DNA of 41,454 nt. Origin: a virus. The stretch is taken from the IMG/VR virus record IMGVR_UViG_3300021067_000011, positions 1 through 41,454 of that record. One strand, written 5' to 3'. Shown here in pieces: positions 1 to 41,454 of the stretch. The notes below the pieces were generated by a model that did not search any database, was not told the DNA's origin, and was given only the letters and a program-made list of their open reading frames with translations. Positions within the stretch are counted from its first letter, which is position 1, and every line of letters starts with the position of its first letter. The translations under genes and the position numbers were made by a program.

Positions 1-5
1 CGACT

Positions 6-131
6 GGGGAAGGCGCAGCAAGGGGGCTGGCTGTGAAGAAAACCGGTGTGCAACATCGGGGTTTTGGGGGTGTGCGATGACGGATGTGATTCGTAAGCCG
101 GAGGGGATTCCTCGTGGGTCGCGTTGGCACA
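6..131. repeat. Terminal direct repeat, left copy (contig closure)
   Basis: These 126 bases recur without change at 41329-41454. The repeat contains the 3' end of the HNH gene and the start of the small terminase gene, so it is a continuous stretch of coding DNA seen twice. It is most simply an assembler overlap from a circular or terminally redundant molecule. The five bases before it differ from those before the right copy. Confidence 0.95.
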
Positions 132-484
132 CGATGTGGATTGTGGCGCGGGATGAGATGGTCCGGTCGGGGACGTGGCGGCTGACGCATGGGCCGTTGT
201 TGGAGCGGTTGGTGGTGAATCGGATGGCGGCGCATGGTGCGCTTGCTGAGGCTGCTGCTGAGCCGTGGGTGAGTGGGTCGACGGGTCAGCTTGTGGCTCA
301 TCCGGGGTTCGCTGTGGCGGCGCGGTGTGATCAGGTGGCGTTGTCGTTGGCGCGGCAGTTGCGGTTGACGCCGGCGACTTGTGAGGCGGTGATGGATGAG
401 TCCGACGACGACACCGCAGATGAGGAGCCGACGTCGGCGCTCGACGAACTCGCAAAGCTCCGGGCGCGACGTGCCGCCGGATGA
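77..484 (+). CDS. terS: Terminase small subunit (P27-like)
   Basis: A 135-residue protein that would recognise phage DNA and guide the large subunit to the packaging start. It is basic and helical at the N-terminus, and the C-terminus turns acidic (DESDDDTADEE) before a final basic stretch. The assignment rests on size, position directly before the large terminase and after an HNH gene, and resemblance to P27-type small terminases. The ATG overlaps the stop of the HNH gene when the circle is closed (ATGA at 77 and 41400). A fuller copy of the upstream gene is at 41023. No separate promoter is seen. Confidence 0.75.
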   Translation: MTDVIRKPEGIPRGSRWHTMWIVARDEMVRSGTWRLTHGPLLERLVVNRMAAHGALAEAAAEPWVSGSTGQLVAHPGFAVAARCDQVALSLARQLRLTPATCEAVMDESDDDTADEEPTSALDELAKLRARRAAG

Positions 485-1931
485 GCTGCACATCTTCGCC
501 AGCTTTTGCGAACAGAACCTGATCCTCGAGGACGGCCGTCCGTTGGATCTGGAGCCGTTTCAGCGGTCGATGCTCGCGGACTATTTCGACGGGTCGACCG
601 AGACGCTGATCCTGATCCCTAAGAAGAACGGCAAGTCGACGATCATGGCGGCGCTCGCGCTGTTTCATCTGATCGGCACGGCGGACGCTGAGTGTGTTGT
701 CGCTGCGGCGTCGCGTGATCAGGCCACGATTTTGTATGACCAGGCGGCGGGGTTTGTGCGTCGCAACGCTGACCTCGAGCGGTTCGTTGACGTGAAGCGC
801 GGCTACCGGGAGATCCGGTCGCGGCAGGACTCGGGCCGAATCCGCGTGTTGGCCGCTGATGTTGATACGGCGGACGGTGTGATCCCGACGCTCGCGCTCG
901 TTGACGAGTTGCATCGTCACAAGTCGGCGGATCTGTATGGGGTGTTCCGTGACGGTTTGGGGCCGCGACGGGGCCGGATGGTGACGATCAGCACGGCTGG
1001 TGATGATGAGACGTCACCTTTGGGTCGGATGCGCGAGGCGGCCCGCAAGCTCGACCATGTTGAGCGTGACGGGGCGCACTGGTATTGCCGGACCGGCGAT
1101 GGCGCGTATGTGATGCATGAGTGGGCGCTCGAGGAGGTCGAGGACCGCGACGACATGGCGCTCGTTGAGCGCGCGAATCCTGCGTCGTGGCAGACCGTCG
1201 AGGCGCTCAAGCGTCGGCATGACTCGCCGTCGATGACGCCGTGGCAGTGGGCGCGGTTCGCGTGCGGTGTGTGGCTCCGCGGTGAGGGGTCGGCGATCAC
1301 GCCGCACCAGTGGGACCAGCTTGGCGCGGACAACCCGTCTACCAGTGTCGCGCCGATCATTGGTTGGGACCAGGGCTGGAAACTCGACACGACCGCATTG
1401 GTCCCGTTGTATTGGGAGAGCGCTGACCGTCGTGTTGTCACGGGCGCGCGGATCATCGAGCCGCCCGGTGACGGGACGATGCTCGACGAACGCCGCGTGG
1501 TCCGCGCATTGTTGGACCTCGCCGCGCCGTATTCGACGGTGACCGTGGTTTATGACCCGCACGCCGGTGCGGCGCAGATGGTCCAGCAGCTCGAGCGTGG
1601 CGATCATCCGTTGCAGCGCGACCATGACTGCGACACCGAGTTTCGGTTCGTCGAACACTCGCAGGACAACGCGCCGATCAGTCTCGCGGACGCCCGGCTG
1701 ATGGAGGCGATCCGCCGCCACCAGGTCGAGCATGACCGCGACCGGGTGTTGCGCGCCCAGGTGTTGAACGCGATCGAACGCCCGTTGGGCGGCGACCGGT
1801 TCAAGTTCGACCGGCCGTCTCGTGGCGCCCGGTTGCCGATCGACGCGCTCCGGGCGTTGTCGATGGCGCACAGCGTCGCCGTGACGGAGGCACAAGCCCC
1901 GAAACGGTCGCGCGTTCCTCTTATCCGCTGA
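471..1931 (+). CDS. terL: Terminase large subunit
   Basis: ATPase and nuclease that pumps DNA into the prohead. From the GTG at 471 it has 486 residues. The Walker A variant IPKKNGKST lies near residues 49-57, close to the RKNGKS form of HK97-type terminases. The Walker B segment LALVDELH lies near 141-148. The C-terminal half has the spaced acidic residues of the RNase H-like nuclease (GWDQGWKLDTT). An upstream ATG at 396 is in frame, but it would read deep into terS and give an Arg/Ser-rich leader, so the GTG with a 14-base overlap is preferred. The start is less sure than the gene. Confidence 0.93.
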   Translation: MPPDELHIFASFCEQNLILEDGRPLDLEPFQRSMLADYFDGSTETLILIPKKNGKSTIMAALALFHLIGTADAECVVAAASRDQATILYDQAAGFVRRNADLERFVDVKRGYREIRSRQDSGRIRVLAADVDTADGVIPTLALVDELHRHKSADLYGVFRDGLGPRRGRMVTISTAGDDETSPLGRMREAARKLDHVERDGAHWYCRTGDGAYVMHEWALEEVEDRDDMALVERANPASWQTVEALKRRHDSPSMTPWQWARFACGVWLRGEGSAITPHQWDQLGADNPSTSVAPIIGWDQGWKLDTTALVPLYWESADRRVVTGARIIEPPGDGTMLDERRVVRALLDLAAPYSTVTVVYDPHAGAAQMVQQLERGDHPLQRDHDCDTEFRFVEHSQDNAPISLADARLMEAIRRHQVEHDRDRVLRAQVLNAIERPLGGDRFKFDRPSRGARLPIDALRALSMAHSVAVTEAQAPKRSRVPLIR

Positions 1932-1965
1932 ACCGCCGCCGGCATTCCCCGGCAGGGGGTGACCG

Positions 1966-3489
1966 ATGGCGTATTACAACGAGTTGGCCGAGCCCGCCAG
2001 CGTCATCGCGCGGCAGTGGCAGCCCGTCGTCAATTTCGACAGCGCCGACCATCCTGCGGGTTCTCCGTTGTGGTGGGCGAACGTCCTCACGAACGAGCTG
2101 CGAGCCCGCCAGCCGCTCGTCGCCGTGCTCGAGGATTACTACGAGGGCCGGCACCGGTTCGGGCTCGCGACCGAAGAATACAAGCGCGTGTTCGGGAAGG
2201 TTCTCGGGCCCGTGTCGGACGCGTGGATGTCGCTCGTTGTCCGCGCGAGCGCCGAACGGTTGAAGGTCGAAGGGTTCAGGATCGGCGAGGGCCAGATACT
2301 CGACGCCGACCGCGAGGCGTGGAGTATCTGGCAGTGGAACAACCTCGACGAGGACAGCGCCCTGCTGCACACGGAGGCGATCAAGCTCGGCGAGGCCTAT
2401 CTGTTGGTGTGGCAGGACGCAGGCGACCGCTACCCGCGGATCACCGTCGAACATCCCGCTCAAATGATTGTCGCGAGATCGCCGGTCGACCGGCGGACGG
2501 TCGCCGCCGCACTGAAGTATTGGCTGGCGTTGGATGGCGCGCCGGTCGCGAACCTGTATTTGCCTGACCGGATCGTCCGGTTGGTGTGGGATGCGAAGCG
2601 CGGCGGTTGGCGGCCGCGCGGCGGCGGTGCGGAAACACCGAACCCGGTTGGTGTGGTGCCGGTCGTGCCGGTCACGAACGACCCGCATTCGATGCCATGC
2701 TATCCGCCGTCCGCGTTGCTCGAGCCGCCGCATAGCGTTCCGGGACGGTGCGCTGTCGGGCTCGGCCGGTCCGACCTCGCCGACGTGATCGGCACCCAGG
2801 ACGTGATCGACAAGCTGCTCCGCGACCTCATTGTCGCGAGCGAACTCGGCGCTCACCGCCAACTATGGATGACGGGCGTTGACCCGGACACCGACGAGAA
2901 CGGCAAGGCGGTCCCGATCGAGGTTGGTGCCGGCCGGAACATCGCGATCCCATCGGAGTCGGCGAAGGTCGGCAATCTCGACGCGACCGACCTGTCGAAC
3001 TACACCGGCGTCCTCGAGCAGCGCATCCAGTCGCTGGCGAGCCGCGCGAGCATCCCCGTGCACTACCTGCTTGGCGGGCAGGGCAACTTTCCATCTGGCG
3101 AATCGCTCCGCAGCGCCGAGACCGGCTTGGTCGCCAAGATCCGGGCGAAACAGGTCAGTTTCGGCGGCGCGTACGAGAGGGCGATGCGTCTGGCGTTCGC
3201 GTGGATGGGCGACCCGCGCAAGGACGCGATCCGCGCCGAGGTCGACTGGAAAGACCCCGAATACCGGACAGAGTCGGAATTCATCGACGCGCAGGTCAAG
3301 AAGCTCGCGCTGGGCATTCCGCCACAGCAGATATGGGAGGACATCGGATACAGCCCGCAGCAGATCGATCGGATGCGGGCGATGATCCGCCAGTCCGCCG
3401 TCGAGGGTGCGCTGTTGGACCCGTTGGCGTTGAACCCGAACGGCGGCGTCGAAACGCCACAGGATGCCGGGCAACCCTCGTTCGCTTGA
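1966..3489 (+). CDS. Portal protein
   Basis: Dodecameric ring at the unique capsid vertex through which DNA enters and leaves. The 507-residue length fits SPP1/A118-type portals. Recognisable features are the N-terminal clip/wing region after EDYYEGRHRF, the mid-protein stretch ending SRASIPVHYLLG with GGQGNFPSGESLR, and the long C-terminal helices. The ATG follows GCAGGGGGTGACCG, a good ribosome binding site. It lies between the large terminase and MuF-like genes, the usual order, and its end overlaps the next gene by 26 bases. Confidence 0.92.
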   Translation: MAYYNELAEPASVIARQWQPVVNFDSADHPAGSPLWWANVLTNELRARQPLVAVLEDYYEGRHRFGLATEEYKRVFGKVLGPVSDAWMSLVVRASAERLKVEGFRIGEGQILDADREAWSIWQWNNLDEDSALLHTEAIKLGEAYLLVWQDAGDRYPRITVEHPAQMIVARSPVDRRTVAAALKYWLALDGAPVANLYLPDRIVRLVWDAKRGGWRPRGGGAETPNPVGVVPVVPVTNDPHSMPCYPPSALLEPPHSVPGRCAVGLGRSDLADVIGTQDVIDKLLRDLIVASELGAHRQLWMTGVDPDTDENGKAVPIEVGAGRNIAIPSESAKVGNLDATDLSNYTGVLEQRIQSLASRASIPVHYLLGGQGNFPSGESLRSAETGLVAKIRAKQVSFGGAYERAMRLAFAWMGDPRKDAIRAEVDWKDPEYRTESEFIDAQVKKLALGIPPQQIWEDIGYSPQQIDRMRAMIRQSAVEGALLDPLALNPNGGVETPQDAGQPSFA

Positions 3490-4300
3490 CGTCACCGACC
3501 GTTACCGCACCGGCCTTGTCGGGTTGCGGGCACGGACGCTCCAGGCGGTCGCGGCGACGTGGGGTGTCGTGTCGCTCGACGACCTCGACCAGACCGGCGA
3601 CCGGTGGGCGAGGATGGCGGGCGCGATCGTCGCGACCGCCCGCGAACAAGCCGCCCTCGCATCCACCGCATACCTCGCCGCCTACCTGACATCGGAAACC
3701 GGACGGGCCGTCACCGCACAGCAGCCGGACACCGCCCGATACGCACAACAACTCGACACCGGCAAATCGCCAGGGGAGGGCATGGCGTCGGCGCTCGTCG
3801 CGGTCCGCGTCGCACTGGCACACCAACGCCCGGCCGCGCACGCCCTTCAGGCAGGTTTGGTGCGTGCGAGGGGCATGGCGTCCGCGAACGTGTCACAGGC
3901 GGCGCGTGAGCAGCTCTCCGACGCGATACAGGCCGACGACCGTGTCGCGGGGTGGCGCAGGGCGACAAGCGGCAGTCCGTGCGGCGCGTGCCTAGCGGCG
4001 GCAACGGGCGCTGTCCGCGCCGACAGCGACGTCCCCGAAGCGCACACCCATTGCCAGTGTGTTGCGGAACCGGTTGTGCGTGGTGTGCGCGAACGCGCCC
4101 ACAGGCCGACCGGGCAGGAACTGTTCGACGCGATGACCCCCGCCGACCAGGACGCGTTGTTCGCCGGCCGTGGCGGCGCTGAGAAGGCCGAGCTGATCCG
4201 CACCGGCCAGGTGCAGCTTCGCGACTTGCTCGACAGGTCTGGGATGGCCGCGACGGCCGACCAGATCACCGAGCGTCCCCTGTCAGCCCTCCGGGGTTGA
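3464..4300 (+). CDS. MuF-like minor head protein
   Basis: A 278-residue protein next to the portal. Residues about 165-205 carry the cysteine/histidine pattern SPCGACLAAATG ... HTHCQC, typical of the MuF/SPP1 gp7 head morphogenesis domain, which is probably metal-binding. The N-terminal half is alanine-rich and helical. These proteins sit inside the head near the portal, and some are injected or fused to proteases or toxins. No extra catalytic domain is visible here. It begins 26 bases before the portal stop, suggesting coupled translation. Its end slightly overlaps an antisense regulator gene. Confidence 0.82.
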   Translation: MPGNPRSLDVTDRYRTGLVGLRARTLQAVAATWGVVSLDDLDQTGDRWARMAGAIVATAREQAALASTAYLAAYLTSETGRAVTAQQPDTARYAQQLDTGKSPGEGMASALVAVRVALAHQRPAAHALQAGLVRARGMASANVSQAAREQLSDAIQADDRVAGWRRATSGSPCGACLAAATGAVRADSDVPEAHTHCQCVAEPVVRGVRERAHRPTGQELFDAMTPADQDALFAGRGGAEKAELIRTGQVQLRDLLDRSGMAATADQITERPLSALRG

Positions 4301-4555
4301 CCGCGACGCCGACGACTGCCCATCGTCGGCGTTGCCCTTTCCAAGATCCTCGACCGCGCAGCCGAGTGCGGCGGCGAGAGCTGCAAGCGTCGTCCGGTGG
4401 GGCCGGCGAACACGGCCGTTTTCGAGGCGGTCGATGGTCGCCGGGCTCACGCCAGCGGCGGCAGCTAGGCCTCTCGTTGACAGTCCGGCAGTGAGGCGAG
4501 CGGCACGAATGCCGCTCTCGGCAGTCGCCGTCGTGTCAGGCGCAGTCGCAGTCAT
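4283..4555 (-). CDS. XRE-family HTH regulator, antisense within the late module
   Basis: A 90-residue protein read against the head genes. Residues about 22-66 form a cI/Cro-type helix-turn-helix (RAARLTAGLSTRGLAAAAGV, then SPATIDRLENGRV and a third helix TTLAALAAALGC). The reading frame is open further upstream to 4699, but that part is shadow-like, and the ATG at 4555 starts the ordered region. Its 3' end overlaps the MuF-like gene by 18 bases. Two inverted repeats lie just upstream of its start and could be its operators. It may control its own gene, scaffold expression or immunity. The target is unknown. Confidence 0.82.
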   Translation of the reverse strand: MTATAPDTTATAESGIRAARLTAGLSTRGLAAAAGVSPATIDRLENGRVRRPHRTTLAALAAALGCAVEDLGKGNADDGQSSASRSTPEG

Positions 4556-4577
4556 TGAGGTGCATGGAACCGCGAGC

Positions 4578-4608
4578 CGGAACACATTCCGAGAGTTCGG
4601 CGAGAACT
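4578..4608. promoter_or_regulatory. Paired palindromes, candidate operators of the antisense regulator
   Basis: Two inverted repeats stand side by side: CGGAACACATTCCG (4578-4591, 5-base arms) and AGTTC-GGCGA-GAACT (4594-4608). They lie about 25-50 bases upstream of the minus-strand ATG at 4555 and 110-140 bases before the scaffold gene, within the only sizeable non-coding gap of the head module (4556-4720). Their position fits an autoregulatory operator. Promoter boxes in either direction are not clear. Confidence 0.5.
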
Positions 4609-4720
4609 TCCGCAGCTCCGGACGACCCCCCTGGGCCAGAACCGAGAGACAACGGGCTGCATCACATCCAGGCGGTGGGCGCGACGCGCACCGCCCCAAC
4701 CACGAGGAGGCGCGGCCGCG

Positions 4721-5266
4721 ATGGCTGACACCACCACACCGCAGGACCCGTCCGCGACGGACGACACCACCACCACCCCGCCAGCCGCCACCGACGACAC
4801 CGCCCAGCCGGACACGACAGACCGCGACGGACTGTCAGACGCCGGCAAGAAGGCGATCGCGGCGGAACGCAAAGCGGCACGGGAGGCGCAGAAACGCGTC
4901 CGGGACCTCGAGCAGAAGGTGCAGGAGTTCGAGGACGCACAGAAGTCCGAGACGCAGAAGCTCGAGGAGCGCGCCGCGAAGGCGGAGACGGAACTCGCCG
5001 AGGTCCGGGCGAACGCGTTGCGTCTCGAGGTCGCGATCGCCAAGCGGCTCCCCGCGGAACTGGCCCAGCGGTTGCGGGGCGAGTCGCGCGAGGAGATGGA
5101 AGCCGACGCGGACGAGCTGATGAAGCTCGTCCAGCCTGCCGCGCCCCCGGCCCCGGGGTCGGGTGACGGTGGGGTGCTGACCCCGGTTTTGCCGGCGTCA
5201 GCGGGCGGCGGCGACGCGAACGAGCAACACAACCAGCTCATCCGCCGCCTGTTCGGCGGCACATAA
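4721..5266 (+). CDS. Capsid scaffolding protein
   Basis: A 181-residue, highly charged protein directly before the major capsid gene, as expected for a scaffold that shapes the prohead and then leaves. The first 40 residues are Thr/Asp/Pro-rich and disordered. Residues about 45-130 form a long heptad-rich coiled coil (REAQKRVRDLEQKVQEFEDA onward). The tail is Pro/Gly-rich with a short C-terminal helix (HNQLIRRLFGG) that would bind the capsid protein. The ribosome binding site GAGGAGG precedes ATG 4721. Confidence 0.85.
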   Translation: MADTTTPQDPSATDDTTTTPPAATDDTAQPDTTDRDGLSDAGKKAIAAERKAAREAQKRVRDLEQKVQEFEDAQKSETQKLEERAAKAETELAEVRANALRLEVAIAKRLPAELAQRLRGESREEMEADADELMKLVQPAAPPAPGSGDGGVLTPVLPASAGGGDANEQHNQLIRRLFGGT

Positions 5267-5310
5267 ACCGGCCCCGTAAGTCGGGGCGCATCTAACCGCC
5301 AGGAGGAATC

Positions 5311-6237
5311 ATGGCGAACCAGATCCCGTTCAGCGGGGCATCGAATGCCGCTGGCGGTTACCTGCTCCCCACCGAACAGGGCGACCTGCTCACCAACGCG
5401 ATTCTGCAGGAGTCGGGCGCGCTCTCGCTCGCCGGGGACGCAAGGGCAACCAGCACCCGCAAGACCCAGTTCAACATCTGGCTCGGCGCTCCGACCGCCG
5501 AGTTCGTCGGGGAAGGCGCGTCAAAGCCCGTCACGGGCGGCGAGCTGTCCCAAACGAACCTAAACGTCAAGAAGGTCGCGAGCATCGTGATGTTCACCGA
5601 CGAACAGCGTGAGGATGTCGCGAACGGCGACCTCGACGTGCTCGTCGACTCCGGTGTCCGCTCGGCGATCTCGGATGTGATCGACGCGAACGCGATCGGC
5701 AAGGACTCCGGAACGAACATCACCGGGGCGTTCGACAACATGCTCCGTTCGACCACGACGACCGTCGAACTCGGTACGGCCGGTGACAGCCTCGCTCTCG
5801 CCGTGTCCGCCGCGATGGCGAAGCTCGAGGAGAACGGTTACAAGGACCAGGGCCAGATGGCGCTGCTCCTCGGAACCGGCGTCAAGAAGCACATCAGGGA
5901 CGCCCGTGCGGCGGTCGAGACGACGAGCCCGATCTACGGTTCGGACCGCGACCCGACCTACGGCATCGAGACGCACTACTCGAGCAACCTCAACACGTTC
6001 GGGGAGTCGGCCGGCGCGAACAAGATCGTCGGGTTCCTCGTCCACAAGCCGAACCTGCACGTCCGTATCCGAAAGGACGTGACGGTGGACGCGACGAACC
6101 AGGCGACGATCAACGACGGCAGCACCGACCGTCACCTCTGGCAGGAAAACCTGTACGCGTTGCGATACGAGACGCGGCTCGGGTTCCTGATCCACGACCT
6201 GAATCGTGCCGTGTGCGCGATCGCGAACGCGAGCTGA
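5311..6237 (+). CDS. Major capsid protein, HK97 fold
   Basis: A 308-residue shell protein. It has the hallmarks of the HK97-like capsid family: N-terminal AGGYLLPTEQGDLL, the segment FVGEGASKPVTGGELSQT, the VMFTDEQREDVANGD stretch leading into the spine helix, and the C-terminal LWQENLYALRYETRLGF. It lacks a long N-terminal delta domain, consistent with the separate scaffold gene before it. A strong AGGAGG lies just before ATG 5311. This should be the most abundant virion protein. Confidence 0.95.
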   Translation: MANQIPFSGASNAAGGYLLPTEQGDLLTNAILQESGALSLAGDARATSTRKTQFNIWLGAPTAEFVGEGASKPVTGGELSQTNLNVKKVASIVMFTDEQREDVANGDLDVLVDSGVRSAISDVIDANAIGKDSGTNITGAFDNMLRSTTTTVELGTAGDSLALAVSAAMAKLEENGYKDQGQMALLLGTGVKKHIRDARAAVETTSPIYGSDRDPTYGIETHYSSNLNTFGESAGANKIVGFLVHKPNLHVRIRKDVTVDATNQATINDGSTDRHLWQENLYALRYETRLGFLIHDLNRAVCAIANAS

Positions 6238-6242
6238 TCGGC

Positions 6243-6428
6243 ATGGCTGACGATCAGAACACGCCACAGGGCCCGGACCTCCGCATCGTGTCGCGCGACG
6301 GCCGGAACAGCACCTACCGGCAGGTCCCGGCCGAACAGCCGGATGCGGCGCCGTTGGTCGAGCAGACGCTCGGCCAGCCCGCCGAGGACAAGCCCACCAC
6401 CACGAAGAAGAAGGTGAAGGATGCCTAG
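6243..6428 (+). CDS. Small protein after capsid, unknown
   Basis: A 61-residue hydrophilic protein (from ATG 6243) ending in a lysine-rich tail (TTTKKKVKDA). Its position between capsid and decoration-like genes and its ATG overlap with the next gene argue that it is translated. It may be a small head accessory protein. Its sequence shows no recognisable domain. An upstream in-frame start inside the capsid gene (6213) is possible but less likely. Confidence 0.65.
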   Translation: MADDQNTPQGPDLRIVSRDGRNSTYRQVPAEQPDAAPLVEQTLGQPAEDKPTTTKKKVKDA

Positions 6429-6834
6429 CGGAACACCGCTTGTCGCGACGCTGACCGCCGAGGTTCCGGCGCAGGGCACCGCGAACGCCGCGCAGTCCCG
6501 GATGATCGGCGAAGCGCCAACGGACGCGAAGGTCGTCGGGGTGTCGATCATTCCGAACGCTGCGCTCACCGCCCACGCGACCGACTATCGGACGTTCAGC
6601 GTGGTGAACAAGGGCGCTGACGGTTCGGGGTCGACGTCGATCGCGACGTTCGCGACCGACACGGTGACCACCGACGATCTCGTCGCGTTCGACGAGAAGG
6701 CACTCACCCTGTCCGCGACGGCCGCGAATCTCGACGTGGCGGAGGGCGACATCATCGCCGCCGTCGAAACCGTCGCCGGTTCCGGTGTCGCCCACAGCGG
6801 CTACCAGATCAAGGTCGATCTCCGCCGCCGCTGA
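6421..6834 (+). CDS. Putative head decoration or minor structural protein
   Basis: A 137-residue protein dominated by Thr/Val/Ala-rich beta strands with no charged clusters until the C-terminal KVDLRRR. This composition and its place right after the capsid gene are typical of head decoration or stabilising proteins. No family is securely recognised. It overlaps the preceding gene by 8 bases, and about 60 bases separate it from the connector gene. Confidence 0.6.
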   Translation: MPSGTPLVATLTAEVPAQGTANAAQSRMIGEAPTDAKVVGVSIIPNAALTAHATDYRTFSVVNKGADGSGSTSIATFATDTVTTDDLVAFDEKALTLSATAANLDVAEGDIIAAVETVAGSGVAHSGYQIKVDLRRR

Positions 6835-6898
6835 GCCCGACCCTGTTGCGCGCCGGGCGGCTGGCTCGGCGCGCACCAATCCTTTGACGGGGGTGTCG

Positions 6899-7339
6899 AT
6901 GCCGACATCGGATTTCACGCCGGACACTGCGGACGTGGCCGCGATCATGTGGGCACGGACCGCTGACGAGCACGGCGAGACCGGCAGTTTCGACGACGAC
7001 ACCCGCCCGACTGCCGCAACGGTCGAGGCGATCATCGACCAGGCAGCGGACTATGTGGCCGCGCGCACGAGCGAGGACCTGCCCGACCGGTTGCACTCGC
7101 TCGCGCAACAGGCGGTCGGTTATCGGGTCGCGATGATCGTCGAGAACTCGTTTTACCCTGAACAGGCCGAGAACCAGGACAGCGCCTATGAGCGTTACCG
7201 GGCGTTGTTCGAGGACGCGCTGCAGGCGTTGCTCGGCGAGTACCGCGACGGCATCGGCAGCGTTCAGCGGGCGGTCATGTCCGTCCCGCTTGTGTCGCCG
7301 CTGACGGCGTTCGTCGACGAGGAAGACGACGACGAATGA
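6899..7339 (+). CDS. Head-tail connector (adaptor, gp6-like)
   Basis: A 146-residue, mostly helical acidic protein with the pattern of HK97 gp6/SPP1 gp15 adaptors, which form the ring below the portal: PTAATVEAIIDQAADYVAAR, then a helix LHSLAQQAVGYRVAMIVENSFYP. ATG 6899 follows GACGGGGGTG. The in-frame start at 6785 would extend into the previous gene with low-complexity sequence and is not preferred. The 3' end overlaps the next gene by 4 bases. Confidence 0.75.
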   Translation: MPTSDFTPDTADVAAIMWARTADEHGETGSFDDDTRPTAATVEAIIDQAADYVAARTSEDLPDRLHSLAQQAVGYRVAMIVENSFYPEQAENQDSAYERYRALFEDALQALLGEYRDGIGSVQRAVMSVPLVSPLTAFVDEEDDDE

Positions 7340-7764
7340 TCGGTGTTGAGACGACCGCTCACGGCGTCGACGACGTGAGCCGCATGTTCGACGGGCTGCG
7401 ACGCCGTATCCGTAACCCGGGCCCGGGGTGGGAGCGGGTCGTGGACGAGCTGCGCGCCGGGGAACGGCGAGTGTTCGCGTCCCGTGGCGCGTCGATCGGC
7501 ATGCCGTGGGAGCCGCTCGCCGAGTCCACTCTCCGCAAACGCGCCGCGGCCGGGCAAGGATCGGCGCCGCTGACAGCAACCGGCCGTCTGGCTGCCGAAC
7601 TGACCGGCACCGCACAAGTCCGAACCCGCGGGGACGAGGCCGTGTTCGGAACCCGCCGGTTCTATGCCCGGTTTGTTTCCCGGCGCCGTCCGATGGTCGG
7701 CGCGGACGCGGCCGCTGCCCGCGCGGTCGCCGACGAGATGTGCGACTACCTCATCGGGGCGTGA
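7336..7764 (+). CDS. Head/tail completion protein, Mu gpG-like (phage virion morphogenesis family)
   Basis: A 142-residue protein in the connector block. It shows the pattern of phage virion morphogenesis proteins: a helical N-terminus, WEPLAESTLRKRA, LTATGRLAAELTG, then FGTRRFYARFVSRRRPMVG and a final helix. Such proteins are usually minor tail-completion or neck factors. It begins with ATGA at the adaptor stop and is followed 3 bases later by the next gene. Confidence 0.75.
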   Translation: MIGVETTAHGVDDVSRMFDGLRRRIRNPGPGWERVVDELRAGERRVFASRGASIGMPWEPLAESTLRKRAAAGQGSAPLTATGRLAAELTGTAQVRTRGDEAVFGTRRFYARFVSRRRPMVGADAAAARAVADEMCDYLIGA

Positions 7765-7767
7765 CAC

Positions 7768-8433
7768 ATGCCGACCAGCGTGTTCTCGACTCGCGGCGAC
7801 GGCGAGACAGTGTTCGGTTCGATCCGGCACGGCGGCCATGTCGAACAGGCCGTTATCGACACGCTGCGACTGTGGATGCCGACGTATCTGCGGGAGGCTG
7901 AGCGGCAGTCCAATCGTGCCCAGGGCGTTCTGCTCGCACCACGGTCGTACACCACGACCCCGGACCGTCGGCCTGTGCCCGAGCGATACCCCGGTTCGAC
8001 ACTGCCGGCGGTGATCGTTGCCGCGACCGGTGCGCCACGAGGCCGCCGCGCGGGCCAGGGCCAGGTCACGCTGGAATGGCAGTTCGGGGTTGCGGTGGTG
8101 GTGTCCGCCGCGACCGAGGAAACAACACGCGAGCTCGCCCACCTTTACGGGTGGTGCTGTGCCGCGATCGTCGAACACCACCCGTCGCTCGGCGGCGTCG
8201 TTTCCGACGCGGGAATGGAATTGGCGGCCGACCCGGTGCGGTGTGAGCCGATGGGCGCAAAAGGCCGTTCGCTCGCGCTGTGCGCGATCGGGTTTGAGTG
8301 CCGCATGCCCGTCCTCGACGCCGGCCGTGGACCGCTGGAACCCGACCCGGAACCGGCCGAGGAAGCCCCCGAGTATCCGACCGTCGAAACCGTCGAGATC
8401 GCTGCCGCGCACCTCGACGACGAGGAGGACTGA
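7768..8433 (+). CDS. Putative tail terminator/neck protein
   Basis: A 221-residue protein between the completion protein and the sheath, where tail terminator genes of contractile phages are found. A core of about 150 residues (LPAVIVAATG, VTLEWQFGVAVVVSAATEE, LCAIGFECRMPVLD) has the alternating beta/alpha pattern of terminators. The last 50 residues are acidic and Pro/Glu-rich. The function is inferred from position and size; no decisive motif is present. Confidence 0.55.
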   Translation: MPTSVFSTRGDGETVFGSIRHGGHVEQAVIDTLRLWMPTYLREAERQSNRAQGVLLAPRSYTTTPDRRPVPERYPGSTLPAVIVAATGAPRGRRAGQGQVTLEWQFGVAVVVSAATEETTRELAHLYGWCCAAIVEHHPSLGGVVSDAGMELAADPVRCEPMGAKGRSLALCAIGFECRMPVLDAGRGPLEPDPEPAEEAPEYPTVETVEIAAAHLDDEED

Positions 8434-8434
8434 C

Positions 8435-8635
8435 ATGCCCCGCAGAAAACAGGACGCTCCTCGCGCGTACGTCGTCGCGCCGAACAGGCGCGTCGCGCTC
8501 GAGCTGCCCACCGGGGCGATGGCCGCGCCCGGACAGACCGTCGAACTCGCACCGTCCCCCGATGTTGACGCCCTTGTCGACACCGGGGCGCTCGTCCCGA
8601 TCCGCCGGCGCAGGTCGGCTCCCAACAGCCCATAG
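8435..8635 (+). CDS. Small protein before the sheath, unknown
   Basis: A 66-residue protein starting one base after the previous stop, with GAGGAGG upstream. Both ends are basic (PRRK, PIRRRR) around a short beta-like core (YVVAPNRRVALELPTG). Small genes at this site are common in contractile phages, but no role can be named from sequence. Confidence 0.6.
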   Translation: MPRRKQDAPRAYVVAPNRRVALELPTGAMAAPGQTVELAPSPDVDALVDTGALVPIRRRRSAPNSP

Positions 8636-8644
8636 GAGGAACCC

Positions 8645-10156
8645 ATGCCAGCACCCGGGAGCACGACCTCGCTCCAGGACCAGCCGACCCCGCTCAGCGC
8701 CCCGACCGACATCGGCACGGCGTTCATTGCGGTCGAAACGCAACGCGGCCCGCATCTAACCCCAACGTTGGTCCGGTCGCTCACACAGTTCGCGTCGGTG
8801 TACGGCGACCGCGAGACTGACAGCCTCGCGTCGGACTGGGTCGAAACCGCGTTCCGGGAGGGCTGCGACCGCATCTACGTCAGCCGGGCCGTTGGCCCGT
8901 CACCGGTCGCCGCCTATCTCGAAACGAACCTGACCGGCAACAACAACGACCTCAAGTTCACCGCGAAATATGTCGGGTCGTACTACCACGCGATCACCGT
9001 CCGGTATGTGGTGTCGGGCACGAACACGGCTCTGTCTGTGTCGGTGTCGGGCAACGCGATCACCGTCAACGTCGCGACGGACGGCAGCGGCGTCGCAACG
9101 TCGACCGCCAGCGAGATCCTGACGGCGGTCAACGCGAGTGCCGCCGCGATGGCGCTCCTGACCACCGTTGCGTTGAAGACCGGCAACGACGGCACTGGTG
9201 TGGTGACGGCAATGTCAGCGACCGCGCTGGCGTCCGGCACGGACGACCGGGCGAACATCACCACCACGGAGATCGACGCGGCACTGGACCGGTTCGAACC
9301 CGAGCTTGGCCCGGGACAGGTCGCGATCCCAGGCCGGACAACCGCGGCGATGCACGCGATCGTGCTGGCGCACTGCGACTCCGCCCGGATCAACCGGGTT
9401 CCGCGGCTCGACGCTGCGGACACCCCAACGGTCGCGACGCTCACCACGCTCGCGACGACCGATGCGGCAGTGTCGGGCGCCCGTTCGGCGATGCTGCTCG
9501 CCCCGTGGGTCGAGGCGCCGGCGATCACTGCCGGCGGCACCGCCCGGCTCGTTCCGCCGAGCGCGCTGGTGTGCGGGCTCGAGGCACGCAACGACGCTGC
9601 CGGTGTCAGCCCGAACCAGCCGGCCGCCGGCGATTTCGGGATCGCACGGTGGGTGTCGGACGTGTCACAGCCGGCATGGTCGGAAACGGACCGGACGACG
9701 CTCAACGACGCCGGGGTCACGGTGATCCGCAACATCCGCGGCCAGGTACAGCCGTACGGGCACCGGTCGCTGGCGGCGTCAACGTCGAACTGGCGGCGCG
9801 CGGCGACGGGCAGGTTCGCGATGTGGCTGCGCGCGAACGCGCAGTCTCGCGGCGACCGGTTCGTTCACCGCGAGATCGGCGCTCGCCGCGAGGCGATCAC
9901 CGACCTGCACAGCACCCTCCTCGCGCTGCTCACCGACCCCGACGAGGGGTTCCCGCAGTCGCTCTACCCACGGTTGGACGCGGACGGCAACGAGCTCGAC
10001 GCCGGCTACCGCGTTGACACCGGGCCCGCGGTGAACACCGACGAGTCACTCAACGACGGCTATCTCCGCGCCCATGTGTTGTGGCGTCCGTCGCCGTCCG
10101 CCGAGTTCGTCGAGATCTCGATCGTCAACGTCGCGACCACTGGAGCTATCGCATGA
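8645..10156 (+). CDS. Tail sheath protein
   Basis: A 503-residue contractile sheath subunit, the clearest sign of myovirus morphology. It has the family N-terminus with GTAFIAVETQRGP, the SLTQFASVYGDRE motif, an inserted beta-rich domain at about residues 100-200, and the conserved C-terminal half (RWVSDVSQPAWSETDRTTLN, GVTVIRNIRGQVQPYGHRS, then the strand pair that links neighbouring subunits). Length is usual for the family. AGGAGG lies 5 bases before ATG 8645. It is overlapped by the tube gene. Confidence 0.93.
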   Translation: MPAPGSTTSLQDQPTPLSAPTDIGTAFIAVETQRGPHLTPTLVRSLTQFASVYGDRETDSLASDWVETAFREGCDRIYVSRAVGPSPVAAYLETNLTGNNNDLKFTAKYVGSYYHAITVRYVVSGTNTALSVSVSGNAITVNVATDGSGVATSTASEILTAVNASAAAMALLTTVALKTGNDGTGVVTAMSATALASGTDDRANITTTEIDAALDRFEPELGPGQVAIPGRTTAAMHAIVLAHCDSARINRVPRLDAADTPTVATLTTLATTDAAVSGARSAMLLAPWVEAPAITAGGTARLVPPSALVCGLEARNDAAGVSPNQPAAGDFGIARWVSDVSQPAWSETDRTTLNDAGVTVIRNIRGQVQPYGHRSLAASTSNWRRAATGRFAMWLRANAQSRGDRFVHREIGARREAITDLHSTLLALLTDPDEGFPQSLYPRLDADGNELDAGYRVDTGPAVNTDESLNDGYLRAHVLWRPSPSAEFVEISIVNVATTGAIA

Positions 10157-10572
10157 GCACCCCGATCACACAAAACCGGTTCCGGGCGCCGCTGACGGTC
10201 AACGGCCGCGACTTCGGCGCGTGGGACGGCCGCGAGGGCGGCGCGGTCGAACGCGAGGACAACAAGCACACCCCGGGCGCGACGAACCGGGAGATCAGCA
10301 CCGCAACCGTCGCCCGCACCACGAACCTCACGCTGAAAAAGGCGTTCAGCAAAGAGGAAATGTCCAACGACTACGACGCGTTGAAGCGGCTGTGTCGCCA
10401 GTCGGCAAAGTGCGAGGTCGGACACATCGTGCTCGACGAGGACCTCAATCCGTGGGCGACGCTGGACCCGTGGACCGGGACCTTGTTGTCGGTCAGCCCG
10501 CCGGACTACGAGTCCACCAGCCGAGACACGGCGTTCGTGACCGTTGTCATTTCCACGGACGGTCCGGCATGA
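10153..10572 (+). CDS. Tail tube protein
   Basis: A 139-residue inner tube subunit, beginning with ATGA at the sheath stop. It has the size and layout of contractile tube proteins: N-terminal strand TQNRFRAPLTVNGRDFGAWDG, an extended loop EREDNKHTPGATNREI, then GHIVLDEDLNPWATLDPWTGTLL. Its place directly after the sheath is the strongest support. Confidence 0.88.
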   Translation: MSTPITQNRFRAPLTVNGRDFGAWDGREGGAVEREDNKHTPGATNREISTATVARTTNLTLKKAFSKEEMSNDYDALKRLCRQSAKCEVGHIVLDEDLNPWATLDPWTGTLLSVSPPDYESTSRDTAFVTVVISTDGPA

Positions 10573-11159
10573 CGCCGATCACCGCCGCCGTGGTAGAGGA
10601 TCATCGGTCAGAACTCGACGATGCGGCCGACACCGCGGCGGCGCTCGGCGGGAGCGTGATCGACCAGATCGTTGCGCGCCGCGAACGCCGCGCGCAACGC
10701 CGGGTACGGCACGACATTCCGATACCCGGGTGGGACGGCGACATTGTCGCCCGCTACCGGCCGATCACCCACAAACAAGGCGAAGAGCTCGCCGCGAAAG
10801 CCCGGCGGCTGCTCGCCGACGAGGACCCGCATGCGGACCTGTACGCGCTGTGTGACCGGCTGATCGCGTCGTGCGACACCATCCTCATTCGCACCCCGGA
10901 CGGGCTCCAGCCGATCGGCGAGGTCGCCGAACTCGACCGTCCTATCCGGTTTGACCGGACGCTCGCGGAACTCCTCCACCTTGGTGCTGCCGACCGTGCC
11001 CGCGATGTCGTGGTGCGCATGTTCGAGCATGTCGACGACGAGGACCCGCACTCGCCCGAAACGCTGAACCACGAGCTGTTCAGCGAACACTGTCGCGAAC
11101 TCCGGTTGTGGCAGCGCTCGCAGGACCGCGAGCTTGAGGAGTCCGAGGGGGAATTCTGA
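10569..11159 (+). CDS. Tail assembly chaperone, short form
   Basis: A 196-residue protein between tube and tape measure, the fixed position of the gpG-type assembly chaperone. It is charged and helical (RRERRAQRRVRHDIPIPGW, LAAKARRLLADEDPHADLY). It starts four bases before the tube stop. Its last codons run GAG GAG TCC GAG GGG GAA TTC TGA. A second reading frame in -1 continues past the stop to the tape measure start, as in other phages where part of the ribosomes shift frame here. Confidence 0.82.
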   Translation: MTPITAAVVEDHRSELDDAADTAAALGGSVIDQIVARRERRAQRRVRHDIPIPGWDGDIVARYRPITHKQGEELAAKARRLLADEDPHADLYALCDRLIASCDTILIRTPDGLQPIGEVAELDRPIRFDRTLAELLHLGAADRARDVVVRMFEHVDDEDPHSPETLNHELFSEHCRELRLWQRSQDRELEESEGEF

Positions 11160-11356
11160 GCGGCGACCCGGCCGTCGCACTGGCCGGTGTTGCCGCTGCC
11201 AACGGCATCGCCCCGATCGGCATTCTGACCGCCACGCCAGCGGTCCGGTCTGTTCTCGCCGCGGTGGTGGACGCGGCGGTCCGTGAACGCGAACGCGAAC
11301 GCGCAGACCTCGCCGCACGGATCGCGCAACACCTAATCGTCCCTGTGGAGGGCTGA
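11138..11356 (+). CDS. -1 frame extension of tail assembly chaperone (gpGT-like C-terminus)
   Basis: After the chaperone stop at 11159 the -1 frame stays open to TGA 11354-11356, which overlaps the tape measure ATG. It encodes an alanine-rich helical stretch of 65 residues past the zero-frame stop (SGDPAVALAGVAAANGI ... VPVEG). No credible start codon or ribosome binding site exists in it. The -1 frame is closed by TGA at 11135-11137, so the shift must occur within about 20 bases. That interval holds the run GGGGG (11147-11151). The re-pairing at the A site is imperfect, so the slip mechanism is unproven. Confidence 0.72.
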   Translation, partial: GVRGGILSGDPAVALAGVAAANGIAPIGILTATPAVRSVLAAVVDAAVRERERERADLAARIAQHLIVPVEG

Positions 11357-13131
11357 TGCCACGCGAGAACATCGAGCTGGTTCTCCGCATGAAGGGGGAC
11401 CGGGAGGCCGCCGCGAGAGCGCAGCGGGTCGACCGGGCTGTCGACAATGTCGGCCGCACCTCGGCCCGTACCGGCCGTGCCGCGCGCGCGGCGGCGGGCG
11501 GCATCGGCGCGTTGGGTGGCGCCGCGAAATCTGCGCTCGCGTTCGGCGGGATCGCCGGGCTCGGCATGGTCCTATCCGATGTGGTGGCCGAACACCGCGA
11601 GGCCGAGAAGGCCTCCCGGTCGACCGCAGCGGCGATCAAGAGCACCGGCGGCGCGGCGAATGTCACGGCGAACGAGGTTGCCGACCTTGCCGGCCGTCTG
11701 TCAGTCACGGCAGCGATCGACGACGAGGAGATCCAGGGGGCGGCGAACAAGCTGCTCACGTTCAAGAACGTTGCGAACCAGGCCGGCGAGGGAAACGACG
11801 TGTTCACCCAGAGCATGTCGACCGCTGTCGACATGGCCGCCCGATACGGCCAAAGTCTCGACACGAGCGTTATCCAGCTCGGCAAGGCGTTGCAGGAGCC
11901 CGAGAAGGGCGCCGCCGCCCTGAAACGCACCGGGGCGATCGGCGCCGCCGAACTCGAGAAGGTCAAGGAAATGGCCGAACAGGGCGTCCCGCTACTGGAA
12001 CAACAGCGGTTCCTGCTCGACCAGATCAACGAGGCTGGCGTGAAGGGCGCTGCGGCGTCGCAGGCCGACCCGTTCGACCGGCTCGCCGTGTCGATCGCGA
12101 ACGTTGAGGAGGCCGCCGGTGGCGTGATCGTTCCGCCACTCGCAAAAGCCGCCGACGCGGCAGCAAAGTTTTTTGGTGAGATCGCGGACAACAAGGGCGA
12201 CGGCGCAAAGTTCCTGCAGACAATGCAGGGGATCGGCCAGGCGCTCGAGCCGATCGGCCACACGATCAAGGATGTTGCCGAGGCCAGCGCGGACCTCGGC
12301 CGGTGGCTCGGCGAGAACCCCGGCCGGGCAAAAGCATTGGGTGTTGCGGTGATGGCGCTCGGCGGAACGTTCGTGGCGTTGAAAACGCTCGGGCGTGTGA
12401 GCGGTTGGGCACAGAGCGTTGCGGCCGGGTTCGACCTGATCCGCCGCCGGTCGCTGACCGCCGCGGACGGTGTCGCGTCCGGCGGCCGGTTCACTCGCGG
12501 AGTTGGCCGGGGCATCCGCCGCAACCAGTCGGGTGTGAGCGGCGCTGCACGGTCGGTTCTGCGCACGGCCGGGACGAGCGCCGGTGGCGCTGCCGCTGAC
12601 GCAGCGGCCGGGTCGATGGCTGGCAGCATGGGACCGAGCCTGCGCAAAAAGGGCATGGGCAGCAAGCTCAAGAGCTTGTTCGGGTCGTTCGGAACGTCAG
12701 CGGGCGGCAGGTATGGGTTGATGTTCGCGGCTGCGGCTGCGCCGTTCATTGAGTCGCTGGCGAACCCAGACGAGATCAACCCGGAACAAGACCTCACGCC
12801 GGAAGAACGCCGGGAGTACGACCGCCAGCGCCGCGAGTACGACCGCAAAAACAACATTGACCCAGACTTTGGTGTTCCACGCCTGAGCCCGGGACCGAAG
12901 GGCAGCGGCAGCCGAACGCGCCGTCCGTCCAGCATGGGAACGGTCGTCACGCCGCCGCCGCGCGTCAGCGTCGCGACCGCACCAATGGTCGCTGGCGGGA
13001 TCAAGTCGACCGATATCGACCGGCTCATCACCGCTATCTACGACGCCGGCCAGGTCACCGTCCAGATCGGTGACAGGCAGATAGCCGAGGCCGCCGCGAC
13101 CGGTGTGCGCAGGGCCCGCAACCGGAGGTGA
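11356..13131 (+). CDS. Tape measure protein
   Basis: A 591-residue protein that sets tail length. It is rich in Ala/Gly, with helical heptads at the N-terminus, a TP901-type segment at about residues 95-215 (RLSVTAAIDDEEIQGAANKL, IQLGKALQEPEKGAAALKRTGAIG), and hydrophobic stretches at about residues 50-70 and 325-345 (ALGVAVMALGGTFVALKTLG) that may enter the host membrane. It is short for this role; at roughly 1.5 angstrom per residue it predicts a tail near 90 nm. Pro/Arg-rich low-complexity sequence precedes the C-terminal beta segment. Confidence 0.9.
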   Translation: MPRENIELVLRMKGDREAAARAQRVDRAVDNVGRTSARTGRAARAAAGGIGALGGAAKSALAFGGIAGLGMVLSDVVAEHREAEKASRSTAAAIKSTGGAANVTANEVADLAGRLSVTAAIDDEEIQGAANKLLTFKNVANQAGEGNDVFTQSMSTAVDMAARYGQSLDTSVIQLGKALQEPEKGAAALKRTGAIGAAELEKVKEMAEQGVPLLEQQRFLLDQINEAGVKGAAASQADPFDRLAVSIANVEEAAGGVIVPPLAKAADAAAKFFGEIADNKGDGAKFLQTMQGIGQALEPIGHTIKDVAEASADLGRWLGENPGRAKALGVAVMALGGTFVALKTLGRVSGWAQSVAAGFDLIRRRSLTAADGVASGGRFTRGVGRGIRRNQSGVSGAARSVLRTAGTSAGGAAADAAAGSMAGSMGPSLRKKGMGSKLKSLFGSFGTSAGGRYGLMFAAAAAPFIESLANPDEINPEQDLTPEERREYDRQRREYDRKNNIDPDFGVPRLSPGPKGSGSRTRRPSSMGTVVTPPPRVSVATAPMVAGGIKSTDIDRLITAIYDAGQVTVQIGDRQIAEAAATGVRRARNRR

Positions 13132-13134
13132 CCC

Positions 13135-13908
13135 ATGCCAGCCCGACCAAAAGCGCGGATCGGCATCCCCGGGCACAGTCCGCGAGCGGCGCCGTCCGCT
13201 CCGATCCTGCCGCCGAACAACTCGTGGACCGTCAGCCTCCTCGCCGACGAGGGCGGCGGCGAGCGTGTCGGGTTCTCGTGCACAGCCGGTCCGGGCGGAC
13301 CGAAGTATGTGAGCGGCGGCGGCGGCCGCGAGGCAGTCTCCCGCCCAGGGCGCCGGGCGATAACCCCGTTCCGCGGGTATGACCCGCTCTGCTACGAATT
13401 TCCGCTCATCATCGAGGACGACTTCGCTGGCGAGGTCAGCGTCGAGAACCACTGCCGAATCCTTGAACGGTGGAACGGTCACCGCGACGACGAGCCAACC
13501 CCGCCGATCCGGGTGCTGTCACAGCTCTGGCCGGTCGGGCTGAACGACCGGCACTGGTACGTCAACGACCTTTCCGAAACCGACGTGGTCCGCGAGGTGC
13601 TCGCCGGCGACCGCATCCGTTGGGCGGTCACCGTCCAACTGTGGGAAGCGGTCGACGACGACCGGATCAGCACACGCCGGTTGCAGGGCCCGCCGCAGTC
13701 CAGGGTCGTGCACGCCAAGAAGGGCGACAGCATGCGCACGATCGCGAAACGCGAACTCGGCGACAAGCGGCTGAGTGTGCCACTCGCGAAGTTCAACGGC
13801 CGGTCGGCGCCGTCGCACGACGTGCCGTTCAAACGGGCGTTCGATGTCGAGGTTCCGATCGGCAAGAAGCTCGAGGAGTGGCGGCGACGTGTGCGAGCGA
13901 AACGCTGA
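13135..13908 (+). CDS. LysM-domain baseplate/tail hub protein
   Basis: A 257-residue protein after the tape measure. Residues about 185-240 form a LysM-like module (VVHAKKGDSMRTIAKRELGD ... VPLAKFNGR ... FDVEVPIGKKL), as in baseplate proteins of the gp53/XkdP/gpX type that sit at the tube tip. The N-terminal 60 residues are Pro/Gly-rich. The middle has a beta-rich domain (YDPLCYEFPLIIEDDF). LysM here is structural in related tails, although peptidoglycan binding is possible. The stop overlaps the start of the hub gene (TGATG). Confidence 0.75.
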   Translation: MPARPKARIGIPGHSPRAAPSAPILPPNNSWTVSLLADEGGGERVGFSCTAGPGGPKYVSGGGGREAVSRPGRRAITPFRGYDPLCYEFPLIIEDDFAGEVSVENHCRILERWNGHRDDEPTPPIRVLSQLWPVGLNDRHWYVNDLSETDVVREVLAGDRIRWAVTVQLWEAVDDDRISTRRLQGPPQSRVVHAKKGDSMRTIAKRELGDKRLSVPLAKFNGRSAPSHDVPFKRAFDVEVPIGKKLEEWRRRVRAKR

Positions 13909-15923
13909 TGGCGGAGCTTCGCCATCAGCCGCTCAGGCTCGCCCCTGCACCACGAGAACACCCGCGGATCGAGGACGACTCCCGGTTCGCAGAGTTTCTC
14001 CTCGACGTGCAGGGACACGGGCTCGACATCGCACCCGCCATCACCGGCGCGTCGTTGGAGTTGACGATCGAGGGCGCGAGCGTTCTCGAGGTCACCGTTG
14101 ACGACACGGACCGGGCGATCCAGAACAGCCGGACACTCAATCAGTGGGCGTGGGGCGACAACGACTTCGGCGAGGAAACCTGGGTGATCCGCGGTCGCAA
14201 CGTCGACGTCCGGTTCGACGGCGTGTGGTACCGGCTCGTCAACCCCCGCAAGGCTGGCAGCCAGCTCACGCTGACGTTCGAGGACCGGGCCGTGTCATGG
14301 CTGCGCAACCGCACTGGCCCGTTGAAAGCGACCCGTGGGGATGTGACGCGCGCCGAGTTCATCCTGCGGATGCTCAACAAGGTTCGGACAGACGGTGGCC
14401 GCCAGGCAATCCCGTGGGTGATCCCGGAGCTGCATAAGGCACAGCCGATCGCGCGATACACCGTCTCGCCGACACAGGTCCGCACGACCGTGGAGGGCGG
14501 CGACCGGACCGGCAGCGAGTACAAGGCGTCTGCTGGTGGTGCGAGCAAGTACGACCGGAAGTACGGGCCGAACGAGCGGATCACGTTTCGCGAAGCGCGC
14601 ATGATCTTCGAGAGCGTCGGCATGAGCCCGCGCGCCGCGCTCCAGATGGCATACATCTGCCTAGGCGAGAGCGCGGGCGGCGACCCGAACGGTATCCGCC
14701 CCGGCGTGATGAATTTCGGCGGCGACGGCGGCACCGGGATGGTGCAGATCACGCCGATCGCCGGGGGTTGGAACCCGTCGTCGGCCGAATACAGACTGTG
14801 GCAGTCGCTCGGTTCGACCGAGGGAATGAAAAACCCGATCAGGAACGCGAAGGTCGCCAAAGCACTGTATGACAATTACGGGCTGCAACCGTGGGTGCGA
14901 ACCCGCTACTGGTATCAGGCGCAGGCCGTTCCGAAGGACGTGAAGTCGGTCGGGAAAGTGTCGGGCCCGCCGGGGTCGACCGTCACGACCGAAACGACGA
15001 GCGGCAGGGTCAAACCCTACGAGTTCACAGTGGGCCGCCACGAGACCTTTTGGGACGCGATCCAGCGGCTCGTGCAAGAGGTTCGGTGGCGCGCGTTCAT
15101 CCGCCGCGGAACGTTCTGGCTCGCGTCCGAACCCGACCTGTTTGACCAGGAGCCCGAGATCGTCATCGTCGAGGGCGAGGACGGTGTCGACAGCATCGAT
15201 TGGGATCTCGACCTGTACGCCCGCAACAGCATTGGTGCGTGCACCGTCCAATGTCGTGCGGACCGGTGGACTGCGCTGCCCGGAAGCGTCGTGGTGATCC
15301 AGGGCGAAAAGGACCCGGACGACCCGAACGCTCCCAGGTTGCCAACGCCGGTGAACGGGCGTTGGCTGGTGACCAGGGTGCCGGACACTGATGTGTTCGA
15401 CGGTGCCGTCGAGATCAGTTTGAGCAAGCCGTTGCCGGAGAAGCCCGAGCCTGCACCGGAGGTCGAGACGGTCACCGAACGGTCGTCGAGGTCGATCCCG
15501 GGCGTGTCGACGGGAGGCCGCGACAGCGTTGGCGGGGTGCGGCTGTCTGATGAGTGGGGCGGCTCCAAGGCAGTGTTTGACCAGTTCATCCGGCCGTTCA
15601 TGCGCCGCCGCGGGCTGAGCGTGAGCAGCGCGAAGCGATCGACCAACAATTCAGGATTCAGTAATCCCGCGTTCTCTGATCACCACGTCGGATGCACTCA
15701 GTGCTACGCGGAGGACTACCCGACTTACAGCGGTGCTCCTCACGCGCAGGCACTAGCTGAGGCGCTTGGAATCGACGGACCCGTGGTCGGGACGTATCGG
15801 CGCTACCCGATCAAGGTCGGAGGCCGGACATTTCTGGTGCAGATCTTATGGGCCGTCGCAGAGCACTATGACCATGTTCACGTCGGCGTGCGGCGATTCG
15901 GCTACGGGGGTGTCACCGGGTGA
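13908..15923 (+). CDS. Tail hub fused to lytic transglycosylase and M15-like peptidase
   Basis: A 671-residue composite. Residues 1-190 resemble XkdQ/gpD-like hub sequence (LELTIEGASVLEVTVDD, GVWYRLVNPRK). Residues about 215-350 look like a lysozyme-fold transglycosylase: Glu254 in CLGESAGGDPNG, followed by GTGMVQITP, matches the catalytic ES and GxMQ motifs. The hub fold resumes at about 360-530 (FWDAIQRLVQEVRWRAFIRR). The last 100 residues have the metallopeptidase pattern SDHHVG ... AEDYP ... HYDHVHVG seen in D-Ala-D-Ala/L-Ala-D-Glu peptidases. It probably cuts peptidoglycan when the tail drives in. ATG 13908 overlaps the previous stop. Confidence 0.82.
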   Translation: MAELRHQPLRLAPAPREHPRIEDDSRFAEFLLDVQGHGLDIAPAITGASLELTIEGASVLEVTVDDTDRAIQNSRTLNQWAWGDNDFGEETWVIRGRNVDVRFDGVWYRLVNPRKAGSQLTLTFEDRAVSWLRNRTGPLKATRGDVTRAEFILRMLNKVRTDGGRQAIPWVIPELHKAQPIARYTVSPTQVRTTVEGGDRTGSEYKASAGGASKYDRKYGPNERITFREARMIFESVGMSPRAALQMAYICLGESAGGDPNGIRPGVMNFGGDGGTGMVQITPIAGGWNPSSAEYRLWQSLGSTEGMKNPIRNAKVAKALYDNYGLQPWVRTRYWYQAQAVPKDVKSVGKVSGPPGSTVTTETTSGRVKPYEFTVGRHETFWDAIQRLVQEVRWRAFIRRGTFWLASEPDLFDQEPEIVIVEGEDGVDSIDWDLDLYARNSIGACTVQCRADRWTALPGSVVVIQGEKDPDDPNAPRLPTPVNGRWLVTRVPDTDVFDGAVEISLSKPLPEKPEPAPEVETVTERSSRSIPGVSTGGRDSVGGVRLSDEWGGSKAVFDQFIRPFMRRRGLSVSSAKRSTNNSGFSNPAFSDHHVGCTQCYAEDYPTYSGAPHAQALAEALGIDGPVVGTYRRYPIKVGGRTFLVQILWAVAEHYDHVHVGVRRFGYGGVTG

Positions 15924-16171
15924 TGGACCTACATGCCTTCCAATCTCCGTCGCAGGACCTACCCGATCATCTCGCCGGAGAGATCACCGCGGTGGACGAA
16001 GCCACGTCCACCTGCACGGTCGCCGCTGACTCGTTCGACAGCGACCAGTCGTTCGGCCCGTGCCCCGTCATGCCCCACGGCACAGACATGCCCGCGGGCG
16101 GCGAACCGTGCCTGATCGTGCGCGACCAGGCCGGCGGCTGGTGGGTTGCCTGCTGGACCCCCGCCGCCTGA
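15923..16171 (+). CDS. Small OB-fold baseplate spike protein (gpV-like)
   Basis: An 82-residue, beta-rich protein (EITAVDEATSTCTVAADSF, CPVMPHGTDMPAGGEPCLIV, GGWWVACWTP) whose strand order and place between hub and gp25-like genes fit the OB-fold base of the tail spike (P2 gpV/T4 gp5 N-terminal domain). The long needle part of larger spikes is absent. It has three cysteines. The start is ATG 15923 (TGATG overlap) or the GTG one codon earlier. Confidence 0.6.
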   Translation: MDLHAFQSPSQDLPDHLAGEITAVDEATSTCTVAADSFDSDQSFGPCPVMPHGTDMPAGGEPCLIVRDQAGGWWVACWTPAA

Positions 16172-16204
16172 CCTTCACCTTCCCGAACCCCTGGGGGTGC
16201 CGCT

Positions 16205-16531
16205 GTGGCGCTTCAGAACCCTTGCTACGACTTCCCATACCGGGTCGATGCGACAGGCCGTCCGGTCGAGGTCGAACGCAACAGCGCTGACGAGCTCGCG
16301 AATTGTGTGCAGGTCGCGTTGCTCACCCGGCCGGGGGATGTTGACGAGCTGCCCGACTACGGCACCGACGACCTCACCCACCGTGAACTGCCCGTGTCGA
16401 TGACGAGGCTCGTCGAGCAGGTCGAACGGTACGAGCCGCGCGTCGCGTTGCTCGCCGAACAGGACGTCGCCGACGCCGTCGACGGCGTGCTGTCCGTCCG
16501 CGTCGATGTGGCGGGGGGAACTGATGGCTGA
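16205..16531 (+). CDS. Baseplate wedge protein, gp25/gpW-like
   Basis: A 108-residue protein of the T4 gp25/P2 gpW family: DFPYRVDATGRP near the N-terminus, then ANCVQVALLTRPGDVDELPDYG, which matches the family motif around the conserved RxGxRxxxPxxG turn, and a final helix-strand pair. It joins the baseplate inner ring to the sheath. The GTG start follows CCCTGGGGGTG. It overlaps the gpJ-like gene by 8 bases. Confidence 0.85.
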   Translation: MALQNPCYDFPYRVDATGRPVEVERNSADELANCVQVALLTRPGDVDELPDYGTDDLTHRELPVSMTRLVEQVERYEPRVALLAEQDVADAVDGVLSVRVDVAGGTDG

Positions 16532-17966
16532 GTGGGGCTACATCCATGACGAAATCGAGGTGTCTCCCGACGCCCTGTATGACGAGATGGCCGCCGAGAT
16601 GCAGGTCTATCAGCCCGGGTGGGAGCCCGCCGCTGGTGACCTGACCACACGCATATTTCTCGTGCTCGCGGGGTTCATTGCCCAGGCGGTCGCGGTCGCC
16701 ACCGACGTGCCGCCATCGGTGCTCCGATACCTGGGCCGGCTCCACGACATTCCGCCGATCGACGCGACTGTCGCAACATCGACCGTGACCATCACCGCCG
16801 TCGACGACACCGGCTACACACTCGCGCAAGGCGCCGAAATTCTGTTTGACGGGGTCGCGTTCGCGACCACCGCGGACGCCACCATCGCACCCGGCGACAC
16901 CACCGCCACACTGGTGCCGGTCGCCGCCGTTACCGCCGGTGTGGAGGGCAACGACATCACCGGCACCGGCCAGATCGTGGTTCCGTCCGTCGCGTGGGTC
17001 GCGTCGATCGAACTGGAAGATCCGACCGCGGGCGGTGTCGACGCCGAAACCGACGACGACTATTTGGACCGGCTCAGCGACGAACTACGGATCGTGTCGC
17101 CCACACCGATCCTCACGGACGAATGGGCGGTGATGGCCCGCCGTATCCCGCCGATCGCACGAACCACCGCTATCGACCGGTATGTGCCCGCAGTGAACGA
17201 GGTGCAACGACTCACCCCAACCGGAGTGACCGCCGGCACGTTCACGCTCACCTACAGCGGGCAGACAACAGCGGGCATCAACTGGAACGCGACACCGGGC
17301 GCGATCCAGTCGGCGTTGGAAGCGCTGTCGAACATCGACCCGGGCGACGTGGCGGTCACGGGCGGGCCGATCAACTCCACCGCGGTCGACGTTGAGTTCA
17401 CCGGCACGCTCGCCGGAACGAACGTTGCGCAGATGACCGTCAACAACGCGAGCCTCACCGGGACTGTGGCGGTGTCGACCGTGACCGCCGGCGTGCCCGC
17501 GGACAACAACGTTGACCTCGCCGTCACGGTGGCCGTGGCGGACGAGGACGGAGAAGACGTCGGCCCGGTCGTGCGCGCCGCATGCCTCGCCTACCTCGAG
17601 ACGTTGCGTGCAACGAACTGGCTGGTCGATGTCATCGCCCCGACGTACACAACGATCAACGTCACCGTCGAAACCGCCGGGTGGCCCGGCGCGACCGTCG
17701 ACGACGCGACCCGCAACACCCAGGTCGAGGAGGCGCTCGAGGTGTACCTGTCGCCTGGGTCGTGGGGGTCGCCGCCCGAGGCGCCGCCCGCGCAGTGGGT
17801 GATCGACGACAAGGTCCGTTATCTCGAGGTCGCCCAGGCCGTCAACGCGGTTCCGGCCGTCCGTCACATCACCGCGCTCACCGTCAACGGCGGCACGAGC
17901 GACGTCTCTCTCACCGGCCCGGCACCGTTGCCGCGCGCCGGAACTATCACCGCAACCGCCGCCTAG
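16524..17966 (+). CDS. Baseplate wedge protein, gpJ/gp6-like, with inserted beta domain
   Basis: A 480-residue protein of the baseplate J/gp47 family: the N-terminal ring-forming segment (LTTRIFLVLAGFIAQAVAVATDVPPSVL), a two-strand domain with TVTITAVDDTGYTLAQGAEI, then EDPTAGGVDAETDDDYLDRL and the C-terminal half. Between about residues 225 and 325 lies an extra Thr-rich beta module (AGTFTLTYSGQTTAGI, AIQSALEALSNIDPGDVAVTGG, VEFTGTLAGTNVAQMTV), a type usually found in surface or fibre proteins. ATG 16524 has GGGGGGAA upstream and is preferred over the ATG at 16506. Confidence 0.88.
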   Translation: MAEWGYIHDEIEVSPDALYDEMAAEMQVYQPGWEPAAGDLTTRIFLVLAGFIAQAVAVATDVPPSVLRYLGRLHDIPPIDATVATSTVTITAVDDTGYTLAQGAEILFDGVAFATTADATIAPGDTTATLVPVAAVTAGVEGNDITGTGQIVVPSVAWVASIELEDPTAGGVDAETDDDYLDRLSDELRIVSPTPILTDEWAVMARRIPPIARTTAIDRYVPAVNEVQRLTPTGVTAGTFTLTYSGQTTAGINWNATPGAIQSALEALSNIDPGDVAVTGGPINSTAVDVEFTGTLAGTNVAQMTVNNASLTGTVAVSTVTAGVPADNNVDLAVTVAVADEDGEDVGPVVRAACLAYLETLRATNWLVDVIAPTYTTINVTVETAGWPGATVDDATRNTQVEEALEVYLSPGSWGSPPEAPPAQWVIDDKVRYLEVAQAVNAVPAVRHITALTVNGGTSDVSLTGPAPLPRAGTITATAA

Positions 17967-17975
17967 GAGGGTTTT

Positions 17976-18902
17976 GTGCCTCGTTCAGTGTTGATCGGAC
18001 GGACACAGGTCGCGATGCACGACACCCAGTTGGGTGGCGATGCTGACGCGAACGTCCAAATTACCGCCGGGTGGGTGGAAACCCCCGCCGGCGTTTTGGT
18101 GCCGCAGCGGTCACAGCCTGCGGCTGGTGAGGCGTTGGCTGTGCACCATCCCGGCGCGGTCGCGTTCGCGGTCGATGCCAGCGGTGACGTTCAGCCGGTT
18201 GGCCCGGACGATCCGATGCCGGTGTCGCTGGGGTCGCTTGTTGCGGAGGTCGATACCGACGACCTCGAAACGGCGGTCACGGCGACAAACACCCGGATCG
18301 GCGAGGTTCAGGCGTCGCCGACCGCGAACACGCTGCTCGACCGGCTGAAGGTGTTGAACACGTCGGTTCAGTCGGTGTTGACGGACCTGCAGGGCAAGGC
18401 GGACACGGCAGAGGCGCAGGCGGTCGATAGCGAGCTGCCGGCAGCGGCGGCGGCAGCGGACGGGGCGGCGAACCCGACAGCCCCCGCGGTCCGTGCGGCG
18501 AACGAGCGGTTCAACGGCACCGGATGGGACCGGGCGCGGGGAAACCTGGGGCTGGCGGCAGTGCTCGCGTCAGCCGCTCGCACCAGCACCACGTTCAGCG
18601 CGTCACAGACGAACCACAACGCGCGGGGCATTCTCCTGCGCATCATCGTGTCGGCCGCGCCGGGCGGGGGCGAAACGCTCACCCCCTACATCCAGGCGCC
18701 CAACGGGTTCAGTCTCGCGCAGTTCACCGCTATCACCACCACGACGGCCGGCATGCTGTACGTGCTCTACCCAGGGGCGGTTGACGCCGACACGTTGGCC
18801 GAGGCCAAATCGTGTCCGTTGCCTCGTGACTGGGTGCTGGTGATGGTCCACTCTGCCGGCGGGTCGTGGACCTACCAAGCCGACGTCGCGTACATCGTCT
18901 GA
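17976..18902 (+). CDS. Putative tail fibre/baseplate appendage protein
   Basis: A 308-residue protein inserted between gpJ and gpI genes. The N-terminal 80 residues form a beta region that could dock on the baseplate (AVAFAVDASGDVQPVGPDDPMPVSLG). A helical, low-complexity Ala-rich shaft follows (about 85-190), then a C-terminal beta-rich domain of about 110 residues (NHNARGILLRIIVSAAPGGG, PYIQAPNGFSLAQFTAITTT, GGSWTYQADVAYIV) resembling a receptor-binding head. The GTG start follows TAGGAGGG. Confidence 0.65.
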   Translation: MPRSVLIGRTQVAMHDTQLGGDADANVQITAGWVETPAGVLVPQRSQPAAGEALAVHHPGAVAFAVDASGDVQPVGPDDPMPVSLGSLVAEVDTDDLETAVTATNTRIGEVQASPTANTLLDRLKVLNTSVQSVLTDLQGKADTAEAQAVDSELPAAAAAADGAANPTAPAVRAANERFNGTGWDRARGNLGLAAVLASAARTSTTFSASQTNHNARGILLRIIVSAAPGGGETLTPYIQAPNGFSLAQFTAITTTTAGMLYVLYPGAVDADTLAEAKSCPLPRDWVLVMVHSAGGSWTYQADVAYIV

Positions 18903-18915
18903 GGGAGACACACAC

Positions 18916-19257
18916 ATGGAATTCCAGACCGTCACCACCGATACGGGCGTCACGGTGCAGACCGTCATCGACGGCCGTGTCATTCGCGAAGCGACCTATC
19001 CGCCCGCTGGCGTGCAGGACCCGGCCGTCTCGATCCGCGAGGAGGCGCTGCTCGTCAACGAACAACTCGCGCGCGCCCAGGCGGCCGTGGACACACCGGA
19101 GCCCGACAGCGCACCCGTGTCCCTCGCCGACGTACTCGCCGACGTCGATGGTGTCGACCCGGTGCAGGTTGAGAACGCGGCCGAGCTGCTCGGCATCCAA
19201 CCCGAACCCGAGCCGGAGCCCGAGCAGACACCCGAACCCGAGGGCGAGGCGGCGTGA
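18916..19257 (+). CDS. Small protein with Pro-Glu repeat tail
   Basis: A 113-residue acidic protein. The first 40 residues are beta-like (TVTTDTGVTVQTVIDGRVIRE), the middle is helical, and the C-terminus is a Pro/Glu repeat (EPEPEPEPEQTPEPEGE). It follows the fibre gene by 13 bases with GAGGGAG upstream, so it may be a fibre chaperone or accessory. No family is recognised. Confidence 0.6.
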   Translation: MEFQTVTTDTGVTVQTVIDGRVIREATYPPAGVQDPAVSIREEALLVNEQLARAQAAVDTPEPDSAPVSLADVLADVDGVDPVQVENAAELLGIQPEPEPEPEQTPEPEGEAA

Positions 19258-19397
19258 CCCTCACCGCCCGCTACAGGCGCGGCCAGCGCACCAATAGTCC
19301 AGGGGTGCAATCCGACGACCGCAGCCGGTTGAAGCCCTGCCACCCCGACTCGGGATGCCACGACTCCAACGCCCAGGCGCCGGTCGGAAGGGCAACA

Positions 19398-19922
19398 ATG
19401 CGCTCTCGGATCCCATCGCCCCAGACGGCCGGCCGCCAGTCAGTCAGTGCGATCACTACTCTGATTCTAGCGGCGGTCGCACTCGCGGTTACGGGCACAG
19501 CCAGCGCAAACGTCGTCGCCCCCGCGGGCGGCTATGCCGCTGCCGACTACCACGACCCTGTCGTGCTGCAGTGGCAGCAGCCAGGCGCCGTGCGCGTCCT
19601 GTGGTCGCGTGACGGCGAATGGATCGGCAAACGGCTCCGCGCCACCAACGAGGTGCTCGGATCGAGCATCGAGATCGTGCCGTCCAACTACCGGCTGTTG
19701 CCGGGGTTCTGGCATTGGCGGCTGTGCAGGTACGACCTTGCAGCGTCGCCGTCGGTGAGCTCGTGCACGCTCGGCCCCGAAACCGGTGTCCTCCGGGTCA
19801 CCACTGGCACCCAAACGGTCGTGAACCTAGACGGCCGCTGTACCCGTGCCCGGTTCGAGGTCGCGACCGCACCCGACCTACGTCGCGCGTTGTCGCGCAC
19901 ACGCAAGCTCTGCCGACCGTAG
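19398..19922 (+). CDS. Secreted protein of unknown function inside the tail module
   Basis: A 174-residue protein from ATG 19398, preceded by GGAAGGG. The N-terminus has a charged start and a hydrophobic stretch (ITTLILAAVALAVTGTASA) that reads as a Sec signal peptide cut near ASA-N. The mature part is beta-rich with a four-cysteine pattern (WRLCRY, SSCTLG, GRCTR, KLCRP) and an Ig/FnIII-like look (DPVVLQWQQPGAVRVLWSRDGEWIG). An in-frame start at 19254 would add an unordered leader. A secreted product is unusual between baseplate genes and suggests a cargo (moron) gene. The gap 19258-19397 shows no clear feature. Confidence 0.65.
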   Translation: MRSRIPSPQTAGRQSVSAITTLILAAVALAVTGTASANVVAPAGGYAAADYHDPVVLQWQQPGAVRVLWSRDGEWIGKRLRATNEVLGSSIEIVPSNYRLLPGFWHWRLCRYDLAASPSVSSCTLGPETGVLRVTTGTQTVVNLDGRCTRARFEVATAPDLRRALSRTRKLCRP

Positions 19923-19934
19923 AAGGGGCCGCTC

Positions 19935-20573
19935 ATGGGCGTGTTCGCGTTCGACGAACTCCACAACTCGCACACGGCCGGGACCATCCACGACGAGCTG
20001 GTGCCGTGGAACGAGTTCGACCAGGAGGCAGGCTGGCCGCTGATCGCGCTGTGCCGCGCGATCGCGGCGCCGCTGAACCCGATCGTTGACCTCACCCGCG
20101 ACGACCCCGACAACAACCATCCAGGGTGGGGGCAGGCACTCATGCCCACTATTGCCCCGGAATGGATGCTCGATTGGCTCGGCCAGCTCGTCGGCCTTCG
20201 GTTTCCGCCCGACGCGACCGTCGCCGAGAAGCGGGCGGGAATGGACCGCCGCCATCTGTTGCGCGGCACACCGGCCGCGACCGTTGCCGCCGCGCAAGCG
20301 ACGCTGACCGGCACCCGGACGGTGCACATGGTCGAGCGTGTTGGCGGCGATGCGGCGCACTACTCGGTCACGACGATCGCGTCGGAAACACCGGACCCGG
20401 CCGCCACTGAGGCCGCTGTGCGCGCAACGAAGCATTGGGGGCTGCGGCTCACCTACAGCACGGTGCCCGGCGGCGATTGGGACACCTTGATCGGCGCTCA
20501 TGCCGACTGGGACAGCGTCGTGTCGACGTTCACTGACTGGGCCGACGTGATCGCCGACCCGTCACAAACCTGA
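19935..20573 (+). CDS. Baseplate protein, P2 gpI-like
   Basis: A 212-residue protein of the tail protein I family, which links the baseplate wedge to fibres. Recognisable segments are WPLIALCRAIAAPLNPI, then PEWMLDWLGQLVGLRF, and RRHLLRGTPAATVAAAQATLTG, followed by a beta-rich C-terminal half ending in two TDW/ADW repeats (ADWDSVVSTFTDWADVI). In P2-like order it should directly follow gpJ; here three genes separate them. GAAGGGGC precedes ATG 19935. Confidence 0.78.
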   Translation: MGVFAFDELHNSHTAGTIHDELVPWNEFDQEAGWPLIALCRAIAAPLNPIVDLTRDDPDNNHPGWGQALMPTIAPEWMLDWLGQLVGLRFPPDATVAEKRAGMDRRHLLRGTPAATVAAAQATLTGTRTVHMVERVGGDAAHYSVTTIASETPDPAATEAAVRATKHWGLRLTYSTVPGGDWDTLIGAHADWDSVVSTFTDWADVIADPSQT

Positions 20574-20583
20574 GAGGAGCCGC

Positions 20584-21252
20584 ATGCCGACAACATCCCG
20601 GTGGGCACTGCCGTACCCGGCAGGCTCCGACAGCCCGGACGGGCCAGCGCAAATCCAGGCGCTCGCCGAAGCGCTCGACAACCACGCCCAACACACCAGC
20701 GGCACGTTCGCCGCAAGGCCAACATCGACCGGCGGCAACCCCGGCAAGGCCGGCCGGTTCTACTACGCCACCGACACCGGTGTGCTCTACCTCGATCACG
20801 GGACGGGGTGGATCGAGGTCGCGCGGGCAACACAGCCACAGGTTCGGCTCGGGCTCACCAACCAGACGGTCGCGAACGCGACCGAAACGGCGCTGACGTG
20901 GCAGACCGAACACTTCGACACCGACACCATGCACACGGCGTCCGGGCAGCGGATCACGATCACGACCGCCGGCCTGTACCACGTCGGATACATGGTGAGC
21001 TGGAACGACGGCAACACGACCGGCTACCGGCAGGCCGAGATCCTGCACTACAACGCCGCCGACGCGTTGCAGCAGCATCTCGCGGTCTCGTTCATCGAGG
21101 ACTTCGGGGCGGTTGGCGTCGTCCAACACGGCGCGTCGATCCAGCGGTGCGCGGCTGGTGATTACATCGTCGTGAGCGTGTTGCAGAACAGCGGCGGTTC
21201 CCGCCAGATCGGCGGGCTGTCCGAGTTTTGGGCGGCGAGGCTGGGTCCGTGA
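20584..21252 (+). CDS. Tail fibre with C1q-like receptor-binding domain
   Basis: A 222-residue protein. The N-terminal segment (WALPYPAGSDSPDGPAQIQ, ALAEALDNHAQ) is the short trimerising start common in actinophage fibres. The following FYYATDTGVLYLDHGTGWI is a beta collar. Residues about 95-222 match the C1q/TNF-like jelly-roll layout (GQRITITTAGLYHVGYMVSW ... AAGDYIVVSVLQNSGG ... FWAARLGP), often used to bind host surfaces. AGGAG precedes ATG 20584. The next gene begins with GTGA at its stop. Confidence 0.78.
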   Translation: MPTTSRWALPYPAGSDSPDGPAQIQALAEALDNHAQHTSGTFAARPTSTGGNPGKAGRFYYATDTGVLYLDHGTGWIEVARATQPQVRLGLTNQTVANATETALTWQTEHFDTDTMHTASGQRITITTAGLYHVGYMVSWNDGNTTGYRQAEILHYNAADALQQHLAVSFIEDFGAVGVVQHGASIQRCAAGDYIVVSVLQNSGGSRQIGGLSEFWAARLGP

Positions 21253-21581
21253 CGTATGAAGAACAGGTGCCGATTCTCCGGCACATGGACCAACGATTTG
21301 ACGACCTCGTCCGGCTCCTCGACGAGAAATTGGGTGGGGTGGACCGCGACATGGACGTCATCCGAAGCGACGTGAACAGCAGCCATGAGAAGTTGCGTGA
21401 TCACGACCGCCGGTTGGACCGGCTTGAGCAGTCCGAGGCCAACGAACATGCCGTGACCGAGGCGCTGCAACGGATCGCGGACGAGCGGCAACGGTCGGTC
21501 GCGCTTTTGATTGCGCTTGTCGGGCTGATCGCCACGTTGGCGGGCACGGCGGGCGCGCTCGCCGCGACGTACATCCTCTGA
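21249..21581 (+). CDS. Coiled-coil protein with C-terminal membrane segment, possible holin
   Basis: A 110-residue protein. Residues about 1-80 form a charged coiled coil (DQRFDDLVRLLDEKLGGV ... LRDHDRRLDRLEQSE), followed by a single hydrophobic segment (VALLIALVGLIATLAGTAG) near the C-terminus. This layout matches XhlA-type lysis or membrane-anchor proteins next to endolysins. The GTG start overlaps the fibre stop. A structural tail role cannot be excluded. Confidence 0.65.
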   Translation: MTYEEQVPILRHMDQRFDDLVRLLDEKLGGVDRDMDVIRSDVNSSHEKLRDHDRRLDRLEQSEANEHAVTEALQRIADERQRSVALLIALVGLIATLAGTAGALAATYIL

Positions 21582-21605
21582 CCCCCCTTGGAAGGGAGCC
21601 CTTCG

Positions 21606-22208
21606 ATGGCCTTGATCGACAGGCTGCGCTCACGCCGGGCGCGGCAGGCGAAGCGCCGCGACCATGCGGCGCGACAGTACCGGCAGGCCCGGCGCCAGCA
21701 TCGTCCGCAGAACGCCAGGTCGTGGCGGCGAGTGTGGATCCAAGCCAGGGCAGCCACGGTCCGCATCGGCAAGCGCATCCGCCGGCTCGAGCTCGAGGGT
21801 GTTGTGCAGGCGGGCGAGAAGTACCAGGACCTAGTGGATGGCCGCGCCTATCGGCTGTCGAGCAAGGTGGCGCCGAGGCTCCGGTGGTGGGTGAACTCGG
21901 ATGGCACTCGTGTGCCGGTCACGATCAGGATGCGCGCCGCGCTCGCCAAGGCGAAACAGAACTATGGGGTGTGGGCGTATGTCACGACCGGCTACCGGAC
22001 CGACGAACACGAGGAGTACCTGTGGTGGCACAGCAACTATGGGCGTGACTACCCGAAGGCGCCGCCCGGCACGTCGAACCACAGCGACCTTGTGGATGGG
22101 GCGGCGGACGTGGCGAACTGGCAGGAATTCGAGCGCATCGACGACAAGGTCGGGCTCGACAACCTGGTGGCCCGTGACGAAGTCCACTTCTCACCAACCG
22201 GGTACTGA
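21606..22208 (+). CDS. Endolysin, M15-type peptidase
   Basis: A 200-residue protein with a very basic helical N-terminus (about 60 residues, RRARQAKRRDHAARQYRQA) and a peptidase domain of the D-Ala-D-Ala carboxypeptidase/L-Ala-D-Glu endopeptidase group. Zinc ligands are probably in GTSNHSDLVDGAADVAN and DEVHFSPTG; the catalytic region also has YVTTGYRTDEHEEYLW. It has no signal peptide, so it needs a holin. GGAAGGGAG stands before ATG 21606; the TTG at 21588 is in frame but overlaps this ribosome binding site. It lies between two membrane-protein genes. Confidence 0.82.
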   Translation: MALIDRLRSRRARQAKRRDHAARQYRQARRQHRPQNARSWRRVWIQARAATVRIGKRIRRLELEGVVQAGEKYQDLVDGRAYRLSSKVAPRLRWWVNSDGTRVPVTIRMRAALAKAKQNYGVWAYVTTGYRTDEHEEYLWWHSNYGRDYPKAPPGTSNHSDLVDGAADVANWQEFERIDDKVGLDNLVARDEVHFSPTGY

Positions 22209-22210
22209 CC

Positions 22211-22477
22211 ATGAGCTCGCTCCCCAGGTGGCTGACCCGCGAGTGGGTCGCCAACATCAGCCTCGCCGTCATCGTCCTCCAGACCGTCATCTGGACGGCG
22301 GGGGACTCGCTGCCCGAGTGGGTGCGGATCGTGCTCGCGACCATCGTCGCGGTTGGTGGGGTGGTGACCGCCCGCGCCGGTGTCACACCCGTAGTCGCAT
22401 CAGCGACGCCCGAGGTCGACGAATCGGTGATCCCCGACGAGTTGATGGTCCATCGTCCCCCGGACCGAGACCGGTGA
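22211..22477 (+). CDS. Holin, two transmembrane segments
   Basis: An 88-residue protein with two hydrophobic helices (ANISLAVIVLQTVIWTA and VRIVLATIVAVGGVVTA) joined by a short turn (GDSLPEW), and a polar acidic C-terminus. It starts two bases after the endolysin stop. Size, topology and context fit a class II holin that permits endolysin release. The following gene overlaps its stop (GTGA). Confidence 0.78.
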   Translation: MSSLPRWLTREWVANISLAVIVLQTVIWTAGDSLPEWVRIVLATIVAVGGVVTARAGVTPVVASATPEVDESVIPDELMVHRPPDRDR

Positions 22478-22740
22478 CCGTCATGGCCGGCCGTGCGCCC
22501 CTGCAACGCACCGACCTCCGCCTCACCAAACGCATCCTCGACGGCCACGACCCGGACGCGGCACTCGAGTTGTGCCGCCGCCACGACCTGCGTGACATCC
22601 GGGCGTTGGAGCGCAGGTGCCGCATGTTTGGGTTCTCGGTCGGCACGGATAACGTGGGGGCGTTCGACGCGATGTGCGACGGGCTCGCGGCGTACCAGGC
22701 CGAGGTGCTCGACGCGATCCCGACCCGTGACGAGCTGTGA
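22474..22740 (+). CDS. Small protein after the lysis cassette, unknown
   Basis: An 88-residue helical protein from GTG 22474 (or ATG 22483). It contains a charged helix (RTDLRLTKRILDGHDPDAAL) and two short Cys-bearing helices (ELCRRHDL, RRCRMFGF). Translational coupling to the holin suggests late expression. No family is recognised. Confidence 0.6.
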   Translation: MTVMAGRAPLQRTDLRLTKRILDGHDPDAALELCRRHDLRDIRALERRCRMFGFSVGTDNVGAFDAMCDGLAAYQAEVLDAIPTRDEL

Positions 22741-22743
22741 CCG

Positions 22744-22872
22744 ATGGCCCGCCGTCTCGCCGCCGCCGCTGTGCATGTGGTGTGGTGGCTCGCGCACAAC
22801 GCTGGATGGGATGTCGCGGTGTCGTCCGAGTCGAACTCTGGACCTCGAGCCCGACCCACGCGAGCCATCTGA
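22744..22872 (+). CDS. Possible short last gene of the late operon
   Basis: A 42-codon frame (MARRLAAAAVHVVWWLAHN start) that begins 3 bases after the previous stop. It has an amphipathic or hydrophobic first half. Close spacing favours translation, but there is no clear ribosome binding site and no recognisable family. Downstream, 22873-23068 shows no gene. Confidence 0.3.
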   Translation: MARRLAAAAVHVVWWLAHNAGWDVAVSSESNSGPRARPTRAI

Positions 22873-23068
22873 ACGTCGGCTACGGGCACGGCCCCGACCG
22901 TGAGTGGTCGTGGCGGCGTGGTCGTTGGTCGCTCGCCGTGCGCGTCACACGCGCGCGAGATCTTCGGCGCTGAGACGAACCGCCGGCGGCGTTCCCCCGT
23001 TCCCGCCAGCGGCGTGCCGGAGCACAACACGGGACGCATACCCGCGAAGCGTCCCAACATCACACACC

Positions 23069-23098
23069 GAGCCCCCGGCCATGGATGGTCGGGGGCTC
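23069..23098. terminator. Hairpin between convergent operons
   Basis: A long inverted repeat, GAGCCCCCGGCCAT opposite ATGGTCGGGGGCTC, with one G-U type mismatch and a 2-base centre. It stands between the end of the plus-strand late operon and the end of the minus-strand operon starting at 23107. It has no long T run on either side, as is frequent in high-G+C genomes. It probably stops transcription in both directions. Confidence 0.75.
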
Positions 23099-23106
23099 TC
23101 GTGCGT

Positions 23107-23712
23107 TCAGGCCCGGTCGCGACGGGCCTGCTCGATCATCTGCTGCACGCGAGAGTGCGATAGCCCCAGTCGGCCGGCGATCTGGCGCATGCTCTCCAGG
23201 TCGTTGAGTGCCAACAGCGCCGCGTCACGCTCCCGTCGCGCCTCAGCGAGTTCGCCCGCTGTTCGCTGCTCGGTGTCGGCGAGCTCGTCCGCCGCCTGCT
23301 GGTACCGGTCCCATGCGTACCCCAGCGATTCCTTGCGTTCGTGTTCGCGTTCCTCGTCGGTGAGCCGGTCAAGGCCGGCCCATAGCGTGAACGTCCAGTC
23401 TCGCCACACTGGCAGCCCCCATCCGGCCAGGTCACGGGCCAGCACGTCCGGGTCGACCGTGGCACCGTGCTGGGCGATGGTGAGCAGGACGTGGCGGAGC
23501 GCCGGCTCGATTTCCTCCATGTCTCGTGCTTCGAGGAGCCGCATCGCGGCGAGTTCGATCGGCCCGCGCCGGAGGCGGCCCTGCCCGGCCACCTCCTGTT
23601 CGAGCAGCGGCCGCAGCGTTTGTGCCAGTGTCTGCCCGGTGGTCGCGCACTGCACCGGGGTTTCCCGGACGAGCCGGGTGACGAGATCCTCGATTGTGGT
23701 CTGGTCAGGCAT
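23107..23712 (-). CDS. Unknown protein with C-terminal helix-turn-helix
   Basis: A 201-residue protein, mainly helical, from ATG 23712. The long helix at about residues 110-180 is charged (DEEREHERKESLGYAWDRY ... ERDAALLALNDLE). The C-terminus is sigma-like or resolvase-like HTH sequence (MRQIAGRLGLSHSRVQQMIE). It is co-transcribed with the 86-residue gene upstream (8-base overlap). It could be a DNA-binding regulator; no enzyme motif is seen. The plus-strand frame over this region is a shadow. Confidence 0.68.
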   Translation of the reverse strand: MPDQTTIEDLVTRLVRETPVQCATTGQTLAQTLRPLLEQEVAGQGRLRRGPIELAAMRLLEARDMEEIEPALRHVLLTIAQHGATVDPDVLARDLAGWGLPVWRDWTFTLWAGLDRLTDEEREHERKESLGYAWDRYQQAADELADTEQRTAGELAEARRERDAALLALNDLESMRQIAGRLGLSHSRVQQMIEQARRDRA

Positions 23713-23965
23713 CGTTCCTCCAGTCGATGAATGCATCGGCGATCGTGTCCAGCTCGTCGGCGAGGCTGTCGAACGTCGGCCCGTAAAACGACGTGCGGGG
23801 CCACTCGCCCTGGGTGCCGTCGTCGCCATACATCTGTCGCATGTTCGCGATCGTGAAATAGGTCCGGACGTCGATGTCGTCGGCGAAGTCGGCGGGTGTG
23901 ACGTCGTAGTGCTCGGCGGCGTGGTCGACGATCTGCCCGGTGCGGGTAGGGTGGGTGGTGGCCAT
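23705..23965 (-). CDS. Small acidic protein, first gene of minus-strand pair
   Basis: An 86-residue protein with a GAGGAG ribosome binding site before ATG 23965. It is rich in Asp and aromatic residues (PADFADDIDVRTYFTIANM, SFYGPTFDSLADEL). It overlaps the next gene by 8 bases, the arrangement often seen for partners such as antitoxin-toxin or regulator pairs, but there is no motif to support that here. A TTGACA promoter lies about 70-100 bases upstream. Confidence 0.68.
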   Translation of the reverse strand: MATTHPTRTGQIVDHAAEHYDVTPADFADDIDVRTYFTIANMRQMYGDDGTQGEWPRTSFYGPTFDSLADELDTIADAFIDWRNDA

Positions 23966-24036
23966 GAGATTGCTCCTCGTGGTCCATGACCCCGGCCGCC
24001 TGCCAGCGGTGCGGGGTCGCTTTACGTTGTAACCAC

Positions 24037-24065
24037 AGCGTACAGGACGACCTATACAGTGTCAA
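24037..24065 (-). promoter_or_regulatory. Sigma-70-like promoter for the 23965 operon
   Basis: On the minus strand, a perfect TTGACA (24060-24065) is followed after 17 bases by TACGCT (24037-24042, three matches to TATAAT including the key T-A and final T). It lies between the XRE gene end (24069) and the start of the small acidic gene (23965). The XRE protein may regulate it. A second weak box (TGTATAG) overlaps the spacer. Confidence 0.6.
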
Positions 24066-24068
24066 TGG

Positions 24069-24305
24069 TCACTCGGGCAGCCCGTCGACCAACCGGGCCA
24101 CCGGAACCCCCAACGCGGCGGCCAGCGTGACGATCGTCTGCAACCTCGGATCTCGCCGGCCGTGCTCGAGCCGGCCGATCTCGGAGGAGTGCAGGCCGGC
24201 GCGTTGGGCGAGCTGTGTTTGGCTGAGGCCGCGCTCGTGGCGGACGGTGCGGAGATGCTGGCCGAACACGACAGCAGGACGCTGGCCGGTGCGGTCAGTC
24301 GTCAA
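24069..24305 (-). CDS. XRE-family regulator
   Basis: A 78-residue protein that is almost entirely a cI/Cro-type domain: FGQHLRTVRHERGLSQTQLA, then QRAGLHSSEIGRLEHGRRD and TIVTLAAALGVPVARLVDG. It starts 11 bases before the end of the disrupted gene upstream. The TTGACA promoter just after its stop suggests it controls the two minus-strand genes, or its own operon. There is no C-terminal protease or dimer domain, so it would not respond to RecA by self-cleavage. Confidence 0.85.
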   Translation of the reverse strand: MTTDRTGQRPAVVFGQHLRTVRHERGLSQTQLAQRAGLHSSEIGRLEHGRRDPRLQTIVTLAAALGVPVARLVDGLPE

Positions 24306-24833
24306 CAGTGCGCGGGGGGCTTAGGGGGTCGGCATCGTCTATCGAGAGCTGGATGTCACGTGGAATGTGTTCTAGAACCTTCACGATGCGACGTTCGGTG
24401 TGGAGCCCAGACGTCCGCTGTGTCTGGATCATCTCGATCTGACAGCGCAGCATGTCTCCCTTCCGAAAGGCCTCTTGTCCGACATCGACGCGGGCGCGGA
24501 ATCGTTCGTCGTCAATCGATGCGTGGAATGTCTGTTCGCCGTCGCTCACCCGCCACTTGTTCCCCCCACGAACGCCAACGTGTCGATGGTGACGACCATC
24601 TCCGACGTCTGGTGGCTCAGGACCGTGGAGGTGTCCGGCATGTCGTAGGCGGCGACATCTCTGGATTCGATGGTGAGCGATGTTTGGTCGTCGGTCCCGA
24701 ACGAGAGCGTGTCGACGCCTTGGACAGCCAACCGGCGCCCACATGTACTTCAGGATTGCCCCGGCCTCGGACTCGGCCGCTTCGCTCCATACGGTGGCTT
24801 CGAAGCTCGTGTCGCCGCCACTGAGGCTTTCAT
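24295..24833 (-). pseudogene. Frame-disrupted gene, full protein split over two frames
   Basis: Protein-like sequence switches frame along the minus strand: GGDTSFEATVWSEAAESEAG in one frame (about 24820-24733), LSFGTDDQTSLTIESRDVAA and DMPDTSTVLSHQTSEMVVTI in a second (24731-24546), then NKWRVSDGEQTFHASIDDER and RIVKVLEHIPRDIQLSI back in the first (to 24295). Joined, they make one plausible protein of about 175 residues resembling, from memory, an uncharacterised bacterial family. ATG 24833 with AGGAG upstream is in the second frame and stops after 27 codons. The last switch lies on G-GGG-GGA (around 24558-24564). Decay or sequencing error is the likeliest cause; recoding at that site is possible. 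Confidence 0.6.
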
Positions 24834-24851
24834 TCGGGTCCGATCTCCTCT

Positions 24852-25232
24852 CTAGCTCGCGTCGGTGGGGGGTTGCGCCTTCGCCGCACAATCAATCGCG
24901 GCGTCGTGGAGCACGGCGTCCTTGTCGCGCCACCAAAGGACTACGGTTCGCCCGACCTGTTCGTGCCCAACCCAGTCGTAGAGGTCGGAAGCGTCGGCTC
25001 GTGCCTTGCGTTCCGACGGGTAGATCCGCACGGTCACAGGGCCTGCTTGAACTGTGTTGCGGTTGAGGACTTCGCCATCTGCGCAATCGGCGATTCGCTC
25101 GGCGAGCGACTCCGGCCGACCGGCAGCGGCCGAGTTCGTCGTCTGCGACGAGTTGCCAGCGTCGCTGCTGCCACATCCGGCGATAGCACTCATTGCTATT
25201 CCCGTGACGAGCAGGGCGGCGAGCTTCAGCAC
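24852..25232 (-). CDS. Lipoprotein of unknown function
   Basis: A 126-residue protein from GTG 25232. The N-terminus VLKLAALLVTGIAMSAIAGC is a lipoprotein signal with lipobox SAIAGC, followed by a Ser/Asn/Thr linker and an alpha/beta domain (ERIADCADGEVLNRNTV, VTVRIYPSERKARADASDLY, GRTVVLWWRDK). Two further cysteines (DCADG, IDCAAK) may pair. It follows the secreted-protein gene by 8 bases. Placement next to the repressor suggests lysogenic expression, for example surface modification or superinfection exclusion (inference). Confidence 0.75.
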   Translation of the reverse strand: MLKLAALLVTGIAMSAIAGCGSSDAGNSSQTTNSAAAGRPESLAERIADCADGEVLNRNTVQAGPVTVRIYPSERKARADASDLYDWVGHEQVGRTVVLWWRDKDAVLHDAAIDCAAKAQPPTDAS

Positions 25233-25240
25233 CGGAGTTC

Positions 25241-25576
25241 TCAGTCGAAGTAGCACTCGCGACGTTCGATCGAGTACAGGCGCGAACGGGTCTTGCCTGA
25301 TGAGGTCCAGGCGCGGCCTGACGCGCACCCGATGGCGCCCGATCCGTCGACGTACGCGACCGTGCACTCCACGGGGCCGCGCTTCGCGAGGTCGGTGTGC
25401 CCGCACCACCACAGACGGCTTCGGCGATAGCCGTCCTCGGATTCCACGAGGTGGTGTTTCAGCGCGCGCTTGGCACGCGACAGGCTGAGCGACGCGCTTG
25501 CGGATGTGTCCGCAGTGGCTGTGGATGGGGCGGCGGCGAGGCCGGCAACTAGGACGGTGGCGAGGAGAACGCGCAT
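25241..25576 (-). CDS. Secreted cysteine-containing protein
   Basis: A 111-residue protein with an N-terminal Sec signal peptide (MRVLLATVLVAGLAAAPST, cut near ATA-D). The mature 88 residues hold four cysteines (WWCGHT, VECTVA, IGCASG, RECYFD), enough for two disulphides. It forms an operon with the lipoprotein gene (8-base gap). No known toxin or inhibitor motif is seen. The ribosome binding site before ATG 25576 is weak. A role at the host envelope during lysogeny is inferred from location. Confidence 0.72.
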   Translation of the reverse strand: MRVLLATVLVAGLAAAPSTATADTSASASLSLSRAKRALKHHLVESEDGYRRSRLWWCGHTDLAKRGPVECTVAYVDGSGAIGCASGRAWTSSGKTRSRLYSIERRECYFD

Positions 25577-25772
25577 CTCACATGAGCGTATTCGTGTCAC
25601 GGCCACCGTGCGCCGCGACATGCGTCCAGCGCCTATCAGGCGGAATGGCCTGCATACGAACGGTTGCTCGCTTTCCGTCCGGCGGGGCCTCCATATTCGA
25701 CATCCCGCCGAGCGTTCCACTGCGCCGGCAGGGGCGTCCAGCATCCATAGCCGAAGACGTGACGGGGGCACC

Positions 25773-25979
25773 ATGCAGCAACACATCGGGCAGACGACGA
25801 CGCAGACGGTTCCGCAAGACGAACGGGCGATCTACCAACGCGAGGCCGTCGCCTACATCGGCTTCGCTCGCGAGCGGTTGGAGCACATTCCGACATGGCA
25901 TCCGCAGCATCTCGAGTACTCGCAGCAGATCGCTGCGCTTGAGCGTCGGATCAAGCCCGGCCCCAACGGCCTCGCCTGA
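25773..25979 (+). CDS. Small protein facing the repressor gene, unknown
   Basis: A 68-residue protein, Gln-rich at the N-terminus and helical after (IYQREAVAYIGFARERLE). GACGGGGG lies before ATG 25773. It ends 4 bases from the repressor stop in convergent orientation. The 196-base divergent gap 25577-25772 in front of it should hold promoters in both directions, but clear boxes are not seen. The gene is probable but not certain. Confidence 0.5.
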   Translation: MQQHIGQTTTQTVPQDERAIYQREAVAYIGFARERLEHIPTWHPQHLEYSQQIAALERRIKPGPNGLA

Positions 25980-25983
25980 GCCG

Positions 25984-26445
25984 TCAACGAGCGTCAGCGG
26001 CATCGTCATCGTCGGACGACTCCTCTTCGTCGCGTTCTTCGCTCGCGGCCTCGTCGGCGCTATCTAGCCCGCTGGCGAGTCCGCTTGCGGTTCCGCGGCT
26101 CGCATCGCGGAGCGCGATGCCGAGCGTCCCAACGGCGCGCTCGATCGCCATCAGTCGCTCCACGATGTCGTCCAGGCGCTTGTTCGTCTTCGCAAGTTCG
26201 TCCTGGGGTACATCTGCGGGAAAGACGATCTCCTCCTCGGTGAACCACCAAGTCGGGACCTCAAGCAGCCGCGCGAGGACGTCGCGCTGCGCACGTCTCA
26301 TCTGGAGTTCGCCCCGCTCGATCCTGCCGGCGTCGCCCTTGTTGAGGCCCTCGGCGTTCGCCCTCCTGTTGAGGTCAGCCTGGTCGACCTCGCGCAGGGC
26401 CCGTGCTGCCGCTAGGCGAGCCTTGATCGTCTCCTCCGGGAGCAC
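25984..26445 (-). CDS. XRE-family repressor, candidate immunity repressor
   Basis: A 153-residue protein from GTG 26445. Residues about 8-70 are a cI-like helix-turn-helix (RLAAARALREVDQADLNRRA ... GDAGRIERGELQMRR), then WWFTEEEIVFPADVPQDELA leads into a coiled-coil helix (NKRLDDIVERLMAIERAVG) for dimerisation and a very acidic tail. It lacks the S24 self-cleavage domain, so induction is probably not by RecA-stimulated cleavage. It is divergent from two Cro-like genes across 110 bases filled with repeats, the usual form of a lysis-lysogeny switch. Confidence 0.82.
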   Translation of the reverse strand: MLPEETIKARLAAARALREVDQADLNRRANAEGLNKGDAGRIERGELQMRRAQRDVLARLLEVPTWWFTEEEIVFPADVPQDELAKTNKRLDDIVERLMAIERAVGTLGIALRDASRGTASGLASGLDSADEAASEERDEEESSDDDDAADAR

Positions 26446-26490
26446 GAACCGTGCATACCATCGTGCAGGCTCTCAATGATCACCAGCGGT

Positions 26491-26575
26491 TTGAAACTAC
26501 TTGCATACTTTTGAAATGGCTTGACAGCTATCGCAGCGACTTCTAAGCTGCTTGCATGGCTTCGAACCGAGTTGT
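26491..26575. promoter_or_regulatory. Operator-like direct repeats in the switch region
   Basis: Related boxes recur: TTGAAACTACTTG (26491), TTGAAATGGCTTG (26511), TTCTAAGCTGCTTG (26541) and TTCGAACCGAGTTG (26562), spaced 20, 30 and 21 bases. In addition GTGCATAC (26451), TTGCATAC (26501) and TTGCATGG (26552) lie 50-51 bases apart. These overlap the plus-strand promoter and the start of the first Cro-like gene, as expected for repressor/Cro sites on one face of the helix. Confidence 0.6.
26521..26549 (+). promoter_or_regulatory. Early rightward promoter
   Basis: TTGACA (26521-26526), a 17-base spacer, and TAAGCT (26544-26549). The expected transcription start, about 7 bases after the -10 box, falls at 26556, which is the A of the Cro-like ATG. 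No ribosome binding site precedes that ATG, so the transcript appears to be leaderless. Confidence 0.65.
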
Positions 26576-26849
26576 AGGACGTCGAATTCGGGAGCACCGC
26601 GTGAACCTGGGATTGAGCCCGGAGGCGTGGGGCGCCCGGATCGGGTGCTCGGGAGGCACGATCCGGCGCGCCGAGAAGGGCGCTCCGTTGTTCGACCACA
26701 CCAAGCGCCTCATCGCGGCGGCGATGGGGCTGCAGTCCACTGACCTATGGCCGGTGTCGATGCGGGTCGACACCAAGAAGCTGCCAGCGGATGCCGCGGC
26801 CAAAGCGAGCGAGGTCTACGACCGGCACGGCGGCGAGGTGTGGACATGA
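26556..26849 (+). CDS. Cro-like XRE regulator, probably translated from a leaderless mRNA
   Basis: A 97-residue protein with an HTH domain at about residues 5-60 (RRIREHRVNLGLSPEAWGA, RIGCSGGTIRRAEKG) and a short C-terminal helix (DAAAKASEVYDRHGG). It faces the repressor gene and would oppose it. TTGACA/TAAGCT boxes place the transcript start on the ATG itself, and there is no Shine-Dalgarno sequence. Its stop overlaps the next regulator (ATGA), so both are made together. Confidence 0.82.
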   Translation: MASNRVVGRRIREHRVNLGLSPEAWGARIGCSGGTIRRAEKGAPLFDHTKRLIAAAMGLQSTDLWPVSMRVDTKKLPADAAAKASEVYDRHGGEVWT

Positions 26850-27064
26850 CCGTCGATCTTCGAACGGAGCGCCGCAATCGCGGCATGACGCTCAAGGACG
26901 TCGCCGAGCTCGTTGGCGTCACCGAGTCGTCGATGTCGCTCTACGAGCGAGGGCTCAGCGCTCCGCACGCTCCCACCGCATTCAAGATCGCCAGCCTGTA
27001 CGGGGTCAAGGTGTCCGACATCTGGCCCCCGACGGGGAATGACGAGCCGAAGGCGGCTGCGTAG
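26846..27064 (+). CDS. Second Cro-like XRE regulator
   Basis: A 72-residue protein consisting mainly of an HTH (RTERRNRGMTLKDVAELVGV, TESSMSLYERGLSAPHAPTA, ASLYGVKVSDIWPP). It is coupled by ATGA to the Cro-like gene before it. Two tandem Cro-type genes opposite one repressor are less usual than one. They may bind different operator subsets or act later on the early operon. It could instead be an excisionase or activator; the sequence favours a Cro/XRE repressor. Confidence 0.83.
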   Translation: MTVDLRTERRNRGMTLKDVAELVGVTESSMSLYERGLSAPHAPTAFKIASLYGVKVSDIWPPTGNDEPKAAA

Positions 27065-27078
27065 ATGCGTCCCGGTCT
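27061..27078. repeat. 18-base direct repeat, copy 1
   Basis: GTAGATGCGTCCCGGTCT here and GTAGATGCGTCCCGGCCT at 27388-27405 differ at one base. The copies are exactly 327 bases apart. Copy 1 overlaps the stop (TAG) of the second Cro-like gene and the 3' end of the minus-strand gene at 27077. Confidence 0.8.
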
Positions 27079-27541
27079 ACGGCGAGAGGACCCCGCGGAA
27101 ACCGCTGAGCGTAGCTGGCGTGCCACCAAACCCGACGTGACGGAACCGGCATCCGACGAACGTGCAGCCGGTCACTGCGATCGCGCCGATGACGACCGGG
27201 CGGCTCTCCGGGATCTCCCAGAGCATCGCGTCGGGGTCGGGTGTGTCGAACCCGCAGCCGTGAACGCGAATGTCGCGGATGAGGATGAGGACGGCGGGTC
27301 CTCGGATCTCGCAGTCAACGAAGTCGAGGTTCTGGATTGCCGCGTGCTTGTCAGCGAGGAGCGCGAACTGCCGTGCGAGGGGACGGAGTAGATGCGTCCC
27401 GGCCTGCCCGGCATCCGCGACTACCTCCGTGGAGAGGTCCCGTCGTATCGAGCCTCGACGCGCACTGTGTGCAGCCGCGTCGGGGATCTCTCCTCCCCGC
27501 CCCACGGCCACCCCTGCGGTGGTCGTGGGGAGCTTTCCCAT
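27077..27541 (-). CDS. Pentapeptide-like protein of unknown function
   Basis: A minus-strand gene of about 154 residues if ATG 27541 is used; GTG starts about ten codons later are also possible. The C-terminal 90 residues look well ordered: AAIQNLDFVDCEIRGPAVLI, IRVHGCGFDTPDPDAMLWEI, then GAIAVTGCTFVGCRFRHVGF. Cys/Phe positions every five residues recall a short pentapeptide-type right-handed helix, and the layout resembles, from memory, uncharacterised bacterial proteins. The first 60 residues are poorly ordered, so the true start may be later. It would be read against the early operon, like a moron. Confidence 0.6.
   Translation of the reverse strand: MGKLPTTTAGVAVGRGGEIPDAAAHSARRGSIRRDLSTEVVADAGQAGTHLLRPLARQFALLADKHAAIQNLDFVDCEIRGPAVLILIRDIRVHGCGFDTPDPDAMLWEIPESRPVVIGAIAVTGCTFVGCRFRHVGFGGTPATLSGFRGVLSP
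27388..27405. repeat. 18-base direct repeat, copy 2
   Basis: Second copy of the repeat at 27061-27078 (17 of 18 bases identical). It lies inside the 5' part of the minus-strand pentapeptide-like gene. In both copies the plus strand reads TAG then ATGCGTCCCGG, that is a stop followed by a potential start with MRPGL. Confidence 0.8.
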
Positions 27542-27610
27542 CGCGGCGTAGACAGGTGTCTGGCCGGGCCTCATAAGCCCGGTTTCCCGGTTCGACTCCG
27601 GGCGCCGCTA
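27542..27610 (+). tRNA. tRNA-like gene, anticodon CAT, short D-arm
   Basis: The sequence folds with a 7-base acceptor stem (CGCGGCG with CGCCGCT, with a C-U mismatch at the end), an anticodon arm CGGGC-CTCATAA-GCCCG, a 4-base variable loop, and a perfect T-arm CCCGG-TTCGACT-CCGGG. The D region has only about 14 bases (GAC-AGGT-GTC stem-loop), making the gene 69 bases. CCA is not encoded. Anticodon CAT means methionine or, if modified, isoleucine. It lacks the three G-C pairs of an initiator anticodon stem. Function depends on the odd D-arm. Confidence 0.72.
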
Positions 27611-27632
27611 TCCCCAACGAACACAACAAAAC

Positions 27633-27661
27633 GACCCCGCGCCGTAGCACCGGCCGGGGTC
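27633..27661. terminator. Possible hairpin after the tRNA
   Basis: GACCCCG (27633-27639) pairs with CGGGGTC (27655-27661) around a 15-base loop with further G+C pairing. It lies 23 bases after the tRNA and just before the next ribosome binding site. It could end the tRNA transcript or shape the leader of the next gene. Confidence 0.4.
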
Positions 27662-27685
27662 ACGACACCAGGAGGACGAGTCCTG

Positions 27686-27997
27686 ATGCACGACCAGAGT
27701 ACCGCGTCGCGTGAGGAAACCAGCGCGCTGATGCTCCTCTCCGCCACACCGGGGATGTGGGAGCGCGTCGCCCCGCACGTCGCCGAGCGCATGGGCGGCG
27801 GCGCCACCGGCCATGACGGCATCGACTTCGCGACGATCGCGCGCATGCCGTTCTCGTCCGGCGAGGTGGTGCTGGTCGACCTCGCCCGCCAGTGCTGGCA
27901 GGGCGTCGGGACCATCGGCGGACTGGCGTCGGTGGACGAGCCGTCGCGCCGGATCGTGGTGGACGCAATCGCGATCCGGCTCGGGGTGACCCAGTGA
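27686..27997 (+). CDS. Small early protein, unknown
   Basis: A 103-residue helical protein from ATG 27686 (ETSALMLLSATPGMWERVAP, RMPFSSGEVVLVDLARQCW, RIVVDAIAIRLGV). AGGAGGAC upstream can pair with GTCCT just before the ATG (27674-27685), so initiation may be damped. The frame is open to 27392, but that part crosses the tRNA gene. First gene of the main plus-strand early operon; the next gene overlaps by GTGA. Confidence 0.7.
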   Translation: MHDQSTASREETSALMLLSATPGMWERVAPHVAERMGGGATGHDGIDFATIARMPFSSGEVVLVDLARQCWQGVGTIGGLASVDEPSRRIVVDAIAIRLGVTQ

Positions 27998-28410
27998 GCC
28001 TCGTCCTCCACCGGCTGTCCCAGCCCGGGGCAGGGATGAGCCGATACCCGGCGCTGTGCAGCGTCGACCGGTGCGTCCGGACCTCACGGTTCCGCGCGAC
28101 GATCGCCAGCCGTCCTGTGTTGCAGGACCCGCCGCCGCCGGTCAGTGGTTTCGTGCGGCCGGCGGAGCTGTTCGTCCTGTGTCAGCGGCACGCCAAGGAG
28201 TGGCGGGAGTCATGGGACCGCCGCGGCAAGGCCGAGCCCGGCAGCCACGGCGGATGGTTGGGTGACCCGGAGGATGTGGTCGGCCGCGTCCGTGCCGGCG
28301 AGACGACACGGCAGATCGCCGAGTCGCTCGGCGTCACCCAGCAGGCGGTCAACAAGCGCATCGTGAAGGCCGGACACCGGGTGAGCGATTTGCAGCGGGA
28401 GGCGGCATGA
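27994..28410 (+). CDS. Zinc-finger/HTH protein, putative regulator
   Basis: A 138-residue protein from GTG 27994 (overlap with previous stop; ATG 28036 is possible). The N-terminal half has a putative zinc site (CSVDRC and CQRHAKEW). The C-terminal 45 residues are a helix-turn-helix of sigma-like or resolvase type (DVVGRVRAGETTRQIAESLG, VTQQAVNKRIVKAG). It may be a transcription factor for early or late genes. No exact family is recognised. Confidence 0.7.
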   Translation: MSLVLHRLSQPGAGMSRYPALCSVDRCVRTSRFRATIASRPVLQDPPPPVSGFVRPAELFVLCQRHAKEWRESWDRRGKAEPGSHGGWLGDPEDVVGRVRAGETTRQIAESLGVTQQAVNKRIVKAGHRVSDLQREAA

Positions 28411-28607
28411 GCGGCATGCTCGACCTCCTCGTCACGGTCGCCGTGTGGGCCGCTGTCATCGCCGCCACCGGCTCGACCGCCATCGCCACCATCGCCGGCA
28501 TCGTCTGGTTGCGCGACGAGATTCTGCCGGCGCGCAGGTGGGCTCGGTGGGCACGCTCCCACGGCATCGACCCGTCACGCGTGTATGACCGGGAGACGAT
28601 CCGGTGA
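28407..28607 (+). CDS. Small membrane protein
   Basis: A 66-residue protein with one or two hydrophobic helices in the first 35 residues (LLVTVAVWAAVIAATGSTA, IATIAGIVWL) and a basic cytoplasmic-type tail (RRWARWARSHG). Start and stop overlap its neighbours (ATGA, GTGA). Role unknown. Confidence 0.65.
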   Translation: MSGMLDLLVTVAVWAAVIAATGSTAIATIAGIVWLRDEILPARRWARWARSHGIDPSRVYDRETIR

Positions 28608-28738
28608 CCGCCCTGTCAATGGTTGCCGCTGTGATCGCCTGGGTCGGCGTGATGTTCGTGGCGTTCGTGGTGTCCCGCGGCGCCCTCACGCACTACCGGC
28701 ATGTGCGTCGCCAACAACGCCGCGGGGGTGCCCGATGA
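28604..28738 (+). CDS. Very small membrane protein
   Basis: A 44-residue protein from GTG 28604: one hydrophobic helix (MVAAVIAWVGVMFVAFVVS) and a very basic tail (HYRHVRRQQRRGG). It begins within the stop of the preceding membrane-protein gene (GTGA) and ends within the start of the next (ATGA). This chain of overlaps is the best support that it is real. Confidence 0.62.
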   Translation: MTALSMVAAVIAWVGVMFVAFVVSRGALTHYRHVRRQQRRGGAR

Positions 28739-28977
28739 ATCTGTTGCGGGAACGGCTGGCCCGTGAGGCCGCAGACCGTGCCGCGTGGGAACACGACCAG
28801 GCCATGTTGGTGCGGGACGGTGACCACCCGTACTGGGTGGCGTGCACAAGGTGCGGAGGTTTCGGCGAGCTGGTCACGGAGTGCGTGGGAGACACGGGCC
28901 TGATCGTGGACCGGCGTGGACGTGAGTGCACGGCATGCCGCGGTGAGGGACGACTTTCGAGGAGAGGGGCGAGATGA
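28735..28977 (+). CDS. Zinc-ribbon protein
   Basis: An 80-residue protein with two CxxCxGxG-like half sites (CTRCGGFGEL and CTACRGEGRL), the DnaJ-type zinc-binding pattern, after a helical N-terminus. Such small proteins are frequent in actinophage early operons; function unknown. ATGA coupling upstream; its end overlaps the next ATG. Confidence 0.72.
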   Translation: MNLLRERLAREAADRAAWEHDQAMLVRDGDHPYWVACTRCGGFGELVTECVGDTGLIVDRRGRECTACRGEGRLSRRGAR

Positions 28978-29828
28978 ACGAGCAGGCTGTTGATGCGACC
29001 GCCACGCTGATCGACGAGCACGGCGCAGAAGTGGACCGGCCAGCGGCGCAGTCCATGACGCTCGCTCCGCGCGAACGGCGCAGCGAGGTGATCCGGCCGC
29101 TCGACGCCGGGCAACTGGAGGAGTCGTTCCGCGCGTACCAGGAACTCTGCCACCGGCTGCTCGACCCGTCCGACTACCAGCAGGCCGGGAAGAAGTCGTT
29201 CAAGAAAAAGTCCGCGTGGCGGAAGTTGGCGACCGCGTTCGATCTGGACGTGGCGCTCGTCCGGACGAGCGTGGAGCGTGACGAGCACGGGCAGCCGCTG
29301 CGCGCGTCTGTCATTGCTCGCGCGATCAGCCCGTCGGGCCGCTACCAGGACGGCGACGGGCACTGTTCGGTCGACGAGCCTCGGTTCCGTGAGGCCAAGG
29401 GCCGGGAGAAGCTCGAGCATGATCTTCCGTCGACCGCGGCGACGCGCGCGAAGAACAGGGCGATCAGTGACCTGCTGGGGACGGGGGAGGTGAGCGCCGA
29501 GGAGGTGTCCGCCAGCGCCGATTCCGGCCCGGCGTTCGGCCCGGAGTTCTCCGGCGACAAGGCAGCGTTGATGGCCGCCATCGAACGGCTCGTCGGCAGC
29601 CACGAGCATGCACGCGGTGTTGCCGCGGGCATCGTCGGCGAGGCCGGATACATGCCGGCCGTGGTCGCCCGTGCGATTCAGCGCGCCGACTCGGCTCGTC
29701 TGGCGAACGACGACCGCCAGACGGCGGATGTGCCAGACGCAGAGACCGTCGAGCCGGGGCCGTCCGAGGAGGAGATGGCTGCCGCTGAAGCGGCGGTGGA
29801 GAACGCGAAGCAGGAGGGGCTGCTCTGA
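28974..29828 (+). CDS. Putative single-strand annealing/recombination protein
   Basis: A 284-residue protein. The core (about residues 75-170) has KKSAWRKLATAFDLDVALV, a central beta stretch, and SSTAATRAKNRAISDLLG-like sequence (STAATRAKNRAISDLLG), the pattern of conserved phage proteins with a possible Rad52/Mgm101-type annealing fold. The C-terminal 110 residues are acidic and helical with a low-complexity end. Position two genes before RusA supports a recombination role. The family call is from memory and moderate; a general phage protein of unknown function is the alternative. Confidence 0.55.
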   Translation: MNEQAVDATATLIDEHGAEVDRPAAQSMTLAPRERRSEVIRPLDAGQLEESFRAYQELCHRLLDPSDYQQAGKKSFKKKSAWRKLATAFDLDVALVRTSVERDEHGQPLRASVIARAISPSGRYQDGDGHCSVDEPRFREAKGREKLEHDLPSTAATRAKNRAISDLLGTGEVSAEEVSASADSGPAFGPEFSGDKAALMAAIERLVGSHEHARGVAAGIVGEAGYMPAVVARAIQRADSARLANDDRQTADVPDAETVEPGPSEEEMAAAEAAVENAKQEGLL

Positions 29829-30304
29829 TGACCACCGACCTTGACACCACCCAAGACGCAACCGTCGTCCACCCGGTCACGGGCGAGGTGTTGGACCTCG
29901 CGACGGCGCCAATCGACGTCATCGCCGAGTTCGTCGACGCGGTCACGGACTCGCGACGCCAGTTGGACGAGTTGCGGTCGATGGCGGACCGCGAGCTCGC
30001 CCGGCGGATGGACGTGGAGAACCTCCGCACGTACGACCTGGGCGGGTGGCGCGTCACTGTGAACGCGCCGACCCGGACCGTGTACGACGGGGAGCGGCTC
30101 CGTGACGTGCTCGCGTCGCTCGTGGGCGAGGGCGTCATCAGCGAGAGCGCTGCCGACCGCGCCTGCCAACAGGTCACGACGCTGAAGCCGGTTGTGCGTG
30201 AGTTGAACAAGCTCCGGTCACACCCCGAGGTTGACACGGCGATCGAGTCGGTGACGTCGACGGTGGATCAGCGTCGGACGGTGAAGGTGGAGCGCCGCGG
30301 ATGA
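29828..30304 (+). CDS. Conserved early protein of unknown function
   Basis: A 158-residue protein beginning at the stop of the annealing-like gene (TGATG) and ending in the RusA start. A helical segment (VTDSRRQLDELRSMADRELA) is followed by beta (GGWRVTVNAPTRTVYDGE) and another helix. Its coupling with recombination genes suggests that it works with them; a nuclease-inhibitor-like role is only a guess. Confidence 0.62.
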   Translation: MTTDLDTTQDATVVHPVTGEVLDLATAPIDVIAEFVDAVTDSRRQLDELRSMADRELARRMDVENLRTYDLGGWRVTVNAPTRTVYDGERLRDVLASLVGEGVISESAADRACQQVTTLKPVVRELNKLRSHPEVDTAIESVTSTVDQRRTVKVERRG

Positions 30305-30735
30305 CCGGCCGCGTCCATATCCGGGTGCAGGGCACACCCGCTCCGAAGGGGTCGAGAATCCCCGGCAGGCGCAGGGACGGGACGGTGTTCACCCGGCCAG
30401 CGGGCCGGGGCGAGAAGGCGTGGGCGGAGACTGTCGCGGCGATGGCGCTGCCGTACCGCGGCACGCTCCTGCCTCCGTATGAGGTGGAGCTGACGTTCTA
30501 CATGGCGAGGCCGAAACGGCCGGCGTGGTTGTGGCCGTCCCGCAACGACCTCGACAAGCTCGTCCGGTGTTGTCTCGACGGGCTTGTGGTTGGTGGTGTC
30601 CTGGCTGATGACAGGCACGTCACTGGCATCCATGCGGTGAAGCGGTGGCCGTTGCCTGCGTCTGACTGGACTGGTGTTGATGTGGTGGTGCGTGGCGTCG
30701 CGGCTGCGAACGGTGCTGAGGACGTGGCCGCGTGA
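30301..30735 (+). CDS. rusA: RusA-type Holliday junction resolvase
   Basis: A 144-residue endonuclease that cuts branched DNA. N-terminal VHIRVQGTPAPKGS matches the RusA opening, and the acidic motif is visible: RNDLDKLVRCCLDGLVVGGV followed by LADDRHVTGIHAVKRW, giving the conserved D..K..D...DD set. Length is usual. It resolves recombination or replication intermediates before packaging. ATG 30301 overlaps the previous stop by 4 bases. Confidence 0.88.
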   Translation: MTGRVHIRVQGTPAPKGSRIPGRRRDGTVFTRPAGRGEKAWAETVAAMALPYRGTLLPPYEVELTFYMARPKRPAWLWPSRNDLDKLVRCCLDGLVVGGVLADDRHVTGIHAVKRWPLPASDWTGVDVVVRGVAAANGAEDVAA

Positions 30736-30926
30736 CAGCCGAGAGCCCGCTGTATCAGACCGCTGCGGCGCTCGCGGATGCCCGCGAGCACGTCACACGG
30801 GCGCTCGCGTCGTCGCCGTGGCAGACCCGCGACGCGGTCGCCGGCCTGCTCACCCAGGTGATCGAGACGCAGACCGAGCTGCTCCTCACGGCAGCGACCT
30901 ACATCGAGCGACAGGAGGTCAGATGA
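30732..30926 (+). CDS. Small helical protein, unknown
   Basis: A 64-residue protein from GTG 30732, which overlaps the RusA stop. It is two amphipathic helices (TAAALADAREHVTRALA and VAGLLTQVIETQTELLLT). AGGAGG near its end serves the HNH gene. No family is recognised. Confidence 0.6.
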   Translation: MTAESPLYQTAAALADAREHVTRALASSPWQTRDAVAGLLTQVIETQTELLLTAATYIERQEVR

Positions 30927-31222
30927 CGAAGACTCCGCCGATCAACTTCCGTCTGCGCCGCAACCGGGCTCTGCGCGCGGCGCTGCATCAGCGCGACCAC
31001 TTCACGTGCCAGATCTGCGGGTGGAAGCCCCGAGCCATTCCGACCGACTACGACGGCCGTTCGGCTATCGGTTGGTGGCCGAACCCGCATGAGGACCGGA
31101 TGCTTGAGGTTGACCACATCGTGCCGCGAGCCGCGGGAGGTCCGTCAACGATGGACAACCTTCAGACGCTCTGCGACGACTGCAACCGTCGCAAGTGGTG
31201 CAAGGTGCCGGTGGCGGCGTGA
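30923..31222 (+). CDS. HNH endonuclease
   Basis: A 99-residue protein with a compact HNH domain: CQICGWKP, then LEVDHIVPRAAGGPSTMDNL and CDDCNRRK, giving two zinc-binding pairs, the catalytic His of VDHI and the Asn of DNL. ATG 30923 follows ACAGGAGGTCAG. In the middle of the replication operon it may be a free-standing homing-type nuclease or process DNA during replication. Confidence 0.85.
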   Translation: MTKTPPINFRLRRNRALRAALHQRDHFTCQICGWKPRAIPTDYDGRSAIGWWPNPHEDRMLEVDHIVPRAAGGPSTMDNLQTLCDDCNRRKWCKVPVAA

Positions 31223-32277
31223 GCGTTCGCCCGCGGATTAGGACCGTGAAGCCGGAGACGACGAAGGACGAGAAGTATGTCCGGCTATCGCGTGATGCCC
31301 GGCTGCTGTTCCACGAGCTGATCAAGTTCAGCGACGACGAGGGCCGGTTCCTCGCGGGCCATCGGTACCTCCTGGGCGAGTGCTACCCGGAGGACGACGA
31401 CATAGCTGCAGAGGACTTGGCCCGCTGGCTTCGCGAACTGGAAGGGCTGCAGATGATCGTCCTCTACGAGCATGAGGGACGCCGGTATGGGGCGTGGCGG
31501 AACTGGCGCAAGCATCAGCGGATCAACCGCGCGTCGGAGTCGATCCTGCCGCCGCCGCCGTTCCCCGAGATTGTCGCCGCGAACGCGCTCCCGGCATCGT
31601 CGCGGAAGGTTGCGCGTGGCTCGTCAGTGAGCTCATCCGACGTCGATCACGTATCGCTCACTGACGACTCAGTGAGCGATGCGCGACACGATCACGACGC
31701 GCTCAGTGAGCGCTCAGTGAAAAAACCGCCGGATTCAGTGAATTCGGCCGAGAATTCATTGAATATCGCCGAGAATTCACTGAACGCTCACTCCTCCCCG
31801 CGCGGGCGCGCGCTCCGCTCCGCTCCTGATCCTGTTGTTGTCGTTGATGAAGAACGACAAACGACTGAGCCGCTGCAGACGTTCAGCGCACCGGACACCC
31901 AAAGTTCGGGCCTTGTTGATGAGTCGTTGTCGCCGATGCTGGCCGACGCGACACGGATCGCCGAGCACTGGTCCGCCGTCATGGGCGAGGGACTCCCGTC
32001 AGCGGAGCGGCCGGCGGTCGACGACCTGATGCTCGGCGCGGCGCTGAAGCTGCTGCAGCGCGGTTACGGCGTCGAGGACGTGTCGCAGGTCATCGATTTT
32101 GCGGCGTCCCGGCCGTTTTGGGCGGGCAAGCCGTTCCGGGTGTTCTGCGACCGGTTCAGCACGGTCGCGAAAGAGGCGCGCGCCGCAGCGAAACCACGGC
32201 CGGCGGCGGGCTCGTCGGCACGGGCGAGAGCGGAGCAGACATCGGCGTGGATCAGGCGAGCGGAGGGATTGGAATGA
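31219..32277 (+). CDS. Replication initiator with origin repeats in its linker
   Basis: A 352-residue protein from GTG 31219. Residues about 5-115 form the winged-helix opening of phage replication proteins (IRTVKPETTKDEKYVRLSRD, DDEGRFLAGHRYLLGECYPE, WRNWRKHQRINRAS). Residues about 135-200 are a Ser/Asp-rich linker encoded by dense TCAGTGA repeats. The C-terminal 100 residues are a DnaD-like helical part (LMLGAALKLLQRGYGVEDVS, FAASRPFWAGKPFRVFCDRF) that may hand over to the helicase loader, whose gene follows with a 4-base overlap. The layout recalls lambda O. Confidence 0.8.
   Translation: MSVRPRIRTVKPETTKDEKYVRLSRDARLLFHELIKFSDDEGRFLAGHRYLLGECYPEDDDIAAEDLARWLRELEGLQMIVLYEHEGRRYGAWRNWRKHQRINRASESILPPPPFPEIVAANALPASSRKVARGSSVSSSDVDHVSLTDDSVSDARHDHDALSERSVKKPPDSVNSAENSLNIAENSLNAHSSPRGRALRSAPDPVVVVDEERQTTEPLQTFSAPDTQSSGLVDESLSPMLADATRIAEHWSAVMGEGLPSAERPAVDDLMLGAALKLLQRGYGVEDVSQVIDFAASRPFWAGKPFRVFCDRFSTVAKEARAAAKPRPAAGSSARARAEQTSAWIRRAEGLE
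31624..31792. other. Candidate replication origin: iteron array inside the initiator gene
   Basis: About nine copies of TCAGTGA and its variants in both orientations: TCAGTGAGC at 31624, 31669 and 31703, GCTCACTGA at 31656, TCAGTGA at 31714, TTCAGTGAATTC at 31734, GAATTCATTGAAT at 31752, GAATTCACTGAAC near 31772, and GCTCACT at 31786. The right half is richer in A+T (a run of six A, GAATTC, TTGAATAT) than nearby DNA and could unwind. The encoded protein is a disordered linker, so selection here seems to be on the DNA. Confidence 0.72.
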
Positions 32278-32870
32278 CCGTGCAGGAATGGGACCGGGTC
32301 GCGGCACGGATCGCCGCATGGTGGCCAGCCACGGCGTTCACGCCGGAGATCGCCGCGGTGTGGTTCGAGGACCTCGCCGACATCGACACCAAGCGTGTTG
32401 TCGGCGCGATCGAGACGCTGAAACGGCAGGGCGGACGGTTCGCGCCATCGTTGGGCGAGGTGCTCGCAGAGTGCGATGAGCGCGACGAGGACCCGGCGCC
32501 GTCGTTCGGCGAGGCGCTCCGTCTGTTCGCCCGTTCGGTGTCCGCCGCACGCGGCGACGGTGAGCAGGCCGCGTTGGGGTGGCTCGCCGCGAACGCTCCG
32601 GCGGTTGTGGCGGAGTGGGTTGTCGACCAGGGCTATGACCGGCTCAGGTTGGAGCCGGTCAACGATCCCGACCACGGCGGCGCGACCAGGCACCGGCTGG
32701 AGCGGGCATGGACCGAGTTCCTGGCCCGCCGCCGCGATGGGCATCGCCGTGGCGTTGCGGCGTTGGCGGCCGAGCGCCGCGTCGCTGCGTTGCAGGCGGG
32801 CGGGCAGGAGCGGGCCGGGTTGCGGCAGGTCGACCCGGCAGGGCTGCTCGGGCTGGGGGGCACACGGTGA
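32274..32870 (+). CDS. Putative helicase loader
   Basis: A 198-residue protein. The N-terminal 60 residues match the pattern of phage helicase-loader-type proteins (W.....PW-like AAWWPATAFTPEIAAVWFED, then RVVGAIETLKRQGGRFAPSL). A helical middle and a basic C-terminal region (WTEFLARRRDGHRRGVAAL) follow. It is coupled to the initiator gene (4-base overlap), as lambda P follows O. It would load host DnaB at the iterons. No ATPase motif is present, so it is not a DnaC-type loader. Confidence 0.65.
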   Translation: MTVQEWDRVAARIAAWWPATAFTPEIAAVWFEDLADIDTKRVVGAIETLKRQGGRFAPSLGEVLAECDERDEDPAPSFGEALRLFARSVSAARGDGEQAALGWLAANAPAVVAEWVVDQGYDRLRLEPVNDPDHGGATRHRLERAWTEFLARRRDGHRRGVAALAAERRVAALQAGGQERAGLRQVDPAGLLGLGGTR

Positions 32871-33208
32871 GCGGCCAGGACATGGTTGCGGTCGGTCTGA
32901 TCGGCGGCGAAACGAACATGCGTCGCCGCGAGATCCGCGAACGGGTCCGCGCTGGCGATCTCACGCTCGCCGAGCTTCTCGCTGAGCCGCCTGAGGCTGT
33001 GCACGGCGTCCGGTTGTTCGAGCCGGTCCGGTGGCAGCCCCGCGTCGGCTGGCGGGCAATCGAGACCCTGAACCGCCAGGCGATTCTGAACGGTGTGAAC
33101 CTCCTCCTCCCGGTTGGCCAGGCGGGCGAGCTGACCAGGCGTTGGGTGATCGAGAACGCGCCGCCGTTTGACCGTCGCACCCGCCGACGGTGGGGGCAGG
33201 ACCGATGA
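32867..33208 (+). CDS. mIHF/sIHF-like DNA-binding protein
   Basis: A 113-residue protein from GTG 32867 (ATG 32882 possible). The segment REIRERVRAGDLTLAELLAE, then VHGVRLFEPVRWQPRVGWRA and LNRQAILNG, follows the pattern of the actinobacterial integration host factor (helix with R.E.K.RLK.G...L..VL, then LL..LP.VG..RA). In the host this fold bends DNA and helps integration and replication. Here it sits right after the replication genes and before the integrase, so a role at the origin or attP is plausible. The assignment is from pattern only. Confidence 0.6.
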   Translation: MSGQDMVAVGLIGGETNMRRREIRERVRAGDLTLAELLAEPPEAVHGVRLFEPVRWQPRVGWRAIETLNRQAILNGVNLLLPVGQAGELTRRWVIENAPPFDRRTRRRWGQDR

Positions 33209-33759
33209 TGTCGTTCAGCGTGGGCAGCAGGGTGATGGTGTTCGACCCGTCCAAAGGCCCGGTGTGGCATTTGCGGGTCGGGACGGTGTGGTGCGGGCAT
33301 CCGTCGATCCGGTCCGCCGCCGCCCGCCGATTCACCCTCGGCCGGGTCCCGGTCATGTACGACGACCTCGACCACATGGGCGCCCCGGTGGTGGCGTGGT
33401 GGCACCCCAGCATCCTGCGTCACGCCGGGGACCGTGCCGTCCGCCAAACCACCCACCAGCACGCCCCTGCGGAACGGTCGGGCGGGGACGCGGCCGCAGC
33501 ATGGTCCAGGGACGCACGACACGCCGTTCTGCGGGCTGCGAGGGCATGCCCGGGGGGATTTATCGGGGACGACGTTTGGGACCCGCAAATCGGCTCTCTG
33601 CGTCCGCACCCGTCTGGTGATGACCGTGCGTTGGGTCCGGTCATCAGCCAACTGAAACGAGAAGGACTGCTCGTCCATACCGGCGAGTCCCGGCAGTCGA
33701 CGCGGTCTAACGGGTCCCGCAAACCAGTGCTCGCGCTCGCCCACGGGGTGGCCGCATGA
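33205..33759 (+). CDS. Two-domain protein with winged-helix C-terminus
   Basis: A 184-residue protein. The N-terminal 70 residues are beta-rich (SVGSRVMVFDPSKGPVWHLR, RVPVMYDDLDHMG) like a KOW/SH3-type small barrel. The C-terminal 80 residues look like a winged helix (DDRALGPVISQLKREGLLVH, then the wing SNGSRKPVLALAHG). DNA binding is probable; no nuclease motif is clear. It overlaps the previous gene and starts at ATG 33205 or 33208. Confidence 0.6.
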   Translation: MMSFSVGSRVMVFDPSKGPVWHLRVGTVWCGHPSIRSAAARRFTLGRVPVMYDDLDHMGAPVVAWWHPSILRHAGDRAVRQTTHQHAPAERSGGDAAAAWSRDARHAVLRAARACPGGFIGDDVWDPQIGSLRPHPSGDDRALGPVISQLKREGLLVHTGESRQSTRSNGSRKPVLALAHGVAA

Positions 33760-33812
33760 CCATTGAACAGGAGAACGACATGGTGCTCCGCGACCTCGCC
33801 GGGCGTGTGTGA
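33756..33812 (+). CDS. Possible 18-codon gene or leader
   Basis: A very short frame (MTIEQENDMVLRDLAGRV) linked by ATGA to the previous stop and by TGATG to the next start. The overlaps fit the style of the operon, but length alone makes it doubtful. It may simply carry ribosomes across the gap. Confidence 0.25.
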   Translation: MTIEQENDMVLRDLAGRV

Positions 33813-34066
33813 TGGCCGGCGAGCTGCCACCTGATCTCCAGGCCGCCGGGGACTGGCTATGCGACTGGCTCCGCCGCCGGCATCCGCAACACGAGTTCTG
33901 GGTTGAGCGACGCGAACTCGACAGTGCGGATCGGCATTCGCGCACCAGCAACACGGACCTGCGCGACCCCGGCACCCGAACGCAACACCCGCACCCTGGG
34001 GATCAACGGGACGTTGCCGGGACGGCCGGCGCGTCGGACCATCACACACTCGATGAGGCGGCCTAA
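33812..34066 (+). CDS. Doubtful gene overlapping the integrase 3' end, perhaps a truncated remnant
   Basis: An 84-residue frame whose first 30 residues look ordered (LPPDLQAAGDWLCDWLRRRH, PQHEFWVERRE), while the rest, which lies over the antisense integrase coding sequence, does not. It may be the 5' stump of an operon gene cut when the integrase block entered, or a coincidence. Confidence 0.25.
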   Translation: MAGELPPDLQAAGDWLCDWLRRRHPQHEFWVERRELDSADRHSRTSNTDLRDPGTRTQHPHPGDQRDVAGTAGASDHHTLDEAA

Positions 34067-35317
34067 CAGATGCCGGCGCTCAACACTGGAGAGCTGTTCC
34101 CACACTGCACGGGGGTCGATGTTCTCGGGCAGCCGAACCACCTCGAGGTCGAGCGTGTCCAACGCCCGCTGTGCGTCATCCACGGCAGCCTGCCGCGTTT
34201 CGATGCCGCGCCTGACCGCGTCAACCCTGCCCGCAGCGGCGGTCGCCTCGATGAACGCGTCGAGCTCGGCGACCGCATCGGCGTGACGTTGCAACGCAAC
34301 CGCCCGGTTGTCGGTCGATTCCGCCGCCCGCACCCTGAGCTCGTCGAGCCGGATCAACGCCGTCTCGACGACAAGCGCGTCCAACCGTCGCACGGTGACC
34401 GTTGCCGGTGCGGGGCACCGGCCGGCGCTCATCGTCCCGTGACACGTGTAGCTGGTCGCCGTGTTCCCGCCGCCGCGGCTCATCACATGACCGCACCCGG
34501 CACACCGGGCCAGCCCGGCGAGCAACGCCGGCTCCCGACGCGCGGACCGCGGCGGACGCGCCGTCCGAACGGATTGCGCCGCACGCCACTCGGCATCGGC
34601 CACGAGCGCAGGATGCGCGTCCGTGTTGACGTGGCCGCTGTCATGCAGCTCGCCGAGGTACACCCGGTTGCGCAGGAGGTTGCGGACACCGGACGGGGTC
34701 ATTTGGAGGCGTTGCGCGATCGCAATGACAGGCATGCCGGTGGCGCGTGCCCGGAACGCCCATCGCACATCATCGGCACGGTCGTCGGGCACGAGTCGGC
34801 GGGTGTCGGGGTCGCGGGTGTATCCGAGCGGCGTTTGGTGCTGCCGCCAGATGCCGGCTGCGACCGCGTTCTCCCGGCGGGACTGGAACCGTTCGGCGTG
34901 TTCCTCCCGTTCACGCACCGCGTTCGCGAGATGAACGTCACGGATGAACCGGCCGTTCGGGGTGCTGGTGTCGAGATTCTCGGCCGCGCAGTGGATGTGG
35001 CCGCCCGCAGCTTCGACCCGGTCCCAGATCTCAAGGCCGGACCGGGAGCGCGTGAGCCGGCTGAGGTACGCCACCACGATGCCGGAGTACCGGCCGGCCT
35101 CGACACCCTCGATCGCCGCTTTCAGCGACGGGCGCTCGTTGATCGGCCGACCGCCGCTGACGCTGAGCTCGGGCGGCAAGAACTCGACGGTAGCGCCGTG
35201 TTGAGCGGCGTATCGTTGGACTGCTTCGACCTGATCACGGTCAGCGTGAAAGTCGCTGGCGCCCTCGTGTCGGGTGCCCATGTGGCTGACCCTGACGATT
35301 CCGGCCCACGGTTTCAT
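33857..35317 (-). CDS. int: Large serine integrase
   Basis: A 486-residue site-specific recombinase from ATG 35317. N-terminal catalytic domain: IVRVSHMGTR with the active serine near residue 11, then SGIVVAYLSRLTRSRSGLEI. The recombinase domain starts near ERFQSRRENAVAAG. The zinc ribbon (CAGCGHVMSRGGG ... CHGTMSAGRC) and a coiled coil (RHADAVAELDAFIEATAA) follow. It inserts the phage into the host without host factors. The frame is open to 35836, but the added part is a low-complexity shadow. It runs against the surrounding operon, and attP should be near its start. Confidence 0.93.
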   Translation of the reverse strand: MKPWAGIVRVSHMGTRHEGASDFHADRDQVEAVQRYAAQHGATVEFLPPELSVSGGRPINERPSLKAAIEGVEAGRYSGIVVAYLSRLTRSRSGLEIWDRVEAAGGHIHCAAENLDTSTPNGRFIRDVHLANAVREREEHAERFQSRRENAVAAGIWRQHQTPLGYTRDPDTRRLVPDDRADDVRWAFRARATGMPVIAIAQRLQMTPSGVRNLLRNRVYLGELHDSGHVNTDAHPALVADAEWRAAQSVRTARPPRSARREPALLAGLARCAGCGHVMSRGGGNTATSYTCHGTMSAGRCPAPATVTVRRLDALVVETALIRLDELRVRAAESTDNRAVALQRHADAVAELDAFIEATAAAGRVDAVRRGIETRQAAVDDAQRALDTLDLEVVRLPENIDPRAVWEQLSSVERRHLLGRLIECVMVRRAGRPGNVPLIPRVRVLRSGAGVAQVRVAGARMPIRTVEFASLNPELVLRMPAAEPVA

Positions 35318-35335
35318 CCGGTGAACGATACCGCC

Positions 35336-35368
35336 TATACTAGGCTGATGAACATTCGTAGTGCTACG
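35336..35368. other. Candidate attP core and promoter region beside the integrase start
   Basis: CGTAG-TG-CTACG (35357-35368) is a perfect inverted repeat with a two-base centre, the form expected at serine-integrase crossover sites. Next to it, CCTATACTAGG contains a TATACT box on the plus strand and TAGTAT on the minus strand, suitable for short integrase and rightward transcripts. -35 boxes are poor. The attP call rests only on symmetry and position. Confidence 0.4.
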
Positions 35369-35404
35369 GGGCGCGTTAGCCAGGTAGGGCGGGGTTTGGC
35401 TCAG

Positions 35405-35430
35405 CACCGGGGAATCGAGCGTCCCCGGTG
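35405..35430. promoter_or_regulatory. Hairpin overlapping the start of the 35428 gene
   Basis: CACCGGGGA (35405-35413) and TCCCCGGTG (35422-35430) form a perfect 9-base stem with an 8-base loop. The right arm includes the GTG start of the next plus-strand gene. It may act as a terminator for early transcription, mask that start, or be part of the attachment site. Confidence 0.5.
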
Positions 35431-35715
35431 ATCCCCAATCGGCGTGTGATCTACCGGTGCCCGGTCTGCGGCAGCGAGAAGCTCCACGAGGGCCAGCCAG
35501 CGGCCTGGTACTGCGCTCACGGCGACACCGATCCTGATGCGCCGACCCAGGCGATGGACCGCACCGTCTGGGTGCCCGTCGCCGAGCTTGACGCCGCGCG
35601 CGCGGACCGCGACCGGGCACGGGCGCGCATCGCGCATCTCGAGGAGTTCGTCGCCGGGCTGGCGCACGCCGGCGAGCGCCGCCGCCGCTACCGGAACGAA
35701 TGGGGCGCCCGGTGA
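35428..35715 (+). CDS. Small zinc-finger protein with coiled coil
   Basis: A 95-residue protein from GTG 35428: an N-terminal zinc site (YRCPVCGSEKL ... AWYCAHGD) then a charged coiled coil (AELDAARADRDRARARIAHL). No ribosome binding site precedes it; the start sits in a hairpin arm. The next gene overlaps by GTGA. Function unknown. Confidence 0.65.
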   Translation: MIPNRRVIYRCPVCGSEKLHEGQPAAWYCAHGDTDPDAPTQAMDRTVWVPVAELDAARADRDRARARIAHLEEFVAGLAHAGERRRRYRNEWGAR

Positions 35716-35888
35716 CGATCGTTCGTCGTGTCCTGTGGGAATGCCCGACATGCGACCGGGCCATCGTGGAGCAGCCGCGCACGATCCCGCCGGTGTGCTC
35801 CCATGACCGGAGCGTGCATGAGGGTGAGGAGCCCACCCGGTTTGTCCGGTCGGTATGGGTTCGACGCGATTCGGCGGCGGCGGCGTGA
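35712..35888 (+). CDS. Small zinc-finger protein
   Basis: A 58-residue protein with a Cys/His site (CPTCDRAIVEQ ... PVCSHDRSVH) resembling the finger in the protein before it (both have two Cys pairs and a closing His), so the two may be related by duplication. GTGA overlaps at both ends. Function unknown. Confidence 0.65.
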   Translation: MTIVRRVLWECPTCDRAIVEQPRTIPPVCSHDRSVHEGEEPTRFVRSVWVRRDSAAAA

Positions 35889-36472
35889 CGGTCGCGGAAC
35901 GCAACATCCTCACCAGCCTGGAACAGCGGCTACAGCTCCCCCAGGACGTTCGGGACCGTGACGTGCGTGCGCTAGCGCGGCGCGGCTGGATTCGCGAGGC
36001 CGAGCCGGGCGTGTGGTGGCTCACGGAGGCGGGTGATGATGCTTTGGCGGAGCGCAGGGCGTGGGAGGGCAGGAGCGCGCGCCGACAAGGCCTTGTGACG
36101 TCGACGGACACGACCCAGGCGCGGAAGCGTCGCGGTCCGGTCAGTCCGGCGTCGTCGGTGCAGCGGGCGTCCGCGAGGGCGTCGGGGTGCATCGTGGGCG
36201 GTGTCGCCGAAACCGGATGCGATGGGCCTGTCCAACCGGCGCACCTAGTGGACCGAAGCCTTGGCGGCTGTGACGACGCCAGATGTGTTGTCGGGTTGTG
36301 TTATCGCCACCACGAGGAGTACGACGCTCACCGGCTGGACCTGTTGTCGCACTTGGAGCCGTGGCATCGCGACCGCGTCGCGCACGCTGTCATGCACGTT
36401 GGTTTGGTCGCGGCGTTGGAGCGGTTGACGGGTGACCGGTGGGCACCCGTGGCGGCGAGGGAGGCGGCGTGA
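35885..36472 (+). CDS. HNH-like protein with winged-helix N-terminus
   Basis: A 195-residue protein. Residues 1-55 look like a winged helix (LEQRLQLPQDVRDRDVRALA, RRGWIREAEPGVWWLTEAG). After an Arg/Ser linker, residues about 105-165 hold a nuclease-type zinc motif (GCIVGGVAETGCDGPVQPAH, LGGCDDARCVVGLCYRHHEE). His residues of PAHLVD and CYRHH could be catalytic. It may be a nuclease targeted by its own DNA-binding domain. The neighbouring gene is also HNH. Confidence 0.7.
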   Translation: MTVAERNILTSLEQRLQLPQDVRDRDVRALARRGWIREAEPGVWWLTEAGDDALAERRAWEGRSARRQGLVTSTDTTQARKRRGPVSPASSVQRASARASGCIVGGVAETGCDGPVQPAHLVDRSLGGCDDARCVVGLCYRHHEEYDAHRLDLLSHLEPWHRDRVAHAVMHVGLVAALERLTGDRWAPVAAREAA

Positions 36473-36963
36473 ACGTGGACGCGCTGTTTCGCGTATACGA
36501 GCCCGACGAGTGCGGACCGGACGGCTACCCGCATGTGTGGCATGAGACGGTCAAGCATCTGGTCCGGGAACAGGCCGGGCACCGGTGCGTTCGGTGCGGC
36601 CACCCGTACGCGAAGGGCGCTGGCGAGTGGTCGCCATGCGACGAGATGTGCGTGCACGACGGTCCGGTGCGAGGGAACCCGGTTGAGGCGCAGTGGCGCA
36701 TTCTCACGGTCCATCATCTTCGGCTCGGCGACGACGCCAAACGCGATCTGCGGTGGTGGAACCTCGCCGCGCTCTGTCAGCGCTGTCACCTCCAGATCCA
36801 GGGGAAGGTTGTGTTGGAGCGGGTTTGGCCGTGGCCGCACAGCGAGTGGTTCAAGCCGTATGCGGCTGGCTGGTACGCGCATGCATATCTCGGTGAGCAC
36901 TTGTCTCGGGAGGAGACAGTGGCGCGTATGGGGGAACTGTTGTCGTTGGAGTTAGCGGCGTGA
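36469..36963 (+). CDS. HNH endonuclease
   Basis: A 164-residue protein from GTG 36469. Zinc and active-site motifs: HRCVRCGHPYAKG, then ILTVHHLRLGDDAKRDLRWW-N and LCQRCHLQIQ. This ordering (CxxC, HH, N, CxxCH) is a clear HNH. The C-terminal 50 residues are aromatic-rich (WPWPHSEWFKPYAAGWYAHA). It overlaps both neighbours by GTGA. Confidence 0.78.
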   Translation: MNVDALFRVYEPDECGPDGYPHVWHETVKHLVREQAGHRCVRCGHPYAKGAGEWSPCDEMCVHDGPVRGNPVEAQWRILTVHHLRLGDDAKRDLRWWNLAALCQRCHLQIQGKVVLERVWPWPHSEWFKPYAAGWYAHAYLGEHLSREETVARMGELLSLELAA

Positions 36964-37292
36964 TCTTCAAGCCCGAACTCGTCGAGTTGATCGTGGCGGG
37001 CCGGAAGACGCAAACGCGCCGGCCGGACCGGGGAGTGCCGTGCCGGTACCTGCCTGGCCGTGAGTACGCGGTGCAACCGGGCCGGGGGATGCGGCAGGTT
37101 GCTCGGATCGCGGTGGAGGCCGTGTGGTCGACAACGCCCGCGCATATCACGACTCACGAGGCGCACGCCGAGGGGTTCGATTCGATCGGCGAGTTCCTCG
37201 CGTACTGGGATCGGCTGTATCCGGGGTCGGATTTCGGGGAGCGGGTGTGGGCGATCCAGTTCCGTTTGGTGAGCACGAGAGGAGACGTTTGA
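36960..37292 (+). CDS. ASCH-like domain protein
   Basis: A 110-residue protein from GTG 36960 with the pattern of ASCH/YqfB-type domains: ELVELIVAGRKTQTRRP, YLPGREYAVQPGRG, then HEAHAEGFDSIGEFLAYWDR and VWAIQFRLV. Phage ASCH proteins are thought to bind RNA or modified nucleosides, and some are amidohydrolases. The TGATG overlap couples it to the following gene. Confidence 0.7.
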   Translation: MIFKPELVELIVAGRKTQTRRPDRGVPCRYLPGREYAVQPGRGMRQVARIAVEAVWSTTPAHITTHEAHAEGFDSIGEFLAYWDRLYPGSDFGERVWAIQFRLVSTRGDV

Positions 37293-37879
37293 TGGTGGTG
37301 CCGTCGTTGCGTGAGTTGATTGACCGGGAGCGCCTGGGAGGCGAACCGGGTTATGCCAAAGATGCGTCATCCGGAACGGACCAACGAACTCGGTCAAAAC
37401 TCGGGTTCTCGGGGGAGGAGGTCGATGCGGTGGCGCAGTTCATTGCGCGCGCGACGACGACGGGTCCGGGTACGTGGCCGGGGGCGAGGGAGGAGGCGCG
37501 TGCGGCTCTGGAGGCGTCTGGTGTCGTGCCGAGGGCCGAGCACGAACGGGTGGTGAAGGACCGTGTTCAGATGGAATTGATGCGGGACGATACGTGGGCA
37601 GAGATTGCCCGTATCCGGGAGGAACGGGATCGATGGCGTGATAACACGCATCACGCTATACGCGAGCGAAATGCGGCACGGGCTGAACGCAATGAGGCTC
37701 GTCGGGAACGGGACCGGGCGGTGGCGGATAGCGAGCGGTTGTGTCGAGAGGTGGGGTTGCTGGAGAGCGTCAACCTCGGCGACATCGTGGCTGGTGAACG
37801 CGCGGCCTACCGGCGTCTTCGGGCGGCGGCTCAGGCAGTCGTGGACGCTCGTGCAGCACTGTGCCACCAACGCGGGTGA
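37292..37879 (+). CDS. Coiled-coil protein, unknown
   Basis: A 195-residue protein with a long Arg/Glu-rich coiled coil at about residues 95-150 (RIREERDRWRDNTHHAIRER) between a basic N-terminus and a helical end. AGGAGACG precedes ATG 37292. Its stop lies in the first 18-base repeat at 37876. No family is recognised. Confidence 0.62.
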   Translation: MVVPSLRELIDRERLGGEPGYAKDASSGTDQRTRSKLGFSGEEVDAVAQFIARATTTGPGTWPGAREEARAALEASGVVPRAEHERVVKDRVQMELMRDDTWAEIARIREERDRWRDNTHHAIRERNAARAERNEARRERDRAVADSERLCREVGLLESVNLGDIVAGERAAYRRLRAAAQAVVDARAALCHQRG

Positions 37880-37893
37880 TCTCGATGGGTGAC
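37876..37893. repeat. 18-base exact direct repeat, left copy
   Basis: GTGATCTCGATGGGTGAC occurs here and again at 38576-38593, exactly 700 bases apart. Both copies contain the in-frame starts GTG and ATG of the gene that follows (VISMGD), and both include the stop of the gene before. Confidence 0.9.
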
Positions 37894-38592
37894 GTGTTGA
37901 TGGAACGGCTCAACAGGATCGGCACGCTGGAGCGCGGCGCGCACGACAACATCAACAACGGTGCCTGCCTGCTGGAGGCGGTGGCCTACGTGGCCGGCGA
38001 ACCGTGGTCAGACAGCCCTGCGTGTGTGAGTCCGGTGCTCGCAGAGTTCGGCCGCCGTGTCAACGACGGCCTGGACGATGAGCGCCGCCAGCAACTCAAG
38101 GTGTTCATTCCGAGGATGGTCGGCACCGCAAACGACGGCCGTGACGAGCTGCGCGGCTGGTTGTGCACGGACTGGCTGAGCCGGGTGCACACTCCGGCAT
38201 GGCTGGAGCTTGCGGGGTTGGGTGACGCTGCTGCTGGGTTGCGGGCGCTGTCACCGCTGCGCGACACGGCGACGCTGTCCGCAGCGATGCCGGCGCTCAG
38301 CGTCGCGCGCCGGCAGGCGGCCGCCGCTCGGTCCGCCGCTCGGTCCGCCGCTCGGTCCGCCGCTTGGTCCGCCGCTTGGGATGCCGCTGGGGATGCTGCT
38401 TGGGCCGCTGCTTGGGATGCCACTTGGGCCGCCGCTCAGGACGCCGCTCGGGCCGACGCTCGGGCCGCCGCTCAGGACGCTGCTTGGGCCGCCGCTCCGG
38501 CGACGTTGGGGCCGACGGTGGTGGCGTCGTTGCAGGCGTCAGCGTTCGAGTTGTTCGACCAGCTCATCGACCCGAGTGATCTCGATGGGTGA
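37876..38592 (+). CDS. Protein with 15 tandem AAxx tetrapeptide repeats
   Basis: A 238-residue protein (GTG 37876) or 235 (ATG 37885). The N-terminal 110 residues are ordered (NNGACLLEAVAYVAGEPWSD, QQLKVFIPRMVGTANDGRDE, RGWLCTDWLSRVHTPAWLEL). Residues about 150-209 are 15 AAxx repeats (AARS, AAWD, AAQD) predicting one long alanine-faced helix. A short conserved-looking end follows (VVASLQASAFELFDQLID). Similar AAWDAA-type repeats occur in other actinobacterial and phage proteins of unknown role. The gene is bounded by an 18-base direct repeat, as if it entered as a unit. Confidence 0.72.
   Translation: MISMGDVLMERLNRIGTLERGAHDNINNGACLLEAVAYVAGEPWSDSPACVSPVLAEFGRRVNDGLDDERRQQLKVFIPRMVGTANDGRDELRGWLCTDWLSRVHTPAWLELAGLGDAAAGLRALSPLRDTATLSAAMPALSVARRQAAAARSAARSAARSAAWSAAWDAAGDAAWAAAWDATWAAAQDAARADARAAAQDAAWAAAPATLGPTVVASLQASAFELFDQLIDPSDLDG
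38323..38502 (+). repeat. Tandem array of 15 units of 12 bases
   Basis: Units of the form GCCGCTCGGTCC run without a break. The first three are identical; later ones vary mainly in the second half (GGTCC, GGGAT, GGGCC, AGGAC). Each unit encodes Ala-Ala-X-X in frame. A whole-codon unit allows expansion and loss without frameshift, so length probably varies between relatives. Confidence 0.9.
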
Positions 38593-38593
38593 C
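38576..38593. repeat. 18-base exact direct repeat, right copy
   Basis: Second copy of GTGATCTCGATGGGTGAC (first at 37876-37893). It ends the AAxx-repeat gene (last codons SDLDG then stop) and supplies the start ATG 38585 of the next. Confidence 0.9.
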
Positions 38594-38821
38594 CGGCCCT
38601 CTCCTGTCCAGCTCAGGGTGTTGGAGGCCGCCCGGGACGGACGGCTGATCTGGTCTGCGCATCGGATGCGGTGGGTGCGCCAGTCGCCTGGGTCGGCCGG
38701 GTGGTCCCCGGTCGCGAGGTCTACGTGGGGTGTGGTGCGCGTCGAGCGGTGGATCGACGATGCGGGCCGGTTGACCGAGTCTGGTCGTGTGGTGTTGGAG
38801 GAGGCGACACGCGATGTCTGA
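38585..38821 (+). CDS. Small winged-helix-like protein
   Basis: A 78-residue protein from ATG 38585 (or GTG 38576 in the repeat). The pattern VQLRVLEAARDGRLIWSAHR ... GWSPVARSTWGVVRVERWI ... GRLTESGRVVLEEA is that of a MarR/PadR-like small winged helix often seen in phage accessory genes. It has no effector domain. The end overlaps the next gene by 8 bases. Confidence 0.65.
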   Translation: MGDRPSPVQLRVLEAARDGRLIWSAHRMRWVRQSPGSAGWSPVARSTWGVVRVERWIDDAGRLTESGRVVLEEATRDV

Positions 38822-38990
38822 CCGGACCCCGAATCCAGGCTCACGCGACGCGCTCGATGCCGGCTGCATCTGCCCGGTGATGGACAACGCGCATGGCCGC
38901 GGGGCGCGCTTGGACGAGGACGGGCAGCCGATGTTCGTGATGGTTGTTGGCTGCCCGGTGCACTCTCCACAGGAGGCTCTTGATGTCTGA
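38814..38990 (+). CDS. Small Cys-containing protein
   Basis: A 58-residue protein with CICPVMDNAHG and VVGCPVHSP, possibly a metal site of three Cys and two His. GGAGGAGG lies before ATG 38814 and another AGGAGG near its end serves the next gene. Function unknown; similar small Cys/His proteins are common in actinophages. Confidence 0.62.
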   Translation: MSDRTPNPGSRDALDAGCICPVMDNAHGRGARLDEDGQPMFVMVVGCPVHSPQEALDV

Positions 38991-39183
38991 CCGGCGCGGT
39001 CCAGAGACGATCGAGCGGATGGCCGTGACGATTTTGGTGGAACGGCTGCTGGAGAGGATCTCATTCCTGCGCAGCGTGGTGGCGAGCGGCGAGTCCCTGT
39101 CTCAGGCGGACAGGGACGAACTTGACGCGCTGTGCCGCGATGTGCGTGCTGCGCTTGGGCGAGAGGAGAGCGACGATGCCTGA
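38983..39183 (+). CDS. Small helical protein
   Basis: A 66-residue protein, two charged helices (VTILVERLLERISFLRSVVA and QADRDELDALCRDVRAALG). CAGGAGG precedes ATG 38983. Overlaps by 8 bases at each end. No family recognised. Confidence 0.62.
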   Translation: MSDRRGPETIERMAVTILVERLLERISFLRSVVASGESLSQADRDELDALCRDVRAALGREESDDA

Positions 39184-39520
39184 ACCGCTGGACGACTACC
39201 TGGAGTGGCGGGAGATCGCTGAGTGGGACTGGGCCGTCATTCCCGGCCAGGATCATCTCCACGCCGTCGAAACGATGCACGACCCGGCGTTGGTGGCGGA
39301 GGAATGGGGCGGCGCCGGGGTCACGGTGTGCGGCCAGGATGCGTTGTTGGTGATCCCCGGCTTGTTCACTCGGATGCAGGCTCCGCGGTGTCGGGTGTGT
39401 TGTGACAGCACGGGGATGCCGCACGGTGTGCGGTCCCCGAAGAACGTGGATGAGTGTAGGCCGGTGTGTGAGCGACGGATCGCGAACCTTGACCGAGTGA
39501 AGGTGCCCCGGAACGAGTAA
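39176..39520 (+). CDS. Protein with Cys-rich C-terminus, unknown
   Basis: A 114-residue protein. The N-terminal part is Trp/Glu-rich (DDYLEWREIAEWDWAVIPG), the middle is beta-like (GGAGVTVCGQDALLVIP), and the C-terminal part has CRVCCDSTGMPHG and ECRPVCERR, a likely zinc finger. Last gene before the hairpin at 39519, so it ends the accessory operon. Confidence 0.62.
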   Translation: MPEPLDDYLEWREIAEWDWAVIPGQDHLHAVETMHDPALVAEEWGGAGVTVCGQDALLVIPGLFTRMQAPRCRVCCDSTGMPHGVRSPKNVDECRPVCERRIANLDRVKVPRNE

Positions 39521-39545
39521 CGCCGACCCCGTGGGGGCCGGCGTT
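39519..39545 (+). terminator. Hairpin terminator after the accessory operon
   Basis: AACGCCGACCCC opposite GGGGCCGGCGTT with a 3-base loop and one A-C mismatch. It begins within the stop codon of the gene ending at 39520. A T run is lacking. It separates the accessory genes from the HTH gene at 39606. Confidence 0.6.
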
Positions 39546-39605
39546 CGTCGACCGTGGTGGCGGGTCGAACACCGGACGTTCTCACACCACCCGGACGGAG
39601 GCACG

Positions 39606-40025
39606 TTGTCGCTGGAACACGAAATGCGCAGAGTGCTCCTCGCGCTCGAGCTCGTCAGCCAAGGCACCACCCAGGCATGGGACAGCGAGGGCGGTCACGC
39701 ACCACCCTCGTCTCGGCCTCCCGCCGGGGTGAACTGGGCAGGCCGCAAAGATGACGGTGACGACCGGCCGGCGCTCCGGTACGCGCGGGCATGGGCCAGG
39801 TGCGCGACCGACACCGCACGCGAACAGCTCCTCGCCGACGCCATCGAGTACCTCGCCGCGTGCCGCCGCGCACGCCGGCCTGCTTCTGACCCGCAGCTCG
39901 ACACCATCTATTGGCGTGAGGACGTCGCGAACGACCCGCGCCCAGCCGGCGAAGTCGCCCGAATCAACGGCATCACCCGCCAGTACGTCTACAAACTCCG
40001 CCGCCTCTACCGGAAAGCGGCCTAG
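39606..40025 (+). CDS. Helix-turn-helix protein, possible late-gene regulator
   Basis: A 139-residue protein. The chosen TTG start has GGAGG 4 bases upstream; ATG 39627 is an alternative, and the open frame to 39531 would cross the terminator. The helical body (EMRRVLLALELVSQGTTQAW, DTAREQLLADAIEYLAACRR) ends in an HTH (GEVARINGITRQYVYKLRRL). Position between the accessory operon and the terminase block suggests control of late or packaging genes, not proven. Confidence 0.65.
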   Translation: MSLEHEMRRVLLALELVSQGTTQAWDSEGGHAPPSSRPPAGVNWAGRKDDGDDRPALRYARAWARCATDTAREQLLADAIEYLAACRRARRPASDPQLDTIYWREDVANDPRPAGEVARINGITRQYVYKLRRLYRKAA

Positions 40026-40110
40026 TGCACATCCACACAACATTGGGTAAACTGGGTGCTAGTCGGCGCTCTGCGCCCACAGCCCGCTTCCGAACGAAGG
40101 GGCACGCCCG

Positions 40111-40422
40111 GTGAGAACCCCCGGCTGTAAGTGCCCCGAATGCTGGGGCATCCGCGAGGTCTACGAGGCCCGCGCCCAACAACTCCAAGGCCCGGCACGG
40201 GACGAGGCGCTGCGCATCGCTCATGCGTTGACACCATCACCGGGCCACGAGGTCCGGCTGCATGTCGTCACAGGCCTCGCCGCGAACAGCACCCCGTGCA
40301 ACGGCAGGATGACCTGCCCGTGCGCGACATGCGAAACCGAACGCGCCGCAGCAGCCCAACGCCAGCGCCGCCGCACACCCCGCCAACCGTGGCACGCCCG
40401 GCCCGCACGACAAGCAGCGTGA
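40111..40422 (+). CDS. Small zinc-binding protein
   Basis: A 103-residue protein from GTG 40111 with CKCPECWGIRE and CNGRMTCPCATCETE, which could hold one or two zinc ions, and a basic Arg-rich tail. It starts a new cluster after an 85-base gap (40026-40110), which may hold a promoter or the cos site but has no decisive signal. Confidence 0.6.
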   Translation: MRTPGCKCPECWGIREVYEARAQQLQGPARDEALRIAHALTPSPGHEVRLHVVTGLAANSTPCNGRMTCPCATCETERAAAAQRQRRRTPRQPWHARPARQAA

Positions 40423-40425
40423 AGC

Positions 40426-40650
40426 GTGCACGTCCGTCCTTCAGTCGCGACTATCGCGATCGTCGACGCGTTCCTCATCGGCGCAACCGTCGCCACCCGC
40501 ATCCTCCGCCCACACCCACCCGAGGTGATCCCCGCCCAGTGGCCGGGCCGACGCACCACCCCGTCGGCCCGGCCACGCCCCGCCACCACACCAGGGTTCC
40601 GGTACGCGGAGGACATGAACCACGAAACAGACATGGACGGTGACTGGTGA
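40426..40650 (+). CDS. Small protein with N-terminal membrane segment
   Basis: A 74-residue protein from GTG 40426: hydrophobic helix (VATIAIVDAFLIGATVATRI) and a Pro/Arg-rich tail. It follows the zinc-binding gene by 3 bases, and the next gene overlaps its stop (GTGA). Unknown role. Confidence 0.5.
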   Translation: MHVRPSVATIAIVDAFLIGATVATRILRPHPPEVIPAQWPGRRTTPSARPRPATTPGFRYAEDMNHETDMDGDW

Positions 40651-40805
40651 ACCTCGCACACATCCTGATCACGATCCTCGTTGCCGTCGTCGCCTACGCG
40701 ATCGTGGCCGCCGTTGGCTTGCCGTCGATCATCGGCGTCGTCGCAGCGCTCCTGATCCTCATCGTCGGCCTGGTCGGCAACGGCGGATGGAACCTTCGGG
40801 CGTGA
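40647..40805 (+). CDS. Very small two-helix membrane protein
   Basis: A 52-residue protein from GTG 40647, nearly all hydrophobic: LITILVAVVAYAIVAAVGL and a second helix VVAALLILIVGLVGNGG. GTGA overlaps at both ends. It could be a small holin-like or pinholin-type protein, or an inhibitor at the membrane, but lies far from the endolysin gene. Confidence 0.62.
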   Translation: MNLAHILITILVAVVAYAIVAAVGLPSIIGVVAALLILIVGLVGNGGWNLRA

Positions 40806-41023
40806 CGCCCAACCCTAGGCCAATGAGTCCTGTTCGCATGGCGCGCACCGCGCTCCACCTCGCCGCCCGCCTGTACCTACAGACAGTCGATCGGTCCACC
40901 TACCGAATGGGACACACCGACGGGTACGTCGCCGGGTACGAGCACGGGTTCCACGACGGGCTCGACATGCTCCCCGCGACCGAGCCGACACCAGCCGCAC
41001 TCGACAGCAACAACCCCGACTGA
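40802..41023 (+). CDS. Small protein before the HNH gene, unknown
   Basis: A 73-residue protein from GTG 40802 (ATG 40823 possible). One helical stretch (VRMARTALHLAARLYLQTVD), then Gly/His/Tyr-rich GHTDGYVAGYEHGFHDGLDM. The stop overlaps the HNH start (TGATG). No family recognised. Confidence 0.6.
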   Translation: MTPNPRPMSPVRMARTALHLAARLYLQTVDRSTYRMGHTDGYVAGYEHGFHDGLDMLPATEPTPAALDSNNPD

Positions 41024-41403
41024 TGCCCGAACACGTCTGCATCATCTGCGGCAACATCGGACCAACGCGACGCTGCCCCACCCACAAACCCAAACGCGGA
41101 CCGTCCAGCATCGAAAGCTCAGACCCGACGTACCGACGCAACCGCCCCAAGGTTCTCGCCCGAGACGGACACCGCTGCCGCTACTGCGGAGCCCACGCAA
41201 CCGAGGTCGACCACATCACACCCGTCGCCCACGGCGGCACCAGCAACCTCGACAACCTCGCAGCCGCATGCCAACCCTGCAACCGCTCCAAAGGCGCCCA
41301 GGGGGCGGGGTGGACCCCCTTCACACCCGGGGAAGGCGCAGCAAGGGGGCTGGCTGTGAAGAAAACCGGTGTGCAACATCGGGGTTTTGGGGGTGTGCGA
41401 TGA
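41023..41403 (+). CDS. HNH endonuclease of the packaging module
   Basis: A 126-residue protein: N-terminal CIICGNIGPTRRCPTH (zinc knuckle), then the HNH core HRCRYCGAHATEVDHITPVA, GGTSNLDNLAAACQPCNRSK. It lies directly before the small terminase, the arrangement found in phages such as HK97 where an HNH protein aids terminase cutting at cos. The stop overlaps terS (ATGA) through the terminal repeat; the 3' end is seen again at positions 6-80. Confidence 0.88.
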   Translation: MPEHVCIICGNIGPTRRCPTHKPKRGPSSIESSDPTYRRNRPKVLARDGHRCRYCGAHATEVDHITPVAHGGTSNLDNLAAACQPCNRSKGAQGAGWTPFTPGEGAARGLAVKKTGVQHRGFGGVR

Positions 41404-41454
41404 CGGATGTGATTCGTAAGCCGGAGGGGATTCCTCGTGGGTCGCGTTGGCACA
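41329..41454. repeat. Terminal direct repeat, right copy
   Basis: Identical to 6-131. It shows that the HNH gene at 41023 runs into the small terminase gene at 77, so the molecule is continuous across the contig ends. Confidence 0.95.

Follow-up and report, generated by a model that had tools for sequence, protein, structure and literature searches.

The replication initiator gene of the viral genome IMGVR_UViG_3300021067_000011 probably carries the origin of replication within its own coding sequence. We place this origin at positions 31624-31792 of the window (the whole stretch of DNA analysed, 41,454 bases), with a probability of roughly 0.84. The iteron array found there is certain as an observation; it lies wholly within linker codons of the initiator gene, and its repeats are helically phased and under selection at the DNA level. 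The letters of the sites co-vary with a single initiator residue in hundreds of relatives, which suggests that the initiator and its origin evolve together as a self-matched pair. The features concerned are as follows, with residues numbered from the GTG at 31219 as Met1.

31219-32277, + strand: replication initiator gene, 352 amino acids (PHROG 1408, E 1.5e-24; relatives in about 400 loci)
31219-31578, + strand: winged-helix DNA-binding domain, residues 1-120 (AlphaFold2, Foldseek)
31525-31527, + strand: codon AAC of Asn103 (H99-Q100-R-I-N103), co-varying with the half-site letters
31615-31914, + strand: disordered linker codons, residues 133-232 (pLDDT <50 over most)
31624-31792, unstranded: iteron array (TCASTGA, TCATTGA, looser and partial sites; synonymous shuffles)
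31733-31792, unstranded: putative unwinding element, A+T-rich, with three GAATTC (stability scan)
31735-31797, + strand: three 21-bp units starting TCANTGAA, units 1 and 2 with two sites each, the third diverged
31921-32271, + strand: C-terminal helical domain, residues 235-351 (AlphaFold2 model; Pfam of relatives)
32274-32870, + strand: next gene, weak candidate for a helicase loader (ATGA overlap with the initiator gene; PHROG matches)

Seven exact copies of TCASTGA start at 31624, 31658, 31669, 31703, 31714, 31735, and 31777, and two further exact copies occur in the rest of the window. Counting also TCATTGA (31756) and an incomplete site, TCACTCC, near 31788, the total is about nine, the number given in a sequence-only reading of this DNA. 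That reading also described the repeats as lying in both orientations, which holds for the central base alone because the heptamer is otherwise palindromic. The eight main sites follow each other at start-to-start steps of 34, 11, 34, 11, 21, 21, and 21 bp and fit a period of 10.9 bp, a fit equalled by 0.6% of random placements. Several gaps of the array are occupied by looser TC-N2-4-GA sites (31633, 31692, 31744, and 31766), and its gaps of 34 and 21 bp show less regularity than those of the relatives. The heptamers are read in two frames, as SVS, SVK, SVN, or SLN in one and as LTD or LSE in another. None of 300 shuffles that exchanged synonymous codons within the gene attained this number of copies or the phased pairs, in agreement with the earlier suggestion that selection acts on the DNA.

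An A+T-richer stretch with GAATTC motifs had been noted beside the repeats, and the stability scan confirmed it. The 60 bp from 31733 rank second among the least stable regions of the 41-kb genome, the GC content of the stretch is 43-46% (vs. 68%), and three GAATTC (31740, 31752, and 31773) fall within 39 bp. This stretch is likely the unwinding element. The least stable and most A+T-rich region of 60-100 bp in the genome lies at window positions 26472-26590, with one GAATTC at 26584.

The initiator gene begins with a GTG at 31219 that overlaps the stop codon of an upstream HNH gene; two HNH endonuclease-like genes are present in the window, at 30674-31222 (the one overlapping the initiator start) and at 36439-36963. 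The protein matches the PHROG 1408 profile ("replication initiation protein") over residues 14-203 and is thereby a member of the "RepA-like replication initiator" group of actinobacteriophages, but a Pfam scan assigned it to no family. AlphaFold2, run with a 69-sequence alignment, models a winged helix at residues 11-120 (pLDDT about 88-98). The top Foldseek matches of the model are N-terminal domains of RepA_N initiators (4pql, 4pt7), with a weak E value of 0.03 and a fold likeness (Z 7.1-7.3) that places them among many other winged helices; searching the PDB sequences with the profile of the family returned no match. In the VIA-align comparison, the top row was an eIF2B complex aligned to the C-terminal helices, a similarity that we set aside as one of helices in general. 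Pfam matches of the 69 relatives reveal exchange of the C-terminal part (HNH in 5, DnaT in 4, and DnaA_N in 1), and the HNH domains in this position also match an IscB model.

A full-length protein query of viral contigs returned no close relatives of the window initiator. The family was assembled from 13 annotated phage loci, 80 viral loci, 80 genome loci, and then 236 more viral loci encoding the same winged helix, about 400 in all and not all distinct, as the last set partly repeats contigs of the first. The annotated ones belong to Mycobacterium, Gordonia, and Streptomyces phages, whose records carry the name only. Across the first 172 relatives, the density of TCASTGA in the initiator gene is 11 times that of its flanks. 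In a codon-preserving test of same-heptamer pairs at 10, 11, 20, 22, or 32 bp, 164 initiator genes, that of the window among them, were compared with 161 control genes taken from these loci; phased pairs were significant in 71 of the former and in none of the latter. The motif forms (TCACTGA, TCGACGA, TCGCCGA, TCACGGA, and TCGCGA) are all variants of one palindrome, and the site classes of the family are small palindromes, TCAnTGA, TCGnCGA, or TCGCGA, 10 or 11 bp apart. Nearly all spacings of the seven-base forms are 11, 12, 22, or 33 bp, and nearly all of those of the six-base TCGCGA are 10, 11, 20, or 21 bp; with steps of 11 and 10 bp, respectively, the usual gap between sites is thus 4 bp. 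Arrays reach up to nine copies. The relatives have two site clusters, one in the codons of the DNA-binding domain and one directly after it, and use all three frames; the window has the second cluster only.

Because the window lacks close relatives, conservation was examined in relatives grouped with Klebsiella phage Kp4865-4, a clade that has the window's heptamer. There, TCASTGA pairs at 11, 22, and 33 bp are kept while the residues and the length of the linker drift, a pattern that had been predicted for related phages and that was seen in this clade rather than in the window's own near kin. Neighbours of the clade whose key residue, described below, is Glu or Asp (L220-L224) have lost the TCASTGA clusters, and L224 and L226 carry TCGnCGA arrays in their place.

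Other repeats accompany the iterons in some relatives. Ten loci (L003, L004, L005, L011, L012, L014, L061, L144, L145, and L166) carry 7-8-bp head-to-tail repeats on the coding strand, directly 3' of the iterons at about nt 390-480 of the initiator gene, with the letters GGAACAGG; further relatives have the same geometry with other letters (ATCAAGG, CTAGGAA-type), and the window has no such repeats. These are perhaps an unwinding element or a single-strand binding motif. Polypurine GAAGGGA repeats, encoding KEGKGKEGK linkers (e.g. L006, L115, and L040), number 250 in initiator genes vs. 15 expected and may form a strand-asymmetric melting region. In relatives of the Streptomyces type (L124, L115, L080, L111, L063, and L083), TCACTGA recurs at 12-bp steps in a single reading frame, in contrast to the 11-bp arrays of other relatives, possibly a transition between DNA and protein repeats.

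The motif class tracks the initiator tree, and a comparison of 35 dereplicated relatives yielded a single alignment column that splits the classes completely (z of 13 vs. 4.5 for the next column). This column is the fifth residue of HQxx[N/D], directly after the wing, and is occupied by Asn103 in the window. Asn goes with TCA...TGA, and Asp (Glu in a few) with TCG...CGA. With expected counts taken from the relatives' own flanks, genes of Asn initiators in the first set contain 143 TCAnTGA vs. 8 expected and TCGnCGA at background (74 vs. 68); genes of Asp initiators in that set contain 281 TCGnCGA vs. 82 and 268 TCGCGA vs. 37, with TCAnTGA at background (14 vs. 17). The rule was applied unchanged to 55 held-out relatives with <70% identity to the earlier ones and among themselves, where 27 of 28 scorable cases agreed (Asn 7/7, Asp 20/21; Fisher 7e-6). 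When the motif columns were left out of the tree, 5.3 independent pairs changed in the same direction and 0 in the opposite one; on well-supported branches the test gives p of about 0.06. A clear motif call is mostly lacking for the few relatives that have Glu or another residue in this column. Base composition does not explain the rule, because the window, although GC-rich, has TCA sites, the form expected from its Asn.

Contacts of Asn with adenine and of Asp or Glu with cytosine are common pairings in DNA recognition; Asn103 may contact the half-site base. We consider a causal one-residue code fairly likely. With the same degree of confidence, we propose that this widespread family reads its own in-gene origin by such a code: the residue after the wing would set the third base of the half-site, a spacer of 1 or 0 bases within the palindrome would go with the 11- or 10-bp spacing and keep the gap between sites constant at 4 bp, and DNA-binding domain and origin would form one cassette defining the replication compatibility of the phage.

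That the iterons are recognised by this initiator is very likely. We suggest that its N-terminal winged helix binds the array of TCAnTGA palindromes in its own gene; as the sites are one helical turn apart, bound subunits would line up next to each other along a single DNA face. The resulting nucleoprotein array may melt the A+T-rich GAATTC stretch at its downstream end. The host helicase would then be recruited by the C-terminal domain together with the protein encoded next, and the origin would fire from the iteron array. The earlier proposal of an origin embedded in the initiator linker is well supported by comparison with the relatives, with their phased repeats and a motif type that follows the residue.

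The same sites could instead serve the initiator to repress its own transcription by roadblock autoregulation, with the origin elsewhere. This reading applies to every DNA-binding protein whose own gene contains its sites, and many relatives have a second cluster near the 5' end of the gene. However, arrays of up to nine copies adjoining one of the least stable stretches of the genome fit an origin better, as do the helicase-loading genes downstream in relatives and the fact that plasmid origins share this layout (PMC5703833). We therefore regard an operator with the origin elsewhere as unlikely, and operator and origin roles can coexist.

Still less probable is that the array is a by-product of a repetitive Ser/Asp/Asn linker, arising from selection on the protein or from slippage. 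The linker is indeed of low complexity and partly repetitive (SVN..SLN..SLN), and simple repeats of 12 bp, all in frame, occur in some relatives (L122, L138). However, the window heptamer occurs in two frames and with both orientations of the central base, an 11-bp step shifts the frame each time and the relatives use three frames, and the letters of the motif go with an amino acid in the DNA-binding domain. On the synonymous shuffles, the frame use, and the control genes, we rejected a protein-repeat origin of the array. A binding site for a host factor or a partition protein hitchhiking in the initiator gene is hardly credible: partition loci also carry small repeated sites, and parS repeats adjoining repA are described in one study of mycobacteriophages (PMC7157519), but a third protein would not predict that, in many bacterial phyla, the site letters follow an amino acid of this initiator.

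The origin reading has precedents of two kinds. In lambda, the O-ori-P arrangement places the origin inside the initiator gene, with palindromic iterons, an A+T-rich flank, and the helicase loader next. The window likewise has palindromic iterons in the initiator gene beside an A+T-rich stretch, and its relative Kp4865-4, with the same TCACTGA sites, has a gene of the lambda P family next. In contrast to lambda, the iterons are shorter and more numerous, and neither the window protein nor the 69 relatives (at E 0.01) match lambda O (Phage_rep_O) in Pfam. The label "lambda-O-like" given in the sequence-only reading is thus apt for the plan but not for the protein family, whose nearest fold matches, at the weak E value given above, are RepA_N initiators.

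The plan is closer still to that of the RepA_N plasmids (pSK41, pTZ2162), in which the initiator has an N-terminal winged helix, the Rep boxes lie within rep in the linker-coding stretch, the linker is dispensable, and the C-terminal domain is exchangeable and host-specific (PMC5703833). The present family shares the sites in the linker-coding part and the exchangeable C-terminal domain. It differs in that PF06970 is matched by 0 of 69 relatives at E 0.01, in its 6-7-bp palindromes at one-turn spacing, where RepA_N has four longer Rep boxes and a poly-A tract, and in its phage setting, with a loader gene after the initiator in relatives and a candidate in the window. Another phage RepA-type initiator is that of the extrachromosomal mycobacteriophage prophages Miko, Rachaly, and Jeeves, for which an origin in or next to the gene was suggested (PMC7157519) but, as a difference from the present family, no repeats were reported by the authors. 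In the openly accessible literature searched, we found no earlier description of the iterons or of the residue rule.

Most phage origins are unmapped, and the rule would let the initiator gene alone predict the origin, its letters, and the likely compatibility group in phages of many bacterial phyla. It also suggests a reason for the swapping of initiator N-terminal domains as units between related phages: a study of phage protein mosaicism found the winged-helix part swapped between near-identical Gordonia phages and read this as recombination (PMC10684548). Furthermore, one residue facing one base pair offers a two-partner system for probing the co-evolution of initiators and origins.

The helicase-loader-like character that had been assigned to the next gene found weak support in the window. 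Its product matches the profiles of PHROG 109 (P-like loader, E 0.01, weak) and PHROG 6028 (E 6e-4), and AlphaFold, from sequence alone, predicts an all-helical protein at low confidence (pLDDT 56). A full-length query returned no close relatives of it in viral contigs, and a profile comparison with three downstream proteins of relatives gave no significant match. In the same slot, relatives encode a lambda P family protein (L006, PF06992, E 6e-12), a DnaC-like ATPase (L061), or DnaB (L113). The gene in the window is thus a weak candidate for a helicase loader.

At the level of the whole genome, a turn of the cumulative GC skew had been expected near 31.7 kb. None was found there; the detrended curve turns at 27.9 and 39.6 kb instead. 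The phage may switch replication modes, in which case the skew need not mark the origin. The closed circle of about 41.32 kb proposed earlier is supported by an exact 126-bp terminal direct repeat (window 6-131 and 41329-41454), consistent with a complete circular assembly. The contractile tail read from the sequence is likewise supported, as the genome encodes a tail sheath protein (PHROG 23, E 5e-26), in addition to portal, terminase, and tape measure proteins. The terminase is nearest to those of Streptomyces phages (27% identity), and an actinobacterial host is plausible.
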